Positions 1 to 64,000 of a DNA stretch of 64,000 bases are shown piece after piece. The notes below the pieces were generated by a model that saw only the letters and a list, made by a program, of their open reading frames with translations, did not search any database and was not told the DNA's origin. Origin of the DNA: an uncultured Clostridia bacterium (GTDB taxonomy: Bacteria > Bacillota > Clostridia > Oscillospirales > Acutalibacteraceae); contig CAMCPL010000004.1 of assembly GCA_945876745.1 (NCBI GenBank), forward strand, positions 1 to 64,000. Direction: 5' to 3'. The translations under genes were made by a program, and so were the position numbers. The first letter of the stretch is position 1; every line of letters starts with the position of its first letter.

Positions 1-88
1 GGTGGACACCTCTGCATTTTTATGCAGAAGCACCGACCGAGCCGGCAGGCGAGACGGGGGACCGCTTGCGGTGGAGGGATTCGAACTA
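1..88. repeat. Structured dispersed repeat, copy A (cut at the left window edge)
   Basis: Shares 14 identical bases at 1-14 and 24 identical bases at 25-48 with a second copy starting at 1209. The copies differ mainly inside two hairpins that both still pair. Hairpin 1 is TCTGCAT (11-17), a TTTT loop and ATGCAGA (22-28). Hairpin 2 is ACCG-CTTG-CGGT (61-72). Because sequence changes keep the pairing, the element looks selected for structure, either as RNA or as a palindromic DNA repeat. I do not recognise the family. Confidence 0.65.
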
Positions 89-106
89 TAATCCCCAAAC
101 CACTTC

Positions 107-211
107 TTGCCGTTAGGCAAACTTCACTTTGCAACTTGTTTCAATTCTTCACTGCGCTTTAGCGTAACTTCACTTTGCGCCTCGCGCAAAACTTAACTTC
201 GCCGTCAGGCG
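107..211. repeat. Array of short hairpins separated by an ACTTCACTT-like spacer
   Basis: Four small inverted repeats occur in about 105 bases: TTGCC-GTTA-GGCAA (107-120), CGCT-TT-AGCG (155-164), TTTGCGC-CTC-GCGCAAA (174-190) and CGCC-GTCA-GGCG (200-211). Between them runs a degenerate spacer related to ACTTCACTT (121-129, 168-176, 191-200). The array ends a few bases before the ribosome binding site of the gene at 230, so it lies in its leader or promoter region. No coding capacity is evident. Function unknown. Confidence 0.55.
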
Positions 212-229
212 CACATCAAAGGAGCAATT

Positions 230-1153
230 ATGCCGGATAACAGAAAAGACTTAAATAATAGTGCTTATATTAAATCCAAAAATAAAAATCAACGAAATAA
301 TCCCACTCGTTCGAGGGGATTATTTGACCTGCCCGACGGCTCCAATAAGCAAGGCACGTCGACACACAAGCCTGCAAGCAGGGGACTGTTCGATTTGCCG
401 TCCGGCTACAAGCCGCCCGCAACAAAGCAGAAGCCTGTTGGCTTCGGTGACTTACCGTCGGGCGAAGGCAAGCGTGAAAAAATCGAAGCACAGCGCCGTT
501 TTGCCGAGGAGCGAGAGCTAAAGAGAAAAGGCAAGCTCGAAATTAAAACAGACTCCACGGGTAAAAAACTATATCCAAATGAAAATACGGTCGTTTATGC
601 AAAGTCGGGAACGCCCGATGCAAACGTAAATCTCGAAAAGGACACCTCGCGTTCGCCTCGTGATACTGCGAGATTCTACATAAAGGAAATCGGATATTAT
701 CTTAAGCCGATTGTGATTTATTTTGCGGCAACTATGATATTTGTTCTTTTCGGTGCACTCGGAAAGCTCAACGGTATTGACCTGCGTTATCCGTGCTGTA
801 TTATGTACGGTATTGTTATGGTGCTCGGCGGCGTATTTGTAAACCGTCATATGTCGTTCAGCGGCTTTGTTATTATGGCAATAATCAACACGCTCGGCGC
901 AGTTTTGGGTCATACAGGCGTTGTTTATAATCTGCCTGTTGCTTTGCGCAGAATGGTAACATTGATGAACACGCCGTATTTTGTATTCGACAGCGGCGAT
1001 ATTAAGTATGACTCGGTTATTCTTTTGCTTTCGGTTGTCTGCCCGATAATTCTTGTTTATATCGGCTCACGCTTCCACAAGTTTTTGTACTTCCTGCGCT
1101 CCAAACGACCGAAAAACAAAGCGAAAAAAACTAAAAACGTAAATAATAATTGA
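230..1153 (+). CDS. Unrecognised membrane protein with N-terminal GLFDLPSG repeats
   Basis: A 307-residue protein that I cannot assign. The first 150 residues are hydrophilic, basic and low in complexity. They carry three copies of a short motif: SRGLFDLPDG (28-37), SRGLFDLPSG (50-59) and GFGDLPSG (71-78). From about residue 155 there are four hydrophobic stretches suitable as membrane helices, then a very basic tail (KRPKNKAKKTKN). The start is supported by AAAGGAG at 219-225. The motif repeats could be docking sites for a partner, with the C-terminal half as membrane anchor; that is inference. It stands alone between two copies of a structured repeat, which suggests accessory rather than core DNA. 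Confidence 0.7.
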   Translation: MPDNRKDLNNSAYIKSKNKNQRNNPTRSRGLFDLPDGSNKQGTSTHKPASRGLFDLPSGYKPPATKQKPVGFGDLPSGEGKREKIEAQRRFAEERELKRKGKLEIKTDSTGKKLYPNENTVVYAKSGTPDANVNLEKDTSRSPRDTARFYIKEIGYYLKPIVIYFAATMIFVLFGALGKLNGIDLRYPCCIMYGIVMVLGGVFVNRHMSFSGFVIMAIINTLGAVLGHTGVVYNLPVALRRMVTLMNTPYFVFDSGDIKYDSVILLLSVVCPIILVYIGSRFHKFLYFLRSKRPKNKAKKTKNVNNN

Positions 1154-1208
1154 TAATCCTCTCTTTATCAAACTAAGGCTCTCCTTATTGTAAGGGGTGC
1201 GGGTGTCC

Positions 1209-1290
1209 GGTGGACACCTCTGTGCCATAGCGCAGAAGCACCGACCGAGCCGGCAGTCGAGACAGCTGTCGCGCAAGCGACTGAGGGGAT
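1209..1290. repeat. Structured dispersed repeat, copy B
   Basis: Second copy of the element at 1-88. Hairpin 1 is TCTGTGC (1219-1225), a CATA loop and GCGCAGA (1230-1236). Hairpin 2 is GTCGC (1268-1272), a GCAA loop and GCGAC (1277-1281). The linker between the hairpins (CAGAAGCACCGACCGAGCC onward) is identical to copy A. The first bases also form GTGTCC-GGT-GGACAC (1204-1218). The two copies bracket the gene at 230-1153 as direct repeats. Confidence 0.65.
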
Positions 1291-1304
1291 AAAATAACGG
1301 GTCG

Positions 1305-1367
1305 TCGAGGACGCCGTCCCCTACGATTACCTCACTGTAGAGGATTCGTAGGGAACGCCGTCCTCGG
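1305..1367. repeat. Long imperfect inverted repeat (about 63 bases)
   Basis: The arms 1305-1326 and 1346-1367 pair over 22 positions with two mismatches and one G-T wobble. An inner CCTC/GAGG stem (1330-1333 with 1340-1343) closes a six-base loop. The arms contain the words GACGCCGTCC and CCTCGGCGTTCC. It is GC-richer than its surroundings and encodes nothing. It resembles a small palindromic intergenic repeat or MITE remnant. No target-site duplication could be recognised. Confidence 0.55.
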
Positions 1368-1422
1368 CGTTCCGTAAATATAATCTTAATCACTTTTACT
1401 TCTTACTTATAAATCCAAATCC

Positions 1423-1451
1423 GCATATTTTCACTTTAATATTCATATACT
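1423..1451 (+). promoter_or_regulatory. Candidate sigma-E promoter for yabP
   Basis: GCATATT (1423-1429), a 14-base spacer and CATATACT (1444-1451) fit the sigma-E pattern known from Bacillus subtilis (kmATATT, 13-15 bases, CATAcanT). Only 14 bases separate the -10 from the yabP ATG, so the ribosome binding site GGTGAT (1457-1462) would lie at the very 5' end of the transcript. The spoIIIA promoter candidate has the same geometry. Confidence 0.45.
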
Positions 1452-1465
1452 CTATCGGTGATAAT

Positions 1466-1735
1466 ATGCAATCTAATGAAAAGACTCTCCACTCGCTTAC
1501 ACTCGAAGCGCAAAAACGCCTGAGCGTTACAGGTGTTACGGATGTCGACGCATTTAACGAAACGGAAATACGTGCCGTAACGGATTCATCAAGCCTGCTT
1601 ATCAAGGGCGAGGATTTACATATTGAAGCTCTTGATTTGTCACTCGGTGAGTTGGTGGTAACAGGTGTTGTTTTTGCGCTTGTTTATTCCTCTAATACTA
1701 GCCAAAAAGGCATTTTTAAGCGGATGTTTTCATAA
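1466..1735 (+). CDS. yabP: Sporulation protein YabP
   Basis: An 89-residue YabP-family protein needed for spore coat/cortex formation in the mother cell of relatives. The sequence shows the family core: SLTLEAQKRLSVTGVTDVDA, then a segment with IRAVTDSSSLLIKGEDLHIE, then SLGELVVTGVVFALVYS. The length is close to other YabP proteins. The ATG follows GGTGAT, and the stop overlaps the yabQ start by one base (TAATG), so the two are translationally coupled. The order yabP-yabQ-divIC matches that of B. subtilis, which makes the assignment firm. Expression is probably sigma-E-dependent (see the promoter candidate just upstream). Confidence 0.93.
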   Translation: MQSNEKTLHSLTLEAQKRLSVTGVTDVDAFNETEIRAVTDSSSLLIKGEDLHIEALDLSLGELVVTGVVFALVYSSNTSQKGIFKRMFS

Positions 1736-2031
1736 TGAAAATGATTTTGTGCTTTGTCTGTTTTGGCTTTTTTGCCGCTTTTGTTTTTGATATCAATTCG
1801 ATATTCATTTCAAAAGTGCGAAAAAAGGCTTTTACCGTAATCCTCGATATTATCTATTGTGTTTCGATGTTTTGCGTTTTCTTTTGCCTGCTTGTCGGTT
1901 ATTCCTATGCTCAAATGAGATATTATTATTTTGTGCTTTGCGTTGTCGGATTTTTGCTTGAAAACTGCACCGTACATAAAATGTTCAAAAAATGTCACAA
2001 AAAACTATTGAAAAGTAAAGCCAAAGTATAA
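1735..2031 (+). CDS. yabQ: Spore cortex biosynthesis protein YabQ
   Basis: A 98-residue, very hydrophobic protein with three predicted membrane helices (about residues 2-20, 35-58 and 63-80) and a basic C-terminus (KKCHKKLLKSKAKV). Sequence conservation in YabQ is low, so the call rests on size, topology and position directly between yabP and divIC, with a one-base overlap with yabP. In B. subtilis YabQ sits in the outer forespore membrane and is needed for cortex formation. Confidence 0.85.
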   Translation: MKMILCFVCFGFFAAFVFDINSIFISKVRKKAFTVILDIIYCVSMFCVFFCLLVGYSYAQMRYYYFVLCVVGFLLENCTVHKMFKKCHKKLLKSKAKV

Positions 2032-2037
2032 TATAAT
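2008..2037 (+). promoter_or_regulatory. Candidate housekeeping promoter for divIC
   Basis: TTGAAA (2008-2013) and TATAAT (2032-2037) are separated by 18 bases at the very end of yabQ. A vegetative promoter here would let divIC be made during growth although yabP and yabQ are sporulation genes. Confidence 0.5.
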
Positions 2038-2064
2038 AGGCTTATCAAATTGTGAGGTGAGCAT

Positions 2065-2373
2065 ATGAAGGTTACCGGTGAAAAGGTGAAGATAAGGCAG
2101 AATGTACTGAAAATTGCGCTGATTGTTGCGGTTATTATCGTTCTCGGCTTATGCGCGTTTAAGATTGCTTCAAATGCTGCCGACATCAGCCGCAAGCGTG
2201 CCGAGCTGAATGAAAAGCAGACTGTTCTCGATGAGCAGCTTGCCGAAAATGACAGAATTAAGGAAATTCTCGAAAGTGACGACAAGAGCGAATATATGGA
2301 ACAGGAGGCTCGCAAAAAGGGCTACACCAAGGACGGCGAAATTATTTATTACGACAGCAGTTCGGGAAATTGA
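2065..2373 (+). CDS. divIC: Septum formation initiator family protein (DivIC/FtsB-like)
   Basis: A 102-residue bitopic protein. A short basic cytoplasmic start is followed by one membrane helix (about residues 13-33: VLKIALIVAVIIVLGLCAF), a coiled-coil of about 40 residues (ISRKRAELNEKQTVLDEQLAENDRIKEIL) and the family signature EYMEQEARKKGYTKDGEIIYY. DivIC works with FtsL and DivIB at the division septum. Its ribosome binding site is GAGGTGA (2053-2059). It follows yabPQ as in B. subtilis, but a candidate promoter of its own lies in the end of yabQ and a terminator follows it. Confidence 0.92.
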   Translation: MKVTGEKVKIRQNVLKIALIVAVIIVLGLCAFKIASNAADISRKRAELNEKQTVLDEQLAENDRIKEILESDDKSEYMEQEARKKGYTKDGEIIYYDSSSGN

Positions 2374-2378
2374 TTATA

Positions 2379-2409
2379 ATCGGGCACAATAACTGCCCGA
2401 TATTTTTTT
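2379..2409 (+). terminator. Rho-independent terminator after divIC
   Basis: Perfect 8-base stem ATCGGGCA (2379-2386) with TGCCCGAT (2394-2401), followed by seven T (2403-2409). Confidence 0.9.
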
Positions 2410-2427
2410 GATAAGGATGTAAAAAGT

Positions 2428-3543
2428 ATGATGATGAAAATGGTTGCGCCCTGTCTTTTCGGATTGGAGGGCGCAGTTGCCGACGAGCTTAAAATGATGG
2501 ACGCTCAAAATGTGAGCGCACAAAACGGCAGAGTGTTTTTTGAGGGTGACGAGAGTATTTTAGTGCGTGCAAATCTAAATTCACGCTTTGCGGAGAGAAT
2601 ACTCATTGTTCTTGGTATTTTTAACGCCTATACCTTTGAAGAGCTTTTTCAAGGCGTAAAGGCGTTGCCGTGGGCTGAATTTATCGGCAAAAACGACGCT
2701 TTTCCCGTTAAGGGCTATTCGATAAATTCCGAGCTTCATTCTGTGCCTGATTGCCAAAAAATCATTAAAAAGGCGATTGTCGAAAATCTAAAGGAGGACT
2801 ACGGCATTGCTTGGTTTGAGGAAAGCGCAAGCGTTCATCAGGTTCAGTTTTCGATTATGAAAAACGAAGTGACGATTATGCTCGACACTTCGGGAAAAGG
2901 ACTTCACAAGCGTGGCTACCGTCCTGTTGAAAACGATGCTCCGATACGTGAAACACTCGCCGCCGCTATGTGTTATTTTTCAAAATTAAGACATTTTCAC
3001 ACAATGTATGACGTTTGCTGCGGAAGCGGTACTTTACTCATTGAGGGCGCAATGCTTGCAAATAATATTGCGCCAGGCATAAACCGTCATTTTGATGTTG
3101 AACGCTGGGATTTAATTGACGACAGCGTGTGGAATACCGAGCGTGAAAGATGCAGAGATTTGGTTAAGGTCGATACCGATTTTGCCGCATACGGCACGGA
3201 TATCGACAAAAACGCAATTGAATTAACGCTGAAAAACGCAAAAAACGCAGGCGTTGAAAAATTCATAAGAGCCTCACTTTGCGATATTTCAAAAGTTGAT
3301 TTAGGCAGTGAAAGGGGTACGCTTATTACCAATCCGCCTTACGGCGAAAGAATGTTAGACCTGCGTGAAGCAGAAAGGCTTTACCGCATTATGGGCAATA
3401 AGTTTGTCTCTAAAAAAGGCTGGAGCTACGGTATAATCTCACCCGATGAGGAATTTGAAAAGTGCTTCGGCAGAAAAGCCGATAAACGGCGCAAGCTCTA
3501 CAACGGTATGATTAAGTGCCAATATTATATGTATTTTAAGTGA
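2428..3543 (+). CDS. ypsC: THUMP-domain class I SAM-dependent RNA methyltransferase (RlmL/YpsC family)
   Basis: A 371-residue protein with an N-terminal THUMP-type RNA-binding region (about residues 1-155) and a C-terminal Rossmann methyltransferase. SAM-binding motif I is YDVCCGSGTLLIEGA, and the amino-methylating motif IV is TNPPYGERM, typical of enzymes that methylate exocyclic N2 of guanine. In relatives the family acts on 23S rRNA (the RlmL N-terminal enzyme makes m2G2445), so the same target is likely but not shown. ATG at 2428 follows AAGGATG. A terminator before and after makes it a single-gene unit. Confidence 0.9.
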   Translation: MMMKMVAPCLFGLEGAVADELKMMDAQNVSAQNGRVFFEGDESILVRANLNSRFAERILIVLGIFNAYTFEELFQGVKALPWAEFIGKNDAFPVKGYSINSELHSVPDCQKIIKKAIVENLKEDYGIAWFEESASVHQVQFSIMKNEVTIMLDTSGKGLHKRGYRPVENDAPIRETLAAAMCYFSKLRHFHTMYDVCCGSGTLLIEGAMLANNIAPGINRHFDVERWDLIDDSVWNTERERCRDLVKVDTDFAAYGTDIDKNAIELTLKNAKNAGVEKFIRASLCDISKVDLGSERGTLITNPPYGERMLDLREAERLYRIMGNKFVSKKGWSYGIISPDEEFEKCFGRKADKRRKLYNGMIKCQYYMYFK

Positions 3544-3550
3544 TTTCAAG

Positions 3551-3575
3551 GCGGACAGTATTTGTCCGCTTTTTT
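3551..3575 (+). terminator. Rho-independent terminator after the RNA methyltransferase
   Basis: GCGGACA (3551-3557), a five-base loop and TGTCCGC (3563-3569), followed by six T. Confidence 0.9.
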
Positions 3576-3576
3576 C

Positions 3577-3639
3577 TTGACAAAATTAATACCTTGTGTT
3601 ACTATGCATATGTAATACATAGTAAAGCGAGGTATTAAT
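3577..3639 (+). promoter_or_regulatory. padR promoter inside a 55-base palindromic operator
   Basis: TTGACA (3577-3582), a 17-base spacer and TACTAT (3600-3605) form a sigma-A promoter. Two nested inverted repeats share the centre 3612. The outer arms are ATTAATACC (3585-3593) and GGTATTAAT (3631-3639); the inner arms are TTACTATG (3599-3606) and CATAGTAA (3618-3625). The inner left arm covers the -10 box, and the outer right arm touches the ribosome binding site. This fits autorepression by the PadR protein encoded directly downstream. Confidence 0.8.
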
Positions 3640-3645
3640 TCTATT

Positions 3646-3972
3646 ATGAAATATTCAAAGGAATTACTAAAGGGAAGTACGCCTACACTTGTTTTGAGCG
3701 TTCTGTATTCAAAGGACTTGTACGGCTATATGATAATAAGAGAGCTTGAGGTGAGAAGTGAGAACGCTTTTGAAATGAGCGAGGGCACGCTTTATCCGAT
3801 ACTTCACGCGCTTGAAAAAGAAAAGCTGCTCGATTCATATTGGAAAGAATATGACGGCAGAAGAAGAAAATACTATCACATCACGAAAAAGGGTATTAAT
3901 CAGTATCAAAAGAATAAGCAGGAATGGCTTGAATTTTCCTCAGATGTAAAAAAAGTTTTGAGCTTTGCGTGA
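3646..3972 (+). CDS. PadR family transcriptional regulator
   Basis: A 108-residue winged-helix repressor. The N-terminal part shows the PadR signature: LKGSTPTLVLSVL, then YGYMIIRELE, FEMSEGTLYPILHALEKEKLL and DGRRRKYYHITKKG. The helical C-terminal dimerisation part is short, as in the small PadR-s2 subfamily. Such proteins usually repress a neighbouring membrane-protein operon and themselves. Here the next gene starts 8 bases after the stop, and a perfect operator-like palindrome overlaps the promoter. The inducer is not predictable from sequence. Confidence 0.92.
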   Translation: MKYSKELLKGSTPTLVLSVLYSKDLYGYMIIRELEVRSENAFEMSEGTLYPILHALEKEKLLDSYWKEYDGRRRKYYHITKKGINQYQKNKQEWLEFSSDVKKVLSFA

Positions 3973-3979
3973 GGTGTTT

Positions 3980-4783
3980 ATGAATAAGGAAGAATATATC
4001 AATACCGTTATTTCCTATATGGTCGATAAAACACAGATTCCGCTTATCCAAAGGGAAATAGGCGACCATATATTGGATAGAATGGATTATTACCGCCATT
4101 GCGGATATTCCGAGGAAACCTCCGAGCAAAAAGCGCTTGAACATATGGGTGATGCAAGGGAGCTTGGAATAAAAATGAATTATCTTTACGATTTCAAAAA
4201 GCTCAATACCGTTTCTTTCATAGGAATTATACTTCTCGGCATAAATGTTATTGCAGGCGTGATGATGTATATCATCCAAAACTATACATATATGTCATTT
4301 GATGATTTATTTATTAATTTCGGAAAATATGCAGTAAATTGGATAACGACTTTGATTGTTGTCCTGTTGTATTTGATAGATGTAAAAACGAGGAATTATA
4401 AGCATTTGATTGCCACCGGAGTATTAGGACTGCTGTTTTACGCAAGAAGTATATATATCGTAATTTTTGCATCTTATTATTCCGATGTTTCGTATGTAGT
4501 TGAAATACTCGTTGAAATGCTTGATATATTGAGCAACAAAATGTATTCATCCGTTGCTTTTGGTGTAAGTATTACTTTGATTTTTGCAGGGATAATTACA
4601 TCTATCCTCTCATTAGGCTATGGTGTTTATGTAAAATCGATTATCGACGGAAAAGCAAAAACAAGTCTAAACCGTGCCTACGAAAGATTTGCTTATATAC
4701 CCTTGGTTTTGTGCGGAGCTTGTTTTGTTATTTTGCTTGTCTTGATTGTGATGATTTTGAAAGGAGTGTTTATTTATGCTTAG
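3980..4783 (+). CDS. PadR-linked membrane protein with an N-terminal HAAS/DUF1700-like domain
   Basis: A 267-residue protein. The first 65 residues (EEYINTVISYM, IGDHILDRMDYY, SEETSEQKALEHMGDARELG) match the short helical domain commonly encoded next to padR genes. Six or so hydrophobic segments follow (about residues 75-100, 110-135, 145-170, 190-215, 235-262). I chose ATG 3980 because GAGGTG (3971-3976) precedes it; the longer reading from a TTG at 3965 would overlap padR and lacks a ribosome binding site. The molecular function is unknown. In related loci these domains modulate membrane or envelope functions under PadR control. Confidence 0.75.
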   Translation: MNKEEYINTVISYMVDKTQIPLIQREIGDHILDRMDYYRHCGYSEETSEQKALEHMGDARELGIKMNYLYDFKKLNTVSFIGIILLGINVIAGVMMYIIQNYTYMSFDDLFINFGKYAVNWITTLIVVLLYLIDVKTRNYKHLIATGVLGLLFYARSIYIVIFASYYSDVSYVVEILVEMLDILSNKMYSSVAFGVSITLIFAGIITSILSLGYGVYVKSIIDGKAKTSLNRAYERFAYIPLVLCGACFVILLVLIVMILKGVFIYA

Positions 4784-5510
4784 TTGGATAAATTATTCTT
4801 ACGGTACTGTTACTGAATTTGCAGTATTGATGGTTTTTCTTGCTCTATTACTATTGAGAATTACATATTCATATACTGTTTTCCTGAACGCAAAAAGACG
4901 CGGGCTTGATACACCCGTATATTGGGCGGTTATGTCCTTTGTTGCAGGTACGATTGCCTTTATTCTATATTTTATCGTCAACGCAAAGCAGGGCGAAAAA
5001 TCGAAGCCAAAAAAACAACAGGCGGCTTCAATTGCCGTTTCATATTTGCTTGTCGTAATTTTATTTGCCTTAAGTGTGCCTGTGAGATACGCCGAAATTA
5101 CGCTTGATTATGTGGAATATTCAAATGCCGTTGTTGAAAAAACAGGCTTTATGCAGTATGTAACCTATGACAAGATGGGCAATGAGTACAGCGCATTCAA
5201 GCTTGCAATTGATGAAGACGGCGAATATTATGTGCCTTCGTATTTAGAGGACGGAACGCAGGTTAGCGAAAGTCAATATTATCTTATAAATAGTGACGGT
5301 TATGCTATTTTGGATTGTGGGGATTTTGAAGAACGATTTTATGAGACAGATGAATATTATTGTTATGCATTTTTTGATGATGAACACAATATTTATTATT
5401 CTTCAGGCGAATGCTCTTGGGACGAGGACGGAAATCTTGTTTTCAAGGAAGAAATGTATAAAAATCTAACATATGAAAACACAGAACCGACGGATTATGA
5501 AGATTATTAA
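4776..5510 (+). CDS. Membrane protein with a C-terminal acidic extracytoplasmic domain, third gene of the padR unit
   Basis: A 244-residue protein that I do not recognise. Three membrane helices (about residues 10-32, 46-68 and 80-102) are followed by about 140 mostly acidic and aromatic residues rich in Tyr, Asp and Glu (for example YETDEYYCYAFFDDEHN), probably outside the cell. The start overlaps the end of the previous gene by eight bases and follows AAAGGAGTG (4759-4767), so the three genes form one operon. A strong terminator follows. Confidence 0.65.
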   Translation: MLSWINYSYGTVTEFAVLMVFLALLLLRITYSYTVFLNAKRRGLDTPVYWAVMSFVAGTIAFILYFIVNAKQGEKSKPKKQQAASIAVSYLLVVILFALSVPVRYAEITLDYVEYSNAVVEKTGFMQYVTYDKMGNEYSAFKLAIDEDGEYYVPSYLEDGTQVSESQYYLINSDGYAILDCGDFEERFYETDEYYCYAFFDDEHNIYYSSGECSWDEDGNLVFKEEMYKNLTYENTEPTDYEDY

Positions 5511-5532
5511 TACGATTAAATAAGTACTTTGT

Positions 5533-5566
5533 GAGGGAAAACGATTGCGATTTTCCCTCGTTTTTT
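5533..5566 (+). terminator. Terminator of the padR operon
   Basis: Nine-base stem GAGGGAAAA (5533-5541) with TTTTCCCTC (5551-5559), followed by six T (5561-5566). Confidence 0.9.
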
Positions 5567-5628
5567 GTATATGAAACGGAAAATATAGTTTATTAATACT
5601 ATATTTTATGAATTTATTGTAAACGCTA

Positions 5629-5656
5629 TTGACAAATGGAAAAAACTTGCTAAAAT
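5629..5656 (+). promoter_or_regulatory. groESL promoter
   Basis: TTGACA (5629-5634), a 16-base spacer and an extended -10 TGCTAAAAT (TAAAAT at 5651-5656). It lies directly upstream of the CIRCE operator. Confidence 0.85.
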
Positions 5657-5661
5657 AGTAA

Positions 5662-5688
5662 TTAGCACTCAGAGGTAAAGAGTGCTAA
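5662..5688 (+). promoter_or_regulatory. CIRCE operator (HrcA binding site)
   Basis: TTAGCACTC (5662-5670), nine bases and GAGTGCTAA (5680-5688): an exact match to the CIRCE consensus. It covers the expected transcription start, so HrcA bound here would block groESL transcription except under heat or misfolding stress. The hrcA gene itself is not in the window. Confidence 0.97.
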
Positions 5689-5721
5689 AACATAACAAAT
5701 TATTTTTAGAGGTGACATAAA

Positions 5722-5994
5722 ATGACAATTAAACCATTGGCAGACAGAGTTCTGCTTAAATCAGTAGAGGCAGAGGAAACAACCGCTTCGGGAATAATCC
5801 TTGCGGCTTCTGCACAGGAAAAGCCGGAAATCAGTGAGGTTGTTGCAGTAGGTCCGGGTACAGAGAAAAATCCGATGACTGTTGCAGTCGGCGACAAGGT
5901 TATCATCAGCAAGTATGCAGGTACTCAGGTTAAGGTAGACGGTGTTGAATACACCATTACCGAGGTTAAGGAAATTCTTGCAGTAGTAGAATAA
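5722..5994 (+). CDS. groES: Co-chaperonin GroES
   Basis: A 90-residue GroES (cpn10). It opens with IKPLADRVLLKSVEAEETTASGIILA, contains the mobile loop region around residues 18-32 and the VGDKVIISKYAGTQVKVDG strand pair, and ends in EVKEILAVVE. It caps the GroEL cavity as a heptamer. The start follows AGAGGTGA. It is followed by groEL after 17 bases in a two-gene heat-shock operon controlled by CIRCE. Confidence 0.98.
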   Translation: MTIKPLADRVLLKSVEAEETTASGIILAASAQEKPEISEVVAVGPGTEKNPMTVAVGDKVIISKYAGTQVKVDGVEYTITEVKEILAVVE

Positions 5995-6008
5995 TAGGAG
6001 GTTATTGA

Positions 6009-7646
<1,638 letters not shown>

Positions 7647-7664
7647 AAATCACAATATTTTTAC

Positions 7665-7691
7665 AAAAGCTCCCATTTTTTGGGGGCTTTT
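7665..7691 (+). terminator. Terminator of groESL
   Basis: AAAAGCTCCC (7665-7674) pairs with GGGGGCTTTT (7682-7691) with one T-G wobble. Its T tract is only the final TTTT. It ends one base before the -35 box of the next promoter. Confidence 0.8.
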
Positions 7692-7692
7692 A

Positions 7693-7721
7693 TTGATTAT
7701 ATTCAAAAATAATGTTATAAT
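7693..7721 (+). promoter_or_regulatory. Promoter of the GH38-GH29 unit
   Basis: TTGATT (7693-7698), a 17-base spacer and a perfect TATAAT (7716-7721). It excludes the TTG at 7693 and the ATG at 7720 as start codons of the mannosidase. Confidence 0.8.
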
Positions 7722-7755
7722 GAACCGTATTCATTTTGAAAGGTATGGTAAGCCT

Positions 7756-10700
7756 ATGAAAAAGCGTATTTACACAGTTGCAACCTCGCATTTAGACACG
7801 GTATGGTCTTGGGATTTTGAAACAACGGTATCGAAGTATATTTATAATACTCTTGTGGAAAACTTCGCCCTTTTCAAAAAATATCCGAGCTACGTGTTTT
7901 CTTTTGAGGGAAGCTATCGTTACGAGTTTATGGAAGAATACTATCCCGAATTGTTCGAGGAAATGAAAAAGTATATCGAGCAGGGAAAATGGAATGTAAC
8001 AGGCTCCGCCTTTGAAAACGGCGACGTAAACTGTCCGTCACCCGAAGCGCTTTTCAGAAATATTCTTATCGGAAATTCATATTTTGATGAAAAGTTCGGA
8101 AAACGAAGCGTAGATATTTATTTGCCGGATTGCTTCGGCTTCGGTTGGGCTTTGCCGAGTATTGCATATCATTCAAACCTAAAGGGATTTACAACCCAGA
8201 AATTAGCCTGGGGCAGTGCCTACGGAATTCCGTTTGATATCGGGAAATGGTACGGTGTTGACGGAAATTATATCTACGCTTCCTGCAATCCTCACGATTA
8301 CTACTTTACCTTAACCAAGCTACGTGACTGGGATTTTGTAACTAATAAGCTCAAGGAGAATGAGAAATACGGTCTTGACTGGACATATATGTTCCACGGT
8401 ATAGGCGACAGAGGCGGTGCTCCGCAGGAGGCAACCGTAAAATTCGTTGAAGACGAAATTGCAAAAAATCCCAATGATGAAATCGAAGTCGTTGCCGCTT
8501 CGGCTGACCGAATATATCACGATATAGAAAATGAATTGCCACAGTCTGTAAGGGATAATCTCCCCGAATGGAAAACCGAGCTTGTTATGCAAAATCACGG
8601 CGTAGGCGGTTATACCTCTCGTGCAATAGGTAAGCGTTGGAACGCAAAATGTCAAATGCTTGCCGATGTTGCGGAGAGAAGCGGCGTAATTGCTTCTTAC
8701 CTCGGTGTGCAGGATTATAACGAGGAAATTATAGAAAAGAGCTGGAAGCGTACTATTGCCCATCAATTTCACGACGATACTCCCGGAACCTCGTGCCAGC
8801 GTGTTTACAGACGCTCTTGGAATGATTACGCTTTGAGTATTAACCAGCTTTCGGGTGAAGCCGAAGCCTCGCTGTGTTCAGTTGCCGATAATATTGATAC
8901 TTCGTTTTGCAAGGGCACTCCTGTTGTTGTTTATAACAATCTTGAGCAGACGAGAAACGGCGTTGTTACCGTAAATCTAAAGAATATCGCCTCTTACAAT
9001 GTTAGAATTTTCGACGATAACAACAAGGAAATTGCAAGTCAGATTTTGTCGGACGAAAACGGCATTAAGACAATTATATTCAATGCTAAAATTAAGTCGC
9101 TCGGCTTTAGAGTGTATGACGTTCGTCCTTACGATAAAGAAAAGGAATATAAATCAAAGCTCAAAGCAACCGATAATCAGCTTGAAAATTCAAAGTATAT
9201 CATGTCGCTCAATAAAAACGGCGAGATTTCATCAATTATCGACAAGACCGACGATAACCGCGAGCTTCTTGCAAAACCGATAGTTTTAGGCTTGTTTAAT
9301 TACACCGGCTCAAAGGATTGGCCTGCGTGGGAAATGAACTTTAAGCAGGCAAATAAGGAGCATGACCGTGTTCCTCGTGTGACAAGCATTAAACTGCTTG
9401 AAAAAGGACCTGTAAGGGCTACTGTCGAAATTAAGCAAAATGACGGCAAAAGTGAATTTGTGTCATATGTTTGCCTTACCGACGGCGGCGAGCTTGTCGA
9501 GGTGTATAACGAAATTGAGTGGCAGTCGCTTCGTACTATGTGCAAAAACCGTTTTGCTTTTACCTGTTCAAATGAAAAAGCAACCTTTGATTTGGGTCTC
9601 GGCGCAATAAAAAGAGAGAATATGAACGAAACGCTTTTTGAGGTTCCTGCACAGCTTTGGGCTGATATTACCGATAAGAGCGGCGATTTCGGAGTTTCCG
9701 TTATAAGCGAATGTAAGCACGGCTGGGATAAGTTCAGCGACAATACGCTTCGTCTCACCGTTTTGCACACGCCTAAAAAGAATTACAGAATCGACAGTAT
9801 GCAGTCTATGATGGATTTGGGACTGAATCTGTATTCTTATGCCGTTTTTTCACATAAGGGCGAGGTTGGCGAAAGCACACAATTTCAGGCAAGAGCGTTC
9901 ACAACTCCTCTTGTTGCTGTTGCAACCGATAAGCATAAGGGCGAAATTAAGAGCGACTATTCCTTTGTTTGCCAAAGCGAAAGCTCGGTTATTCTTCGTG
10001 CCTTGAAACCGTCACATCACGCTAAAACTGATGAGATTATTGTCCGCTTTAACGAGGGTGAAAATAAAGACGTAAAGGATTTCGCCTTTACGCTTGGAAA
10101 CGGTATTGAATCTGCAAGAGAGCTTTGGGCAAGCGAGGAATACAGGGGTGAGGCAAGAGTCGAAAACGGTAGTCTTGTCTGCGACTTTAAGCCATACGAG
10201 GTTAAAACCTTTGGGCTTACCTTGAAAAAGTCTGATACCGACTTGAAAAAGAGTGCTTCAACGCATATTCCGCTTGACTATGACGACAGAAAAGAAAAAT
10301 TCAATATTCCCGATAATCTCTTTAAGAACAAAATTACTGCTTTCGGTACTGATTTTGTTATTCCAAAAAATGCTTATATGCACGCAAACGCTCAAACTCT
10401 CGAATGTCAAAAGGGAGAAAAAATCAGAATTTTGTGCGCCGCTTTGGGTGATGATATTGACGCTGAATTTATTGTTGACTCAAAGCCGGTTATCAAGCGT
10501 GTAAATTCTCTTACTCAGGCTTACGCCCGTTGGGATTTGTATGATTTCGGGGAAACGGCTTACATAAAGGACGGTCATTTGGGTTGGGAGTTTACTCATT
10601 GTCTTGATGAAAACGGTGAGGTGCAGTATGCAAAATCACTTTATTTCTGGGTGCTGACATTTGATTCAAGCGTGACTCTGCCGAAGAACGACAACATTAT

Positions 10701-10959
10701 CGTGCTTGCCGCCTCTGCTGTAAGTGCCTCAAATTCTTCTCTTGTAACAAGGCTTTATGACAAAATCGAAAACAACAGACCGTTTACCTTTACTATGTCT
10801 CTAAAAGAAAAATTGCAGTATTTCAATTCAAAGCTGGTATGGAATTTGAACGATAAGGACAACTTCATAACCCATTGGAACAACGGCAAAAACGGCAAAA
10901 GGGTAGAGCAAACGGGAAAGCGTGCCAAAACAAGAACAATAAAAACGGTGGGTCATTGA
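7756..10959 (+). CDS. Alpha-mannosidase, glycoside hydrolase family 38
   Basis: A 1067-residue retaining alpha-mannosidase. The N-terminal catalytic barrel shows the zinc ligands of the HxD motif (TSHLD, His12 and Asp14), the nucleophile region LPDCFGFG (Asp125) and the later zinc-site segment AHQFHDDTPGTS near residue 335. The long C-terminal part is the all-beta region of GH38. There is no signal peptide, so it probably acts on imported or released mannosides in the cytoplasm. I chose ATG 7756 because it follows AAAGG and lies downstream of the promoter. The fucosidase begins one base after the stop, which indicates an operon. Substrate linkage is not predictable. Confidence 0.93.
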   Translation: MKKRIYTVATSHLDTVWSWDFETTVSKYIYNTLVENFALFKKYPSYVFSFEGSYRYEFMEEYYPELFEEMKKYIEQGKWNVTGSAFENGDVNCPSPEALFRNILIGNSYFDEKFGKRSVDIYLPDCFGFGWALPSIAYHSNLKGFTTQKLAWGSAYGIPFDIGKWYGVDGNYIYASCNPHDYYFTLTKLRDWDFVTNKLKENEKYGLDWTYMFHGIGDRGGAPQEATVKFVEDEIAKNPNDEIEVVAASADRIYHDIENELPQSVRDNLPEWKTELVMQNHGVGGYTSRAIGKRWNAKCQMLADVAERSGVIASYLGVQDYNEEIIEKSWKRTIAHQFHDDTPGTSCQRVYRRSWNDYALSINQLSGEAEASLCSVADNIDTSFCKGTPVVVYNNLEQTRNGVVTVNLKNIASYNVRIFDDNNKEIASQILSDENGIKTIIFNAKIKSLGFRVYDVRPYDKEKEYKSKLKATDNQLENSKYIMSLNKNGEISSIIDKTDDNRELLAKPIVLGLFNYTGSKDWPAWEMNFKQANKEHDRVPRVTSIKLLEKGPVRATVEIKQNDGKSEFVSYVCLTDGGELVEVYNEIEWQSLRTMCKNRFAFTCSNEKATFDLGLGAIKRENMNETLFEVPAQLWADITDKSGDFGVSVISECKHGWDKFSDNTLRLTVLHTPKKNYRIDSMQSMMDLGLNLYSYAVFSHKGEVGESTQFQARAFTTPLVAVATDKHKGEIKSDYSFVCQSESSVILRALKPSHHAKTDEIIVRFNEGENKDVKDFAFTLGNGIESARELWASEEYRGEARVENGSLVCDFKPYEVKTFGLTLKKSDTDLKKSASTHIPLDYDDRKEKFNIPDNLFKNKITAFGTDFVIPKNAYMHANAQTLECQKGEKIRILCAALGDDIDAEFIVDSKPVIKRVNSLTQAYARWDLYDFGETAYIKDGHLGWEFTHCLDENGEVQYAKSLYFWVLTFDSSVTLPKNDNIIVLAASAVSASNSSLVTRLYDKIENNRPFTFTMSLKEKLQYFNSKLVWNLNDKDNFITHWNNGKNGKRVEQTGKRAKTRTIKTVGH

Positions 10960-10960
10960 T

Positions 10961-12340
10961 ATGAAATTAAAGCTTGATGAAAATTGGACAACAAAGAATA
11001 ACGGCTATGCGCTAAATGACAGCGAGGTTGAACGCTACATTAGCGTTGTGCCTAATGATAACCAGCTTCGCTTGCAGGAAAAACCTTTTTACGCATTCCT
11101 GCATTTCGGAATGAACACCGCAAACGACAGGGAATGGGGCAACGCAACCGAAACGGCAAGAGATTTTGATATTACGAAAATCAAGCCTGCACAGTGGGTA
11201 AAAGCTGTTAAATCTGCCGGTATGACGGGAATTATTCTTACCTGCAAGCATCACGACGGCTTCTGTCTTTGGGATACAAAGACGACTGATTTTAAGTCCA
11301 CCAATTCGCCTATTGGTATGGATATCGTTCAGGCGCTTGCCGATGAATGTTATTGCAACGATATCGACTTCGGCGTATATCTCTCACCTTGGGATATGCA
11401 CGAAGAATCCTACGGCACCGAGGCTTATAACGATTATTTTGTAAATCAGCTAACCGAGCTTTGCACAAATTACGGAAAGCTTTTTGAGGTTTGGTTTGAC
11501 GGTGCAAAGGGCGCAAATGCAAAGGCGTTTACATATGATTGGCAAAGGTATTACGATGTTGTTCGTACCTTGCAGCCGCAGGCTAATATTGCAATTTGCG
11601 GCGAGGATATCCGTTGGGTCGGCAACGAAGCAGGAAAAGCGAGAAAAAGCGAATACTGCGTCGTACCGAAATCGCTTCAGCAATGCGAGGCGGTTGAAAA
11701 GAACAGTCAACAGAGCGAAAATGACGCTCAAAGACTTCAAAGAGTTGATACACAGGACGAGGATTTAGGCTCCCGCGCCGTGCTTGAAAAAAATCAGTAT
11801 TTGTGTTGGTATCCTGCGCAGGTTGATGTATCAATCCGTAAGGGCTGGTTCTATCATAAAAAGGACGATAAAACCGTAAAGAGCGTTAAGAAGCTGATGA
11901 ATATATACGTCAATTCTGTCGGTAATAACTGCGTTCTTTTGCTCAATATTCCACCCACAAATAAGGGCGTTATTCATTCAAAGGACGCCGCTGTGCTAAA
12001 AAAACTCGGCAAAAAGATTGCCGAAATCACCTCAAATCCGATAATCGAATATAAGCCCGGTGAGCTTACGAAAAAGCAGGGCTATCTCGAATTTCGCTTC
12101 GACAGCGTAAAGAAGCCTAAATACTTTGTTGTCAGTGAGGATATTTCAAAATCTCAAAGAGTAGAAAAATTTGACCTCTATCTCTTGAAGCCGAACGGAA
12201 AATACAAAAAGGCTTATGCAGGCACTGTTATCGGTATGAAAAAAATAGTTAAGCTAAAGGGTAAAGCACTCGGCGCATTGTTTGTTGTAAGACAAAGCCG
12301 AAGCAATCCTGTTATAAAATCAATCGGCTTTTACGAATAA
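10961..12340 (+). CDS. Alpha-L-fucosidase, glycoside hydrolase family 29
   Basis: A 459-residue GH29 enzyme without a signal peptide. The barrel carries the family motifs YAFLHFGMNT (44-53), TCKHHDGFCLWDT (94-106) with His97-His98, FGVYLSPWD (137-145) and the nucleophile segment EVWFDGAKG with Asp180. A C-terminal beta-sandwich region follows from about residue 350. It is co-transcribed with the GH38 mannosidase, with one base between the genes, so the pair probably trims fucosylated, mannose-containing glycans. The exact fucose linkage cannot be read from the sequence. Confidence 0.92.
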   Translation: MKLKLDENWTTKNNGYALNDSEVERYISVVPNDNQLRLQEKPFYAFLHFGMNTANDREWGNATETARDFDITKIKPAQWVKAVKSAGMTGIILTCKHHDGFCLWDTKTTDFKSTNSPIGMDIVQALADECYCNDIDFGVYLSPWDMHEESYGTEAYNDYFVNQLTELCTNYGKLFEVWFDGAKGANAKAFTYDWQRYYDVVRTLQPQANIAICGEDIRWVGNEAGKARKSEYCVVPKSLQQCEAVEKNSQQSENDAQRLQRVDTQDEDLGSRAVLEKNQYLCWYPAQVDVSIRKGWFYHKKDDKTVKSVKKLMNIYVNSVGNNCVLLLNIPPTNKGVIHSKDAAVLKKLGKKIAEITSNPIIEYKPGELTKKQGYLEFRFDSVKKPKYFVVSEDISKSQRVEKFDLYLLKPNGKYKKAYAGTVIGMKKIVKLKGKALGALFVVRQSRSNPVIKSIGFYE

Positions 12341-12343
12341 AAT

Positions 12344-12383
12344 AAAACAGCTATCTCCCGAAACGGGAAGATAGCTGTTTTTT
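12344..12383. terminator. Bidirectional terminator between the fucosidase and por operons
   Basis: AAAACAGCTATCT and AGATAGCTGTTTT form a 13-base stem, extended inward by CCCG/CGGG around a short A-rich loop. A T run follows on the plus strand, and the A run at its left serves the converging minus-strand operon. Confidence 0.9.
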
Positions 12384-12386
12384 GTA

Positions 12387-13331
12387 TCAGTATGAAAATT
12401 TGTGACCGTCACAGCGCTTGAGCAATTCGTCCCAACGTCTGTCAACCTCTTTTTGAAATTCTTCAATCATCCATTCGTTGCCCGACTTGAACATATGCTT
12501 AAATCTGCCCTGCTTTGAGAGCCATTCTTCGATAGGCACATACTTTCTCGGTTCGTAGTTGAGTATCCATTTGCCGTCAACGACCTCGAATAACGGCCAG
12601 TATCTCGTTTCAACCGCTAATTTGCAAATCTCCATAATGTTGTATGTAGGATATCTCCAGCCTCTCGGACACGGAGCCATAATGTTGAGAAAAGCCGCAC
12701 CTTTTGTATAGATTGCACGCTCACTCTTGCAATGTAAATCCTTGAAATTTTGTACAAAGGTGGTCTGTGCAACATACGGAATTTGATGCTCCGCAATGAT
12801 TGCCGCAAGGTCCTTTCTGTATTGCATTTTACCGGCAGATTCCTTGCCGACAGGCGTTGTAGTAGTATCTGCAAACATTGGAGTTGCCGAGCTTCTTTGA
12901 ATACCGGTGTTCATATATGCGCCGTTGTCGTAGCAAACGTAAACCATATCGTGATTACGCTCCATAGCGCCCGATAAAGATTGAAATCCTATATCGTATG
13001 TACCGCCGTCACCGCCGAAGGTGATGAACTTGAAGGTGTCGTCGATTTTGCCCTTTCTCTTTAATGCGTTATATGCGCCCTCAACGCCGCTGAGTGTTGC
13101 GCCGGCATTTTCAAATGCATTGTGAATATAGCTGTCCTTGTAGGCTGTGTAAGGGTACATAAATGTGCTAACCTCCAAACAGCCTGTTGCGTTGCCCACT
13201 ACTGCACGGTCGCCCTCGTGAAGCGCCTTTAGCACGTTTCTAACTGCGATTGTACCGCCGCAGCCCGCACACATTCTGTGACCGGGAGCAAGTCTGTCTT
13301 CTCTTGAAACATATTCCTTAAAGTTATACAT
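12387..13331 (-). CDS. porB: 2-Oxoacid:ferredoxin oxidoreductase, beta subunit (PorB type)
   Basis: A 314-residue thiamine-diphosphate-binding subunit. The N-terminal MCAGCGGTIAVRNVL carries the paired cysteines of the catalytic cluster. The ThDP/Mg motif is FGGDGGTYDIGFQSLSGA, with the downstream YDNGAYMNTGIQRS. Together with the alpha, gamma and delta subunits it oxidises, or in reverse makes, a 2-oxoacid using coenzyme A and ferredoxin. It is the last gene of the minus-strand operon. Annotation as pyruvate-specific is the default; the T-box leader argues for a branched-chain substrate. Confidence 0.92.
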   Translation of the reverse strand: MYNFKEYVSREDRLAPGHRMCAGCGGTIAVRNVLKALHEGDRAVVGNATGCLEVSTFMYPYTAYKDSYIHNAFENAGATLSGVEGAYNALKRKGKIDDTFKFITFGGDGGTYDIGFQSLSGAMERNHDMVYVCYDNGAYMNTGIQRSSATPMFADTTTTPVGKESAGKMQYRKDLAAIIAEHQIPYVAQTTFVQNFKDLHCKSERAIYTKGAAFLNIMAPCPRGWRYPTYNIMEICKLAVETRYWPLFEVVDGKWILNYEPRKYVPIEEWLSKQGRFKHMFKSGNEWMIEEFQKEVDRRWDELLKRCDGHKFSY

Positions 13332-13343
13332 ATTCGCCCCTCC

Positions 13344-14525
13344 TTACTCTCTGACGCCCATATATTTGTACGGCTCGTCAACCTTGCCTGTCTTAATTGC
13401 CTGCTCAAGCCAAGCATAAACCTCTTTCATATGCTTAACTCTTACGTCTCTGCCGCCCAAGCCGTAAACAATGTTCATAACAAGCGGAGAAAGACCGGCT
13501 CTGTAAAGCGATGTAGTAACATCTGCGCCGAGTGGTCCGCAGGTGTCGTTGTAGCTTTCGGTTCTGTCCATTACGGCAACCGCCTTGACGTTTTTAAGCG
13601 CCGATGCAATTTCGTCGGCAGGGAACGGTCTGAACAATCTAATCTTTATCATACCTACCTTTTTGCCCTGCTCGCGAAGCTCGTCAACAGCCTGCTTCGT
13701 TGTACCTGCCGCCGAGCCTATGATTACTACTGCCGCCTCGGCGTCGTCCATTCTGTATTCCTCGAATAAGCCGTAGCCTCTGCCTGTGAGCTTTCTGTAT
13801 TCCTCTGCAACGTCAAGCACAACCTGTTTTGAATTTTTAAGCGCTTGAGCCTGTGCTCTCTTTGCTTCAAAATAGTAATTTGTAACGCTGTAAGGACCTA
13901 CGTGCATTGGCATATCCTTGTTGAGAAGGTAATTTTCAGGCTCGTATTCTCCGACAAAATTTTTAACCTCCTCGTCCTCGTTGAGTACAATATTTTCAAC
14001 TGCGTGTGAGGTAATAAAGCCGTCCTGACAAATCATAACAGGGAGCTTAACATCCTTGTGCTCGCCGATTCTGTAAGCCATACAGAGATTGTCGTAAACC
14101 TCTTGATTGTTTTCTGCATAAATTTGAATCCAGCCTGCGTCTCTTGCACCCATGCTGTCGGAGTGGTCGCAGTTGATGTTGATAGGACCGCTGAGCGCAC
14201 GGTTTACAAGTGTTAATACACAGGGAAGTCTGTTTGAAGCCGCAAGATATAGCTCCTCCCACATAAGCGCCATACCTGCTGACGAGGTTGCGGTTACGCT
14301 TCTTGCGCCTGCCGCCTCGGCACCGATTACCGCAGACATAGCGGAATGCTCGCTTTCAACGGGAATGAACTCACTGTCAACCTTGCCGTCTGCAACAAGC
14401 TTTGAAAAATATTGCGGAATTTCTGTTGACGGAGTGATAGGGAATGCCGCCATAACATCGGGATTAATCTGTCTTAACGCCTCGGCAACCGCTTCGTTAC
14501 CGCTTAATCTGTCTCTTCTTGACAT
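13344..14525 (-). CDS. porA: 2-Oxoacid:ferredoxin oxidoreductase, alpha subunit (PorA type)
   Basis: A 393-residue alpha subunit with the pyrimidine-binding region: GNEAVAEALRQINPDVMAAFPITPSTEI near the start, ESEHSAMSAVIGAEAAGARSVTATSSAGMALM, and a C-terminal domain with MIKIRLFRPFP. It forms the ThDP active site together with the beta subunit. It sits between the ferredoxin-like delta gene (one base apart) and the beta gene (12 bases apart), in the order gamma-delta-alpha-beta usual for four-subunit enzymes. Whether the substrate is pyruvate or 2-ketoisovalerate/2-keto-3-methylvalerate cannot be decided from the protein alone. Confidence 0.92.
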   Translation of the reverse strand: MSRRDRLSGNEAVAEALRQINPDVMAAFPITPSTEIPQYFSKLVADGKVDSEFIPVESEHSAMSAVIGAEAAGARSVTATSSAGMALMWEELYLAASNRLPCVLTLVNRALSGPININCDHSDSMGARDAGWIQIYAENNQEVYDNLCMAYRIGEHKDVKLPVMICQDGFITSHAVENIVLNEDEEVKNFVGEYEPENYLLNKDMPMHVGPYSVTNYYFEAKRAQAQALKNSKQVVLDVAEEYRKLTGRGYGLFEEYRMDDAEAAVVIIGSAAGTTKQAVDELREQGKKVGMIKIRLFRPFPADEIASALKNVKAVAVMDRTESYNDTCGPLGADVTTSLYRAGLSPLVMNIVYGLGGRDVRVKHMKEVYAWLEQAIKTGKVDEPYKYMGVRE

Positions 14526-14526
14526 A

Positions 14527-14835
14527 TCAGTTCACTCCTTTCATTGTAATACATCCTGTCGGACAGGTCTTTGCGCATATTCCACAGCCCTTGCAGTGGT
14601 CAAAATCAATGGGTCCTCTTGCCTGCGTACCCGGCAAAACCGAAATACAGCTGTCCGGACAAACAGGAATACAAAGAAGACAATGAATACATTTTGTGTT
14701 ATCGAGTACCGGCTGAACTGTTGCCCATTCACCGGTCTTAAATTCCTTTGAGGTCATTTCGCCGTATATCTGCATACCCTCGGTTAAATCCTCCCACGAG
14801 CAATGCAGTCCAACCTTCTTCAAATCGCTTTTCAT
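14527..14835 (-). CDS. porD: 2-Oxoacid:ferredoxin oxidoreductase, delta subunit (2x[4Fe-4S] ferredoxin)
   Basis: A 102-residue subunit. Two classical CxxCxxCxxxC motifs occur in the C-terminal half: CIHCLLCIPVCPDSC and CKGCGICAKTCPTGC. They carry electrons from the ThDP site to ferredoxin. The N-terminal 45 residues (GMQIYGEMTSKEFKTGEW) are typical of the PorD subunit. The start overlaps the gamma gene stop by one base. The operon organisation and length are normal. Confidence 0.93.
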   Translation of the reverse strand: MKSDLKKVGLHCSWEDLTEGMQIYGEMTSKEFKTGEWATVQPVLDNTKCIHCLLCIPVCPDSCISVLPGTQARGPIDFDHCKGCGICAKTCPTGCITMKGVN

Positions 14836-15410
14836 TAGCCCTTTACCTCCTCAAATGCCATTTTAAGTGCGTTCATATTGCCCTCGATTACTTCGGGCTT
14901 TGAAGCAAATTTGTGCATAAACGAAGCTTCCATTTCTCTCAAAAATTCATCCTTTTCCATAACACCGCTGATTTTTATAGCCGCCGCAAGCATCGGAGTG
15001 TTAGGAAAGTATTTACCCAAGCAGCTGACCGAAACCTTTTTTGCGTCGATTGTATAAACCTTGCCGTCAAAGTCTCTTATTTCGTTTCTTACTTCTTCAG
15101 GCGAGCGTGAGGAGTTAACAACTACTGCGCCGCCGTCTTTAATGCCCTTTGCAACGTCAACGCTTTCAAGCAATCCTTCGTCAACGACGACAACAAAATT
15201 CGGATGATAAATGTTTGAGTGAACTCTGATTTCGTTATCGCCGATTCTGTTGTAGGCAGTAATCGGAGCACCCATTCTTTCAGGACCGTATTCAGGAAAG
15301 CCCTGAACGTATTTTCCTGTTTTGAACGCAACATCGGCAAGAAGCAAAGCGGCTGTTTTTGCACCCTGTCCGCCTCTGCCGTGCCAGCGAAATTCAACTA
15401 CATCTTTCAT
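14835..15410 (-). CDS. porC: 2-Oxoacid:ferredoxin oxidoreductase, gamma subunit (PorC type)
   Basis: A 191-residue gamma subunit of the coenzyme-A-binding type. The signature WHGRGGQGAKTAALLLADVAFKTGKYVQGFPEYGPERMGAP is at the N-terminus. It is the first gene of the minus-strand operon porC-porD-porA-porB. The ATG follows AGAGGG directly below the terminator stem of the T-box leader, so it is the gene exposed to that control. Nothing is missing compared with family members. Confidence 0.93.
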   Translation of the reverse strand: MKDVVEFRWHGRGGQGAKTAALLLADVAFKTGKYVQGFPEYGPERMGAPITAYNRIGDNEIRVHSNIYHPNFVVVVDEGLLESVDVAKGIKDGGAVVVNSSRSPEEVRNEIRDFDGKVYTIDAKKVSVSCLGKYFPNTPMLAAAIKISGVMEKDEFLREMEASFMHKFASKPEVIEGNMNALKMAFEEVKG

Positions 15411-15430
15411 ACTTTTCCCTCTTTCATAAA

Positions 15431-15706
15431 AAATAAAAATCCCTCAGCCTATATCAAGGCTAAGAGACGATAATTAACTGTTACCGCGGTACCACTCTTA
15501 TTCATCAAATAATGATGCGCTTCATACACTATTATGTACTATCCCGTTAACGGAGGAAACCGGACGAGCTTACGTTAATTTTCGGCACGCCTGCTCAGAG
15601 AGGATATCCCGTATTCGATTCTACTGTCTTTCACCGACCGACAGCTCTCTGAAAGAAAATTCATACGGACTTTGTTCTCATCAACGCATTTGCATTTTAC
15701 ATTTTT
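15431..15706 (-). promoter_or_regulatory. T-box riboswitch (tRNA-sensing leader) of the por operon
   Basis: Read on the minus strand, the leader contains all T-box landmarks in order. Stem I carries AGAGAGC and GGTGAAAG. The specifier region GGGATATCCTCTCTGAGC (15610-15593) follows, then the T-box AAGAGTGGTACCGCGG (15499-15484). Last comes a terminator stem, CTCTTAGCCT (15466-15457) with AGGCTGAGGG (15450-15441), and a T-rich tail. The alternative antiterminator pairs AAGAG with CTCTT around the tRNA-binding bulge TGGT. That bulge needs a tRNA ending ACCA, that is with discriminator base A. Placing the specifier six bases before the conserved GAGC gives ATC (15605-15603), isoleucine. The base after it is C rather than the usual purine, so the codon is tentative. 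Confidence 0.92.
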
Positions 15707-15710
15707 ACCT

Positions 15711-15739
15711 ATTATAATGACTAATTTCGAATTTGTCAA
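15711..15739 (-). promoter_or_regulatory. Promoter of the T-box/por operon
   Basis: On the minus strand, TTGACA (15739-15734), a 17-base spacer and TATAAT (15716-15711): a consensus sigma-A promoter. A strong promoter with downstream attenuation is the usual T-box arrangement. Confidence 0.9.
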
Positions 15740-15805
15740 TATTTTGCAAAAAAAACTAAAATTTTGTTAAATCGAATAAATTTGTTACAAATTTTTGTAA
15801 ATTTC

Positions 15806-15834
15806 TTGTATCTGTTAACAATTTGTGTTATTAT
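15806..15834 (+). promoter_or_regulatory. Promoter of the GPH transporter gene
   Basis: TTGTAT (15806-15811), a 17-base spacer and TATTAT (15829-15834), divergent from the por promoter. The start point near 15841 rules out the upstream ATG at 15823 as a start codon. Confidence 0.65.
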
Positions 15835-15864
15835 TTATACAGTATTTTCAAAGGAGTCGATTTT

Positions 15865-18441
15865 ATGGCAGAAAAAAACGGTCTTTCCGAAAAGATTACT
15901 ACATTGCTTGACAATGTAAAATACTATTGGAAAAAGCCGCAAAAGGGCAGATATATGTCCTTTAAGGAAATTGCGTCTTATGCCTTTGGCGGTATCGGCG
16001 CATATTTGATTGTTTGTATGAGTATACCTTGTATGCTCGGTGCAACAAACGTATTTTTATCGGGTACAATCGGAATCGGTATGACGGATATGTACATTAT
16101 GTACGTTATCGGCGTTTTGTCAGGTATTCCGCTTACTGCCCTAAGAGCTAATATTGTCGATAATACCCGAAATAAAGCGGGTAAGTACAGACCGTATTTG
16201 CTCAGGATGGGTATTCCTTGCGCCATCTTCTTTGTTATGATGGTTTGGTTCCCGTATGATAAGCTCAACCTTATTGTAGGTAACGGCGAAATCTTCGGCA
16301 AGGATGCAACCTATGTAGCAAAATGCGCAGTTGTTCTTTTCTTCAACATTATTTTGCAGTTCTTCTATTACTTCTTCTATGACGCATATGAGAATCTTAT
16401 TCACGTTCTTTCTCCGAATTCGCAGGAAAGAGCCGACGTTGCGTCTGTAAAGAGTGTAATTTATTCGTTCGGTCCCACCGTATATAACATTATTATTCCG
16501 CTTATTGCCGGTGCGTTGAAGACCAACCAAACCGATATTCGTGTTTACCGTATAGCATTTCCCGTTATCGGCGTTATCGGTACGCTTCTTGTCTTCATCG
16601 TTTATGCAAATACACAGGAAAAGATTATTCAGGCGAAAACTCACGTTGTCCAAATTAAGTTTAAGGACGCACTTCGTGAGGTTGCAAAGAATAAGTATTT
16701 CTGGATTATTTCGCTTGCAGGCTGGCTCGGCTTCCTCGAAACAGCTTATGCAAATATTCTTTACTGGCTTTGTAACTACGGCGGCGCTTGCTCGCAGGGT
16801 ACATATACTATTATTACAACCGTATACGGAAACGCTTCCCTTTGGGGTATGCTCCTTGCTCCTCTTTGCATCAGAAAATGGGGTAAGAAAAAGGTACAGA
16901 TTGTAACTAACCTGTTTAATATTCTCTTCATTCTCTGTATGTATCCGTTCTTTATGGGCGGCAGCGGAGCAGACGGAAACGTTAAAGGCTATGTAATTTG
17001 GGCTGTTATGGCGTGTCTGTATATGAACGCCCTTGTAGGTGCGTTTGCACATATTCTTACTCCGTCTATTCAGGCTGATATCCGTGACTATCAGCAGTAC
17101 CGTTCGGGTGAAAGAATCGATGGTATGTTTGCCGCTGTAACCGCTATCGGTAATATCATCACTCTTATTACCGCAGGCGTTCTTCCCGCACTTCAGGAAA
17201 GATACGGTATGACTGCATTTGTTGCAAAAAGAGTAACCGCCGATGCAGGTCTTATGAGCAGAGTTCTTCCCGGAGCCGATAAAAATATCGGTCAAATGCT
17301 TGCCGAACAGCTTGCAAACGGACAGGATAACTTTGTAAACGCTTCGTCTGCGCTTTACGATGTTGACGGCATTTTGCTTCCTCTTTTGAGAGTGCTTGTT
17401 TTGCTTGCCGCTGTCGGCGCAACGATGAACGTAATTCCGTTCTTCTTCTATGACCTTACCGAGCAAAAGCAAAAGTCATACGTTCGTGCGTTGAAGGTTC
17501 GTGCGGTATTCGAGGACTACGGCAACAATGCTTTGAAGGACAAGGATATTGTTGAAATGATAGACCTTGTCAACAACGCAAAGGAAATGGCTGTTGCTTC
17601 ACCGAGAGAAATCTCAAAGCAGGCAATTAAGAGTGCGAAAACCAAGGAAGAAAAGAAGCTCGCTAAAAAACAATACAGAGAAGATTTGGAATTTAATGAG
17701 GAAATCATTATTTCAAAATTCGTAGTTGACGAGCTTAATAAGTTTGATACCGAGCTTGGCAGACACAAGATTGAAGCATATACAAAGGTATACGAAGAAG
17801 GTCTTGACGGTATCAAGAATGCAAATATTGCCGATATTAATGCTCAGCTTAAAAAAGCAAAGGCTATGCCTAAAGCTACTGCCGAGGAAAAGGAAATCAG
17901 AAAGTTCTATATCGAGCTTGCAAAGTCAAAGATTTCCGCAGTTAAATCCTATAACAAGTATTTCGGCAGCTTAAATGAGTTCAAGGAGCTTACATTTGAC
18001 GCTCTTGAGGATTTGTTCAATAAGGAAGACGAGCTTGACGTAAGAATTGAAGAGCTTGCAAAGCTTTGCAACCTTGCAAAGAAGGATAAGGACAACGCAG
18101 AAGCATCTCGTCTTAAGGCAGAAATTAAGGTCTTGAGCGATGAGCGCAAGAACGTTCGTAAGGCTTCAAAGGCAGAAATGGATAAGCACGCACAGTTCAA
18201 CCGTGCCGCAAAGCCGTTCGTTGATGCAAAGAAGCTTCTTGCACAGCAGGAGAACTTCTCTCACTTTGACGAAATTGCCGCTTTGTACGATACTGCAAAG
18301 GAAAATGTTGCTATTGCAGATAAGGCAGAAGCAGAAGCAGAGGCAAAGCGTCTTGCAGAAGAAAAGGAAGAGCTCGAACGTCGTAAGGCTGAAAAATTAG
18401 CTAAAAAAGAAGCTAAAAAAGACTCCAAAAAAAATAAATAA
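15865..18441 (+). CDS. GPH/MFS-type sugar symporter with a long charged C-terminal tail
   Basis: An 858-residue protein. Residues about 35-530 form a twelve-helix glycoside-pentoside-hexuronide type carrier; the loop with VDNTRNKAGKYRPYLLR matches the family's conserved D-x-x-R-x-x-x-G-x-x-RP motif. After the last helix (NVIPFFFYDL, about 521-530) come some 320 residues of Lys/Glu/Ala-rich helix, with heptad-like stretches and a KKEAKKDSKKNK end. Usual GPH carriers stop near 450-500 residues. The tail should be cytoplasmic. I chose ATG 15865 after AAGGAG (15851-15856). The neighbouring phosphohexomutase and GH38 suggest an oligomannoside or similar substrate; that is inference. Confidence 0.8.
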   Translation: MAEKNGLSEKITTLLDNVKYYWKKPQKGRYMSFKEIASYAFGGIGAYLIVCMSIPCMLGATNVFLSGTIGIGMTDMYIMYVIGVLSGIPLTALRANIVDNTRNKAGKYRPYLLRMGIPCAIFFVMMVWFPYDKLNLIVGNGEIFGKDATYVAKCAVVLFFNIILQFFYYFFYDAYENLIHVLSPNSQERADVASVKSVIYSFGPTVYNIIIPLIAGALKTNQTDIRVYRIAFPVIGVIGTLLVFIVYANTQEKIIQAKTHVVQIKFKDALREVAKNKYFWIISLAGWLGFLETAYANILYWLCNYGGACSQGTYTIITTVYGNASLWGMLLAPLCIRKWGKKKVQIVTNLFNILFILCMYPFFMGGSGADGNVKGYVIWAVMACLYMNALVGAFAHILTPSIQADIRDYQQYRSGERIDGMFAAVTAIGNIITLITAGVLPALQERYGMTAFVAKRVTADAGLMSRVLPGADKNIGQMLAEQLANGQDNFVNASSALYDVDGILLPLLRVLVLLAAVGATMNVIPFFFYDLTEQKQKSYVRALKVRAVFEDYGNNALKDKDIVEMIDLVNNAKEMAVASPREISKQAIKSAKTKEEKKLAKKQYREDLEFNEEIIISKFVVDELNKFDTELGRHKIEAYTKVYEEGLDGIKNANIADINAQLKKAKAMPKATAEEKEIRKFYIELAKSKISAVKSYNKYFGSLNEFKELTFDALEDLFNKEDELDVRIEELAKLCNLAKKDKDNAEASRLKAEIKVLSDERKNVRKASKAEMDKHAQFNRAAKPFVDAKKLLAQQENFSHFDEIAALYDTAKENVAIADKAEAEAEAKRLAEEKEELERRKAEKLAKKEAKKDSKKNK

Positions 18442-18449
18442 TTTTTTCA

Positions 18450-18477
18450 AAAAGAGGTAGAATTTTCTACCTCTTTT
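18450..18477 (+). terminator. Terminator after the transporter gene
   Basis: AAAAGAGGTAGAA (18450-18462) pairs perfectly with TTCTACCTCTTTT (18465-18477) around a two-base spacer. The T run is short. Confidence 0.8.
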
Positions 18478-18512
18478 GTTGTATAATATAAAGCCGTAAT
18501 GGAGGCTTACTT

Positions 18513-20162
18513 ATGGGATACAGAGATTTGTTTAACGAATGGTTGAGCTTAGACAGTGATACAAGAAACGAACTGCTCTCAATTGAAGATGAAAAGGAAA
18601 TAGAGGATAGATTTTACAAGGATTTGGAATTTGGCACCGGCGGTCTGCGCGGTATTATGGGCGCAGGCTCAAACCGAATGAACAAATATACCGTTGCAAG
18701 AGCAAGTCTCGGCCTTGCAAACTATTTCAATTCGAAGAAAAAGGACGGGGCTACTGCTGAAAAATGCAAAATAGCCATTGCGTACGATAGCAGAAATAAC
18801 TCGGAGTTTTTTGCAAAAACAGCCGCAGTTGTCTATGCGAATAACGGCTTTGAGGTTTATCTCTTTGACAGACTTGTACCTGTTCCCGTATTGAGCTTTA
18901 CTACCGGATATCTCGGATGTGACGCAGGTGTTATGATAACCGCGTCTCACAATCCGAAGGAATATAACGGCTATAAGGTTTATGACTCAACAGGCTGTCA
19001 GCTTTGCACCGAGGAAGCAAAGAGCGCGCTTGACTTCATCAACGCCGTAAATGAATTTGTAATTGTTGACGGTGTTGAAAATGCTTTTGAACACGAAAAT
19101 ATACACCGTCTCGGTGATGCAACAGTTGACGCATTTATTTCAAAGGTTAAGGAGCAATCCGTTTACGAGGAGAAAAGCGATCTCAAAATCGTTTACACTC
19201 CGCTTCACGGAACAGGAAACATTCCTGTTCGTAAGGTTTTGCAGGGAATGGACGTTACCGTTGTTAAGGAGCAAGAGCTGCCCGACGGTGATTTTTCAAC
19301 AGTTCGTTCTCCCAATCCCGAAGAAAAGGATGCGCTTAATTTAGCTATTCAGGCTGCGCAGTCACTTGAAGCAGATATCGTTTTGGGAACCGACCCCGAT
19401 TGCGACAGAGTCGGCGTAGCTGTTAGACATAACGGCGAATATGTACTGCTTACCGGAAACCAAACAGGAGCACTTTTAGTCAATTTCGTAATGACTATGC
19501 ATAAGGACGATTTGAATGAAAAATCAACTCTTGTAAAGACTATCGTAACCTCCGAGCTCGGTGCAAATATCGCTCTTAATTACGGCGTTAAGGTTGAGGA
19601 TACGCTTACGGGCTTTAAGTATATCGGCGACAAGATTAATAAATATCTTGCATCGGGTGACAGGGAATTTGTCATAGGCTATGAAGAAAGCTACGGCTAT
19701 CTTGTAGGTACCCATACGAGAGACAAGGACGGCGTTGTTTCTTCAATGCTGATATGCCAAATGGCTTCGTGGTATAAAAATCAGGGCAAAACTCTTGTTG
19801 ACGGACTTAACGAGATTTATGACGAATACGGATATTTCCTTGACTCTCTTGACAGCTTTGTCCTTAAGGGCAAGGACGGTGCGGCAAAAATCAAGGCGCT
19901 TATGCAGGAGTTTAAGCAAAAGGGCGATACAATTTTGCCCGATATCAAGCAGATTATTGATTACTCTGTCGGCATTGGTGATTTGCCAAAGGAAAACGTA
20001 CTCAAATACATATTCAACGACGGCTCATGGATTGCCGTACGTCCGTCGGGTACGGAGCCTAAAATTAAGGTTTATTATTCAATAGTAGATAAAGACAGGC
20101 AAAATGCTCATATTAGACTTGAAAAAATAAAAAGTGTTATGTCGCTCATTATTAATTCATAA
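18513..20162 (+). CDS. pgcA: Phospho-sugar mutase (phosphoglucomutase/phosphomannomutase, PgcA type)
   Basis: A 549-residue alpha-D-phosphohexomutase. The four domain signatures are present: LEFGTGGLRGIMGAGSNRMN, the phosphoserine loop MITASHNPKEYNGYKVY (catalytic Ser about residue 146), the metal loop GTDPDCDRVGVAV, and the phosphate-binding VRPSGTEPKIKVYYS near the C-terminus. It interconverts hexose 1- and 6-phosphates. Glucose versus mannose preference cannot be told. Its position between a sugar transporter and an alpha-mannosidase would suit mannose phosphates. TGGAGG precedes the ATG. The next two genes follow at 14 and 10 bases, so they are probably one operon. Confidence 0.92.
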   Translation: MGYRDLFNEWLSLDSDTRNELLSIEDEKEIEDRFYKDLEFGTGGLRGIMGAGSNRMNKYTVARASLGLANYFNSKKKDGATAEKCKIAIAYDSRNNSEFFAKTAAVVYANNGFEVYLFDRLVPVPVLSFTTGYLGCDAGVMITASHNPKEYNGYKVYDSTGCQLCTEEAKSALDFINAVNEFVIVDGVENAFEHENIHRLGDATVDAFISKVKEQSVYEEKSDLKIVYTPLHGTGNIPVRKVLQGMDVTVVKEQELPDGDFSTVRSPNPEEKDALNLAIQAAQSLEADIVLGTDPDCDRVGVAVRHNGEYVLLTGNQTGALLVNFVMTMHKDDLNEKSTLVKTIVTSELGANIALNYGVKVEDTLTGFKYIGDKINKYLASGDREFVIGYEESYGYLVGTHTRDKDGVVSSMLICQMASWYKNQGKTLVDGLNEIYDEYGYFLDSLDSFVLKGKDGAAKIKALMQEFKQKGDTILPDIKQIIDYSVGIGDLPKENVLKYIFNDGSWIAVRPSGTEPKIKVYYSIVDKDRQNAHIRLEKIKSVMSLIINS

Positions 20163-20176
20163 TAGGAGAATTACAG

Positions 20177-20419
20177 GTGGAAAAGGTTAAAGACTATATT
20201 GAAAATGTAGTACAGCCCAAAATTCAGGGCGACGGCGGCTGGATAGAGTATGTTTGTCTTGAAAACGGCGAGCTGACTGTTATATTCAGGGGAGAATGTT
20301 CAAAGTGCCTGATTTTGCACAGATGCGTGTCTTGGCTTGAGCAGGAAATAAAAAGGGACTGCAAGGTTGATGTAAAGATTAACGCAGTGCGCAAAAGACC
20401 GTATTTTCAGGATGTTTAA
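20177..20419 (+). CDS. NifU-C-like small protein with a CxxC motif
   Basis: An 80-residue protein starting with GTG after AGGAG. The N-terminal VKDYIENVVQPKIQGDGGWIEYV resembles the start of NifU C-terminal (Fe-S scaffold) domains, and CSKC at the expected place corresponds to their cluster-binding CxxC. A further Cys follows (LHRCVSW), which is not usual. The family carries or delivers [4Fe-4S] clusters. Here it lies between pgcA and a GH38 gene with short gaps, an unexpected context for Fe-S assembly. Function in this operon is unknown. Confidence 0.7.
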   Translation: MEKVKDYIENVVQPKIQGDGGWIEYVCLENGELTVIFRGECSKCLILHRCVSWLEQEIKRDCKVDVKINAVRKRPYFQDV

Positions 20420-20429
20420 GGAGTAGACT

Positions 20430-23360
20430 ATGGCACATATAAAGGTGGTAAGACGTTCAATGCGTCCTGAGGAGTATACAGATTTACGCTTTGGCTGGCT
20501 TAAAAGACATATCTATTCTTCAAGGTGGGAAATCGAAAATCTCCAAATCCGTGACGGCAGACAGATTTCGGAAATGGAGTATGAATATTACAGTGAGGAT
20601 TACAGACCGCTTAAAAAGGGCGATATGTATTTCACTCCCGACGGTACCGCATTTATTAAAGCGGATGTTGATATTCCAGAGGAATTACAGGGCAAGGAGC
20701 TTTGGCTGACGCTTAAAACCGCCGCTGAAATCTGCGTAAAGATTAACGGAAAATATGTAGGCGGCGTTGACCCGAACAGAGAAAGAATGTTGCTTTCTCC
20801 GTATATCGACGATTCAAAAACCCTTCATATTGAAATGACCGGCTATAACCGTTCGAAGCCTGACGACGAACGAAATCCCGAAAGCCTCAGCGTTAGAGGC
20901 TGTCGACAGATTTTTGAGGGCTGCTATATTGCAACTGTTAATCACGAGGTGCAGGATTTAGTTTGGGATTTGGAGCTTTTGCTCGATATTGCAAGGTCCG
21001 ATTTGTTTAATGAGGACTACCGTGATTTCCTTAACCGAGAGCTTAATAACGCACTTAATTTCATTGATTTTGATGATGAAGAGCTGACAGGCGTTGATAA
21101 AGCAAAGCAGTATATCGACGATGTTGTTTATGCAAACGATACCTACAAGGGTAACGGTGATGTTGCGCTGATTGCTCATTCTCATCTTGATATAGCTTAT
21201 TACTGGCGAAGAATACACGCGGTACAAAAGAATTTGCGTACCGTACTTATTCAGCTTCGTCTTATGGACAAGTATCCCGATTTTAAGTATACTCATACCC
21301 AGCCTTACATTTATGAAACGCTTGAAAAATACTATCCCGATGTGTTTGAGGAGCTCAAAGAAAAGGTCAAAAACGGTCAGTTTGAGCCTGTCGGAGCAAT
21401 GTATGTTGAGCCCGACTGTAATGTGCCGACTGCCGAAAGCCTTATAAGACAGTGCCTTTACGGTCAAATGGCATATGAGCGTATGTTCGGCAAGAGAGTG
21501 AATAACGCTTGGCTTCCTGATGTTTTCGGCAATAGCTGGATTATGCCTCAAATTCTTAAAAAATCGGGCGTTGACTATTTCGTATCGAACAAAATGTCAA
21601 CCTGGAACGATACAAACCGCTTTCCGCATAATAATTTTATTTGGAAGGGTATTGACGGCTCAAGCGTTTATGCCTGCGTTCCGCCTACTCATTTCATAAC
21701 ATGGAACGCACCGTCTCAAATTCAGGAAAACTGGAACGCCTATATTGATAAGGACACCGGCGGTCAAACTATGAATATGTTCGGCTACGGCGACGGCGGC
21801 TCGGGTTGTACCGAAGAAATGATTGAGCTTATGCATAGGTTTGACAAATTGTCGATTATGCCTAAATGCGAGCATATGTCAGGCAAAGAATTTCTTGAAA
21901 GAAACCTAAAGGATAACAAGAATCTTGAGGTTTGGGACGGCGAGCTTTATCTCGAAATGCACCGCGGCACCTTTACAACAAAGAGTAATTTGAAGCGTTT
22001 CAACAGAGTTTTGGAAAACAAATTCAGAACCGCCGAAATGCTCGCAGTGTTGAGGGGCGAGAATATCCAAAAGCAGATTACCGAGCTTTATAAAAAATTC
22101 CTTGTTAATCAATTTCACGATATTCTTCCGGGCTCCCATATTCATCCTGTTTATGAGGATGCAATGCAGGACTATAAAGAGATTGATAAGGCGCTTGATG
22201 AATTAATCAGTACAGGTACAAAATATTTTAATACCCTTAATTTCAAGCGTGATGCACTTACCTTTGTTGAGAATAAAAAGGGAACCTCGACACGCTATGG
22301 CAAAAAGGGTAATTGGCTTATTCCCGATATCGACTCTCTTTCGTCGAAGTCGCTTCGTGCAAAGCATGGAGACACAGATTGGTTCAGCTTCGAAAACGGC
22401 GTTGTAAATACACCGTTTTATACCGCAAGGCTTAATAACGACGGCTCTTTTTCATCGCTTTTCGATAAGCAACTTTGCCGTGAGTGGACAAGCGGAGAAT
22501 TCAATAAGCTCAAGCTGTATGTAGACCGTCCCGGCAACTATGACGCTTGGGACATTCTGCCGAATTATAGAGATAAGCAGGCTCAAAGCTGCGTCGAAAA
22601 AGATATTGAACTTGTTGAGCTTGACGGCGAGTGTGCAACTCTTAGGGTTACCTTGAAAACAGAAAAATCCACTTGGACAATGCTCATAAGATTTTTCAGG
22701 CAGAGCAGAGGAATTGAGGTTGAAAATATCGTTAATTGGAACGAAAAGCATATTCTTGCAAAAGCCGAATTTTCCTGCAATGTTCTGTCACGAAAGGCGC
22801 TTTGCGACATTTCAGCCGGCTATATCGAGCGTGAAACAACAAGAAATACCTCCTGGCAGCAGGCACGCTTTGAGTGCTGTCATCATAAATGGTGCGACCT
22901 TTCCGAAACGGGAGCAGGCGTTTCGATTATTAACGACGGTAAATACGGCGTCGGCTTTGACGAAAATACTATTTCGCTTTCGCTTCTTCGTGCAACTATT
23001 CGTCCGGATGTAACCTCGGATATCGGTGAGCATAATTTCTGCTATATGATTATGCCGCACAGCGGTGATGTTGTTTCTTCGCAAATAAATAAAATTGCTC
23101 TTCAGTACAACGTACCTCTTGTAAAGGCAGATGTTGAATATAATTTTGACGATTTTGCGCCGCTTTATATGCAGGCTATGAAGCAAAGCGAAAACGGCAA
23201 AATGACCGTAATCCGCCTTTGTGAAACAGACGGTAGACGTGGAAGCATTACGCTTTCAAAGCCCGTGAAACTTCTTAATATGCTTGAGGACGAGCTTTGC
23301 ACAGTGGATAAAATTGATTATAAGCCCTTTGAGATTATAACTATCGGAGTTGAATTATGA
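20430..23360 (+). CDS. Alpha-mannosidase, glycoside hydrolase family 38 (second, longer-N-terminus type)
   Basis: A 976-residue GH38 enzyme. About 240 N-terminal residues form a beta-rich domain. The catalytic barrel then begins with ALIAHSHLDIAYYWR (zinc ligands His252 and Asp254), followed by the nucleophile region LPDVFGNSW (Asp364), YGDGGSG and the zinc-site FHDILPGSHI. It differs in architecture from the GH38 at 7756, which starts directly with the barrel. No signal peptide. The start follows AAGGAG. It is likely to be co-transcribed with pgcA and the NifU-like gene. Linkage preference is open; enzymes of this architecture usually cut alpha-mannosides from oligosaccharides in the cytoplasm. 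Confidence 0.93.
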   Translation: MAHIKVVRRSMRPEEYTDLRFGWLKRHIYSSRWEIENLQIRDGRQISEMEYEYYSEDYRPLKKGDMYFTPDGTAFIKADVDIPEELQGKELWLTLKTAAEICVKINGKYVGGVDPNRERMLLSPYIDDSKTLHIEMTGYNRSKPDDERNPESLSVRGCRQIFEGCYIATVNHEVQDLVWDLELLLDIARSDLFNEDYRDFLNRELNNALNFIDFDDEELTGVDKAKQYIDDVVYANDTYKGNGDVALIAHSHLDIAYYWRRIHAVQKNLRTVLIQLRLMDKYPDFKYTHTQPYIYETLEKYYPDVFEELKEKVKNGQFEPVGAMYVEPDCNVPTAESLIRQCLYGQMAYERMFGKRVNNAWLPDVFGNSWIMPQILKKSGVDYFVSNKMSTWNDTNRFPHNNFIWKGIDGSSVYACVPPTHFITWNAPSQIQENWNAYIDKDTGGQTMNMFGYGDGGSGCTEEMIELMHRFDKLSIMPKCEHMSGKEFLERNLKDNKNLEVWDGELYLEMHRGTFTTKSNLKRFNRVLENKFRTAEMLAVLRGENIQKQITELYKKFLVNQFHDILPGSHIHPVYEDAMQDYKEIDKALDELISTGTKYFNTLNFKRDALTFVENKKGTSTRYGKKGNWLIPDIDSLSSKSLRAKHGDTDWFSFENGVVNTPFYTARLNNDGSFSSLFDKQLCREWTSGEFNKLKLYVDRPGNYDAWDILPNYRDKQAQSCVEKDIELVELDGECATLRVTLKTEKSTWTMLIRFFRQSRGIEVENIVNWNEKHILAKAEFSCNVLSRKALCDISAGYIERETTRNTSWQQARFECCHHKWCDLSETGAGVSIINDGKYGVGFDENTISLSLLRATIRPDVTSDIGEHNFCYMIMPHSGDVVSSQINKIALQYNVPLVKADVEYNFDDFAPLYMQAMKQSENGKMTVIRLCETDGRRGSITLSKPVKLLNMLEDELCTVDKIDYKPFEIITIGVEL

Positions 23361-23752
23361 CAGGAGTTCAGATTGTAATTTTAATTTTGTGTATAATTCT
23401 TCTGGGTGTTGTAGTTTTTCCGCTTATTAACCGCCGACAGTTTAAGAATTTGCCGAACGAGCAAAAGGTGCGTATTTTGATGAAAGAAGCGAATAGCCTT
23501 ACTTACTTCAAAAATCTAACGCAGGGCAATCACGGCGTTCTGTTTTATGTAAAAAACAAGCGTAAAATTCTTTATCTCGACTGGACGCTTGTTGACGGCA
23601 AAATGGTTTGCACAAGGAAAAATCCGCTTGATAATTGGGATTATCCCGAAGAACAGGAAAAGATAAATGACGACGAAAAAAAGCAATTTTTTGAAGCCCT
23701 TGAGACTTATAACAAAAAATCGCCCGTAAAATTCGTATTGCCGAATTTCTAA
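23357..23752 (+). CDS. Small membrane-anchored protein of unknown function
   Basis: A 131-residue protein with one N-terminal membrane helix (about residues 4-24: VQIVILILCIILLGVVVFPL) and a soluble rest that contains LYLDWTLVDGKMVCTRKNPLDNWDYPEE. I do not recognise a domain. It overlaps the preceding GH38 gene by four bases (ATGA), so it belongs to that operon. Its stop overlaps the end of a converging minus-strand gene by four bases, leaving no room for a terminator. Confidence 0.65.
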   Translation: MTGVQIVILILCIILLGVVVFPLINRRQFKNLPNEQKVRILMKEANSLTYFKNLTQGNHGVLFYVKNKRKILYLDWTLVDGKMVCTRKNPLDNWDYPEEQEKINDDEKKQFFEALETYNKKSPVKFVLPNF

Positions 23753-24114
23753 ATCTTTTCAAGCACTCCGAAAACGGCACCCGATATTGCAAACCAAATT
23801 GCTGAAAACGGAACACAAATCTGACCTAAAATGTTAAGCTGCATATTCGAATAGTCCCATACGTTTTCTTTCATAATAAGATTAAAGGCTATTCCGAAAA
23901 TAAGCTCAACGCCTGTTATGATTATCATACCTAAAACGCATTTGAGCCAAAACGGCAGACTGAAGTTATTGCTGATATAATAAAAGGTGCTCAAAATTAT
24001 CGCACCTGCGAAAAACATTGAGTAATGCGTTCTGCCTCTCCATATTATTTCGATAAGACAATATCCGAAGCCGCCTATCAAAGCTGCTGTTAAATAACTA
24101 AAAAACATTTTCAT
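23749..24114 (-). CDS. Membrane protein of the putative ABC-transporter CmpB/YcxB-like permease type
   Basis: About 121 residues with four membrane helices. Motifs WRGRTHYSMFFAGA, NVWDYSNMQLNILGQICVPFSAIWF and a short ending resemble the CmpB-type family annotated as putative ABC transporter permeases (often with a WDYS...N..GQICL.F...W pattern). The start is uncertain: ATG 24114 (MKMFFSY) or 24108, neither with a clear ribosome binding site; a TTG at 24132 is also possible. The transport role is only a family label. Confidence 0.65.
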   Translation of the reverse strand: MKMFFSYLTAALIGGFGYCLIEIIWRGRTHYSMFFAGAIILSTFYYISNNFSLPFWLKCVLGMIIITGVELIFGIAFNLIMKENVWDYSNMQLNILGQICVPFSAIWFAISGAVFGVLEKI

Positions 24115-24162
24115 AGATTTATTTTTTATCAAAATCAGGGAATTATTACATCAAGGTGAATT

Positions 24163-25494
24163 ATGGACATACCAAATAATGCAAATTTAATATTAAAAGC
24201 GCTGTGTGAAAGTGGCTATGAAGCGTATCTTGTAGGCGGCTGTGTTCGTGATTTTTTGATGAACAGACCTTGCAACGATTTTGATATAACAACCTCGGCA
24301 AAGCCGCTTGAAATCGAGGAAGCCTTAAACAGAAAGGGCATAAGATATTTTGAAACCGGCTTGAAGCACGGAACGGTTACAGCAGTTATAGACGGTGAAG
24401 CGTTTGAAATAACGACTTACAGAACGGACGGAGAATATCTTGACGCCCGACATCCTGAAAGCGTGGAGTTTGTTACTGATTTGAGTGATGATTTGTCACG
24501 CAGAGATTTTACCGTAAATGCACTTGCATATAACGAGCATGACGGAATTGTCGACAAATTCGGCGGAATTGACGATATAAAAAACGGAATTATCCGTACT
24601 GTCGGCAATCCCGATAAACGCTTTAACGAGGATGCCTTGCGCATTATGCGTGCGCTTCGCTTTGCTTCAACTCTCGGCTTTGAGATTGAAAATGAAACTG
24701 CCGTATCTGTTCACAAAAATGCCGAGCTTTTGAAAAATATTTCGTCAGAGCGAATATACTCGGAGCTTATGAAATTGCTTTTGGGCGTTAATTGTGAGAA
24801 GATTTTACTTGAATTTAAGGACGTTATCGGTGTAATTATCCCCGAGCTTATACCGTGCTTTAGCTGTGAACAAAATACAAAATGGCATTTGTACGATGTA
24901 TATACTCATATTGTAAAGTCGGTTGAATGCTGTGAAAATAAGGATTATCTTCGTCTTGCCGTTTTGCTTCACGATATCGGAAAGCCTCAATGTAAAACGA
25001 CCGACAGTAAGGGCGTCGACCACTTTTTCGGTCATCCGCAAAAAAGCGTTGAAATAGCCTCACAGGTGCTCAGGCGACTGAAAGTGAGTAGGGAATATAC
25101 AAAAAAGGTTTTGAAGCTCATCGAAATTCACGATAAAAAGATTTCACCAACCGGCGAGAGTGTAAAATTCTGGCTTCGTACACTCGGCGAGGATTTGTTT
25201 TTTGATTTTATGGATATAAAGCTTGCCGATATGAAATCTCATAATCTGCAATTTGCGGGTGAAAGCCTTGTTTTGTTTGAAAAAATAAAGCGCCTTGCAA
25301 ACGATATAATTTCAAATAACGAGCCTTACAGAATATGCGACCTTGCCATAGGCGGTAACGAGCTCGTTGAACTCGGTTATCGTAATGCCGAAATAAAAAA
25401 CGAACTTGAAAGGCTGATAGTTGACGTCAGCAAAAATCCTACTCTCAACTCAAAAGAAGTTTTAATTCAAATTGCAAAAAAAGACAGAAGCTGA
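24163..25494 (+). CDS. cca: CCA tRNA nucleotidyltransferase with HD domain
   Basis: A 443-residue class II nucleotidyltransferase that adds or repairs the 3' CCA of tRNAs. The N-terminal head shows GGCVRDFLMNRPCNDFDITTSA with the catalytic DxD, then RRDFTVNALAYN and EDALRIMRALRFAS. A C-terminal HD phosphohydrolase domain is visible in VLLHDIGKP and FFGHPQKS. The start follows AAGGTG. It shares a terminator hairpin with converging rodA. Many Clostridia carry this HD-containing form. Confidence 0.95.
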   Translation: MDIPNNANLILKALCESGYEAYLVGGCVRDFLMNRPCNDFDITTSAKPLEIEEALNRKGIRYFETGLKHGTVTAVIDGEAFEITTYRTDGEYLDARHPESVEFVTDLSDDLSRRDFTVNALAYNEHDGIVDKFGGIDDIKNGIIRTVGNPDKRFNEDALRIMRALRFASTLGFEIENETAVSVHKNAELLKNISSERIYSELMKLLLGVNCEKILLEFKDVIGVIIPELIPCFSCEQNTKWHLYDVYTHIVKSVECCENKDYLRLAVLLHDIGKPQCKTTDSKGVDHFFGHPQKSVEIASQVLRRLKVSREYTKKVLKLIEIHDKKISPTGESVKFWLRTLGEDLFFDFMDIKLADMKSHNLQFAGESLVLFEKIKRLANDIISNNEPYRICDLAIGGNELVELGYRNAEIKNELERLIVDVSKNPTLNSKEVLIQIAKKDRS

Positions 25495-25510
25495 ATTGCC
25501 TCTGTCTTTT
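25479..25510. terminator. Bidirectional terminator between cca and rodA
   Basis: AAAAGACAGA (25479-25488) pairs with TCTGTCTTTT (25501-25510). The stop codon of cca lies in the loop. The left A run gives the T run for the minus strand. Confidence 0.8.
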
Positions 25511-25523
25511 ATAATTCGTATTA

Positions 25524-26705
25524 TTATTTTGTATAAAACAGCGTGTCCGACGGTGTTCTTGAAAATCTGTAAATCGAAAGCTCAAGCCCTATCGCGAGGT
25601 AAATACATAGCGACGACGAGCCGCCGGCACTGAAAAGCGGAAGCGTAATACCGATACACGGAAGCAACGAAAGCTCCATACCGACATTAACTAAAACCTG
25701 TGCAAAAAGCATAACCGCAATACCGCTGCACATCAAATATCCTGCATTGTCCCTTGCGCTCATACCGATTTTGATGATACGAATAACAAGAATCATCAAA
25801 ATTAGAATTGCCGCCATAGCGCCGACAAAGCCGAATTCCTCGCCTGCAACGGACAAAATCATATCACTTTCGTTTACCGGAACTGCACCGCTTTGAGTCA
25901 TGTCGCCCTGCAAAAAGCCCTGACCGAACAAACCGCCCGAACCCATTGCAATTTTACCGTTGTTTTGCTGATACATAGCGTCTGCATATTGCTCCGGATA
26001 GAAAAGCGCAACTATTCTTTGCCTCTGAATACCGTCGATAATCCCTGTTTTCCACGCCAATACAAACGCTACGAAAATTGCGCAAAAGCCCGCAACGAAA
26101 TATCCTGCGTTTACTCTTGCGAAGAACAGCATTCCTATAAACATAACAAGGAATATGAGCGCGCTTCCTGCGTCGCCTGTGAGAAGAACAAGACCGACGG
26201 GTACTGCGCCGTGAATAATAAGCGGAATAATTGATTTGAGCTTGTTTATGTTGTCTCTTACTAAATCGAGGTGATAGGAAAATGAAATAATAAAGCCGAC
26301 CTTTAACAGCTCCGACGGTTGAAAATAGAAAACCTTTAAGTCAATCCAGCATTTCGAGTCGGGACGCTCCGGCGGAGCAACGCCGAATAAAAGCGTAAAT
26401 ATCATCAGCCCTATACAGCCTATTGCTATTATAGGCCAAAACTTTGATATTGACTCATAGTCGACGTTTGAAACCACTACTGCAATTATTAATCCGCCTA
26501 AAACGGAAATCAGCATGGTTCTAACATCCGATGTAATAATTTTTCCGTCTGTGAGATTTGAATATGTAGCGCTGTAAACGCATATAAGTCCGTAAATCGA
26601 AGCCGCAATAGCCGTCAAAAGAGTGATTATGTCCGTGCCCTTAATGAAAGAACCGATATCCTTTTTTTTGATTTTAGTATTTGTATTTGTAGAAATATCC
26701 GACAT
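25524..26705 (-). CDS. rodA: SEDS-family peptidoglycan polymerase (RodA/FtsW)
   Basis: A 393-residue polytopic protein with about ten membrane helices. The SEDS signatures are visible: CWIDLKVFYFQPSELLKVGFI, NNGKIAMGSGGLFGQGFLQGDMTQSGAVPVNESDMILSVAGEEFGFVGA and LLPCIGITLPLFSAGGSSSLCIYLAIGLELSIYR. SEDS proteins polymerise glycan strands from lipid II together with a class B PBP. RodA (elongation) is preferred over FtsW or SpoVE because of similarity in the conserved loops; no mre or mrd genes are adjacent to support it. AGGAGGTG precedes the ATG. Confidence 0.88.
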   Translation of the reverse strand: MSDISTNTNTKIKKKDIGSFIKGTDIITLLTAIAASIYGLICVYSATYSNLTDGKIITSDVRTMLISVLGGLIIAVVVSNVDYESISKFWPIIAIGCIGLMIFTLLFGVAPPERPDSKCWIDLKVFYFQPSELLKVGFIISFSYHLDLVRDNINKLKSIIPLIIHGAVPVGLVLLTGDAGSALIFLVMFIGMLFFARVNAGYFVAGFCAIFVAFVLAWKTGIIDGIQRQRIVALFYPEQYADAMYQQNNGKIAMGSGGLFGQGFLQGDMTQSGAVPVNESDMILSVAGEEFGFVGAMAAILILMILVIRIIKIGMSARDNAGYLMCSGIAVMLFAQVLVNVGMELSLLPCIGITLPLFSAGGSSSLCIYLAIGLELSIYRFSRTPSDTLFYTK

Positions 26706-26734
26706 AATTCACCTCCTAAAGCCGCTTGAAGTAT

Positions 26735-26763
26735 ATTATATTATTATTTGAGTACTTTTTCAA
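26735..26763 (-). promoter_or_regulatory. rodA promoter
   Basis: On the minus strand, TTGAAA (26763-26758), 17 bases, TATAAT (26740-26735). Confidence 0.8.
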
Positions 26764-26783
26764 CATAAAAAAGTAATTTTTTG

Positions 26784-26812
26784 TTGGAATGTTTTAGTTT
26801 ATGTGTTATAAT
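26784..26812 (+). promoter_or_regulatory. fhs promoter
   Basis: TTGGAA (26784-26789), 17 bases, and an extended -10 TGTTATAAT (TATAAT at 26807-26812). Divergent from the rodA promoter. Confidence 0.8.
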
Positions 26813-26843
26813 ACCAGTAGCAAAAAATTCAGGGAGGGCTTTT

Positions 26844-28511
26844 ATGCTTACAGATATTGAAATTGCCCAGCAGGCTAAAATGAAGGATATTACCGAGATT
26901 GCTTCTTCACTCGGTATTTCATCATCCGAAATTGACCCTTACGGCCACTATAAAGCAAAAATATCCGATGACGTTCTTAATAGATTAAAGAACAAAAAGG
27001 ACGGTAAGCTGATTTTGGTAACTGCCGTAAATCCTACTCCCGCAGGTGAGGGAAAGACAACTGTTTCGATAGGTCTCGGTCAGTCTATGGCAAAAATCGG
27101 AAAGAATGCAATTATTGCCTTGCGTGAGCCTTCGCTCGGTCCTGTATTTGGAATTAAGGGCGGTGCGGCAGGAGGCGGATATTCGCAGGTTGTTCCTATG
27201 GAGGATATCAATCTTCATTTCACAGGCGATATGCACGCCATTACTTCTGCAAACAATCTTATGTGCGCAATGCTTGACAATTCAATTCAGCAGGGAAACG
27301 AGCTCAATATTGACCCAAGAAGAGTTCAGGTAAAGCGTTGTCTTGATATGAATGACAGAGCGCTTCGTAATATCATCAATTCACTCGGCGGAAAGCTCAA
27401 CGGTATTCCGAGAGAAGACCATTTCTGTATTACTGTTGCAAGTGAGGTTATGGCTATTCTCTGCCTTGCAAATGATATTTTTGATTTGAAAAAGAGACTC
27501 GGCGATATTCTTGTTGCATATACCTACGACGGCGAGCCTGTTTATTGCCGTGATATAAAAGCAAACGGCGCAATGACTGTTTTGCTGAAAGAAGCAATTA
27601 AGCCTAATCTTGTTCAAACACTTGAAAATACTCCTGTTATTATGCACGGCGGTCCGTTTGCAAATATTGCACACGGCTGTAACAGCGTTCGTGCAACTAA
27701 AACAGCGCTTAAATTAGCGGATTATACTATTACCGAAGCCGGCTTCGGCTCCGACTTGGGCGCAGAAAAATTCCTCGATATCAAATGTCGCTTTGCAGGA
27801 CTTACTCCGTCTTGTATTGTTCTTGTTTCAACCGTTCGTTCTATGAAATATAACGGCGGCGTTGCAAAGGAAGATCTTAAAGAAGAAAATGTTGAAGCAC
27901 TCAAAAAGGGCTGTGTAAACCTCGGCGCTCATATTGATAACCTTAAAAAATTCGGCGTGCCTGTTGTAGTTGCAATTAATCATTTTTATGCCGACACCCA
28001 GGCAGAAATTGATTTTGTTGAGGAATATTGCAAGTCAAAGGGTGCTGATTTTGCCGTAACAAAGTGCTTTGCCGAGGGCGGAGCAGGCGGCGTTGAGCTT
28101 GCTCAAAAGGTTGTTGAAGCGTGCGAAAAGGAAAATAATTTCCATTGTCTTTATGACCTCGATATGCCTGTGTATGAAAAAATTGAAACTATTGCAAAGG
28201 AAATTTACGGCGCAGACGGAGTTGATTATACGAAGGAAGCAAAGGCTGCTATCGACGGCTTTGTTAAGCTGGGAGCCGATAAAATGCCTGTTTGTATGGC
28301 TAAAACGCAATACAGTCTTTCCGACAATCCGAAGCTTTTAGGCAAGCCCGAAGGCTTTAGAATTACAGTATCAAGCGCAACTCTTTCCAACGGCGCAGGC
28401 TTTATTGTGTGTCAAACGGGCTCTATTATGACTATGCCGGGACTTTCAAAATCTCCTGCGGCATACAGAATTGATATTGACGAAAACGGTAATACGGTAG
28501 GGCTTTTCTAA
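26844..28511 (+). CDS. fhs: Formate-tetrahydrofolate ligase
   Basis: A 555-residue ATP-dependent enzyme that makes 10-formyltetrahydrofolate from formate, feeding purine and serine/glycine one-carbon metabolism. The nucleotide loop is [16 protein letters not shown] (about residues 65-80), followed by [38 protein letters not shown] and [14 protein letters not shown]. The length equals family norm (about 556). ATG 26844 follows GGGAGGG; the longer reading would start at the promoter. Alone it does not prove acetogenesis, because no other Wood-Ljungdahl gene is in the window. Confidence 0.97.
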
Positions 28512-28948
28512 TGAGGGAGTTTATTTCCGAAAGCTACGAACAAACTCTTCAATTTGCCTCGGATTTTGCAAAAAGCGTACCGAGGGGTAGTGTAATAGGC
28601 TTTATCGGCGGCTTGGGAATGGGCAAGACGGCGTTTACTTCGGGCTTCGTTAAAGGTCTCGGAATAGATGCCGAGGTGTCCTCTCCGACATTTGCAATAT
28701 GTAATGAATATATCGGCGAAAATGCAAGAGTGTATCATTTTGATATGTACCGCATAGAAAGCTGGGACGATTTGTATTCAACCGGATATTTTGATTATCT
28801 TAATGATAAGTCGTATATTCTTGCCGAATGGAGCGAAAATATTTTCGGCGCATTGCCTGACGACGCAATTATTATAGAAATTGAAAAGCTCGGCGAAAAT
28901 TCGAGAAAGTTTTATATTAAAGAAAAATCTGATTATTTAGAGGATTGA
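28511..28948 (+). CDS. tsaE: tRNA t6A biosynthesis ATPase TsaE
   Basis: A 145-residue P-loop protein with GFIGGLGMGKTAFTSGFVKGLG (Walker A), SSPTFAICNEY and the Walker B-like VYHFDMYRIESWDDL. With TsaB and TsaD it makes N6-threonylcarbamoyladenosine at position 37 of ANN-decoding tRNAs. The start overlaps the fhs stop by one base (TAATG), and tsaB follows after one base. Confidence 0.95.
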   Translation: MREFISESYEQTLQFASDFAKSVPRGSVIGFIGGLGMGKTAFTSGFVKGLGIDAEVSSPTFAICNEYIGENARVYHFDMYRIESWDDLYSTGYFDYLNDKSYILAEWSENIFGALPDDAIIIEIEKLGENSRKFYIKEKSDYLED

Positions 28949-28949
28949 A

Positions 28950-29621
28950 ATGATTTTATCACTTGATTCAACGGCGGTGACGGCGAGCGTTGCTCTGACC
29001 GACAACGCAAAGGTGCTAAAAAGTGAATTTATAAATTCGGGCTTAACGCATAGCGAAACGCTTTTGCCGATGGTAAAAAGAGTAATGCAGGGTCATTCCT
29101 TTAGTGAGCTTGACGGTATTGCCGTTACGGCAGGCCCGGGCTCGTTTACAGGTGTCAGAATCGGTATAGCAACCGTTAAAGGACTTGCATTTAATTACGA
29201 AACGCCTTGCTACGGTGTTTCAACGCTTGAAGCTATTGCTTACAATTTTACCGATATCAATTGTATAGTTTGCGCAGTAATGGACGCAAGAAGAATGCAG
29301 TTTTATAACGCCTTGTTTGAGATTAAAAACGGAGTTGTAAATCGACTTTGCGACGATAGGGCTATCGGTATTGACGAGCTTCGCAAAGAGCTTGACGGTA
29401 TGAAAAATGTCGTCATAGCAGGTGACGGCGCAAGTCTTTGCTTTGAAAATCTGTCGCTTGATAATTGCGAATTAGCACCTCAGGACAGAATATATCAAAA
29501 TGCTGTGAGCGTTGCACACGCAATAAAAAATAAAAAATCAATTACTCCCGAACAGCTTGTGCCTGTTTATTTGAGACAAAGTCAGGCTGAAAGGGAACTG
29601 AAATTAAAGCTGAAAAGGTAG
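28950..29621 (+). CDS. tsaB: tRNA t6A biosynthesis protein TsaB
   Basis: A 223-residue ASKHA-fold protein with ILSLDSTAVTASVAL, SGLTHSETLLPMV and the family hallmark VTAGPGSFTGVRIGIATVKGLAF. TsaB dimerises with TsaD in the t6A complex. It sits between tsaE and rpiB, as in many Firmicutes. The canonical tsaD partner is not next to it; only a TsaD-like paralog is present, at 52034. Confidence 0.95.
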   Translation: MILSLDSTAVTASVALTDNAKVLKSEFINSGLTHSETLLPMVKRVMQGHSFSELDGIAVTAGPGSFTGVRIGIATVKGLAFNYETPCYGVSTLEAIAYNFTDINCIVCAVMDARRMQFYNALFEIKNGVVNRLCDDRAIGIDELRKELDGMKNVVIAGDGASLCFENLSLDNCELAPQDRIYQNAVSVAHAIKNKKSITPEQLVPVYLRQSQAERELKLKLKR

Positions 29622-29630
29622 GATAAAGTT

Positions 29631-30080
29631 ATGGTTGTTTTAGGCTCTGACCACGCAGGCTTCCCGCTTAAGGAAGCAGTAAAAGCTCATTTGGAGGAAA
29701 CAGGAGTTGAATTCATTGATGTAGGTTGCTATACGCCCGAACGCTTCGATTATGCAATATCGGCTCAAAAGGCTTGTGATAAGGTAGTAAGCGGTGAGGC
29801 TGATTTTGCAATTCTGTGTTGCGGTACAGGCGTTGGAATTTCAATGGCGGCAAATAAGGTAAAGGGTATTCGTGCTTGCTGTTGCAGTGATTATTTCAGC
29901 GCAAAGTATACACGACTTCATAATGATGCAAATTGTCTTTGTATGGGTGACCGAGTAATCGGCGCAGGCACGGCGATTGAACTTGTCGACGTTTTTCTTA
30001 ATACCGAATTTGAGGGCGGAAGACACCAAACAAGAGTTGACCAAATTACGGCAATCGAAAACGGCGAAATGCTCTACTAA
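29631..30080 (+). CDS. rpiB: Ribose-5-phosphate isomerase B
   Basis: A 149-residue RpiB/LacAB-family isomerase. It starts MVVLGSDHAGFPLKEAVKAHLEE, has the active-site segment AILCCGTGVGISMAANKVKGIRAC with the catalytic Cys, and ends with EGGRHQTRVDQITAIE. It interconverts ribose 5-phosphate and ribulose 5-phosphate in the pentose phosphate pathway. LacA/LacB-like sugar isomerases share the fold, but the context (tsaB) and motifs favour RpiB. A strong terminator ends the fhs-tsaE-tsaB-rpiB unit. Confidence 0.94.
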   Translation: MVVLGSDHAGFPLKEAVKAHLEETGVEFIDVGCYTPERFDYAISAQKACDKVVSGEADFAILCCGTGVGISMAANKVKGIRACCCSDYFSAKYTRLHNDANCLCMGDRVIGAGTAIELVDVFLNTEFEGGRHQTRVDQITAIENGEMLY

Positions 30081-30097
30081 TAATATGTATAAAAAAT

Positions 30098-30129
30098 CTC
30101 CCGGAAAATCAAAATTCCGGGAGTCTTTT
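30098..30129. terminator. Bidirectional terminator after rpiB
   Basis: CTCCCGGAA (30098-30106) with TTCCGGGAG (30115-30123), then TCTTTTTT on the plus strand. Six A at 30091-30096 serve the converging minus-strand gene. Confidence 0.9.
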
Positions 30130-30137
30130 TTGTTTTA

Positions 30138-31082
30138 TTATGACCATTTCAAAGCCTTTATGCTAAAGCCGAGAGTTGAATCAAGTCTATTACGCTGAAT
30201 AACCGCAACAACCTTTGATATGCCGCTTACACCGCTTACAGAAGCCGTAACCTTGTAGTAATTGTTGTTACCTAAAAATTCGATTTTGTTGAGTGTTACG
30301 GTGTGAGTAGAGCTTTCTGCACCTGAAACGGAGAAGGTATCGTTACCAGAATTGTAGGTAATCGGAGCACCGTCCTTTTCGTTGTTGCAAAGTGTTTTGA
30401 AGTTTACAACAGTCTGTCCGAAATATCTGAACAGTCCGAGAACGATTGTACCGGAGGCGTAAGTTCTTGTGTTAAGTCCCTCTCTTTCAGCCATCCAAAT
30501 AGCGGCGTGAGCGGCAATTTCTGTCGGCACCTTGCCGTCTGCATTTTCGTAGCTTGCCTTGTAGAGATAAGGTACCTCAAGCATATCCTTAACTCTCGTT
30601 TGATCCTGTGCGCTGAATTTTACCGCGTTTCCCGTTGCGGAGGTTGAGGGAACCTTGTCCTCGCTGACCGGCTTAGTTGTAAGCTCTGCCTGAGTTGTTC
30701 CTTCGCCTGAATCTTTCATTGTCGTAGTTGTTGTAGGTTCAGTTGTTTCGGTTGTGTAGTTTGGAAGAGTGGTAGGAGCTGCAGTTACATATTCACCCTT
30801 GTCGTTTTTTATCGGATTACCGTCTGCGTCGAGCTTAACTGTTATCTTGTTGCCCTTTTCATCGGTGATAACCTTGTACGCCGCTTCCTGCATAACAGCG
30901 TTTCCGTCAGCGTCTGTAACAACCTCGCCGTTTTCGTCGGTAACCTCTTCTTCTATTAAAACATATTCATCTGCATTGGCTTCAAAGCCCTCGTTTTGCT
31001 CTTCGTCCTTTTTTGAACAACCGAGCATTAATGCGCTGATAAGTACAATAACTGATAAGAAAACCGCAATAGCCTTCTTCAT
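30138..31082 (-). CDS. Secreted lipoprotein of unknown function with a Thr-rich linker
   Basis: A 314-residue protein. The N-terminus is a lipoprotein signal peptide (KKAIAVFLSVIVLISALMLGC, Cys22 as the lipid-modified residue; Met at -3 is atypical). Next come an acidic region with repeated E/D-rich strands (DENGEVVTDADGN, DEKGNKITVKLDADGNPI), a Thr/Glu linker (TTETTEPTTTTT) and a C-terminal domain of about 150 residues without recognised family. ATG 31082 is chosen because GGAGGTG precedes it. It probably sits on the outer face of the membrane. It has its own promoter, divergent from the arabinose operon. Confidence 0.72.
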   Translation of the reverse strand: MKKAIAVFLSVIVLISALMLGCSKKDEEQNEGFEANADEYVLIEEEVTDENGEVVTDADGNAVMQEAAYKVITDEKGNKITVKLDADGNPIKNDKGEYVTAAPTTLPNYTTETTEPTTTTTMKDSGEGTTQAELTTKPVSEDKVPSTSATGNAVKFSAQDQTRVKDMLEVPYLYKASYENADGKVPTEIAAHAAIWMAEREGLNTRTYASGTIVLGLFRYFGQTVVNFKTLCNNEKDGAPITYNSGNDTFSVSGAESSTHTVTLNKIEFLGNNNYYKVTASVSGVSGISKVVAVIQRNRLDSTLGFSIKALKWS

Positions 31083-31113
31083 TATGCACACCTCCATATT
31101 CATCTTTGCTTTA

Positions 31114-31142
31114 ATTATAACTATCCTGCGTGGTTTTGTAAA
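31114..31142 (-). promoter_or_regulatory. Promoter of the lipoprotein gene
   Basis: On the minus strand, TTTACA (31142-31137), 17 bases, TATAAT (31119-31114). Confidence 0.75.
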
Positions 31143-31202
31143 TACCAAAACCTTTAATTTTCTTAATATTCAAAATTTATTTACAAACACGATTTATTTG
31201 AT

Positions 31203-31250
31203 AATATGAGACATATTTATGTTGAAATAAATAAACTGTTTATGTATAAT
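31203..31250 (+). promoter_or_regulatory. Promoter of the arabinose operon with two operator-like palindromes
   Basis: TTGAAA (31222-31227), a 17-base spacer and TATAAT (31245-31250). The spacer holds a perfect palindrome, ATAAAC-T-GTTTAT (31231-31243). A second one, AATATG-AGA-CATATT (31203-31217), lies just before the -35 box. Both are placed for a sugar-responsive repressor. No regulator gene is adjacent. Confidence 0.7.
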
Positions 31251-31284
31251 AAAGGTGTATATAAAATTGAAAGGATGCTTTCCT

Positions 31285-32859
31285 ATGAGCTATAAATTAA
31301 CAGGAAACGAGGCTCTCGGAATTGAACTCGGCTCAACAAGAATAAAGGCAGTTCTTATTGATGAGCAATTCAATCCTATTGCAAACGGCTCCCACACCTG
31401 GGAAAACAGATTTGAAAACGGCTACTGGACTTACCATATAGACGAAGTATGGTCAGGTATTCAAGAGGCTTATTTGAAGCTGAATGACGAATGTGTTGCA
31501 AAATTCGGCACACGTATAAAAAAGCTGTCGTCAATCGGATTTTCGGCTATGATGCACGGATATCTGCCCCTTGATAAAAACGGCAATCCGTTGTGCGAAT
31601 TTCGTACCTGGCGAAATACTACAACCTCACAAGCTGCAATGGAGCTTACCGAATTGTTTGACTTCAACATTCCGCAGCGCTGGAGCATTGCCCATCTTTA
31701 TCAAGCGATTTTGGGCGGTGAGGAGCATATAACAGATATTGATTATCTTACAACTCTTGCAGGATATGTTCATTATAAGCTAACCGGTCAAAAGAATGTC
31801 GGAATAGGAGAAGCGTCGGGCATTTTCCCGATAGACTCTCAAGCTCTTAATTATAACGAAAATATGATTAACTCGTTTAACGAGCTGCCGGCAGTAAAGA
31901 AATTAGGCGTTGATTTAAGAAGTATTTTGCCGAAGGTTCTTGTCGCAGGTGAGAACGCAGGCTATCTTACCGAGCAGGGCGCAAGGCTTCTTGATGTAAG
32001 CGGCGAGCTTTGTGCGGGTATAGCGTTTGCACCGTGTGAGGGCGACGCAGGTACAGGTATGGTTGCAACAAATGCTATTGCACCGAGAACAGGTAATATC
32101 AGCGCAGGAACGTCGATATTTTCTATGGTTGTACTCGAAAAGCCCCTTTCAAATGTTTATGAGGAGATTGATATTGTAACAACTCCGCTTGGTAAGGATG
32201 TAGCAATGGTACATTGTAACAACTGCTGTACCGACCTTGATTACTGGGTGAATATCTTTTCGCAGTTTGCTTCTTCCATCGGAAGCGAGATGACAAAAAG
32301 CGAGATCTACGATGTGCTTTATGAAGCGGCTTTGTATGCAAGCCCGAATGCAGGCGGCTTAGTTAATATAAATTATTTTTCGGGTGAACCTGTATCTCAT
32401 ACCGATGACGGCAGACCTCTTTTTGTTCGTACAAAAAATGCCGATTTTAACCTTGCAAACTTTATGAGAGCGCAGATTTACTCTGCAATTTCAACCTTGA
32501 AATTGGGTATGGAAATTCTCGAAAAAGAGGATATAAAAATTGACTGTCTGACCGGTCACGGCGGCTTGTTCAAAACTCCTGTTGTAGGTCAAAAGATTAT
32601 GGCAGGAGCTATGAAGGCGCCCGTTGCGGTTATGGAAACGGCAGGCGAGGGCGGCGCTTGGGGTATGGCTGTTTTGGCTGATTACAGCGTAAACTCAAAT
32701 GGTATGCCGCTTGATGAATATCTGAACGAAAAAGTTTTCACAAATTGTAAATCGTCTGTTATAGCACCTGACGAAGCCGATTGTGACGGCTTTGACGAAT
32801 ATATGAAATTATTTAAGCAGGCTCTTAATACGGAAAAATCTGCATATTGCAATTTATAA
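31285..32859 (+). CDS. FGGY-family carbohydrate kinase, probable L-ribulokinase
   Basis: A 524-residue sugar kinase. The N-terminal phosphate-binding segment is ALGIELGSTRIKAVLID, followed by IGFSAMMHGYLPLD and the C-terminal FGGY-type segments ISAGTSIFSMV, LTGHGGLFKTPVVGQKIMAGAM and ETAGEGGAWGMA. It is followed after 16 bases by araA and then araD, so the substrate is most likely L-ribulose. It is shorter than classical AraB proteins (about 560) and resembles the xylulokinase side of the family, so assignment rests on context. ATG 31285 follows GAAAGGA and lies downstream of the promoter. Confidence 0.82.
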   Translation: MSYKLTGNEALGIELGSTRIKAVLIDEQFNPIANGSHTWENRFENGYWTYHIDEVWSGIQEAYLKLNDECVAKFGTRIKKLSSIGFSAMMHGYLPLDKNGNPLCEFRTWRNTTTSQAAMELTELFDFNIPQRWSIAHLYQAILGGEEHITDIDYLTTLAGYVHYKLTGQKNVGIGEASGIFPIDSQALNYNENMINSFNELPAVKKLGVDLRSILPKVLVAGENAGYLTEQGARLLDVSGELCAGIAFAPCEGDAGTGMVATNAIAPRTGNISAGTSIFSMVVLEKPLSNVYEEIDIVTTPLGKDVAMVHCNNCCTDLDYWVNIFSQFASSIGSEMTKSEIYDVLYEAALYASPNAGGLVNINYFSGEPVSHTDDGRPLFVRTKNADFNLANFMRAQIYSAISTLKLGMEILEKEDIKIDCLTGHGGLFKTPVVGQKIMAGAMKAPVAVMETAGEGGAWGMAVLADYSVNSNGMPLDEYLNEKVFTNCKSSVIAPDEADCDGFDEYMKLFKQALNTEKSAYCNL

Positions 32860-32875
32860 TAACGGAGGAAAAAAT

Positions 32876-34348
32876 ATGGCAATTAAGGATTATGAATTTT
32901 GGCTCGTTGTCGGCACACAGTTTTTGTACGGAGAGGAAATTTTTGAAACTATCGACTCTCACTCGAATGAAATAGCACAGTTTTGGAGCGATAGGCTTCC
33001 CTGTAAGGTTGTTGCAAAGCCCTGCGTTAAGACTTCAAAGGAAATTTTGGACGTTATGCAGGCGGCTAATACCGACGAAAGCTGCGCCGGTGTTATCACT
33101 TGGATGCATACCTTCTCGCCGTCAAAGATGTGGATTGCAGGCTTTAACGCACTAAAAAAGCCGTTTCTTCACGTAAATACACAGTTTAACCGTGACATTC
33201 CTTGGTCTGATATTGATATGGATTTTATGAATCTTAATCAGTCTGCCCACGGTGACAGAGAGCACGGCTACATTGCCGCAAGAATGAGACTTAAGCAAAA
33301 GGTAGTTGCAGGCTATTGGCAGGATGAAGCCGTACAGGATAAAATCGGCGTTTGGATGCGTGCCGCAGTCGGTGCAGCTGAAAGCAGAAAGCTTCGCGTT
33401 CTTCGTATATCCGACAATATGCGCAATGTTGCCGTAACAGACGGTGATAAGATTGAAGCACAAATTAAACTCGGCTGGCAGGTTGACCACTTCGGTGTAG
33501 GCGATATTATCAAGCTCGTTAATGCTGTTACCGAGGAAGAAATTGACGCTCAAATGGCTGAATATGCCGAGCATTATGATATGGATACCGACAATGTTGA
33601 AGCGGTAAGATATCAGGCAAGAGAAGAGGTTGCACTCAAAAAGTTCCTCGAAAAGGAGGGCTTCGGTGCTTTTCATACAAACTTTGAGGATTTGCAGGAG
33701 CTTCGCCAGCTTCCCGGTCTTGCTTCGCAGGATTTGATGCGTCAGGGCTACGGCTTCGGTGCAGAGGGCGACTGGAAGGTTGCCGCACTTACAAGAGTTA
33801 TGAAGCTTATGGCAGAGGGTATGACCGGCGGAACAGCATTTATGGAGGACTATACATATCACTTTGAGCCGAACAACGAAATGCTCCTTGGCTCACATAT
33901 GCTTGAGGTATGTCCGACTCTTGCCGACGAAAAGCCGAAAATTCAGGTTCATCCTCTCGGTATCGGAGACAGAGAAGATCCGGCACGTCTTGTATTTAAG
34001 GCACAAACAGGAAATGCAATTGTTGTTACTCTTGTTGATATGGGTGACAGACTTAGAATGATAGTAAACGATGTTGAATGTAAGAAGCAGGAACACGATA
34101 TGCCGAAGCTCCCTGTTGCAGGCGTTCTTTGGAAGCCGCTTCCTTGTCTTCAAACCTCTGCCGAAGCGTGGATTTATGCCGGCGGAGCTCATCATAGCGT
34201 ACTTTCATATTCTCTTACTGCCGAGCATATGCGTGATTTTGCAGAAATTATGGGTATTGAGTTTGTTCATATCAATAAAGATACCGAGATTAACGAGTTT
34301 AGAAAAGAGCTTTTCTACAACGACGTTGCATATAAATTAGGTATGTAA
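32876..34348 (+). CDS. araA: L-arabinose isomerase
   Basis: A 490-residue enzyme converting L-arabinose to L-ribulose. It begins with [16 protein letters not shown] and contains [20 protein letters not shown], the active-site segment [17 protein letters not shown] (Glu of the catalytic pair), [13 protein letters not shown] and [13 protein letters not shown]. The metal-binding His residues include those in LGSHMLE and HHSVLSY. The length is typical. CGGAGG precedes the ATG. Second gene of the kinase-araA-araD operon. Confidence 0.96.
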
Positions 34349-34358
34349 GGGTGGCGCT

Positions 34359-35066
34359 ATGTTAGAAGAGCTTAAACAAAAGGTATTTGAAGAAAACCTG
34401 CGCCTTGTAAAATACGGCTTGGTTGTGCTTACTTGGGGTAATGTTTCGGAGATTGACCGTGAAAGCGGACTCGTTGTAATTAAGCCGTCGGGCGTACCGT
34501 ACGAAACTATGACAGCCGATGATATGGTAGTTATGGATTTGAATGGTAATAAGGTTGAGGGAAGGCTCAACCCATCTTCAGACACGCCTACTCATTTAGA
34601 ACTTTATAGAAAATTTGACAGTATCGGCGGTATTGTTCATACTCATTCCTCATGGGGCTGCTCGTGGGCACAGGCAGGTCGTGACGTTCCTGCTTACGGT
34701 ACTACTCACGCAGATTTTGCAAACGGCGCAGTACCTTGCACACGAGGTCTTTCAAGCGAAGAAGTAAACGGCGATTACGAGCTTAATACCGGCAAGGTCA
34801 TCGTAGAAGAATTTGCAAAAAGGGGAATTAATCCCGACGAATGTCCTGCCGTGTTAATTCACCGCCACGGTCCGTTTGCCTGGGGCAAGGATTCTCATAA
34901 GGCGGTTGAAAATGCCTTGATTTTGGAGGAGGTTTGCAAAATGGCTTATCGTACCGAAGCAGTTGCTTCTCTTTCAAATGACAGTAATATCGGAATTGAG
35001 GATTATCTTCTTGATAAGCATTATCAACGTAAGCACGGCAAAAACGCCTATTACGGTCAAAAATAA
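34359..35066 (+). CDS. araD: L-ribulose-5-phosphate 4-epimerase
   Basis: A 235-residue class II aldolase-fold epimerase. Motifs: [43 protein letters not shown] (zinc-binding His pair), YGTTHADFA, and a third His region with [12 protein letters not shown]. It makes D-xylulose 5-phosphate, which enters the pentose phosphate pathway. It starts 10 bases after araA. SgbE/UlaF-type paralogs act on L-ascorbate products, but araA next door settles the role. Confidence 0.96.
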
Positions 35067-35084
35067 TTTATAGTCCAAAAAATG

Positions 35085-35112
35085 ACGCCCACCGTTGAAT
35101 TTCGGCGGGCGT
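35085..35112 (+). terminator. Probable terminator of the arabinose operon
   Basis: ACGCCCACCG (35085-35094) pairs with CGGCGGGCGT (35103-35112) with one A-C mismatch. The following TGTGTTATGCTT is a poor T tract, so termination may be incomplete. Confidence 0.6.
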
Positions 35113-35139
35113 TGTGTTATGCTTAATTAGGGTGATGAT

Positions 35140-36237
35140 ATGTTATTTGAAATTTTACTGATTATATGCGTTGTTCTTTTGATAATTCTAATCGTATTAC
35201 AGCTTACAAACAGGAAAAACGACGATTCCTCGCAAATTAAAGAGCTTACATCTCAAATGAATGAACTTACGTCGAGGAATTACGAACAACAGATAAAGAT
35301 TATGGAAACGCTAAATGTCAGCGCAGAGCGTCAGTCAAACGCCGTTACAAATGCAATTTCTTCTATGCAAAAAAGCAATGAGGAAAAGTTAGAGCAGATG
35401 CGTGTAGTCGTTGATGAAAAACTGACCTCTACGCTTAATAAAAGAATTGACAGCTCGTTTGAGCAGGTGTCTAATCAGCTTGGAAGCGTGTATAAGTCAC
35501 TTGGTGAAATGAAGGAGCTTTCGTCGGGTATTAACGGTCTTAATAAGATTTTGACCAATGTAAAAACGAGAGGCACTTGGGCGGAGGTTCAGCTTGAAAG
35601 TATTTTGGAGCAGACAATTCCGAATATGTATTCAAAAAACGTACGCACAAATCCCGATTATAACGGTCAGGTTGAGTTCGCCGTAAAAATACCGAACAGT
35701 GATAATGACGAAATTGTATGGCTCCCGATTGATAGCAAATTTCCGCTTGAGGATTATGCTCGCATTGCTTCTGCCGCAGAAGCAGGGGATATTCAAGAGG
35801 TTGAAAAAGCGAGAAAATCGCTTGAAGTTCGCATAAAAGACGAAGCAAAAATGATTAAAAACTATATTGCACAGCCTTATACTACTCATTTTGCAATTAT
35901 GTATCTTGCAACCGAGGGTCTTTACGCCGAAGTAATGAGCAACAAAAACGGTCTGTGCGAAAGATTGCAGAGTATGAATATTCTTGTTGCAGGCCCGTCG
36001 ACAATTATTGCGCTTCTTAATTGTCTTCAGCTCGGCTTTTCTACCGTAGCGATAAACAAAAAAGCAAATGAGGTTTGGACGATTTTAGGCAACGCAAAAA
36101 AGCAGTATGAGCAATTCGGCATATTACTTGATAAGGCGAGAAGAAAAATTGAGGAAGCAGGGAAGACTATCGACGAAGCAGAGCACAGAAACGATATTAT
36201 CCGCAAAAATCTCAAGGACGTTGAAACAATAGGTTAA
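35140..36237 (+). CDS. rmuC: DNA recombination protein RmuC
   Basis: A 365-residue RmuC-family protein. One N-terminal membrane helix (about residues 2-22) is followed by a coiled coil of about 90 residues and the PD-(D/E)xK-like nuclease core, visible in RGTWAEVQLESILEQTIP, VEFAVKIPNSDNDEIVWLPIDSKFPLEDY and FAIMYLATEGLYAEVM. RmuC limits recombination at inverted repeats in Escherichia coli. GGGTGAT precedes the ATG. It is probably a single-gene unit. Confidence 0.93.
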   Translation: MLFEILLIICVVLLIILIVLQLTNRKNDDSSQIKELTSQMNELTSRNYEQQIKIMETLNVSAERQSNAVTNAISSMQKSNEEKLEQMRVVVDEKLTSTLNKRIDSSFEQVSNQLGSVYKSLGEMKELSSGINGLNKILTNVKTRGTWAEVQLESILEQTIPNMYSKNVRTNPDYNGQVEFAVKIPNSDNDEIVWLPIDSKFPLEDYARIASAAEAGDIQEVEKARKSLEVRIKDEAKMIKNYIAQPYTTHFAIMYLATEGLYAEVMSNKNGLCERLQSMNILVAGPSTIIALLNCLQLGFSTVAINKKANEVWTILGNAKKQYEQFGILLDKARRKIEEAGKTIDEAEHRNDIIRKNLKDVETIG

Positions 36238-36245
36238 ATGCATAA

Positions 36246-36276
36246 TGTACAAGTAGGGACTGTCCCTACTTGTACA
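36246..36276. repeat. Perfect 31-base palindrome after rmuC
   Basis: Fifteen-base arms (36246-36260 and 36262-36276) around a single T, with core AGTAGGGACTGTCCCTACT. It is not followed by a T run, so it is a poor terminator on the plus strand. It looks like an intergenic palindromic repeat; whether other copies exist cannot be seen here. Confidence 0.7.
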
Positions 36277-36324
36277 AGTTTGTAATAACGAAGTATAACT
36301 ACCTGTATAATTCACAACTATGAT

Positions 36325-36351
36325 AAAAGGGAGCCGAAATTCAGCTCCCTT
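36325..36351 (-). terminator. Terminator of the SDR gene (minus strand)
   Basis: AAGGGAGC (36327-36334) with GCTCCCTT (36344-36351); on the minus strand a TTTT run follows. It may also serve rmuC from the other side. Confidence 0.8.
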
Positions 36352-36363
36352 AAAATTATGAAA

Positions 36364-37926
36364 TTATCTCTTGATGTCGTCCCACTTAACGCCGTCAATC
36401 TGGAACAAATCGTCAAACTTGTAAACGTTTGTCTCTTCCTTTGTATGGCTCGGATACCAAACCTGTGCAAAGAACGGATTTGTTCTTGCGATGTTGTCGT
36501 AATCCCATTGCTTTTGCGGGATGTAGCATTCAGGACACCAGTGACCGCCGAGGAGAATAAGAGCAGGTGAAGCCTCAAATTCAGCACCGCAGTAGCCGCA
36601 CTTCCACTTGAGCTTTGTTGCCATATCGCCCTTAACCATTGTTTCGCTTAAGCACTCACCGCCACGGAATTTAGCAGCCTGCTTCATATCTTCAATGTCA
36701 AGCTCTGATTCCGGCTTTGTTTCATCATAGCCGTGGTCAAGCTTGTAGTTTTCAGCGTCTTCAATCTTCTTGTTGAACTTGATGATTTCAAAATCTTCCC
36801 ACTTTGAAGGAATCTTTGCCCAATCCTCATAAGTTCCGTAGTATGCGGAAAGTCTTACCGGATTCTTTGTCTTAACCCAGTCAAGAGTACCGAAGTCCTT
36901 TGTTGAAGCAATCTTCTTCATAAACGGCTTTGCGCAAGCGGCAACGAGGTTCTTCGGAAGATATCTCGGAATCTTGAAGTAGAATTCAACCTGACCTGCG
37001 AGTCTGTCGAAATAGTCCTTAACAGGGAGATTTTCTCTAAAGTGAAGGAAGTTTTCGAGCTTGTCACCGTCTGCATAGAACTGACCGTGGAAGTTCTTTG
37101 TAATAAACCAGTTCGGGTCAAAGAGCTTTTCAGGACCTGCAAGACCGAGTGTACCGAGTAAGAGCTGCTCGAATTCATAGTTAGAAATTCTGTACTGTTC
37201 ACCGGAACCGATGTTGAAGAAATGATTCCAGAAGTCGCTGCCGAGATTTCCTGCTGCGTCTTCAAGAACAAGATTACACATCAAACGACCTGAGTCTTCA
37301 ACTGTACACCACTCAAGAACACCGTTAATCGGTACGTGGAACATAATCGGATCCATATTTTTAAGAATGTTCGGATAAAGAATACCACTCTGACGCATAC
37401 AAACCCAATTCTTAATTCCGCTTTCTACGAATGTGCGCTCTGCAACTGTCTTTGAAATTGCATAGTGGTCGTAGATAGAAATTTTAATCGGGTCACCGCA
37501 TCTACCCCAGTGGATAGGATAGTTTCTACCGCCTGTTTGAGCAACTGTGCCTATGTAAGCAACCTTGATGTCATCGGCATTCGGTTGAGCAAGAACAGCC
37601 TTAACAATGTTCTGTGCAGCGCCGATGTTTGTCTTTTGAGTTTTGTAAGGCTTCCAGTCAGCAGTCGGAGATACCATACCGCCGATATGGAGAACATAGT
37701 CAGAACCTGTTACGCCTTCAAGAATTGAATCATAATCGCCCAAATCACCCCATACTATTTGGACATTTGGTTTAGCCATAAGACCCTTGAGCTTTTCCTC
37801 GTTCTTAGGGCTCTTTCTTGCAAGCATCTTGATTTGGATATCGTTCGGATGCTTGAGCATTTCCTGGACAGCAGCCCAGCCCATATTACCGGTACCGCCG
37901 GTAAGAAATACGGTTTTCTTTGCCAT
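36364..37926 (-). CDS. NAD(P)-dependent epimerase/dehydratase (extended SDR) with a C-terminal zinc-ribbon-like module
   Basis: A 520-residue protein. The N-terminal Rossmann half has TGGTGNMG (nucleotide loop), the acidic WGDLGDYDSI segment, and the catalytic pair in YDHYAISKTVAE (YxxxK). Up to about residue 330 it resembles sugar-nucleotide epimerases/dehydratases. The C-terminal 190 residues are unusual and end with CGYC (443-446) and CPEC (464-467), a four-Cys metal-binding pattern, then a W- and D-rich tail. The substrate is not predictable. AGGAGG precedes the ATG. It has a single-gene promoter divergent from metK. Confidence 0.78.
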   Translation of the reverse strand: MAKKTVFLTGGTGNMGWAAVQEMLKHPNDIQIKMLARKSPKNEEKLKGLMAKPNVQIVWGDLGDYDSILEGVTGSDYVLHIGGMVSPTADWKPYKTQKTNIGAAQNIVKAVLAQPNADDIKVAYIGTVAQTGGRNYPIHWGRCGDPIKISIYDHYAISKTVAERTFVESGIKNWVCMRQSGILYPNILKNMDPIMFHVPINGVLEWCTVEDSGRLMCNLVLEDAAGNLGSDFWNHFFNIGSGEQYRISNYEFEQLLLGTLGLAGPEKLFDPNWFITKNFHGQFYADGDKLENFLHFRENLPVKDYFDRLAGQVEFYFKIPRYLPKNLVAACAKPFMKKIASTKDFGTLDWVKTKNPVRLSAYYGTYEDWAKIPSKWEDFEIIKFNKKIEDAENYKLDHGYDETKPESELDIEDMKQAAKFRGGECLSETMVKGDMATKLKWKCGYCGAEFEASPALILLGGHWCPECYIPQKQWDYDNIARTNPFFAQVWYPSHTKEETNVYKFDDLFQIDGVKWDDIKR

Positions 37927-37954
37927 TACTTTTCCTCCTTAAACAGCAACTTCA

Positions 37955-38011
37955 TTATCATTATGATAAATCATTAATATTTATTATAAACTATAATTCC
38001 ATAAATTACAA
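37955..38011 (-). promoter_or_regulatory. Promoter and leader palindrome of the SDR gene
   Basis: On the minus strand, TTGTAA (38011-38006), 17 bases, TATAAT (37988-37983). Just downstream of the expected start lies TTATCA-TTA-TGATAA (37955-37969), an operator-like palindrome. Confidence 0.65.
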
Positions 38012-38044
38012 GACATAAAATAATATTTATTTAACAATTTGATA

Positions 38045-38073
38045 TTGACAGTAGCTCAATATTGTAGTATTAT
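38045..38073 (+). promoter_or_regulatory. metK promoter
   Basis: TTGACA (38045-38050), 17 bases, TATTAT (38068-38073), upstream of the SAM riboswitch. Confidence 0.85.
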
Positions 38074-38093
38074 ACTAAAAAATGAAGATTAGA

Positions 38094-38226
38094 TATTTAT
38101 CAAGAGTGATTGAGGGACAGGCCCTGTGAAATCACAGCAACCTGCTTTGTGTAAGGTGCTAATACCTGCGGTGCTACCGAATGATGAGCTTTCAGCATAC
38201 GGTTTGCCGTATGCTTTGTTTTTTAT
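38094..38226 (+). promoter_or_regulatory. SAM-I riboswitch (S-box) with intrinsic terminator
   Basis: The aptamer (about 38094-38190) shows the S-box core in order: TATCAAGAG, TGAGGGACAGGCCCTGTGAA, CAGCAACC, AAGGTGCTAATACCTGC and GAATGATGAGC. The expression platform is the terminator AGCATACGG (38194-38202) with CCGTATGCT (38207-38215) followed by a T-rich run. High S-adenosylmethionine would stabilise the aptamer and stop transcription of metK. Confidence 0.95.
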
Positions 38227-38257
38227 AATTTAGATTTTGATGAAAGAGGTAATGATT

Positions 38258-39436
38258 ATGTCGAAGTTTTTATTTACAAGCGAATCTGTTACAAAGGGAC
38301 ACCCCGACAAGATTTGTGACCAAATTTCCGACGCTATACTTGATGCAATGCTTGAGCAGGATCCAATGTCGAGAGTAGCCTGCGAAACAACCTGTACAAC
38401 AGGTCAGGTTATGGTTATGGGCGAAATTACAACAAAGGCACAGGTCGATATTAACGATATCGTTCGTAAAACGATTATTGATATCGGCTATGACAGCGCC
38501 GAAAAGGGCTTTAACGGCAATACCTGCGCAGTTTTGACTGCACTTGATAAGCAGTCTCCCGATATTGCAATGGGCGTTGATAAGTCATATGAATTAAAGA
38601 ATAATGAAAATGACGAGGATAACCTTAACGGTGCGGGCGACCAGGGTATGATGTTCGGTTATGCCTGTAACGAAACAAGCGAGCTTATGCCGCTTCCGAT
38701 TTCTCTTGCTCATAAGCTTGCAGTAAAACTTACCGAGGTTAGAGAGGACGGTACTCTCCCGTATCTTTATGCCGACGGTAAAACTCAGGTGACCGTTGAA
38801 TATGATGACGGCAAGCCGGTTAAGGTAACTACTGTTGTTGTTTCTTCACAGCATAGTGCAGATGTTGAGCTTGAACAGCTTAGACAGGATATTATCGAAA
38901 AGGTAATTAAGACAACCGTACCTTCCGAATTAATGGACGAGGATACAGTATTTTATGTAAATCCGACAGGCAGATTTGTTATCGGCGGTCCTATGGGCGA
39001 CTCCGGTCTTACAGGCAGGAAGATTATCGTTGATACATACGGCGGTTATGCCCGTCACGGCGGCGGTGCTTTCTCCGGTAAGGACCCGACAAAGGTTGAC
39101 CGTTCTGCCGCTTATGCCGCAAGATGGGTTGCAAAAAATATTGTTGCCGCAGGTCTTGCAGATAAGTGTGAGGTTGAGCTTGCTTATGCAATTGGTGTTG
39201 CAAAGCCGGTTTCGGTTATGGTTGATACCTTTGGTACAGGTAAAAAGTCGGACGACGAAATCAGCGAAATTGTAAATAAGGTGTTCGACCTTCGTCCGTC
39301 TGCAATTATCAAGACTCTCGATTTGAGAAGACCGATATATCAGGCTGTTGCCGCTTACGGTCATATGGGTAGGGAAGATCTCGGTGTTCCTTGGGAACAG
39401 CTCAACAAGGTTGACGAAATTAAAAAGTATATGTAA
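38258..39436 (+). CDS. metK: S-adenosylmethionine synthetase
   Basis: A 392-residue enzyme that joins ATP and methionine to make SAM. It shows [20 protein letters not shown] (His15 for ATP), the flexible-loop [62 protein letters not shown], and the C-terminal dimer region. I chose ATG 38258 (MSKFLF), eight bases after GAGGT; ATG 38240 and 38252 are less well placed. Controlled by the upstream SAM riboswitch. Closes with a bidirectional terminator. Confidence 0.97.
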
Positions 39437-39442
39437 TATAAA

Positions 39443-39483
39443 AAAGTAACCGTTCTCGGAGATTAATTCCGTGAACGGTTTTT
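39443..39483. terminator. Bidirectional terminator after metK
   Basis: AACCGTTC (39448-39455) with GAACGGTT (39473-39480), extended inward by CGGA/TCCG. T run on the right; A run on the left for the converging minus-strand gene. Confidence 0.85.
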
Positions 39484-39485
39484 CT

Positions 39486-40139
39486 TTATTTCATTCTTTT
39501 TTGCATTTCGTGAGCAATCTTACTCGGCGACATAGTTTGTAGCAAAACAATTCCCGGACCCGTAACGATAGTATTGTAAACAATTTTGTCGGGATTGTTT
39601 AAGTCCTTTTGCTTTCTCAACTCAAACTCACAGCTTCCGCTTGCCATAACAACTCTGCCTGTTTCAACAATAATCTGCTGACCTGCCTGAAGCGGATAGT
39701 TAATTACCGAGCCGTCTGTTTCGAGGAAAATAACGCCTTGTCCCGAAACTCTTTCTATTGTAAAGCCGTCTTCGCCAAAAAGCGTTGTGTTGATTTTTTC
39801 ATTTAAGTATTTTGAAACGACAACATCAAAGGTTGAAGCAAGTATTGAGGTTCTTTGACAAAGATAATCCTTTGTGCCGTCAAGCTTTAACGCAATGATT
39901 TCACCCGGTAAGGTGCTCGCAAAGGCAATAGTGCCGAAGCCGCCGATGGCGGTATATCGAGTGTTCATAATTGATTTTTCGCTAAAAAAGCTTCGTGATA
40001 ACGTTTTGCCGGAGTGTGTCTCAACTTTGATATTCGGACTCATCCAGCTCATATTCTGACCCCTTGTTAATACGCTTTCTTCGTCTTGAAGATTGCAAAT
40101 CAAAACAGGGGAGGCTCCGCCTTGAATATCGTACTTCAT
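39486..40139 (-). CDS. AIM24 family protein
   Basis: A 217-residue beta-rich protein matching the AIM24 family: an N-terminal strand region (YDIQGGASPVLICNLQDEESVLTRGQNMSWMSPNI), GGFGTIAFASTLPGEIIALKL, an internal repeat of the same fold (GQGVIFLETDGSVINYPLQAGQQIIVETGRVVMAS) and GPGIVLLQTMSP at the end. The biochemical role is unknown in bacteria; yeast AIM24 affects mitochondrial inner-membrane organisation. It lies 21 bases after proC on the minus strand and may be the last gene of that unit. Confidence 0.85.
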   Translation of the reverse strand: MKYDIQGGASPVLICNLQDEESVLTRGQNMSWMSPNIKVETHSGKTLSRSFFSEKSIMNTRYTAIGGFGTIAFASTLPGEIIALKLDGTKDYLCQRTSILASTFDVVVSKYLNEKINTTLFGEDGFTIERVSGQGVIFLETDGSVINYPLQAGQQIIVETGRVVMASGSCEFELRKQKDLNNPDKIVYNTIVTGPGIVLLQTMSPSKIAHEMQKRMK

Positions 40140-40160
40140 TATATTCTCCTATAAACCGTT

Positions 40161-40958
40161 TTATAATATCCTGTCCTTTTCCAATGCCTTGTCAACTGCA
40201 TTATGAATTGCACTGTTGAAGCCGTCCTTTTGAAGTGAAGTAACAGCTTCAATTGTTGTGCCGCCGGGTGAACAAACCTTGTCAATTAAGTCGTAAGGAT
40301 GCTCGTCAGCTTCAAGTATCATTTTTGCGCTGCCGAGAACTGCCTGTGCGCATATTTTCAGCGCAACGTCCTTTTTTATTCCGTTTTTAACACCGGCTCT
40401 TGCAAGCTCGTCAATAAACATATAAGCCAGCGCCGGAGTGCAACCGCCGAGAACGCCGAAAAGCGGAAAATAGCTTTCGTCAAGATGAATAACCTGACCT
40501 ACCGTGCCAAATAGCTTTTCGCAAAAAGCCCTGTCCTCATCATTAGCAAGTGTATTTTCGGTGTAAGCGCAAATTGCTTCGCCGACCTTTGCATTGATGT
40601 TCGGCATTACCCTTATGATTCTTGCGTCTGTGAACAGATTTTCAGCAATGAATTGTGTGCTTTTTCCTGCGGCAATGGAAATAATCAGCGGATTTTTTTC
40701 CTTTACTGCGTTGCTTATTTGATTAAGCACGCTTTCAAGAATGTTTGGCTTTACAGCTAATACAATAACGTCGCTTTTTTGTACAATATCATTTTCGCAT
40801 TCGCAAATATTTACATCAAATTTTTCCTTGATTTTTTCACACGCAGGGGAGTAAATATCAAAAATGTTAATATCGTTTTCGTTGATTGCATTTTTTGATA
40901 ATACGCCGCTTATTATGGCGCTTGCCATATTTCCGCATCCTATAAATCCGATTTTCAT
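40161..40958 (-). CDS. proC: Pyrroline-5-carboxylate reductase
   Basis: A 265-residue enzyme for the last step of proline synthesis. It shows the N-terminal NAD(P) fold KIGFIGCGNMASAIISGVL, VLAVKPNILESVL, IRVMPNINAKVGEA and the C-terminal substrate domain with GVLGGCTPALAYMFIDELARAGVKNGI and SPGGTTIEAVTSLQKDGF. It follows spoIIID after four bases, so the two are co-transcribed from the sporulation side at least, an arrangement that I would not have predicted. Confidence 0.95.
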   Translation of the reverse strand: MKIGFIGCGNMASAIISGVLSKNAINENDINIFDIYSPACEKIKEKFDVNICECENDIVQKSDVIVLAVKPNILESVLNQISNAVKEKNPLIISIAAGKSTQFIAENLFTDARIIRVMPNINAKVGEAICAYTENTLANDEDRAFCEKLFGTVGQVIHLDESYFPLFGVLGGCTPALAYMFIDELARAGVKNGIKKDVALKICAQAVLGSAKMILEADEHPYDLIDKVCSPGGTTIEAVTSLQKDGFNSAIHNAVDKALEKDRIL

Positions 40959-40962
40959 TCTA

Positions 40963-41226
40963 TTAGTCCTTTGCTTTTTTTAGTTCAAGATACTTGTACT
41001 TTGTAGCTTGACCGCCTCTTATGTGACGGTTTGCCTTATTCTCCTTTAGCACATCTGCAACCGACGAAGCAAGATTAGGAGCGATTTGCGAAAGCCTTTT
41101 TGTAACATCAATATGTACCGTGCTTTTGCTTATCCCGAAGACGTGCGCCGTTTTTCTTACAGTAGCCTTGTTTTCAACAATATATTCACCTAAAACAATA
41201 CATCTGTTTTGAACCTTTTGCGTCAT
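40963..41226 (-). CDS. spoIIID: Stage III sporulation transcriptional regulator SpoIIID
   Basis: An 87-residue helix-turn-helix protein with the conserved VQNRCIVLGEYIVENKATVRKTAHVFGISKSTVHIDVTKRL and a basic C-terminal region (KANRHIRGGQATKYKYLELKK). It switches mother-cell gene expression between the sigma-E and sigma-K stages, activating or repressing many promoters. The start is ATG 41226 (MTQKVQ) after GGGTGA; the upstream extension in the same frame reads into the promoter region. A sigma-E-like GTCATATT lies 30-40 bases upstream, but no good -10 element is at the right distance. Confidence 0.95.
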   Translation of the reverse strand: MTQKVQNRCIVLGEYIVENKATVRKTAHVFGISKSTVHIDVTKRLSQIAPNLASSVADVLKENKANRHIRGGQATKYKYLELKKAKD

Positions 41227-41318
41227 ATTAATCACCCGTAAGTAAATACTTTTTGTAATTAATATGACATTTTTCAAAAAATTATAACATCGGCAGTAGG
41301 TGAATGATTTTTCGTCGA

Positions 41319-41819
41319 TTATTCCTCAGCCTGCTTTTTTGATGTTGTAATACTGTCCAAAAGCTCGTCTATTGTTTTCGTTTGAATACGCTCAACTCTC
41401 TTAAACTCGGCAGTTGTTTCCTCGTCCTGATTTGCCTCAAGACCGGCCTGCTTGTAAACCTTCATCGAAAGAGAGTCCTTGCTTACCTTGATTTTGTAAA
41501 CTACAGTTGAGTCGTTATTCGGGTTTGAAAGCGTTAGCTCATCGCCGTCAACGGTATAATCGCCGCTGTATGAAAACGTGCTGAAATAGCTGTCATATGT
41601 TCCGTTTTCATAAAATTCATACGCATTCGAGCCTGCTTCGTTTTGCCACTTGCCGATAATTCTGTCTGCGTTTGAAACAACGATATTGCTTACCATTTGA
41701 GCAGGAGTAACCTTTTCAACTGCGCAATAAATTCCTGACGGAATGATGATAACAGCAAGTATGCACGCAATTATCACAAGTGCAATTTTAATTTTTGAAT
41801 TAGATTTTTCCTTTTTCAT
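41319..41819 (-). CDS. Small membrane-anchored extracytoplasmic protein of unknown function
   Basis: A 166-residue protein with a Lys-rich cytoplasmic start, one membrane helix (about residues 11-32) and an outside domain. This carries IIGKWQNEAGSNAYEFYENGTYDSY and YSGDYTVDGDELTLSNP, a beta-barrel-like pattern often found in small secreted Firmicutes proteins of unknown role. The C-terminus is helical and charged. ATG 41819 follows GGTGAT. It starts just after the prs stop on the same strand, so it is probably co-transcribed with prs. Confidence 0.65.
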   Translation of the reverse strand: MKKEKSNSKIKIALVIIACILAVIIIPSGIYCAVEKVTPAQMVSNIVVSNADRIIGKWQNEAGSNAYEFYENGTYDSYFSTFSYSGDYTVDGDELTLSNPNNDSTVVYKIKVSKDSLSMKVYKQAGLEANQDEETTAEFKRVERIQTKTIDELLDSITTSKKQAEE

Positions 41820-41836
41820 AAGTATCACCGAATTAA

Positions 41837-43012
41837 TTATTTAAGCCCCTTGCTTTTGAGAAGCTTGTCAATTTTATCAGAAGAATCGAGAAGAGTAGAA
41901 ACCGATAAATCGTGGTTAATTGTGTCGAGGAAATATGCAAGGTATTTCGAAAGCTCAACGCTTACATACCAATCGCGAGATAAAAGCTCGTCTGTTTGGT
42001 ATACGCCGTTTGTTGTAAATACCTTTTCAAATACGCCCTCTTCGTGAGCCTTGTCGAAGATTTCAAGACCGTTGCAGAAAAGACCGAAGGCTGTGCAAAC
42101 GAAAATTCTCTTCGCCTTTAATTCCTTGAGCTTTCGTGCAACCTCAAGCATGCTTTCGCCGGAGCTTATCATATCGTCAACAATAATGATATCCTTGCCC
42201 TCAACGCTGTCACCGAGATACTGATGAGCGACTATCGGATTTCTGCCGTTGACAACTCTTGTATAATCACGTCTCTTGTAGAACATACCGAGATTAACTC
42301 CGAGCTGGGTAGCAAAATAAATACATCTGTGCATTGCACCCTCATCAGGTGAAATAACCATAAGGTGATTTGGGTCAACCTGTAAATCTTCTATATTGTT
42401 AACAAGGGATTTAATCATTTGATATGTAGGCATTACATTTTCAAACGACTTGTGAGGAATTGCATTTTGAACTCTCTGGTCGTGAGCGTCAAATGTAATG
42501 ATGTTTTCAACGCCGAGAGCTGTAAGCTCCTGCAAAGCCATTGCGCAGTCAAGAGATTCACGTGACGATCTCTTGTGCTGTCTTCCCTCGTAAAGCATCG
42601 GCATAATTACGTTAATTCTCTTTGCCTTGCTTGAAGCGGCAGATATTACTCTTTTAAGGTCTGAAAAATGGTCGTCGGGCGACTTCGGAACCTTTCTGCC
42701 GTACATATTGTATTCAACGCTGTAATTAAACGGGTCAACAATAATAAAAAGGTCGTAACCTCTTATTGTATCGTTAATTACGGCTTTTCCCTCGCCGCTG
42801 CCGAATCTTGCAACGGTCGTATCAATCATATAATTATCTCTTTGATAGCCGTAAAAAGCGATATTACCCTTGTGAATACTGATTTGTTCAGCTCTCCACT
42901 TAACGAGATAATCGTTAATTTTTTTGGCTAACTTCTCGGTACCGGGAAGGGCAATGATACCCAGCGGACCGTATGGGATTGTCTGTACTTCTTCTGCTGT
43001 AATTCTTGGCAT
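41837..43012 (-). CDS. prs: Ribose-phosphate pyrophosphokinase (long form)
   Basis: A 391-residue PRPP synthetase. Recognisable parts are RVNVIMPMLYEGRQHKRSSRESLDCAMALQELTALGVENIITFDAHD and the PRPP-binding loop IIIVDDMISSGESMLEVARKLKE. The usual bacterial Prs has about 315 residues. The extra length lies in an N-terminal extension and in insertions such as the acidic, DNA-like region around residues 60-100. Long forms occur in Clostridia. It makes PRPP for nucleotides, His and Trp. AGAGGAG precedes the ATG. Confidence 0.88.
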   Translation of the reverse strand: MPRITAEEVQTIPYGPLGIIALPGTEKLAKKINDYLVKWRAEQISIHKGNIAFYGYQRDNYMIDTTVARFGSGEGKAVINDTIRGYDLFIIVDPFNYSVEYNMYGRKVPKSPDDHFSDLKRVISAASSKAKRINVIMPMLYEGRQHKRSSRESLDCAMALQELTALGVENIITFDAHDQRVQNAIPHKSFENVMPTYQMIKSLVNNIEDLQVDPNHLMVISPDEGAMHRCIYFATQLGVNLGMFYKRRDYTRVVNGRNPIVAHQYLGDSVEGKDIIIVDDMISSGESMLEVARKLKELKAKRIFVCTAFGLFCNGLEIFDKAHEEGVFEKVFTTNGVYQTDELLSRDWYVSVELSKYLAYFLDTINHDLSVSTLLDSSDKIDKLLKSKGLK

Positions 43013-43144
43013 AATAAAATACTCCTCTCAAAATTATATTATCATTTTACAACATTTTTTTATAAAAATAAACCTTATTCTGCAAAATTGCCATAAATAT
43101 TTATTATGCATATTGAGAAATTTTTAGGTATATTAGACAAAATA

Positions 43145-46100
43145 TTATTTCTGTTTCGATTTATTCCTGCGTTTTCTGTTTGCGAGCACGAAAATTGCCA
43201 AGCATAAAGCCGTTGCAACGCTTATCGAAGCTCCTAAAATAAGTCCCTTTGGTCTGTATTTCATCGTTATTTCGTGTGTTCCCGCACTGATTTCACAACA
43301 AAGCTGACTGTCGCCTAATGCAAAAATCTCCTGCTTTTGTCCGTCTATATAAATGCTCCAGCCCTCGTCGTACGGAATTGAAGTGTATAAATATCCGTCA
43401 AAGCCGGAATTTATATCACCCTTAATTGAAGTATCTGTGTGCTCGGTAACATTAAGCTGACCTAATTTAAGCATTTCGTATGCCGAGCTCAATACCTCGT
43501 CGTCAACGCAGTATGCGTAAATTTTCAGCGAGGTTCCGCCGTTTGTAAGACCGCCTGTATCAAGTGTTATTTCAACCTCGTCGCCGATTTCGTGCTTGCC
43601 TAAATCGAAGATATACGGCTCATTGCAGCTTTGAGAAGCCGTGCTTTCGTTATCATCCCAAGAATACTCAATATTGTTTATGTTAGGCGACTTGATGTAA
43701 ACGTACATATTTGAATTTGTCACAGCCCTGACCGTAATTTTGACCTCGCCGCCGACATTGTTTTCCGGTGCGGAAATTGTATACAAGCCGTTTGATGTTA
43801 CGTTTTCACATTCTGCGCCGCTTGATGAAGTGCTCACATATTCAACCGGTACAAATACATTGCTTACTCCTGCGGCGTTGTCGATAAGGCTTTCCTGTAC
43901 TTCAAACGGGTTGCCCTCTCCTGTATACCACATATCCAAATCCGACATTGCAGTAAACGCAATCGGAAGATAGTAATCGTTTTTATAAACCTCTGTCGCC
44001 TTAATATCCTCGGTTGTATGAATTTTTGTATAATAGTCCGATGATAAATCCGTTCCCTTTGCTTCAATCAAATATTTAATGTTGTAGAACATATTGTAAA
44101 CAGGCGTTTGAGTATTGTAGGTGTAGGAATTAATTTTGTTTGAATACATACCGAGTGAATTTTGAGCCCCGCTGTAAGCCTCATACGCCATTGATGAAAA
44201 TGTGCTTATACCGTCGTAGCCGTAAATACAAGGGTCAAGGCGCGTATTAAGCCTTGTAAGCTCCGTTCTGTAAAATCCGTCGTCGTTTTGCTTGATATAT
44301 TCAACTGCATTACCGTAGGTCGTCATATTTTCAACGTAGGCGCTTTGGTTTTGAGTAAAAACATACGCACTGCTGTCTGCGACGATACATTCGCTGAACG
44401 TCATACAAACGAGCATAATTCCTACAACCGCCTTTGAAAGCCTATCCTTTTTGATTACGAGCAGTACAAGCGTCCAAATCATAGCAAAAGCAAGCGAAAT
44501 ATAAATAGTATATTCGCTCATTTTGTTAGTCGGGAATTTTTGAAGCACAAGAATAACCAATACTGCTGCTATTCCCGTTGCAACAATATCTCTGTATTTG
44601 ATTTTGTCCAGATTCATCAATCCCTTGAACGCAAGAACAAGGATAATGAATACATACATATATGAAAATCTGTAAGGCAGGTCATTAGGGAAGTGGAATG
44701 CGTGCCAAATAAAGTTTGCGACATTGTTGTCAAAAGAGAAAACAAAGAAAATCAACGCTAATGTATAACTGATTTTTTCTTTGAGCGAAATTTTTTCGTT
44801 TATAAAATAAATCGGAATAAGCAACGCCGCAAAAATCGAACAGTAGATATTCGGCAAAACGTCGTCACCCGACGAACGGATAGTTGTTTCAAGACCTGCA
44901 AGGTGCTGACTTAAAAGATTGAGCAAATCAAAGTAGCTTTTGAATTCTGTCGGAAAATTGTCCGAGGTTGCCGAGCAGGCCTGCAAAATATTGTAAACCG
45001 GTAGCAGGAAAAACGCACACAATAAGCCGACGGTTAGTGAGCTTAATGCAAATCTTACTCCTGTTGCAAAAAATCTGTTTGAGAACAGCTTCGTTATGAA
45101 ATTATCTTTTTTTGCGCTTATTTTGATTTTGCTTGTTGAGTCGTAATTTGCACAGAAGTAAACCAAGAAATATAAAACCGAGAATATACAAGCCATATAT
45201 CCCATATAGTAGTTGCTGTAAAAAAGAAGTGCAAGCGAGAGAATGTATGTTTTGCTCTTTGAACAATTTATTATTTGCTCAATACCGAGTGCAATCAGCG
45301 GCAAAAGCATCATTCCGTCAAGCCACATAACATTCCAGTAATATGCAAGAAAATATCCGCTAAACGCATAAAATACGCCGAAGCAAGCGCTTGCAAAGGA
45401 ATGTCGGCTAAGGCTTTTTTTCAAATAATAAGTGAAGCAGGCGGCTGAAAGAATACCCTTTATTGCAACGATTGATGTGATTGCATATCCAATCTGATTT
45501 CTGTCAAAGAGTAATATAATCAGCGAAAGCGGACTTGAAAGATAGTTGAAATAATTGCCCAAAAAGCTCGAACCGCCGCCCGATTGCCAAGAATAAATGA
45601 AGCCCTCAAAATCGGTCAGCCTGTCGTAAAGCTCAACAAAAAGCGGTCCGTATTGATGGTATAAATCCATGCGTAAAACCGTCATATCCCCGAAAGGAAA
45701 CAGCTTGAATATAGCATAAACAAAGCCGATACACGCAAGTGCAAGTAAAGCCGATACGTAAACGTATCTGAGATTAAAAACATATGCGTAAATTCTTGAA
45801 TTTGTATTATCCTTCGGGGAAGCAACGCTGTCGAATACAATAAGCCTGTCGAAGTACAAATTAAAAAAGTAAAAAATTACGGTACTTAAAACATAGGGCA
45901 TTGTGTAATGAGCACCCAGCATATCGCAGAGTGTAAATTTCAAAAGAAAGAATATGCCCACGTCAACCGCCGTTTTGAAAACAAATCTGTATATTTGCTG
46001 AATTTTCGACGCTCTGACTCCGCTTACGAAAACGATTTTTTTCTCTGCGATAAAGGACAAAACCGCTGTTACGGCAAATGCGACAGGCAGGGATATATCA

Positions 46101-46246
46101 CCCGATAAGCCTACCAAATGCTTTAACAGCTGCTTGAGTACAATAAAAATAAGCAATCCTAATGCATAAACAACGCTGTAGTTGACACTTTGCGCATTAA
46201 AAAGATTGCTAAATGAAATTTTGTCCCTTGTTTTTGTTATATCCAT
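43145..46246 (-). CDS. Large membrane protein: N-terminal GtrA-like domain fused to a YfhO-type GT-C domain
   Basis: A 1033-residue polytopic protein. Residues 20-140 contain four helices and two copies of the GtrA pattern (FIAEKKIVFV at 65-74 and FNLYFDRLIVF at 128-138). From about residue 160 it matches YfhO family membrane proteins: DLYHQYGPLFVELYDRL, the loop WQSGGGSSFLGNYFNYLSSPLSLI and many helices up to about residue 620, then a long extracytoplasmic beta-rich part and a final helix (GLILGASISVATALCLAIFVL). YfhO proteins are thought to transfer sugars to lipoteichoic acid or lipids, and GtrA proteins to flip lipid-linked sugars. The fusion would join both steps. Confidence 0.85.
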   Translation of the reverse strand: MDITKTRDKISFSNLFNAQSVNYSVVYALGLLIFIVLKQLLKHLVGLSGDISLPVAFAVTAVLSFIAEKKIVFVSGVRASKIQQIYRFVFKTAVDVGIFFLLKFTLCDMLGAHYTMPYVLSTVIFYFFNLYFDRLIVFDSVASPKDNTNSRIYAYVFNLRYVYVSALLALACIGFVYAIFKLFPFGDMTVLRMDLYHQYGPLFVELYDRLTDFEGFIYSWQSGGGSSFLGNYFNYLSSPLSLIILLFDRNQIGYAITSIVAIKGILSAACFTYYLKKSLSRHSFASACFGVFYAFSGYFLAYYWNVMWLDGMMLLPLIALGIEQIINCSKSKTYILSLALLFYSNYYMGYMACIFSVLYFLVYFCANYDSTSKIKISAKKDNFITKLFSNRFFATGVRFALSSLTVGLLCAFFLLPVYNILQACSATSDNFPTEFKSYFDLLNLLSQHLAGLETTIRSSGDDVLPNIYCSIFAALLIPIYFINEKISLKEKISYTLALIFFVFSFDNNVANFIWHAFHFPNDLPYRFSYMYVFIILVLAFKGLMNLDKIKYRDIVATGIAAVLVILVLQKFPTNKMSEYTIYISLAFAMIWTLVLLVIKKDRLSKAVVGIMLVCMTFSECIVADSSAYVFTQNQSAYVENMTTYGNAVEYIKQNDDGFYRTELTRLNTRLDPCIYGYDGISTFSSMAYEAYSGAQNSLGMYSNKINSYTYNTQTPVYNMFYNIKYLIEAKGTDLSSDYYTKIHTTEDIKATEVYKNDYYLPIAFTAMSDLDMWYTGEGNPFEVQESLIDNAAGVSNVFVPVEYVSTSSSGAECENVTSNGLYTISAPENNVGGEVKITVRAVTNSNMYVYIKSPNINNIEYSWDDNESTASQSCNEPYIFDLGKHEIGDEVEITLDTGGLTNGGTSLKIYAYCVDDEVLSSAYEMLKLGQLNVTEHTDTSIKGDINSGFDGYLYTSIPYDEGWSIYIDGQKQEIFALGDSQLCCEISAGTHEITMKYRPKGLILGASISVATALCLAIFVLANRKRRNKSKQK

Positions 46247-46273
46247 AAAGTCGCTCCGAACTGATTTTGATTT

Positions 46274-46302
46274 ATTTTAACATATAAATGTCATATGTTC
46301 AA
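46274..46302 (-). promoter_or_regulatory. Promoter of the GtrA-YfhO gene with a palindrome in the spacer
   Basis: On the minus strand, TTGAAC (46302-46297), 17 bases and TAAAAT (46279-46274) with an upstream TG. A perfect inverted repeat AACATAT (46279-46285) - 7 bases - ATATGTT (46293-46299) fills the spacer, a classical operator position. Confidence 0.65.
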
Positions 46303-46328
46303 TCGCTTTGTTATTTTTTTACAACTTT

Positions 46329-46358
46329 GTAATATTTATTCAAATGTCGGCATAGATT
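46329..46358 (+). promoter_or_regulatory. Candidate sigma-E promoter of the spoIIIA operon
   Basis: GTAATATT (46329-46336), 14 bases, CATAGATT (46351-46358) fit the sigma-E consensus. The ATG of spoIIIAA is 15 bases further on, and AGGTGA (46364-46369) would be almost at the transcript end, as seen for yabP. Confidence 0.5.
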
Positions 46359-46373
46359 TTTGTAGGTGACAAA

Positions 46374-47345
46374 ATGAAAGATTTGGAATTTCTCTATGAA
46401 TATTTGGAAAAAGATTTTTATGAAGCCTTGAAAAATCTTGAAAATATAAGCGGTGAAATTACTGAAATCCGTATTCGCAGAAACAAAAACGTTGTTGTTG
46501 TCCAAAAGGGTACAAGCCGTATGTTGTACAGTAAGGACAAAGCCGTTTTTGTTGATGATAATCGGTTTGATGAGATATTCTTAAAAATGTGCGATTATTC
46601 GGTTTACAGTAATGAAGAAAATCTGAAAAACGGTTATATCACGTTGAAAAACGGCGCAAGAATAGGTGTTTGCTCAACTGCCATTTATCAATCCGAAGTA
46701 CTTGTCGGCATAAAAAGCATAACCTCTCTCAATGTTCGTTTGCCGAGAGAAATAAAGGGCTTTGCCGATAGAGCGGTAAAGCATATATTTGCTGACGGTG
46801 TAAAAAGCGTGCTTATTGCCGGAAAGCCGTCATCGGGAAAGACGACCCTGCTGCGTGATATGATAAGAATTTTATCGGACAAGATGTATAAGGTTTGTGT
46901 AATTGATTCGAGAAACGAGCTTGCAGGAAAGCAATGCAGTAATTTTACTCTTGATTTAGGGGTAAATACCGACGTTTTGACAGGCTTTGAAAAGTCACAG
47001 GCAATTGATATTGCACTTCGCACTATGTCGCCGCAGTTTATTGCATGCGATGAGATTTCCCAAAAAAGCGAGCTTTTATCAATCTTTTCGGGCTTTCACA
47101 GCGGCGTTTGCTTTTTAGCGAGCGTTCACGCAGAAGGCATTTCTAAAATATTTGACCGACAGGTTTCGAGAGAATTGATAATGAGCAGGGAATTTGAAAA
47201 AATCATTATGCTTTCAGATGACTTTGAATATAAAATTTATGACATAAACGAGGTACTGTATGAAAATTCTCGGCTGTGTGATGATAATAATTTGCTCAAG
47301 CGTGACAGGCTTTTCTGCGGCGAATATGATTTTGCGGCGCTGTAA
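46374..47345 (+). CDS. spoIIIAA: Stage III sporulation ATPase SpoIIIAA
   Basis: A 323-residue secretion-type ATPase of the SpoIIIA-SpoIIQ channel between mother cell and forespore. It shows Walker A LIAGKPSSGKTTLLRDMIRILS, CVIDSRNELAGK, the Walker B-like FIACDEISQKSELLSIFSGFHSG and SVHAEGISKI. It probably energises channel assembly. The reading frame continues 86 bases beyond the start of spoIIIAB, an unusually long overlap that leaves both frames intact. Confidence 0.96.
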   Translation: MKDLEFLYEYLEKDFYEALKNLENISGEITEIRIRRNKNVVVVQKGTSRMLYSKDKAVFVDDNRFDEIFLKMCDYSVYSNEENLKNGYITLKNGARIGVCSTAIYQSEVLVGIKSITSLNVRLPREIKGFADRAVKHIFADGVKSVLIAGKPSSGKTTLLRDMIRILSDKMYKVCVIDSRNELAGKQCSNFTLDLGVNTDVLTGFEKSQAIDIALRTMSPQFIACDEISQKSELLSIFSGFHSGVCFLASVHAEGISKIFDRQVSRELIMSREFEKIIMLSDDFEYKIYDINEVLYENSRLCDDNNLLKRDRLFCGEYDFAAL

Positions 47346-47724
47346 TATATGTCGCGAGCTTGCGTCATTTTGTGAACTGCTTAAAAACGAAATTGCCGTT
47401 CGTCAAACTCCTGCTTGTGAAGTTGTTAATTCGATAAACGGCATGGATTCCTTTAAGTCGCTTTCGTTTTTGAACGACGATTACATCAAAACCAGCAAAA
47501 TCCCCGATAGTATTTTAACAAAAGAACAAAACAAAAAAATAGGTGATTTTTTATACTCACTCGGAAAAAGCGATATATCCTCACAGCTCGTTCAAATAGA
47601 CGAATTTAAGCAGTACATATCGAATGCACAAGAGCAATACTCCTTGCAGTATAAATCTAAATCACGCCTTTACGTTATGCTCGGTGTTTGTTCGGGAATA
47701 ATAATCAGTCTAACATTAATATAG
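47260..47724 (+). CDS. spoIIIAB: Stage III sporulation protein SpoIIIAB
   Basis: A 154-residue protein with one helix at each end (residues 2-22 and 136-154) and a helical soluble core, the GspF-like layout of SpoIIIAB. KTSKIPDSILTKEQNKKIGDFLYSLGKSDISSQ is the conserved central region. The start at 47260 follows GAGGT and lies within spoIIIAA. It ends on the ribosome binding site of spoIIIAC. Confidence 0.94.
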   Translation: MKILGCVMIIICSSVTGFSAANMILRRCNICRELASFCELLKNEIAVRQTPACEVVNSINGMDSFKSLSFLNDDYIKTSKIPDSILTKEQNKKIGDFLYSLGKSDISSQLVQIDEFKQYISNAQEQYSLQYKSKSRLYVMLGVCSGIIISLTLI

Positions 47725-47736
47725 AGGTGTAAAGAG

Positions 47737-47931
47737 TTGGAAGTTAATTTCATTTTCAAAATTGCCGCAATAGGAATAATAATCGCAGTTCTCAACACCT
47801 TGCTTGTTCGTTCCGGTAGGGAAGACCAGGCAATGCTGACGACTCTTGCAGGGGTGGTTGTCGTATTAATGATGATTATTCCTTACATACGCGACTTGTT
47901 TTCTACAGTAAAGGATCTGTTTGATTTTTAA
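47737..47931 (+). CDS. spoIIIAC: Stage III sporulation protein SpoIIIAC
   Basis: A 64-residue protein with two membrane helices, starting at TTG (residues EVNFIFKIAAIGIIIAVLNTLL) after AGAGGTG. The sequence GREDQAMLTTLAGVVVVLMM is typical of SpoIIIAC. The family length is 65-68. It is part of the SpoIIIA channel complex in the mother-cell membrane. Confidence 0.94.
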   Translation: MEVNFIFKIAAIGIIIAVLNTLLVRSGREDQAMLTTLAGVVVVLMMIIPYIRDLFSTVKDLFDF

Positions 47932-47933
47932 GT

Positions 47934-48314
47934 ATGGCAAGGCTTATAGGTGTTTCTTTCTGCGTTTTGATATGCAGTATTTTGCTTCGTGAAAGCAATA
48001 GAGCTTTTTCGTCAATTCTTTCAATTGCAGGCGGTCTTTTGGCTTTCTTTACCGTATCTTCAAAGCTTGCCGAGGTTTCCTCCTCACTAAAAGCAATCAC
48101 CCAAAGCGTTCCTGCCGGAGCACAGTATATCTCGATTATGTTAAGGGTGATGTGCATTATAATTCTCGCACGTCTTGTGTGTGACGCGTGCAGGGACAAC
48201 GGCGAAGGTGCTCTTGCTTCTTTTACGGAGATTTCTGCAAAAATACTTGTTTTGTCGATTGTGTTTCCGCTTTTTGAAGCGATAATTAATGTTGTAATCG
48301 GACTGATAAAATGA
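47934..48314 (+). CDS. spoIIIAD: Stage III sporulation protein SpoIIIAD
   Basis: A 126-residue protein with four membrane helices, the second copy of the AC-like family, with extension. It starts two bases after spoIIIAC and overlaps spoIIIAE by four bases (ATGA). It includes YISIMLRVMCIIILARLVCDACRDNGEGALASFTEISAKILVL, the conserved central part. Component of the SpoIIIA-SpoIIQ feeding-tube complex. Confidence 0.94.
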   Translation: MARLIGVSFCVLICSILLRESNRAFSSILSIAGGLLAFFTVSSKLAEVSSSLKAITQSVPAGAQYISIMLRVMCIIILARLVCDACRDNGEGALASFTEISAKILVLSIVFPLFEAIINVVIGLIK

Positions 48315-49435
48315 GAAGATTTTTAATTATTTTATTTGTGATTTTTTTAATTCCGAATGTAACCTATGCCCAGGATATAAACGAGGAAGAATATAAAAAC
48401 GTCCTTTCTCAATATGACCTTTCATTTTTTGAGGACAGGCTCGGAGACGAGGCATATTCGTTTCTTGAACAGCTCGGTATTGACGATTTCAGCTTTAACA
48501 GTATTAATTCGGTAAACATCTCAAAGATTTTTGATATCATCACCGATATTATTTCGGGTAAACTTCAAACGCCGCTTAAATGCTGCGTCGCAGTTATGGT
48601 TTTTGTTATAATCTCCTGTCTTGTTAAAGCAATAAATCCCGATAATGATTCTTTTGACGGCATTTTCGGCGTTGTTGCTTCGCTTGTAATTTCAACTCTC
48701 GTGCTTTCGAGGTTAAGCGTGACTGTCGGTGCAAGCGTTGGCGCTTTGAGGATTTCGGCAGATTTTATTTACGGCTTTATACCTGTATTTTGCGCAGTAT
48801 GCGTTGCTTCGGGCAATGCAACTGTTGCGTTTTCAACAAATACCTTGCTTTTGACTCTTGCGCAGGGCTTGTCTTTTGTTGCTTCAAACGTCTTTATGCC
48901 GCTGATAAATTGCTTTTTGGCGCTCGGTATTTGCTCATCAATACGCTACGAGCTTCATCTAAACCGATTTATATCGTCGCTCAAGCAAATTATTACAAAA
49001 GGTATATCTTTTTTATTTGGAGTTTTTGTTTCGGTGTTGTCGATAAAAACCGCGGTTGCAGGCAGGGCCGATATGCTCGGACTTCGTTCTATTCGCTTTG
49101 CGGTAAATGCCGTAATTCCCGTAATCGGCTCGTCGATAAGCGAGGGACTTTTGTCGATTCAAGGCTATTCTTCGCTTATTAAAACAAGTGTCGGAGTAGT
49201 CGGAATAATCGGTATTGTACTCGTCTTTTTGCCGTCTGTTATTGAGGTTAGTATATGGAGACTGCTTTTGTGTCTTTGTTCGACGGTGAGCGATATATTT
49301 GAAGAAAATACAGTATCCGCAACGCTTTCGGCACTTCGTGACGCAATGCTTCTTATCAATGTTTTGCTCATTATGTCTATGGTGACAACCGTAATAAGTC
49401 TCGGCATTATTATTGCGGCGAGAGGCGGTGCTTAA
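48311..49435 (+). CDS. spoIIIAE: Stage III sporulation protein SpoIIIAE
   Basis: A 374-residue polytopic protein. A cleavable-looking signal peptide (RRFLIILFVIFLIPNVTYAQD) is followed by an acidic lumen segment and about seven helices, with RISADFIYGFIPVFCAVCVASG and SIKTAVAGRADMLGLRSIRFAVNAVIPVIGSSISEGL as conserved stretches. It forms a membrane component of the sporulation channel. The stop overlaps the spoIIIAF start by one base. Confidence 0.95.
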   Translation: MRRFLIILFVIFLIPNVTYAQDINEEEYKNVLSQYDLSFFEDRLGDEAYSFLEQLGIDDFSFNSINSVNISKIFDIITDIISGKLQTPLKCCVAVMVFVIISCLVKAINPDNDSFDGIFGVVASLVISTLVLSRLSVTVGASVGALRISADFIYGFIPVFCAVCVASGNATVAFSTNTLLLTLAQGLSFVASNVFMPLINCFLALGICSSIRYELHLNRFISSLKQIITKGISFLFGVFVSVLSIKTAVAGRADMLGLRSIRFAVNAVIPVIGSSISEGLLSIQGYSSLIKTSVGVVGIIGIVLVFLPSVIEVSIWRLLLCLCSTVSDIFEENTVSATLSALRDAMLLINVLLIMSMVTTVISLGIIIAARGGA

Positions 49436-49881
49436 TGGATTACATCAAGCAATGGTGCTTTTATATTTGCGTTACAGTAATTATCTGCGCAGTATTTTCT
49501 TTTATGTCGCCTAAGGGCAATTTGTCGAAGCTGTATAAAAGCGTTATATCTCTGTTTATTCTTGCTTCGTTTCTCTATCCTCTTACTCAAAATTTTGATT
49601 TTCATTTTGAATTTCCGCAGCTTGAAGAATATTCTTATGCATATGATAATACAAACAGTATAGCAAATCAGAGTCTTAAAGCGACAATCAGCTCTTTTCT
49701 TGAAAGTAACGATATAAGCGGCTTTGTTGTAGATTGTAAGACGAGCGTTAACGAAAATAACGAAATAACCGTAGAGAGTGTTCAAATTGCCGTCGGCGCC
49801 GAATATGACTGTGACTACATAAAACAGCTTGTTTTTGACGGGCTTAACATAAACGTGAGCGTGATACATAATGGACAGTAG
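49435..49881 (+). CDS. spoIIIAF: Stage III sporulation protein SpoIIIAF
   Basis: A 148-residue protein with two N-terminal helices (about residues 8-24 and 33-52) and a soluble ring-building-motif domain (SFLESNDISGFVVDCKTSVNENNEITVESVQIAV). Conserved start DYIKQWCFYICVTVIICAVFSFMSPKGNLSKLYKSVISLFILASF. It overlaps spoIIIAG by 11 bases. Confidence 0.93.
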   Translation: MDYIKQWCFYICVTVIICAVFSFMSPKGNLSKLYKSVISLFILASFLYPLTQNFDFHFEFPQLEEYSYAYDNTNSIANQSLKATISSFLESNDISGFVVDCKTSVNENNEITVESVQIAVGAEYDCDYIKQLVFDGLNINVSVIHNGQ

Positions 49882-50395
49882 CATCAAAAAAATATTCTCG
49901 TCAGCTTCAAATTTCAAATACAAAAAGCAGGCAGTTATAATTTTCGGCTTAATCGGTGTTGTATTGATACTTTTGTCCGAGCTTGTACCGTCAACTGCCG
50001 ACGGCAAATCAAATACGAACACCTCAACTGACTATGAATCCTATGTTTCATCGCTTGAAAGCCGTACACAAAATATTATTTCCTCCATCGACGGTGTGGG
50101 AAAATGCAGGGTTATGATAACTCTTGAACAAACAGACGAAAGCGTTTTTGCAAAAAATACCGACGAAAGCTCACAAAACGGTAATTTTTCCAAAAAAAGC
50201 GAATATGTATTATATGAGAACGCAAATAACGACGAGCCTGTTTTGGTAAAACGATATTTTCCAAAGGTTTACGGCGTTGTTATCGTGTGTCAGGGCGGTG
50301 ATGATACCGCAGTCAGGGAAAGGGTAATATCAAGCGTCAGCGCGTTATATGATATCCCTTATTCAAAAATTTCTGTATCAAAGCTAAACGGGTGA
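49871..50395 (+). CDS. spoIIIAG: Stage III sporulation protein SpoIIIAG
   Basis: A 174-residue protein with one helix (about residues 17-37) and a ring-forming domain. The ring-building motif is split by an insertion in this family, visible as SSIDGVGKCRVMITLEQTDE, then YFPKVYGVVIVCQGGDDTAVRERVISSVSALYDIPYSKISVSKL. It forms the large ring in the intermembrane space together with AH. Confidence 0.94.
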   Translation: MDSSIKKIFSSASNFKYKKQAVIIFGLIGVVLILLSELVPSTADGKSNTNTSTDYESYVSSLESRTQNIISSIDGVGKCRVMITLEQTDESVFAKNTDESSQNGNFSKKSEYVLYENANNDEPVLVKRYFPKVYGVVIVCQGGDDTAVRERVISSVSALYDIPYSKISVSKLNG

Positions 50396-50399
50396 TTTT

Positions 50400-51104
50400 A
50401 TGACAAACGAAAATCTTAATCAGCAACTAAACGATGAATTTAACGAGGAGCTCAAAGAGCTTTATGAAAGCGAGCAGGCAGAAGAAAAAAAGGAAGAACG
50501 CCGAGGTTTGTTCGCAAAGCGCAAAAAGCTTGAAAATCCTCTTGATTATTCCGAGAACAAGAAAAGAAAAAAGTATATGGCGGCAATAGCTGTTTTTGCT
50601 ATTATTCTGTCCGTCGGAGTAGTCGGTAATTGGTATGTTGAAAATAACGACCTGTCTTCAACCATTCAGCCGCTTTTAGACAGCGCTTCCGAAAAGACGC
50701 TCGGCAAAGCGGAGCTTGTAGACGCAACAACAACACCGCAGGACGAAAGCAGTTATTTTTCTTCAGCAAGAGTTGAAAGAAGAACCGCGAGAGATCAATC
50801 TATGGAAAAGCTTCAGGCAATAATTAATTCAGCCGAAGAAAGCGAAGAAGCAAAGCAGCAGGCAAATGAAAAAATAACTGCAATTTCTTCATATATCAAT
50901 ATCGAAAACAAGATTGAAACGCTTGTTTGCGCAAAGGGCGTAAATAATTGTCTTGCTGTAATCAGCGAGGACGGCAGCAGAGTTGATGTAATAGTTGACA
51001 GCGAAACGCTTGACGATACTCTCATTATGCAAATTAAGGATATTGCCGTATCTCAAAGCGGTTGTTCGTTTGAAAACATTTCGATTATTCAATCTACGAA
51101 GTGA
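50400..51104 (+). CDS. spoIIIAH: Stage III sporulation protein SpoIIIAH
   Basis: A 234-residue protein with a long charged cytoplasmic start (rich in Glu and Lys, residues 1-60), one helix (about 62-80) and a ring-building domain near the C-terminus (LVCAKGVNNCLAVISEDGSRVDVIV...QIKDIAVSQSGCSFENISII). SpoIIIAH binds forespore SpoIIQ across the two membranes. Last gene of the spoIIIA operon; no clear terminator follows before the asp23 promoter. Confidence 0.95.
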   Translation: MTNENLNQQLNDEFNEELKELYESEQAEEKKEERRGLFAKRKKLENPLDYSENKKRKKYMAAIAVFAIILSVGVVGNWYVENNDLSSTIQPLLDSASEKTLGKAELVDATTTPQDESSYFSSARVERRTARDQSMEKLQAIINSAEESEEAKQQANEKITAISSYINIENKIETLVCAKGVNNCLAVISEDGSRVDVIVDSETLDDTLIMQIKDIAVSQSGCSFENISIIQSTK

Positions 51105-51150
51105 TTTTTCAAGAAAACACCGATAAAATAATTTATGTATAAAAATACAC

Positions 51151-51179
51151 TTGTATAAATAATCCTTTTATGTTATAAT
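51151..51179 (+). promoter_or_regulatory. asp23 promoter
   Basis: TTGTAT (51151-51156), 17 bases, TATAAT (51174-51179) with an extended TGT. It restarts transcription for growth-phase genes after the sporulation operon. Confidence 0.85.
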
Positions 51180-51204
51180 ACTGACATTAAAAGGAGTTAT
51201 GCAT

Positions 51205-51597
51205 ATGGAAATTACAAAATCAAACGAAAAAGGCAATATCATCATATCCGAGGAAGCAATTTCTTCAATCGCAATTAACGCGGCAAAGGATGTTGACGGC
51301 GTTAGCTCTTTTTCTAACAGACCTGCCGATGTTGTAAATACAATAAAAAAAGGTAGCTTAAAGGTAATGAGCCCGGTAAGGATTTCGCAGGACGGAGATA
51401 AGCTTGATATAAGCATCTATATCAACATTCTCCCGAATAAAAAAATCAGAACGGTGTGTGAGAATATTCAAAACACAGTGCGCGAAGCAATCGAAAATAT
51501 GACCGGCAACGCCGTATGCAAGGTGAATGTTGTTATTGCCGGTATTGATTTTCCGGAGTCCGGCGACTCTACCGAACCTTTCACAACTGAAAAATAA
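51205..51597 (+). CDS. Asp23/Gls24 family envelope stress response protein
   Basis: A 130-residue protein with the Asp23 core ISEEAISSIAINAAKDVDGVSSF, then VRISQDGDKLDISIYINILPNKKIRTVCENIQNTVREAIENMTGNAVCKVNVVIAGIDF. Staphylococcal Asp23 is a membrane-associated envelope protein. In Clostridia a copy regularly sits between spoIIIAH and nusB, as here. I chose ATG 51205 (eight bases after AAGGAG) over ATG 51199. A terminator follows. Confidence 0.92.
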   Translation: MEITKSNEKGNIIISEEAISSIAINAAKDVDGVSSFSNRPADVVNTIKKGSLKVMSPVRISQDGDKLDISIYINILPNKKIRTVCENIQNTVREAIENMTGNAVCKVNVVIAGIDFPESGDSTEPFTTEK

Positions 51598-51605
51598 TTT
51601 ATGCC

Positions 51606-51640
51606 GCCGACTCTATCATTACTGACAGGGTCGGCTTTTT
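51606..51640 (+). terminator. Terminator after asp23
   Basis: GCCGAC (51606-51611) with GTCGGC (51630-51635), extended by imperfect inner pairs (CT/AG), followed by five T. Confidence 0.8.
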
Positions 51641-51650
51641 GGGAGTTTAT

Positions 51651-52034
51651 ATGACAAGGAAAGAACAAAGAGAACAAGCGTTTTGTCTTGTGTTTCAGGA
51701 TTTATTCAATAATGACGAAGCACTTGCGGTTTATGAGGAAAACGTTGCTCAAATAGGCGAATACGCAAGAGTGCTTTTTGAGGGCGTTATTTCAAAAAAG
51801 GACGAGCTTGACGAAATCGTCAACAAATATTCAAAGGGCTGGCGTACATCGAGATTGCCGAAGGTTAATCTTGCAATTCTTCGCCTTGCCGTATATGAGA
51901 TTATGTATGTCGACGAGGTACCAGACAGCGTAGCCGTTAATGAAGCGGTTGAACTTGCAAAGACATATTCGGGTGAAGGCGATTATTCCTTTATCAACGG
52001 CGTTTTGGGTGCGGTAATTAAGGGTGAAAAGTAA
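51651..52034 (+). CDS. nusB: Transcription antitermination factor NusB
   Basis: A 127-residue NusB that binds boxA RNA together with ribosomal protein S10. It begins with TRKEQREQAFCLVFQDLF and has KGWRTSRLPKVNLAILRLAVYEIMYVDEVPDSVAVNEAVELAKTYSGEGDYSFINGVLGAVIK, the strongly conserved C-terminal helices. ATG 51651 follows GGGAG. The stop overlaps the next start by one base. Confidence 0.96.
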   Translation: MTRKEQREQAFCLVFQDLFNNDEALAVYEENVAQIGEYARVLFEGVISKKDELDEIVNKYSKGWRTSRLPKVNLAILRLAVYEIMYVDEVPDSVAVNEAVELAKTYSGEGDYSFINGVLGAVIKGEK

Positions 52035-52951
52035 TGTATCTCGGCTTTGATACAAGTAACTACACTACCTCCGTTGCAGTCTATGACGGTGTTGAAATTA
52101 AGCAGGCAAAAAAGGTGCTTTGTGTTAAATCCGGTGAAAAAGGACTTCGCCAAAGTGACGCCGTTTTTCAACATACCGTTAATATGCCGTCGCTTCTTAA
52201 TTCACTTGAAATAAACAATATAGGTGCAGTCGGCGTAAGCACCCGTCCGAGAAATATTGAGGGAAGCTATATGCCGTGCTTTCTTGTCGGTGTAAATACG
52301 GCTAATGCCGTTTCAAAGGCGGCAGGCGTGCCGATGTATGAAACCTCGCATCAGGTCGGTCATATTTTGGCGTCACTTTACAGCGTAAACCGACTTGATT
52401 TAATAAATGAGCAGTTTATAGCGTTTCACTTAAGCGGCGGTACAACCGAAGCATTGCTCGTAAAGCCCGATGAGAGCGAAATAATAAGCGCCGAAATTAT
52501 CGCACAAAGCCTCGACCTAAAAGCGGGACAGGCTGTTGACAGAACGGGCGTTATGCTCGGTCTTGATTTCCCGTGCGGTAAACAGCTTGATTTACTCTCA
52601 AGGGAATGTGAGCAGAATTTTAAGATTAAGCCGAGTATGAAAGGGCTTGACTGTTCACTCAGCGGAGTTGAAAACAAGGCTCGCACTATGCTTGAAAACG
52701 GTGCTTCAAAGCAGGAAACAGCAAAATTCACCTTAACCTACATATCACAAACTATTTGTGAAATGTTAAGGCGAATAAAGAGAGAATACGGCGAATTGCC
52801 CGTTGTTTTTTCGGGCGGCGTTGCTTCTAATTCTCTTCTTAGGCAATATGTAAATAACGAATTTAATGCGTATTTTGCACAGAGTGAATTTTCGCTCGAT
52901 AACGCCGCAGGCTGTGCAGTTTACGCTTATCTTGAAGAAAACAGATTATGA
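52034..52951 (+). CDS. TsaD-like (Kae1/M22 family) protein, probable paralog
   Basis: A 305-residue ASKHA protein. It has the metal-binding HxxxH (His106 and His110 in TSHQVGHILASLY), AFHLSGGTTEALLV, SQSLDLKAGQAVDRTGVMLGL-like segments, and GGVASNSLLRQ. It is shorter than standard TsaD (about 335-340) and lacks the usual SHHAAHAL-type extension, so I treat it as the M22-family paralog that recurs between nusB and xseA in Clostridia, not as the certain t6A transferase. TsaB and TsaE are encoded 23 kb away. Confidence 0.8.
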   Translation: MYLGFDTSNYTTSVAVYDGVEIKQAKKVLCVKSGEKGLRQSDAVFQHTVNMPSLLNSLEINNIGAVGVSTRPRNIEGSYMPCFLVGVNTANAVSKAAGVPMYETSHQVGHILASLYSVNRLDLINEQFIAFHLSGGTTEALLVKPDESEIISAEIIAQSLDLKAGQAVDRTGVMLGLDFPCGKQLDLLSRECEQNFKIKPSMKGLDCSLSGVENKARTMLENGASKQETAKFTLTYISQTICEMLRRIKREYGELPVVFSGGVASNSLLRQYVNNEFNAYFAQSEFSLDNAAGCAVYAYLEENRL

Positions 52952-54138
52952 CGACATTAACCGTATCACAATTGAATAGATACATAAAATCCGTGCTTGA
53001 CGAGGCAAATTTGCTTCAAAACATTTATGTTTCGGGTGAAATATCAAATTTTAAGCACTATCCGAGTGGGCATATTTATTTTACACTTAAGGACAGCGCA
53101 TCACAGCTCAAATGCGTTATGTTTTCAAGCGACAACACTTCGTTGAGATTTCGACCCGAAAACGGAATGAATGTAGTTTGCTTTGGCAGAATCGGGGTGT
53201 ACGAAAAGGACGGAGCGTATCAGCTTTATGTCAAGGGCATGCAGCCTAAAGGTATAGGCGAGCTTGCACTTGCCTATGAACAGCTAAAGGAAACTCTTGA
53301 AAAACGCGGTTGGTTTTCACCGCTTCATAAAAAGCCAATACCGAAATATCCGAAAAAAATCGGTGTAGCGACCTCAAATATGGGAGCCGCCGTTGAGGAT
53401 ATAAAAAATATTATTTCCCGCCGCTTTCCTATTTGTGAGCTTGTTATCGTGCCGACCGTAGTTCAGGGCGAAAACGCAAAAAACGATATTGCTCGTTGCG
53501 TTGAATTTCTTGACGAGCTGGGCGTTGATACAATAATCGTCGGCAGGGGAGGCGGCTCGCTTGAAGATTTGTGGGCGTTTAACACTATTGAGGTTGCGCA
53601 GGCTGTCTACAACTGCAAAACCCCTGTAATCAGCGCAGTAGGTCACGAAACGGATTATACAATCTGCGATTTTGTTTCCGATTTGAGAGCGCCGACGCCG
53701 AGTGCGGCGGCAGAGCTTGCAGTTCCCGATATTAACAGCGAGCTTTCCTATATTGAGGATGCAAGAGCGTTTATGAATAAGTCTGTTAATCATAAAATTC
53801 TTGAGCTTACCCAAAGGCTTGACAGCCTTTCTCGCTTTGACAGCATAAGCGTTTCGCTTTTCATTTCACCGTATTTTGAGCAGTTGGCGCTTATTACGAA
53901 AAAAATGAATGAAGAATTGAGAAATATAATTAACAGAAAACAGCTTGAGCTTTCAAAGGCGGCTTCTATGCTAAATGCTTTAAGTCCGCTTGCGGTACTC
54001 GGCAGAGGCTATTCGCTGACTTTGCATAACGATGCCGTTATAACGAGCGCAAGCGAAGTAAAAGCCGATGATTTAATCACAACAAGGCTGAAATCTTCTA
54101 CTATAATTTCCCGTGTAACAGAGGTAAAATATGAATAA
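52948..54138 (+). CDS. xseA: Exodeoxyribonuclease VII large subunit
   Basis: A 396-residue subunit with an N-terminal OB fold (LTVSQLNRYIKSVLDEANLLQNIYVSGEISNFKHYPSGHIYFTLKD) and the nuclease core KKIGVATSNMGAAVEDIKNIISRRFP, VGRGGGSLEDLWAFNTIEVAQAV and ISAVGHETDYTICDFVSDLRAPTPSAAAELAV. A coiled-coil C-terminus ends with ALSPLAVLGRGYSLT. It degrades single-stranded DNA. It overlaps its neighbours by four (ATGA) and eight bases. Confidence 0.97.
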   Translation: MTTLTVSQLNRYIKSVLDEANLLQNIYVSGEISNFKHYPSGHIYFTLKDSASQLKCVMFSSDNTSLRFRPENGMNVVCFGRIGVYEKDGAYQLYVKGMQPKGIGELALAYEQLKETLEKRGWFSPLHKKPIPKYPKKIGVATSNMGAAVEDIKNIISRRFPICELVIVPTVVQGENAKNDIARCVEFLDELGVDTIIVGRGGGSLEDLWAFNTIEVAQAVYNCKTPVISAVGHETDYTICDFVSDLRAPTPSAAAELAVPDINSELSYIEDARAFMNKSVNHKILELTQRLDSLSRFDSISVSLFISPYFEQLALITKKMNEELRNIINRKQLELSKAASMLNALSPLAVLGRGYSLTLHNDAVITSASEVKADDLITTRLKSSTIISRVTEVKYE

Positions 54139-54319
54139 CGAAATGACATATGAGCAGGCAATTAACAGACTTGAGCAAATTGTAGCAATTCTTGAAAAGA
54201 ACGAAGCTACTCTTGATGAATCCCTGAAATTGTTTGAGGAGGGTACAAGATTATCTGCCTTTTGCTCAAATATGCTAAAGCAGGCTCAAACAAAAATAAC
54301 CGAAATCAACAAGGAGTAA
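54131..54319 (+). CDS. xseB: Exodeoxyribonuclease VII small subunit
   Basis: A 62-residue helical protein with the family pattern TYEQAINRLEQIVAILEKNEATLDESLKLFEEGTRLSAFCSNMLKQAQTKI. It binds the XseA coiled coil. It begins inside the end of xseA (8-base overlap) and ends eight bases before ispA. Confidence 0.96.
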   Translation: MNNEMTYEQAINRLEQIVAILEKNEATLDESLKLFEEGTRLSAFCSNMLKQAQTKITEINKE

Positions 54320-54327
54320 ACAACAAA

Positions 54328-55212
54328 ATGTATTTTCTTGATGTGAAGAAAAAGTTAGAGGAATATAATTCAAAAATTAATGACGCATTAATTGAGCATT
54401 TACCGAGCGCAAACGACGGTCAAATTGATGTTGTAAGGGCTATGAAGTATTCGCTTTCAAACGGCGGAAAAAGACTTCGCCCCGTTTTGACTCTTGAATT
54501 TTGCAAAATGTGCGGCGGTGATGTCGAAAGCGCAATGAATTATGCGTGCGCCGTTGAATATGTTCATACATATTCACTTATTCACGACGATTTGCCGTGT
54601 ATGGACGATGACGATATGAGAAGAGGAAATCCGTCGTGTCACAAAATGTACGGCGAAGCCATGGCGTTGCTTGCAGGCGACGGTCTTTTAACTCACGCTT
54701 TTGAGATTTGCTCGTGCACTGATTTGGATGCTCAAAAGAATAACGATGCAGTTTGTCTGCTTGCACAAAACGCAGGTGTCGGAGGAATGATTGGCGGACA
54801 GGTTATTGACCTTAAATACGAAGCCGGCGACCCTACAATATCCGATATTCTGTCCGTTCATAAGCTGAAAACAGGCGCGCTTATTTCTGCGGCGTGTTTG
54901 CTCGGATGTATTGCCGCAGGTGCCTCCAACGAGCAGCTTTCTGCTGCGTCAAAGTATGCTTATCTCATAGGTACGGCTTTCCAAATAAAAGACGATTTGC
55001 TTGATGTTCAGGGCGATGAATCCGTTCTTGGAAAGCCTGTCGGCTCCGATGCCGAAAACGATAAAACCACCTATGTCACCCTTGTAGGTGCTCAAAAGGC
55101 ACAAAAGGATGTTGAAAAGCTCACCTCAAAGGCTATTGAAATTCTCGATGAATTTGAAGATAACGAGTTTATGAAGGCTTTGAGCGAGTATCTTGTCAAC
55201 AGGGAAAAATAA
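54328..55212 (+). CDS. ispA: Polyprenyl (farnesyl) diphosphate synthase
   Basis: A 294-residue trans-prenyltransferase with the first Asp-rich motif in YSLIHDDLPCMDDDDMRRGNPSCHK and the second in FQIKDDLLDVQGD. LSNGGKRLRPVLTLEF binds isopentenyl diphosphate. It makes farnesyl or geranyl diphosphate for undecaprenyl lipid and quinone synthesis. ATG 54328 follows AAGGAG (54311-54316); an in-frame upstream ATG lies inside xseB and is not needed. Its position before dxs is the usual isoprenoid arrangement. Confidence 0.94.
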   Translation: MYFLDVKKKLEEYNSKINDALIEHLPSANDGQIDVVRAMKYSLSNGGKRLRPVLTLEFCKMCGGDVESAMNYACAVEYVHTYSLIHDDLPCMDDDDMRRGNPSCHKMYGEAMALLAGDGLLTHAFEICSCTDLDAQKNNDAVCLLAQNAGVGGMIGGQVIDLKYEAGDPTISDILSVHKLKTGALISAACLLGCIAAGASNEQLSAASKYAYLIGTAFQIKDDLLDVQGDESVLGKPVGSDAENDKTTYVTLVGAQKAQKDVEKLTSKAIEILDEFEDNEFMKALSEYLVNREK

Positions 55213-55234
55213 TTGTACGAAAAGAGTTGAGTTT

Positions 55235-57073
55235 ATGTCATATCTTGATAATGTAAATTCACCAAAGGATATAAAAAAATTAAGTATAAAAGAGCTTGAA
55301 GCGTTGTGCGGTGAAATCCGTGAGCTTATGATAGATACTGTATCAAAAACAGGCGGTCACCTTGCTTCAAATTTGGGCGTTGTTGAATTAACCGTTGCGC
55401 TTCATAAGGTGTTTGATTCACCGGTTGACCAAATTGTTTTTGACGTCGGTCACCAATGCTATACCCATAAAATTTTAACCGGCAGAAAGGATAGATTTTC
55501 AACCCTGCGAACCGAAAACGGAATAAGCGGCTTTACACGTCCAGATGAAAGTGTTCACGATATTTTTTCGTCAGGTCATTCATCAACCTCTATTTCGTCC
55601 GCTGTCGGTCTTGCAAGCGCAAAAGCAATTAAGGGCGAAAAGGGTAAGGTTATCGCAGTAATCGGTGACGGCGCTTTGACAGGCGGTCTTGCATATGAAG
55701 CGCTAAATAACTGCGGAAACGAAAACGATAACCTAATTGTTATTCTTAATGACAACAATATGTCCATAAGCGCAAATGTCGGCTCAATGGCGAAGAATCT
55801 TAACCATATTCGTACATCGCCGAAGTACTATACCTTTAAGTCGAAGGTGTCACGTGCTTTGTCGAAGATACCGAAGATTGGCACGCAGATTTCAAGGTTT
55901 ATTACTCTTACCAACCAAAAAATACGTAAAATTGTTTACCATAGCACGCTTTTTGAGGATTTAGGCTTTAGGTATTACGGTCCTATCGACGGTCACGATT
56001 TAGACGCGCTTATTGATGTACTTACTGTTGCAAAGGCTCATAATCACAGCGTTTTGATACATATCAATACTGTTAAGGGCAAGGGCTATAACTACGCCGA
56101 GAAAAATCCTTCTCTTTTCCACGGAATAGGAAAATTCAATATTGAAACAGGCGAGCCCTTAAGCAGCGGCGAAACGTTTTCGTCCTGCTTCGGAAAAACG
56201 CTCGTTGATATGGCTCAAAAGGATGATAGAATATGTGCTGTTACTGCCGCTATGAGCAGCGGTACCGGTCTTAACGACTTTGCAAACAAGTTTCCTAAAC
56301 GCTTTTTTGACGTCGGAATTGCAGAACAGCACGCCGTTACCTTTTCATCAGGTCTTGCAAAAAACGGAATGATACCGTTTTTCGCAGTTTATTCGACTTT
56401 TTTACAACGCTCGTATGACCAGCTTATTCACGACGTTGCTATGCAAAGGCTCAAGGTTATTTTTTGCATTGACAGAGCAGGCTTTGTCGGTGAGGACGGC
56501 GAAAGTCATCAAGGCGTATTTGATACGGCATATCTTATGAGCGTTCCGAATTTAACCGTTTTTGCCCCGTCCTCGTTTGATGAGCTCGGTAAAATGATGT
56601 ATAACGCCGCTTATAAAGAAAATAACGCCGTTGCCATTCGTTATCCGAGAGGAAGTCAGGGCACACAATGTCCCGATTACACTTACGAGGGCAAGGATTT
56701 TGATATTATCGGAAACGAAAGTAACAGTAAATGTATTGTTACCTACGGCCGTGAATTTTCTTCCTGCTACGAAGCGATGCTTGAAGCAAATAACGCCTTT
56801 ATTGTTAAGCTGAATAAAATTAAGCCGATTTCAAAATCAGTTTTCTCTCACTTCAAAAACGTAAATGATATATACTTTTTTGAAGAGGGAATAAAGTCCG
56901 GAGGCGTAGGCGAGGTCTTTGCTTCGATGCTTGCTCAAAGCGGTGTAAAATCTGATTTTCACCATATTTGCGTTAATGATGAATTTATTAAACAGGCGAG
57001 CGTTCAAAGCCAGCTTTCAAAGTATTCACTTGATAAGCAGGGCGTAATTAACGTTCTGAACGAAGAAAACTAA
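55235..57073 (+). CDS. dxs: 1-Deoxy-D-xylulose-5-phosphate synthase
   Basis: A 612-residue ThDP enzyme, first step of the MEP isoprenoid pathway. It shows SKTGGHLASNLGVVELTVALH, VFDVGHQCYTHKILTGR, the ThDP motif IAVIGDGALTGGLAYEALNNCGNENDNLIVILNDNNMSI and GIAEQHAVTFSSGLAKNGM, with QRSYDQLIHDV. A central loop between about residues 190 and 240 is rich in Lys/Arg. ATG 55235 (MSYLDN) is preferred over an upstream reading inside ispA. Slightly shorter than the E. coli enzyme (620). Confidence 0.96.
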   Translation: MSYLDNVNSPKDIKKLSIKELEALCGEIRELMIDTVSKTGGHLASNLGVVELTVALHKVFDSPVDQIVFDVGHQCYTHKILTGRKDRFSTLRTENGISGFTRPDESVHDIFSSGHSSTSISSAVGLASAKAIKGEKGKVIAVIGDGALTGGLAYEALNNCGNENDNLIVILNDNNMSISANVGSMAKNLNHIRTSPKYYTFKSKVSRALSKIPKIGTQISRFITLTNQKIRKIVYHSTLFEDLGFRYYGPIDGHDLDALIDVLTVAKAHNHSVLIHINTVKGKGYNYAEKNPSLFHGIGKFNIETGEPLSSGETFSSCFGKTLVDMAQKDDRICAVTAAMSSGTGLNDFANKFPKRFFDVGIAEQHAVTFSSGLAKNGMIPFFAVYSTFLQRSYDQLIHDVAMQRLKVIFCIDRAGFVGEDGESHQGVFDTAYLMSVPNLTVFAPSSFDELGKMMYNAAYKENNAVAIRYPRGSQGTQCPDYTYEGKDFDIIGNESNSKCIVTYGREFSSCYEAMLEANNAFIVKLNKIKPISKSVFSHFKNVNDIYFFEEGIKSGGVGEVFASMLAQSGVKSDFHHICVNDEFIKQASVQSQLSKYSLDKQGVINVLNEEN

Positions 57074-57095
57074 CATTTTACAGATAGGTTTTTAT

Positions 57096-57902
57096 ATGCA
57101 AAAGAAAACAAGACTTGATGTGGCGGTTTTTGAAAGAGGATATGCACCGAGCCGTGAAAAGGCAAAGGCAATCATAATGTCGGGAATTGTCTATGTCAAT
57201 AATCAAAAGGTCGACAAGGCGGGCTTCGAGCTAAAGGATACAGATGTATTGGAGGTCCGTGGAAAGGGACTTAAATATGTTTCAAGAGGCGGATTGAAGC
57301 TTGAAAAGGCAATGCAGGAATTTCCTATTACACTTAAGGGTAAGGTTTGTATGGATGTCGGTGCTTCAACCGGCGGCTTTACCGATTGTATGCTTCAAAA
57401 CGGCGCTTCAAAGGTTTATTCGATAGACGTCGGCTACGGTCAGCTTGCGTGGAAGCTGCGCACCGATGAGAGAGTTGTCAACCTTGAAAGAACAAATTTC
57501 CGATATGTAACAAAAACAGAAATACCTGATGAAATAGATTTTGCAAGCGTTGACGTTTCGTTTATTTCACTCAGCCATATTTTGCCCGTGCTTAATACGC
57601 TTCTAAAGCCTTGTGCGCACGCTGTCTGTCTTATCAAGCCGCAGTTTGAAGCCGGTAAGGATAAGGTTGGTAAAAAAGGCGTGGTAAGAGAAAAAAGCGT
57701 TCATTTGGAGGTTGTTCAAAAGGTGATCTCTCTCTGTCTTGAAAACGGATTTTCTCCCTTAGGCTTGCAGTTTTCACCCATCAAAGGACCCGAGGGCAAT
57801 ATTGAGTATCTAATTTATATTGAAAAAAGCGAAAATCCTGTTGTCAGCGATTGCGTAAATCCCGAACAACTTGTAAATACATCTCACACAGAACTTGATT
57901 AG
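57096..57902 (+). CDS. tlyA: TlyA family rRNA (cytidine-2'-O)-methyltransferase
   Basis: A 268-residue protein with an N-terminal S4 RNA-binding domain (RLDVAVFERGYAPSREKAKAIIMSGIVYVNNQKVDKAG) and an FtsJ-like methyltransferase: KVCMDVGASTGGFTDCMLQNGASKVYSIDVGYGQLAWKLR, ASVDVSFISL and LIKPQFEAGKDKVGKKGVVR. In Mycobacterium TlyA methylates 16S and 23S rRNA; haemolysin annotations in databases are historical. Between dxs and nadK as in many Firmicutes. Confidence 0.94.
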   Translation: MQKKTRLDVAVFERGYAPSREKAKAIIMSGIVYVNNQKVDKAGFELKDTDVLEVRGKGLKYVSRGGLKLEKAMQEFPITLKGKVCMDVGASTGGFTDCMLQNGASKVYSIDVGYGQLAWKLRTDERVVNLERTNFRYVTKTEIPDEIDFASVDVSFISLSHILPVLNTLLKPCAHAVCLIKPQFEAGKDKVGKKGVVREKSVHLEVVQKVISLCLENGFSPLGLQFSPIKGPEGNIEYLIYIEKSENPVVSDCVNPEQLVNTSHTELD

Positions 57903-57915
57903 TGGTGATTTTACG

Positions 57916-58770
57916 ATGAAAATAGCAATTTTTCCAAATCTGAATAATGACGGAGTTACACAGCTTACCGACAGAATTTGCAAAAAGCTTGAAGAGCTTG
58001 AAATGCAATATACTGTCGCCTCCTGTGTAAAACGTGCACAGCTCGGTAAGGAGCCCCTGTTTCCAAATCAAAGTGAAATAATCAGCGAGCACGATATAGT
58101 TATTGCCGTCGGCGGAGACGGGACAACGCTCAATGTTGCAAAAGCGGCTTCGTTTCATAATAAATCGACTCTCGGTATAAATGCCGGACGACTTGGATTT
58201 ATGAGCGGTCTTGAAAAGGACGAGCTTGATTATCTTGAAAATCTAAAAAGCGGAGACTATGATATTGAACAGCGAATGATGCTTGAAGCAGAGATTGAAA
58301 CGAACGGCGAAAAACGCTCGTATGTATGTCTCAACGACGCTGTAATTACGCGCGGCGACCTTGCAAGACTTATTGATATAAGCGTTACATGCGACGACAG
58401 AATGATAACTAATATGCGCTCGGACGGTCTCATTGTTGCAACTCCGACAGGCTCAACGGCTTATTCACTTGCGGCAGGAGGTCCTGTTGTAAGCCCCGAA
58501 AATAGCTGCTTTGTCATTACGCCGATATGTCCTCATTCGCTTGTGAACAGAAGTATCGTTTATTCAGCCGACAAAAAGCTGAAAATTACCGTTTGCAACG
58601 ATAAAAATAATACGGCATATGTTTCGATTGACGGCGAACAAAGCGTTCCTGTTTTTGCGGATACTACTGTTACTATTTCAAAATCAAGTCTTGTAACAAG
58701 ACTGATAAAAATTAAACCTGACAACTTTTATGAGATGCTGAACAAAAAGCTTCTTGAAAGGAGATACTGA
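57916..58770 (+). CDS. nadK: NAD kinase
   Basis: A 284-residue NAD+/ATP kinase. It shows the GGDGT motif in DIVIAVGGDGTTLNVAKAA, LGINAGRLGFMSGLEKDEL, LNDAVITRGDLARLIDISV and the hallmark SDGLIVATPTGSTAYSLAAGGPVVSP. ATG 57916 follows GTGGTGAT and replaces an upstream reading that would overlap tlyA. The stop is adjacent to the argR start. Produces NADP for biosynthesis. Confidence 0.96.
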   Translation: MKIAIFPNLNNDGVTQLTDRICKKLEELEMQYTVASCVKRAQLGKEPLFPNQSEIISEHDIVIAVGGDGTTLNVAKAASFHNKSTLGINAGRLGFMSGLEKDELDYLENLKSGDYDIEQRMMLEAEIETNGEKRSYVCLNDAVITRGDLARLIDISVTCDDRMITNMRSDGLIVATPTGSTAYSLAAGGPVVSPENSCFVITPICPHSLVNRSIVYSADKKLKITVCNDKNNTAYVSIDGEQSVPVFADTTVTISKSSLVTRLIKIKPDNFYEMLNKKLLERRY

Positions 58771-59222
58771 TGAAAAAACGCAGACAGGCAAAAATACTTG
58801 AGCTAATCTCCCAAAATCCCATTGAAACTCAGGAAGAGCTTCAGGATATGCTTATGAAATACGGCTTTGAGGTTACTCAGGCAACTATTTCAAGAGACAT
58901 AAAGGAGCTTCGTCTTGTAAAGGATTTGTCAAACGAGGGAAGATATGTTTATTCCTCCGGCAAAAAAAGTATGGACGTAATTAACCATAGAGCCGGCGGA
59001 ATATTTAACGATACGATTATAACCATTGACTACGCTATGAATACCGTTGTAATTAAGTGCTTTACAGGTATGGCGAATGCGGTCTGCGCCGCTATTGACA
59101 GTATGAATCTGGACGAAATACTCGGTTCAATAGCAGGTGACGATACTATATTTATTTTATGCAGAAACGAGGATACTGCAAGAATGTTTACAAATAAGCT
59201 AAGGACGATGTTAAATGCTTAA
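58770..59222 (+). CDS. argR: Arginine repressor ArgR
   Basis: A 150-residue regulator. N-terminal winged helix KKRRQAKILELISQNPIETQEELQDMLMKYGFEVTQATISRDIKELRLVK; C-terminal hexamerisation and arginine-binding domain with NTVVIKCFTGMANAVCAAIDSM, EILGSIAGDDTIFILCRNE. It represses arginine synthesis genes, none of which are in this window; its place before recN is the conserved Firmicutes context, where the same protein (AhrC) is encoded. It overlaps recN by eight bases. Confidence 0.96.
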   Translation: MKKRRQAKILELISQNPIETQEELQDMLMKYGFEVTQATISRDIKELRLVKDLSNEGRYVYSSGKKSMDVINHRAGGIFNDTIITIDYAMNTVVIKCFTGMANAVCAAIDSMNLDEILGSIAGDDTIFILCRNEDTARMFTNKLRTMLNA

Positions 59223-60894
59223 ATCACTCAGTATTCAAAATATCGCCGTTATCGAAAAGGCTCAAATTGAATTTAGTAAGGGTCTGAATGTGCTTACAGG
59301 TGAAACGGGCGCAGGTAAATCAATCATCATTGACTCAATAAATGCTATACTCGGTGAAAGAACATCACGTGAGCTTGTGCGCTCAGGGTGTGAAAACGCC
59401 TTTGTAAGTGCGTATTTTGAGGATGTAGACGATTGCGTTAACGCCTTGCTTGACGAGCTTGGAATTGAAAAGGAAGAGGACAACAGTCTTGTTATTTCGC
59501 GAAAAATCAGTGCGCTGGGTAAATCCGTTTTTCGTATCAACGGCGTCCAGGTGACTGCCTCAATGCTTAAAACTCTCGGCGTATTGTTGATAAATATTCA
59601 CGGTCAGCACGACTCACAGGCGCTTCTTAACCCCGATGAGCACTTCAAATTTCTTGACTCCTACGCGAATATTTCACCGCTTTTGAATGAATATAAAGCC
59701 TCATTCAGGGAGCTTTTGACAGTCAGAAGACGGCTTAAGGAGCTTACTGCGGACGCCGACGACAGAGATAAACAAATCGAACTGCTTGATTATCAAATTA
59801 ATGAGCTTTCTCAAGCAGATATTAAGCTCGGAGAATGGGACGAGCTCAAGCATAGAAAGGAGCTTATACTCAATTCTCAAAGCATAACGCAGGCGCTTGA
59901 GGATTTGAATATCGCTTTTTCGGGAAATGACGACGTAATGGGCGTTATCTCTACTGTCTTATCTGTTGCAAAGTCTGTTTCGTCGGTATCGCAAAATGAT
60001 ACCGAGCTAAAGCAAATTCTTGAAAAGCTCGAAGCCTTGAGCGACAGTTGTGAAACAATTAAGGATTTAGCACAGGAAAAGCTCGACAGTATTGATTTCC
60101 AACCCGATGAGCTTGATAAAATTGAAGAAAGACTTTCGCTTTTATATGATTTTTCAAATAAGTATGGCGAAACTGAGCAGGATATGCTATACTATCTCGA
60201 AAACGCAATTAATCGCAGAAAATCCTTTGATAATTCGGACGAAGAATTGGAAAGGCTGAATGCTCAATATGACGAAGCGTTTTCAAATACGCTCAGCCTT
60301 GCCCAAAGACTTACGAACGAGCGTAAAGCAGCTGCACAGCGCTTGAGCAGGGAAATATGCGAGCAGCTTTCATATCTCGATATGCCGAAAACAATTTTCA
60401 GCGTTGATTTCCAAAAGGGAAATTTATCGTCAAACGGCGAGGATAAAATCGAATTTTTAATTTCGACAAACCCCGGAGAACCGCCCAAGCCCCTTGCGAA
60501 AATTGCGTCGGGCGGCGAGCTTTCGAGAATAATGCTTGCAATAAAAAGTATTATTGCGAAAAACGATAGTGTTCAAACCTTGATTTTCGATGAAATTGAT
60601 ACAGGCGTAAGTGGTAAGGCAAGCAGAAAAATAGGCTTAAAGTTGAGGAAAGTCGGAGAGTCAACACAGGTTATCTGCGTTACTCATTCAGCCCAGATCG
60701 CTTCAGTTGCTGATAATCACTTGCTTATCGAAAAGAAGTATGACGAACAAAGCACGTTTACGAGTGTTCACTCACTCGATTATCAGGGCAGAAAGTATGA
60801 GCTTGCAAGAATTATGGGCGGTCTTGAAATAACCGATTCGCTTCTTACAACCGCAGAGGAAATGCTTGACGATAACGAAATTATATCAATTTAA
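59215..60894 (+). CDS. recN: DNA repair protein RecN
   Basis: A 559-residue SMC-like ATPase. Walker A is VLTGETGAGKSIIIDSINAILGER, the Q-loop region is LINIHGQHDSQALLNPDEH, the ABC signature segment is IASGGELSRIMLAIKSIIA and Walker B is TLIFDEIDTGVSGKASRKIG. Long coiled coils lie between (about residues 165-370). It acts early in double-strand break repair. Starts inside the last bases of argR. Confidence 0.97.
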   Translation: MLKSLSIQNIAVIEKAQIEFSKGLNVLTGETGAGKSIIIDSINAILGERTSRELVRSGCENAFVSAYFEDVDDCVNALLDELGIEKEEDNSLVISRKISALGKSVFRINGVQVTASMLKTLGVLLINIHGQHDSQALLNPDEHFKFLDSYANISPLLNEYKASFRELLTVRRRLKELTADADDRDKQIELLDYQINELSQADIKLGEWDELKHRKELILNSQSITQALEDLNIAFSGNDDVMGVISTVLSVAKSVSSVSQNDTELKQILEKLEALSDSCETIKDLAQEKLDSIDFQPDELDKIEERLSLLYDFSNKYGETEQDMLYYLENAINRRKSFDNSDEELERLNAQYDEAFSNTLSLAQRLTNERKAAAQRLSREICEQLSYLDMPKTIFSVDFQKGNLSSNGEDKIEFLISTNPGEPPKPLAKIASGGELSRIMLAIKSIIAKNDSVQTLIFDEIDTGVSGKASRKIGLKLRKVGESTQVICVTHSAQIASVADNHLLIEKKYDEQSTFTSVHSLDYQGRKYELARIMGGLEITDSLLTTAEEMLDDNEIISI

Positions 60895-60918
60895 CTATAA
60901 CAAACGGAGGAAAATATA

Positions 60919-62139
60919 ATGGGAGTTTATGAGGAATTAGTTGAGCGTGGGTTGATTGCCCAGGTTACAGACGAGGAAAAAATCAGAGATTTGGTAAATA
61001 ACGGCAAGGCTGTATTTTATATCGGCTTTGACCCGACTGCCGATTCGCTTCACGTAGGCCATTTTATGGCGCTTACTCTTATGAAGCGCTTGCAAGAGGC
61101 AGGAAATAAGCCTATTGCGCTTATCGGCGGCGGTACTGCTATGATAGGCGACCCGTCAGGCAGAACCGATATGCGCCAAATGATGACAAAGGAAACGATT
61201 GCCCACAACTGCGAGTGCTTCAAAAAGCAGATGTCGAGATTTATCGACTTCGGCGAGGGTAAGGCAATTATGGTAAACAACGCCGATTGGCTTCTTGATT
61301 TGAACTATATTGAGGTTTTGAGAGAAGTCGGAGCGTGCTTTTCCGTTAATCGTATGCTTGCCGCAGAGTGCTACAAACAGAGAATGGAAAAGGGTCTTTC
61401 ATTCCTTGAGTTTAATTATATGATTATGCAGTCCTACGACTTCTACGCTTTGTATCAAAAATACGGCTGTAATCTTCAATTCGGCGGCGACGACCAATGG
61501 AGCAATATGATAGGCGGAATGGAGCTTATCAGAAGAAAGCTCGGTAAGGAAGCAAACGCTCTTACCATTACTCTTTTGACAAACTCCGAGGGTAAGAAAA
61601 TGGGCAAAACCCAAAAGGGCGCAGTATGGCTTGACGCCGAAAAAACAACGCCTTATGAGTTCTATCAGTATTGGAGAAATGTTGACGACGGCGACGTGAT
61701 CAAATGTATGAAGTTGCTTACCTTTATCCCTATGAGCGAGATAAATGAATATGCAAAATTAGAGGGCGCCGAGCTTAACAAGGCAAAAGAGGTGCTTGCT
61801 TACTCACTTTGCGAGCTCGTTCACGGTAAGGAAGAAGCCGATAAGGCACAAACTGCCGCAAAAGCGCTTTTCTGCGGCGGAGCAGACGACAGCAATATGC
61901 CGTCAACCTTGGTTGAAGAGGCTGACCTTGAGGACGGAAAAATCGGTCTGCTTGCTCTTATGATAAAAGCCGGAATGATTAAGTCAAACGGCGAGGGCAG
62001 AAGGCTTATTCAGCAGGGCGGTATAAGTGTTAATGATACAAAAATTACCGACGTTTTCACTACCGTTACTTCGGATGAGCTTTTACAGTCGGTTATCATT
62101 AAAAAAGGTAAAAAGGTATTCCACAAATTTTATATGTAA
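60919..62139 (+). CDS. tyrS: Tyrosyl-tRNA synthetase
   Basis: A 406-residue class I synthetase. It shows the HIGH-type motif HVGH (45-48) in [30 protein letters not shown], and the KMSKS-like KMGKT at about residue 227. A C-terminal S4 domain ([17 protein letters not shown]) binds the tRNA. ACGGAGG precedes the ATG. No T-box leader is visible in the 24 bases before the gene, unlike many Firmicutes tyrS. A terminator follows. Confidence 0.97.
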
Positions 62140-62145
62140 TTTTAT

Positions 62146-62175
62146 AAAGGCAGGTGCAAATTCCTGCCTTTTTTT
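62146..62175 (+). terminator. Terminator after tyrS
   Basis: AAAGGCAGG (62146-62154) with CCTGCCTTT (62163-62171) and a run of T. Confidence 0.92.
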
Positions 62176-62176
62176 G

Positions 62177-62205
62177 TTGATAAAATTCCTTTATAATGTT
62201 ATAAT
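62177..62205 (+). promoter_or_regulatory. ligA promoter
   Basis: TTGATA (62177-62182), 17 bases, and an extended -10 TGTTATAAT (TATAAT at 62200-62205). Confidence 0.8.
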
Positions 62206-62234
62206 AATTATAATTATGATTTTTTGGTGATAAT

Positions 62235-64000
62235 ATGAAAAATATCGAGAAAGAAATTAATGACCTTCGTACAACGCTTCGCTATCATTCCGATAGATAT
62301 TATAACGATGACGCACCTGAAATTGAGGATTACGAATATGATATGATGATGCGCCGCTTAAAGGAGCTTGAGGAAAAATATCCCGAATTTGATACTCCCG
62401 ATTCTCCTACGAAGAGAGTCGGCGGCAAGGCAGATAATACCTTTGAAAGCGTTACTCATACTGTTCGTATGGAGAGCTTGCAGGACGCATTTTCCAAAGA
62501 AGAAATTTTTGACTTTGCACGCCGTGTAAACGACTCTGTATCCGACGTTCATTATGTTGTCGAGCCGAAAATTGACGGACTTTCAGTAAGTCTTGAATAC
62601 GTTGACGGCGTTTTCTACCGTGGCTCAACGAGAGGAGACGGAGATGTCGGAGAGGATGTATCTGGCAATTTGCGTGTTATTCGCAACGTTCCATTAAAGC
62701 TCAAAAAAAGCCTGCCCTATATCGAGGTCAGAGGCGAGGTTTATATGCCGAAAAAGAGCTTTGACAAAGTTGTTGACCGTCAGCTTATCAACGGCGAAAA
62801 GCCGTTCAAAAACCCACGAAATGCCGCCGCAGGCTCGCTTCGTCAAAAGGACAGCGAGGTGACAGCCGGCAGAGGACTTGACATTTTTATTTTTAATATT
62901 CAGCAGATAGAGGGCGAAGCACTTACTTCTCACAAGCAAAGCCTTGATTACCTAAAGGAGCTCGGCTTCAACACCGTGCCTTATTATGAAAGAGTTGATA
63001 CAATCGAGCAGGCTTTTTCAAAGGTTGAGCAAATCGGCGAAATGCGAGGCGAACTTGAATTTGATATTGACGGTGCGGTAATAAAGGTTGACGATTTTTC
63101 CGACAGAGAGCTTTTGGGCTCAACCGCAAAATATCCGAAATGGGCAGTTGCATTTAAGTATCCGCCCGAAGAAAAGCAAACAAGAATTGTCGATATTGAA
63201 ATTACTGTCGGCAGAACAGGAAAATTAACTCCTACCGCAGTTTTGGAGCCTGTTCATTTGGCAGGTACTACTGTATCGAGAGCAACGCTTCATAATCAGG
63301 ATTTTATTGTACAAAAGGGTGTTAATATCGGCGATATTATTACAGTCAGAAAAGCAGGAGATATTATTCCCGAGGTTCTTTGTGTAAACGAAAAGCATAG
63401 TGAGGGCTGTTTTGTTTACCCAACTCATTGTCCGTCCTGCAACCAAACGCTTGTCAGCGAGGAGGGCGAGGTTGATATCAGGTGTATCAATCCCGAATGT
63501 CCGGCACAGCTTTTGCGTAATCTCATTCATTTTTGCTCAAGAGATGCAATGGACATTGAGGGTCTCGGTCCGAGTATTATCGAAACCTTTGTTGAAAACG
63601 GTATGATTAAGGATATATCCGATATTTACCATCTTAATGCACAGGATATTTCGTCATTAGACGGATTTCAAACAACAAGTGCAAACAATATCATATCGTC
63701 TGTCGAAAAAAGCAAGAACAATGATTTGGGCAAGCTGATTTTTGCGTTCGGTATTCGCCATATCGGTGCAAAGGCTGCGAAGCTTTTGTCCGATTATTTC
63801 AAAAATATTGACGCAGTAATGAACGCCGAGGTTGATGATATTTTGAAAATTGACGGCTTCGGTGATGTTATGGCAAAGGCTGTGTATGATTATTTTCATT
63901 CGCAGGGCGCAGTTGAGCTTGTTTCCGAGCTGAAAACAATCGGCGTAAATACGCAAAGCAAAACCGTTATTAAGGACAATCGCTTTGAGGGCAAAACCTT
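62235..64000 (+). CDS. ligA: NAD-dependent DNA ligase LigA (3' end beyond the window)
   Basis: An open frame of about 588 residues, cut by the window end; full-length LigA has about 650-670. It starts MKNIEKEINDLRTTLRYHSDRYYNDDAPEIEDYEYDMMMRRL (NAD-binding Ia domain), carries the adenylation motif EPKIDGLSVS with Lys112, then GRTGKLTPTAVLEPV (OB fold), the four-Cys zinc finger CPSC...CINPEC and helix-hairpin-helix repeats (LIFAFGIRHIGAKAAKLL). The BRCT domain must lie outside. GGTGAT precedes the ATG. No stop codon occurs before 64000. Confidence 0.96.
   Translation, partial: MKNIEKEINDLRTTLRYHSDRYYNDDAPEIEDYEYDMMMRRLKELEEKYPEFDTPDSPTKRVGGKADNTFESVTHTVRMESLQDAFSKEEIFDFARRVNDSVSDVHYVVEPKIDGLSVSLEYVDGVFYRGSTRGDGDVGEDVSGNLRVIRNVPLKLKKSLPYIEVRGEVYMPKKSFDKVVDRQLINGEKPFKNPRNAAAGSLRQKDSEVTAGRGLDIFIFNIQQIEGEALTSHKQSLDYLKELGFNTVPYYERVDTIEQAFSKVEQIGEMRGELEFDIDGAVIKVDDFSDRELLGSTAKYPKWAVAFKYPPEEKQTRIVDIEITVGRTGKLTPTAVLEPVHLAGTTVSRATLHNQDFIVQKGVNIGDIITVRKAGDIIPEVLCVNEKHSEGCFVYPTHCPSCNQTLVSEEGEVDIRCINPECPAQLLRNLIHFCSRDAMDIEGLGPSIIETFVENGMIKDISDIYHLNAQDISSLDGFQTTSANNIISSVEKSKNNDLGKLIFAFGIRHIGAKAAKLLSDYFKNIDAVMNAEVDDILKIDGFGDVMAKAVYDYFHSQGAVELVSELKTIGVNTQSKTVIKDNRFEGKT

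Follow-up and report, generated by a model that had tools for sequence, protein, structure and literature searches.

The T-box leader of porCDAB

We analysed a 64,000-nucleotide stretch of DNA, called the window throughout, from an uncultured Clostridia bacterium of the Acutalibacteraceae (assembly GCA_945876745.1, contig CAMCPL010000004.1, positions 1 to 64,000). The genome to which the window belongs is labelled G000, and its congeners are labelled G021, G149, G293 and G231. On the minus strand the window carries, in this order, a promoter, a T-box leader, an intrinsic terminator and the genes porC-porD-porA-porB. The region singled out in the original prediction, positions 14835 to 15739, covers porC and the leader, whereas the operon runs on to position 12387. 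The features of the locus are as follows:

15711..15739, minus strand: sigma-70-type promoter, TTGACA / 17 nt / TATAAT (from the sequence and the aligned leaders)
15593..15690, minus strand: T-box stem I, with lower helix, specifier loop, upper helix and apical part (from the covariance model and covariation)
15603..15605, minus strand: specifier codon AUC (Ile; ATC in the DNA), from the covariance-model alignment and invariant in 12 of 12 leaders
15499-15484, minus strand: T-box sequence, AAGAGTGGTACCGCGG (from the sequence)
15462..15499, minus strand: antiterminator, including the T-box sequence (from the sequence, folds and aligned leaders)
15494-15491, minus strand: UGGU bulge, complementary to a tRNA that ends in ACCA (discriminator A)
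15441..15466, minus strand: intrinsic terminator hairpin, whose 5' strand is common to the antiterminator
15440-15428, minus strand: T-rich run after the terminator hairpin (from the sequence)
14835..15410, minus strand: porC, gamma subunit, ATG at 15410 (TIGR02175, 211 bits, cut-off 81)
14527..14835, minus strand: porD, delta (ferredoxin-like) subunit (TIGR02179, 83 bits, cut-off 60)
13344..14525, minus strand: porA, alpha subunit (PorA_Arch, 486 bits, cut-off 550; 2-ketoisovalerate alpha PRK08366, 334 bits, cut-off 646)
12387..13331, minus strand: porB, beta (TPP) subunit (PorB PRK11865, 346 bits; 3-methyl-2-oxobutanoate beta PRK11864, 294 bits; cut-off 405 for both)

The covariance-model search with the Rfam family RF00230 matched window positions 15693-15460 (minus strand) with 128.1 bits (E 4.3e-28; gathering score 93) over the full length of the model, from position 1 to position 219 of 219, and the match ended 49 nt before the start of porC. 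The leader is a complete transcriptional T-box, located at window positions 15435-15739 of the minus strand upstream of porCDAB, which bore out the full T-box with promoter, stem I and terminator that had been predicted there. The same T-box was found on at least 11 further por leaders, making 12 with that of the window: those of G021 and G149 (two of the 11 loci scanned in the family sample) and those of L081 to L087, L089 and L119. All of these carry AUC, as the comparison of T-box/por pairs in related genomes showed. All 12 leaders have TTGAC at the aligned position, together with an AT-rich -10-like element; the automatic promoter pattern picked the wrong site in L010 and L084.

The specifier loop reads UAUC, followed by a C or an A and then by the lower helix, in 12 of 12 leaders. 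This helix occurs as GAGA/UCUC, GGGA/UCCU, GGGA/UCCC or AAGA/UCUU, with changes on both sides in two of its four pairs and with 100% of its cells paired in the 12 aligned leaders. Since the lower helix covaries, it fixes the register, with AUC located 1 nt away. The Rfam model aligned the codon position to the same AUC, in agreement with the ATC isoleucine codon of the original prediction. When read by eye, the same codon place gave GUA (valS), UGC (cysE-cysS), ACC (thrS), CUC (leuA) and UGG (gene of an ABC substrate-binding protein) in other T-boxes of G000, and the UUC T-box of pheS fitted this register if an extra U-G pair was counted. The UGGU bulge, predicted as TGGT and found at 15494-15491, calls for a discriminator A, as found in tRNA-Ile; tRNA-Tyr likewise carries a discriminator A. 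A misreading of the specifier, with the T-box answering another tRNA such as tRNA-Tyr (UAU), is nevertheless most improbable: the other frame is also invariant (UAUC in all leaders), so that conservation fits UAU as well, and the discriminator of tRNA-Tyr is compatible with the bulge, but by our reading UAU stands 2 nt from the helix, instead of the 1 nt of the other T-boxes of G000, and it is rare as a specifier (PMC7778990). Passages of that paper on the TBDB count the specifier as positions 2-4 from the bulge end and report AUC in 99% of isoleucine T-boxes and UAU in 1% of tyrosine T-boxes. GAU (Asp) was ruled out as the specifier by the leaders of L009 and L010, which read GAUUAUC and GGGUAUC, respectively. 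With AUC in the canonical register, the leader of porCDAB is almost certainly an isoleucine T-box.

In all 12 leaders, the CTCTT that closes the antiterminator on its 3' side also opens the terminator hairpin as its 5' strand, and T follows the hairpin. The terminator hairpin folded in 12 of 12 single-sequence folds, while the canonical bulged antiterminator was the minimum-energy fold of the isolated stretch in only three (window, L010 and L119), the remaining stretches folding part of the bulge into a helix. The named structure of 27 pairs (stem I and antiterminator) consisted of standard pairs in 96.6% of 323 cells of the 12 aligned leaders, compared to a mean of 86.9 for the shuffled control, in which 0 of 500 were as high, and no slid version came close. 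Changes on both sides were seen in 14 of these 27 pairs; the antiterminator pairs were 100% standard, and the five outer ones never varied and are therefore uninformative on covariation. The terminator pairs were paired in 64.7% when counted on fixed columns, with a better count at a slide of -2, because loop lengths shift the columns. Stem I is kept by covariation, and the antiterminator with its UGGN bulge is exclusive with the terminator. This is the usual T-box geometry. Uncharged tRNA-Ile(GAU) would pair at two places, the AUC of stem I and the UGGU bulge, its binding would stabilise the antiterminator, and RNA polymerase would read into porCDAB; with charged tRNA-Ile, the terminator would stay in place. 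Induction of por under tRNA-Ile starvation would follow from this anatomy.

Distribution of the T-box leaders

Nine T-box leaders were detected among the best 80 loci of the genome scan, by a motif search and not by a covariance search, and with the exclusion of L117 and L147, which have only 20 and 79 nt of upstream DNA. Relatives of PorC with at least 68% identity were present in 5 of 300 family genomes, G000 counted, and G000 also has a separate single-chain PFOR (1195-residue frame); the rarity of these relatives and the presence of the separate PFOR indicate that por is an accessory enzyme.

The tree of PorA and PorB comprised 72 of the 85 por loci, those with a long PorA and a long PorB, and took 10 of the 12 T-box rows; L083 and L089 were incomplete and were left out. 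The T-box rows formed one group (10/10, SH-aLRT 100), so that a single gain of the T-box by por would be the simplest history. Residues private to this clade, and found in 10 of 10 T-box rows, were S51 (a T in 64 of 64 other rows) and V66 of PorA, and R243 (a C in 62 of 62 others) and Y264 (a K in 62 of 62 others) of PorB. A83 and M85 of PorA were typical of the clade, yet were found elsewhere too. The motifs PITPST and AYMNTG were constant, and NRALSGPINI nearly constant, across the subfamily, so that substrates were not discriminated by active-site motifs.

L146 is the sister of the T-box clade. An aspartate kinase gene is located upstream of its por and a gene for a FadX-like CoA-transferase (294 of 750 bits; L146:8094-9665), which possibly activates short fatty acids, is located downstream. 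An operon of aspartate kinase, por and CoA-transferase was ruled out by hairpin-like stretches with T runs seen by eye between the genes, which leaves this locus as a weak lead.

We compared the T-boxes of G000 with those of its congeners. G000 has seven T-box matches, of which one, the por leader, reads Ile, and the por-bearing congeners G021 and G149 have eight each, again with a single Ile T-box that stands on por. G293 and G231 are por-less in the sense that they have no close PorC relative. One of the seven T-boxes of G293 reads Ile (GAAAUCA) and precedes the gene of a branched-chain amino acid carrier (TIGR00796, 407 bits, cut-off 243); this T-box is L190 (C2:117645-117884, minus strand; GAAAUCAUCUC). 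None of the six T-boxes of G231 reads Ile. Three species thus have their Ile T-box on por, and a fourth has it on a transport gene. Because the only Ile T-box found is on por in G000, G021 and G149 and on the carrier in G293, por occupies the place where a gene of isoleucine transport or biosynthesis would stand.

Two other regulatory elements were seen in these genomes. L192 (G021) and L182 (G149) are T-boxes that seem by eye to read AAC (Asn) before an aspS-like gene, a combination that would fit a non-discriminating AspRS. The window has an ordinary SAM-I riboswitch at 38094-38190 (plus strand, 79.6 bits), before what is by eye a metK-like ORF at 38237-39436.

Substrate of the PorCDAB enzyme

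PorC and PorD exceeded the NCBIfam cut-offs of the four-subunit POR/KOR family (TIGR02175 and TIGR02179), and the closest solved chains to the PorCDAB proteins by sequence were those of 9bt4. The scores fell short of the POR equivalog cut-offs for PorA (486 of 550 bits), PorB (346 of 405), PorC (192 of 270) and PorD (80 of 120), and also of the cut-offs of 2-oxoisovalerate:ferredoxin oxidoreductase (VOR) for the alpha (334 of 646), beta (294 of 405) and delta (68 of 166) subunits, the profile table holding no VOR-only model for PorC. PorA and PorB were nearer to the POR than to the VOR models (486 versus 334 bits and 346 versus 294 bits, respectively), while PorD was mixed, with 80 bits for PorD_Arch, 68 for VOR and 66 for the P. 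furiosus-type POR model.

In view of its leader, the PorCDAB enzyme very probably serves isoleucine supply. Control by an Ile T-box and a role in isoleucine supply imply that the enzyme would run in the reductive, carboxylating direction, and two acyl-CoA substrates fit the role of isoleucine precursor, namely propionyl-CoA and 2-methylbutyryl-CoA. If propionyl-CoA is the main substrate, it would be carboxylated to 2-oxobutyrate, which would enter the ordinary IlvB-IlvC-IlvD pathway, and environmental propionate would stand in for threonine as the isoleucine precursor. We give about even chances to 2-oxobutyrate being the main product, in which case the enzyme would have 2-oxobutyrate synthase activity (EC 1.2.7.2).

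Relatives with a PorC 68-70% identical are linked to genes that yield 2-oxobutyrate. The gene order in G247 is ilvA (threonine ammonia-lyase; TIGR01127, 500 bits, cut-off 379), a RidA-like gene (124 aa, by eye) and porCDAB, and a second ilvA-like gene of this genome adjoins a TPP-enzyme (ilvB-like) gene. In G152 the order is a TIGR00835 carrier gene, a methionine-gamma-lyase-like gene, RidA (TIGR00004) and porCDAB, and in L097 and L109 a methionine-gamma-lyase-like gene ends about 30 nt before porC. In these contexts, oxidation of 2-oxobutyrate is the presumed reaction of the enzyme. The lyase-like genes scored below their cut-off (326, 509 and 500 versus 550 bits), so that they may form pyruvate. 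A 2-oxobutyrate-type neighbour was directly upstream of por in 4 of 82 loci, the upstream DNA being short in some, and the enzymes of G247 and G152 fell outside the T-box clade in the tree, which did not include L097 and L109.

G000 keeps ilvA, ilvD (TIGR00110, 772 of 618 bits) and thrC, all with profiles above the cut-off, as well as ilvB- and ilvC-family genes (an ilvB-like TPP enzyme gene and a KARI gene), so that a 2-oxobutyrate synthase would plug into an existing isoleucine pathway. With IlvA-RidA and ThrC encoded, G000 has an intact threonine route, to which the propionate route would be an addition and not a replacement. Replacement of a lost threonine route by por was rejected for G000 because thrC was found by TIGR00260 (270 bits); PF00291 gave no thrC-like match in G000, G021, G149 and G293. 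With TIGR00260, thrC was above the cut-off in 27 of 31 genomes and in 9 of the 12 T-box-por genomes, the exceptions being G302, G306 and G307 (T-box-por MAGs of unstated completeness) and G318.

Methylmalonyl-CoA mutase was found in 0 of 16 genomes, 12 of which have a T-box-por, so that propionyl-CoA would need propionate from outside. Endogenous formation of propionyl-CoA from succinate was rejected on this ground, and the mmdA-like / biotin-carrier-like / 5S-like cluster of G000 (C4, about 143.6-146.7 kb) is not its source: the mmdA-like gene reached 225 of 999 bits with mmdA and scored best with oxaloacetate decarboxylase alpha (757 of 718 bits). The citramalate route was also rejected, the two PF00682 genes of G000 being leuA (TIGR00970, 737 of 697 bits) and an oxaloacetate-decarboxylase-like gene. 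An ilvD-like gene located 12 nt upstream of the por of L131 was discounted as isoleucine evidence, its neighbours resembling hydroxy-acid catabolism by eye.

The original prediction favoured a VOR-type enzyme with 2-methylbutyryl-CoA as its substrate; the product of carboxylation, 3-methyl-2-oxovalerate, needs a single transamination to become isoleucine. The same T-box logic applies to this substrate, and one gene cluster would then make up the whole isoleucine-specific route, which suits an Ile T-box on por alone. According to passages of PMC2812497, which cites the 1969 work of Robinson and Allison with rumen bacteria, a methanogen of the rumen probably makes isoleucine by reductive carboxylation of 2-methylbutyrate. 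The record titles of some T-box loci mention goat reticulum (L086), 'Lapin' (L085) and horse faeces (L119). However, the profiles of PorA and PorB are nearer to POR, the neighbour genes of the relatives indicate 2-oxobutyrate, and G000 has the full ilv pathway, which a 2-methylbutyrate route would not need. The search for acyl-activating enzymes covered the acetate-kinase family in 16 genomes: 14 had one gene, another had two pieces and the last had none, and these unclassified matches gave no sign of an additional butyrate-kinase-like gene. A VOR identity with the 2-methylbutyryl-CoA route is possible, though less likely than not. The related claim that the operon is mis-labelled as pyruvate oxidoreductase is plausible under either substrate, given the separate single-chain PFOR.

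A broad 2-oxoacid oxidoreductase, or a true pyruvate synthase, is unlikely. Isoleucine starvation would in this case raise several 2-oxoacids, pyruvate and 2-oxobutyrate both feeding IlvB. The POR-like profiles agree with such an enzyme, and PFOR-type enzymes commonly accept 2-oxobutyrate, but G000 encodes a PFOR separately, and pyruvate would serve valine and leucine equally, yet AUC is present in 12 of 12 leaders.

Because of the gene contexts of the relatives and the POR-like profiles, 2-oxobutyrate synthase is slightly preferred over the 2-methylbutyryl-CoA route, the former being close to an even call and the latter somewhat less probable. The best explanation overall, about which we are evenly divided, is an Ile T-box over a second, four-subunit oxidoreductase that would make 2-oxobutyrate. 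More tentatively, one clade of Clostridia from the gut may have converted a POR into a carboxylase that responds to tRNA-Ile and is reserved for building isoleucine out of propionate taken from the environment, a by-pass induced by starvation and retained alongside the threonine route. If true, the ferredoxin-dependent conversion of propionate to 2-oxobutyrate, known for a long time, would thereby acquire both a gene and a regulatory switch.

Gut anaerobes have long been known to build amino-acid precursors by reductive carboxylation of short fatty acids, but the enzymes responsible are difficult to distinguish by sequence from pyruvate oxidoreductases. When a leader specifies an amino acid, it labels the enzyme independently with the amino acid that it serves, and a generic 'pyruvate:ferredoxin oxidoreductase' annotation thereby becomes a testable isoleucine enzyme. 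The T-box/por pairing brings an old enzymological question within reach of gene-level tests, and we suggest T-boxes as a general route to the biosynthetic members of the 2-oxoacid oxidoreductase superfamily.

Comparison with known systems

No paper that joins a T-box to a 2-oxoacid:ferredoxin oxidoreductase operon was among the matches listed for the main texts of open-licence PMC papers, and the word 'ferredoxin' had 0 occurrences in the main texts of the T-box papers PMC2494555, PMC3766115 and PMC7778990. PMC2700814 and PMC5171806 contain both T-box and ferredoxin-enzyme terms, in unrelated passages. In a table of PMC2700814, a paper on a Geobacter genome, the entry 'tryptophan (iorAB-paaK)' has a common upstream element, possibly a parallel case in which a different device brings a 2-oxoacid:ferredoxin oxidoreductase under the control of an amino acid.

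The leader has the same stem I, AUC codon, antiterminator/terminator switch and UGGU bulge as the Ile-class T-boxes (RF00230), which are found on ileS and on genes of branched-chain biosynthesis and transport, whereas the gene controlled here is a 2-oxoacid:ferredoxin oxidoreductase. The enzyme has the same four subunits and the PITPST, NRALSGPINI-like and AYMNTG motifs of the PorCDAB pyruvate synthase/POR, but it is under an Ile T-box, belongs to a clade of its own and scores below the equivalog cut-offs. It shares its superfamily and subunit plan with VOR, while its alpha and beta subunits score lower with the VOR than with the POR models and the delta subunit is mixed. The introduction of PMC7476758 cites the ferredoxin-dependent conversion of propionate to 2-ketobutyrate for several anaerobes, and this 2-oxobutyrate synthase activity, the same carboxylation of propionyl-CoA feeding isoleucine, is an activity of other organisms that is predicted here for the present enzyme. 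Each component, the isoleucine T-box, the four-subunit POR and the reductive carboxylation, has been described before; it is their combination that appears to be new.
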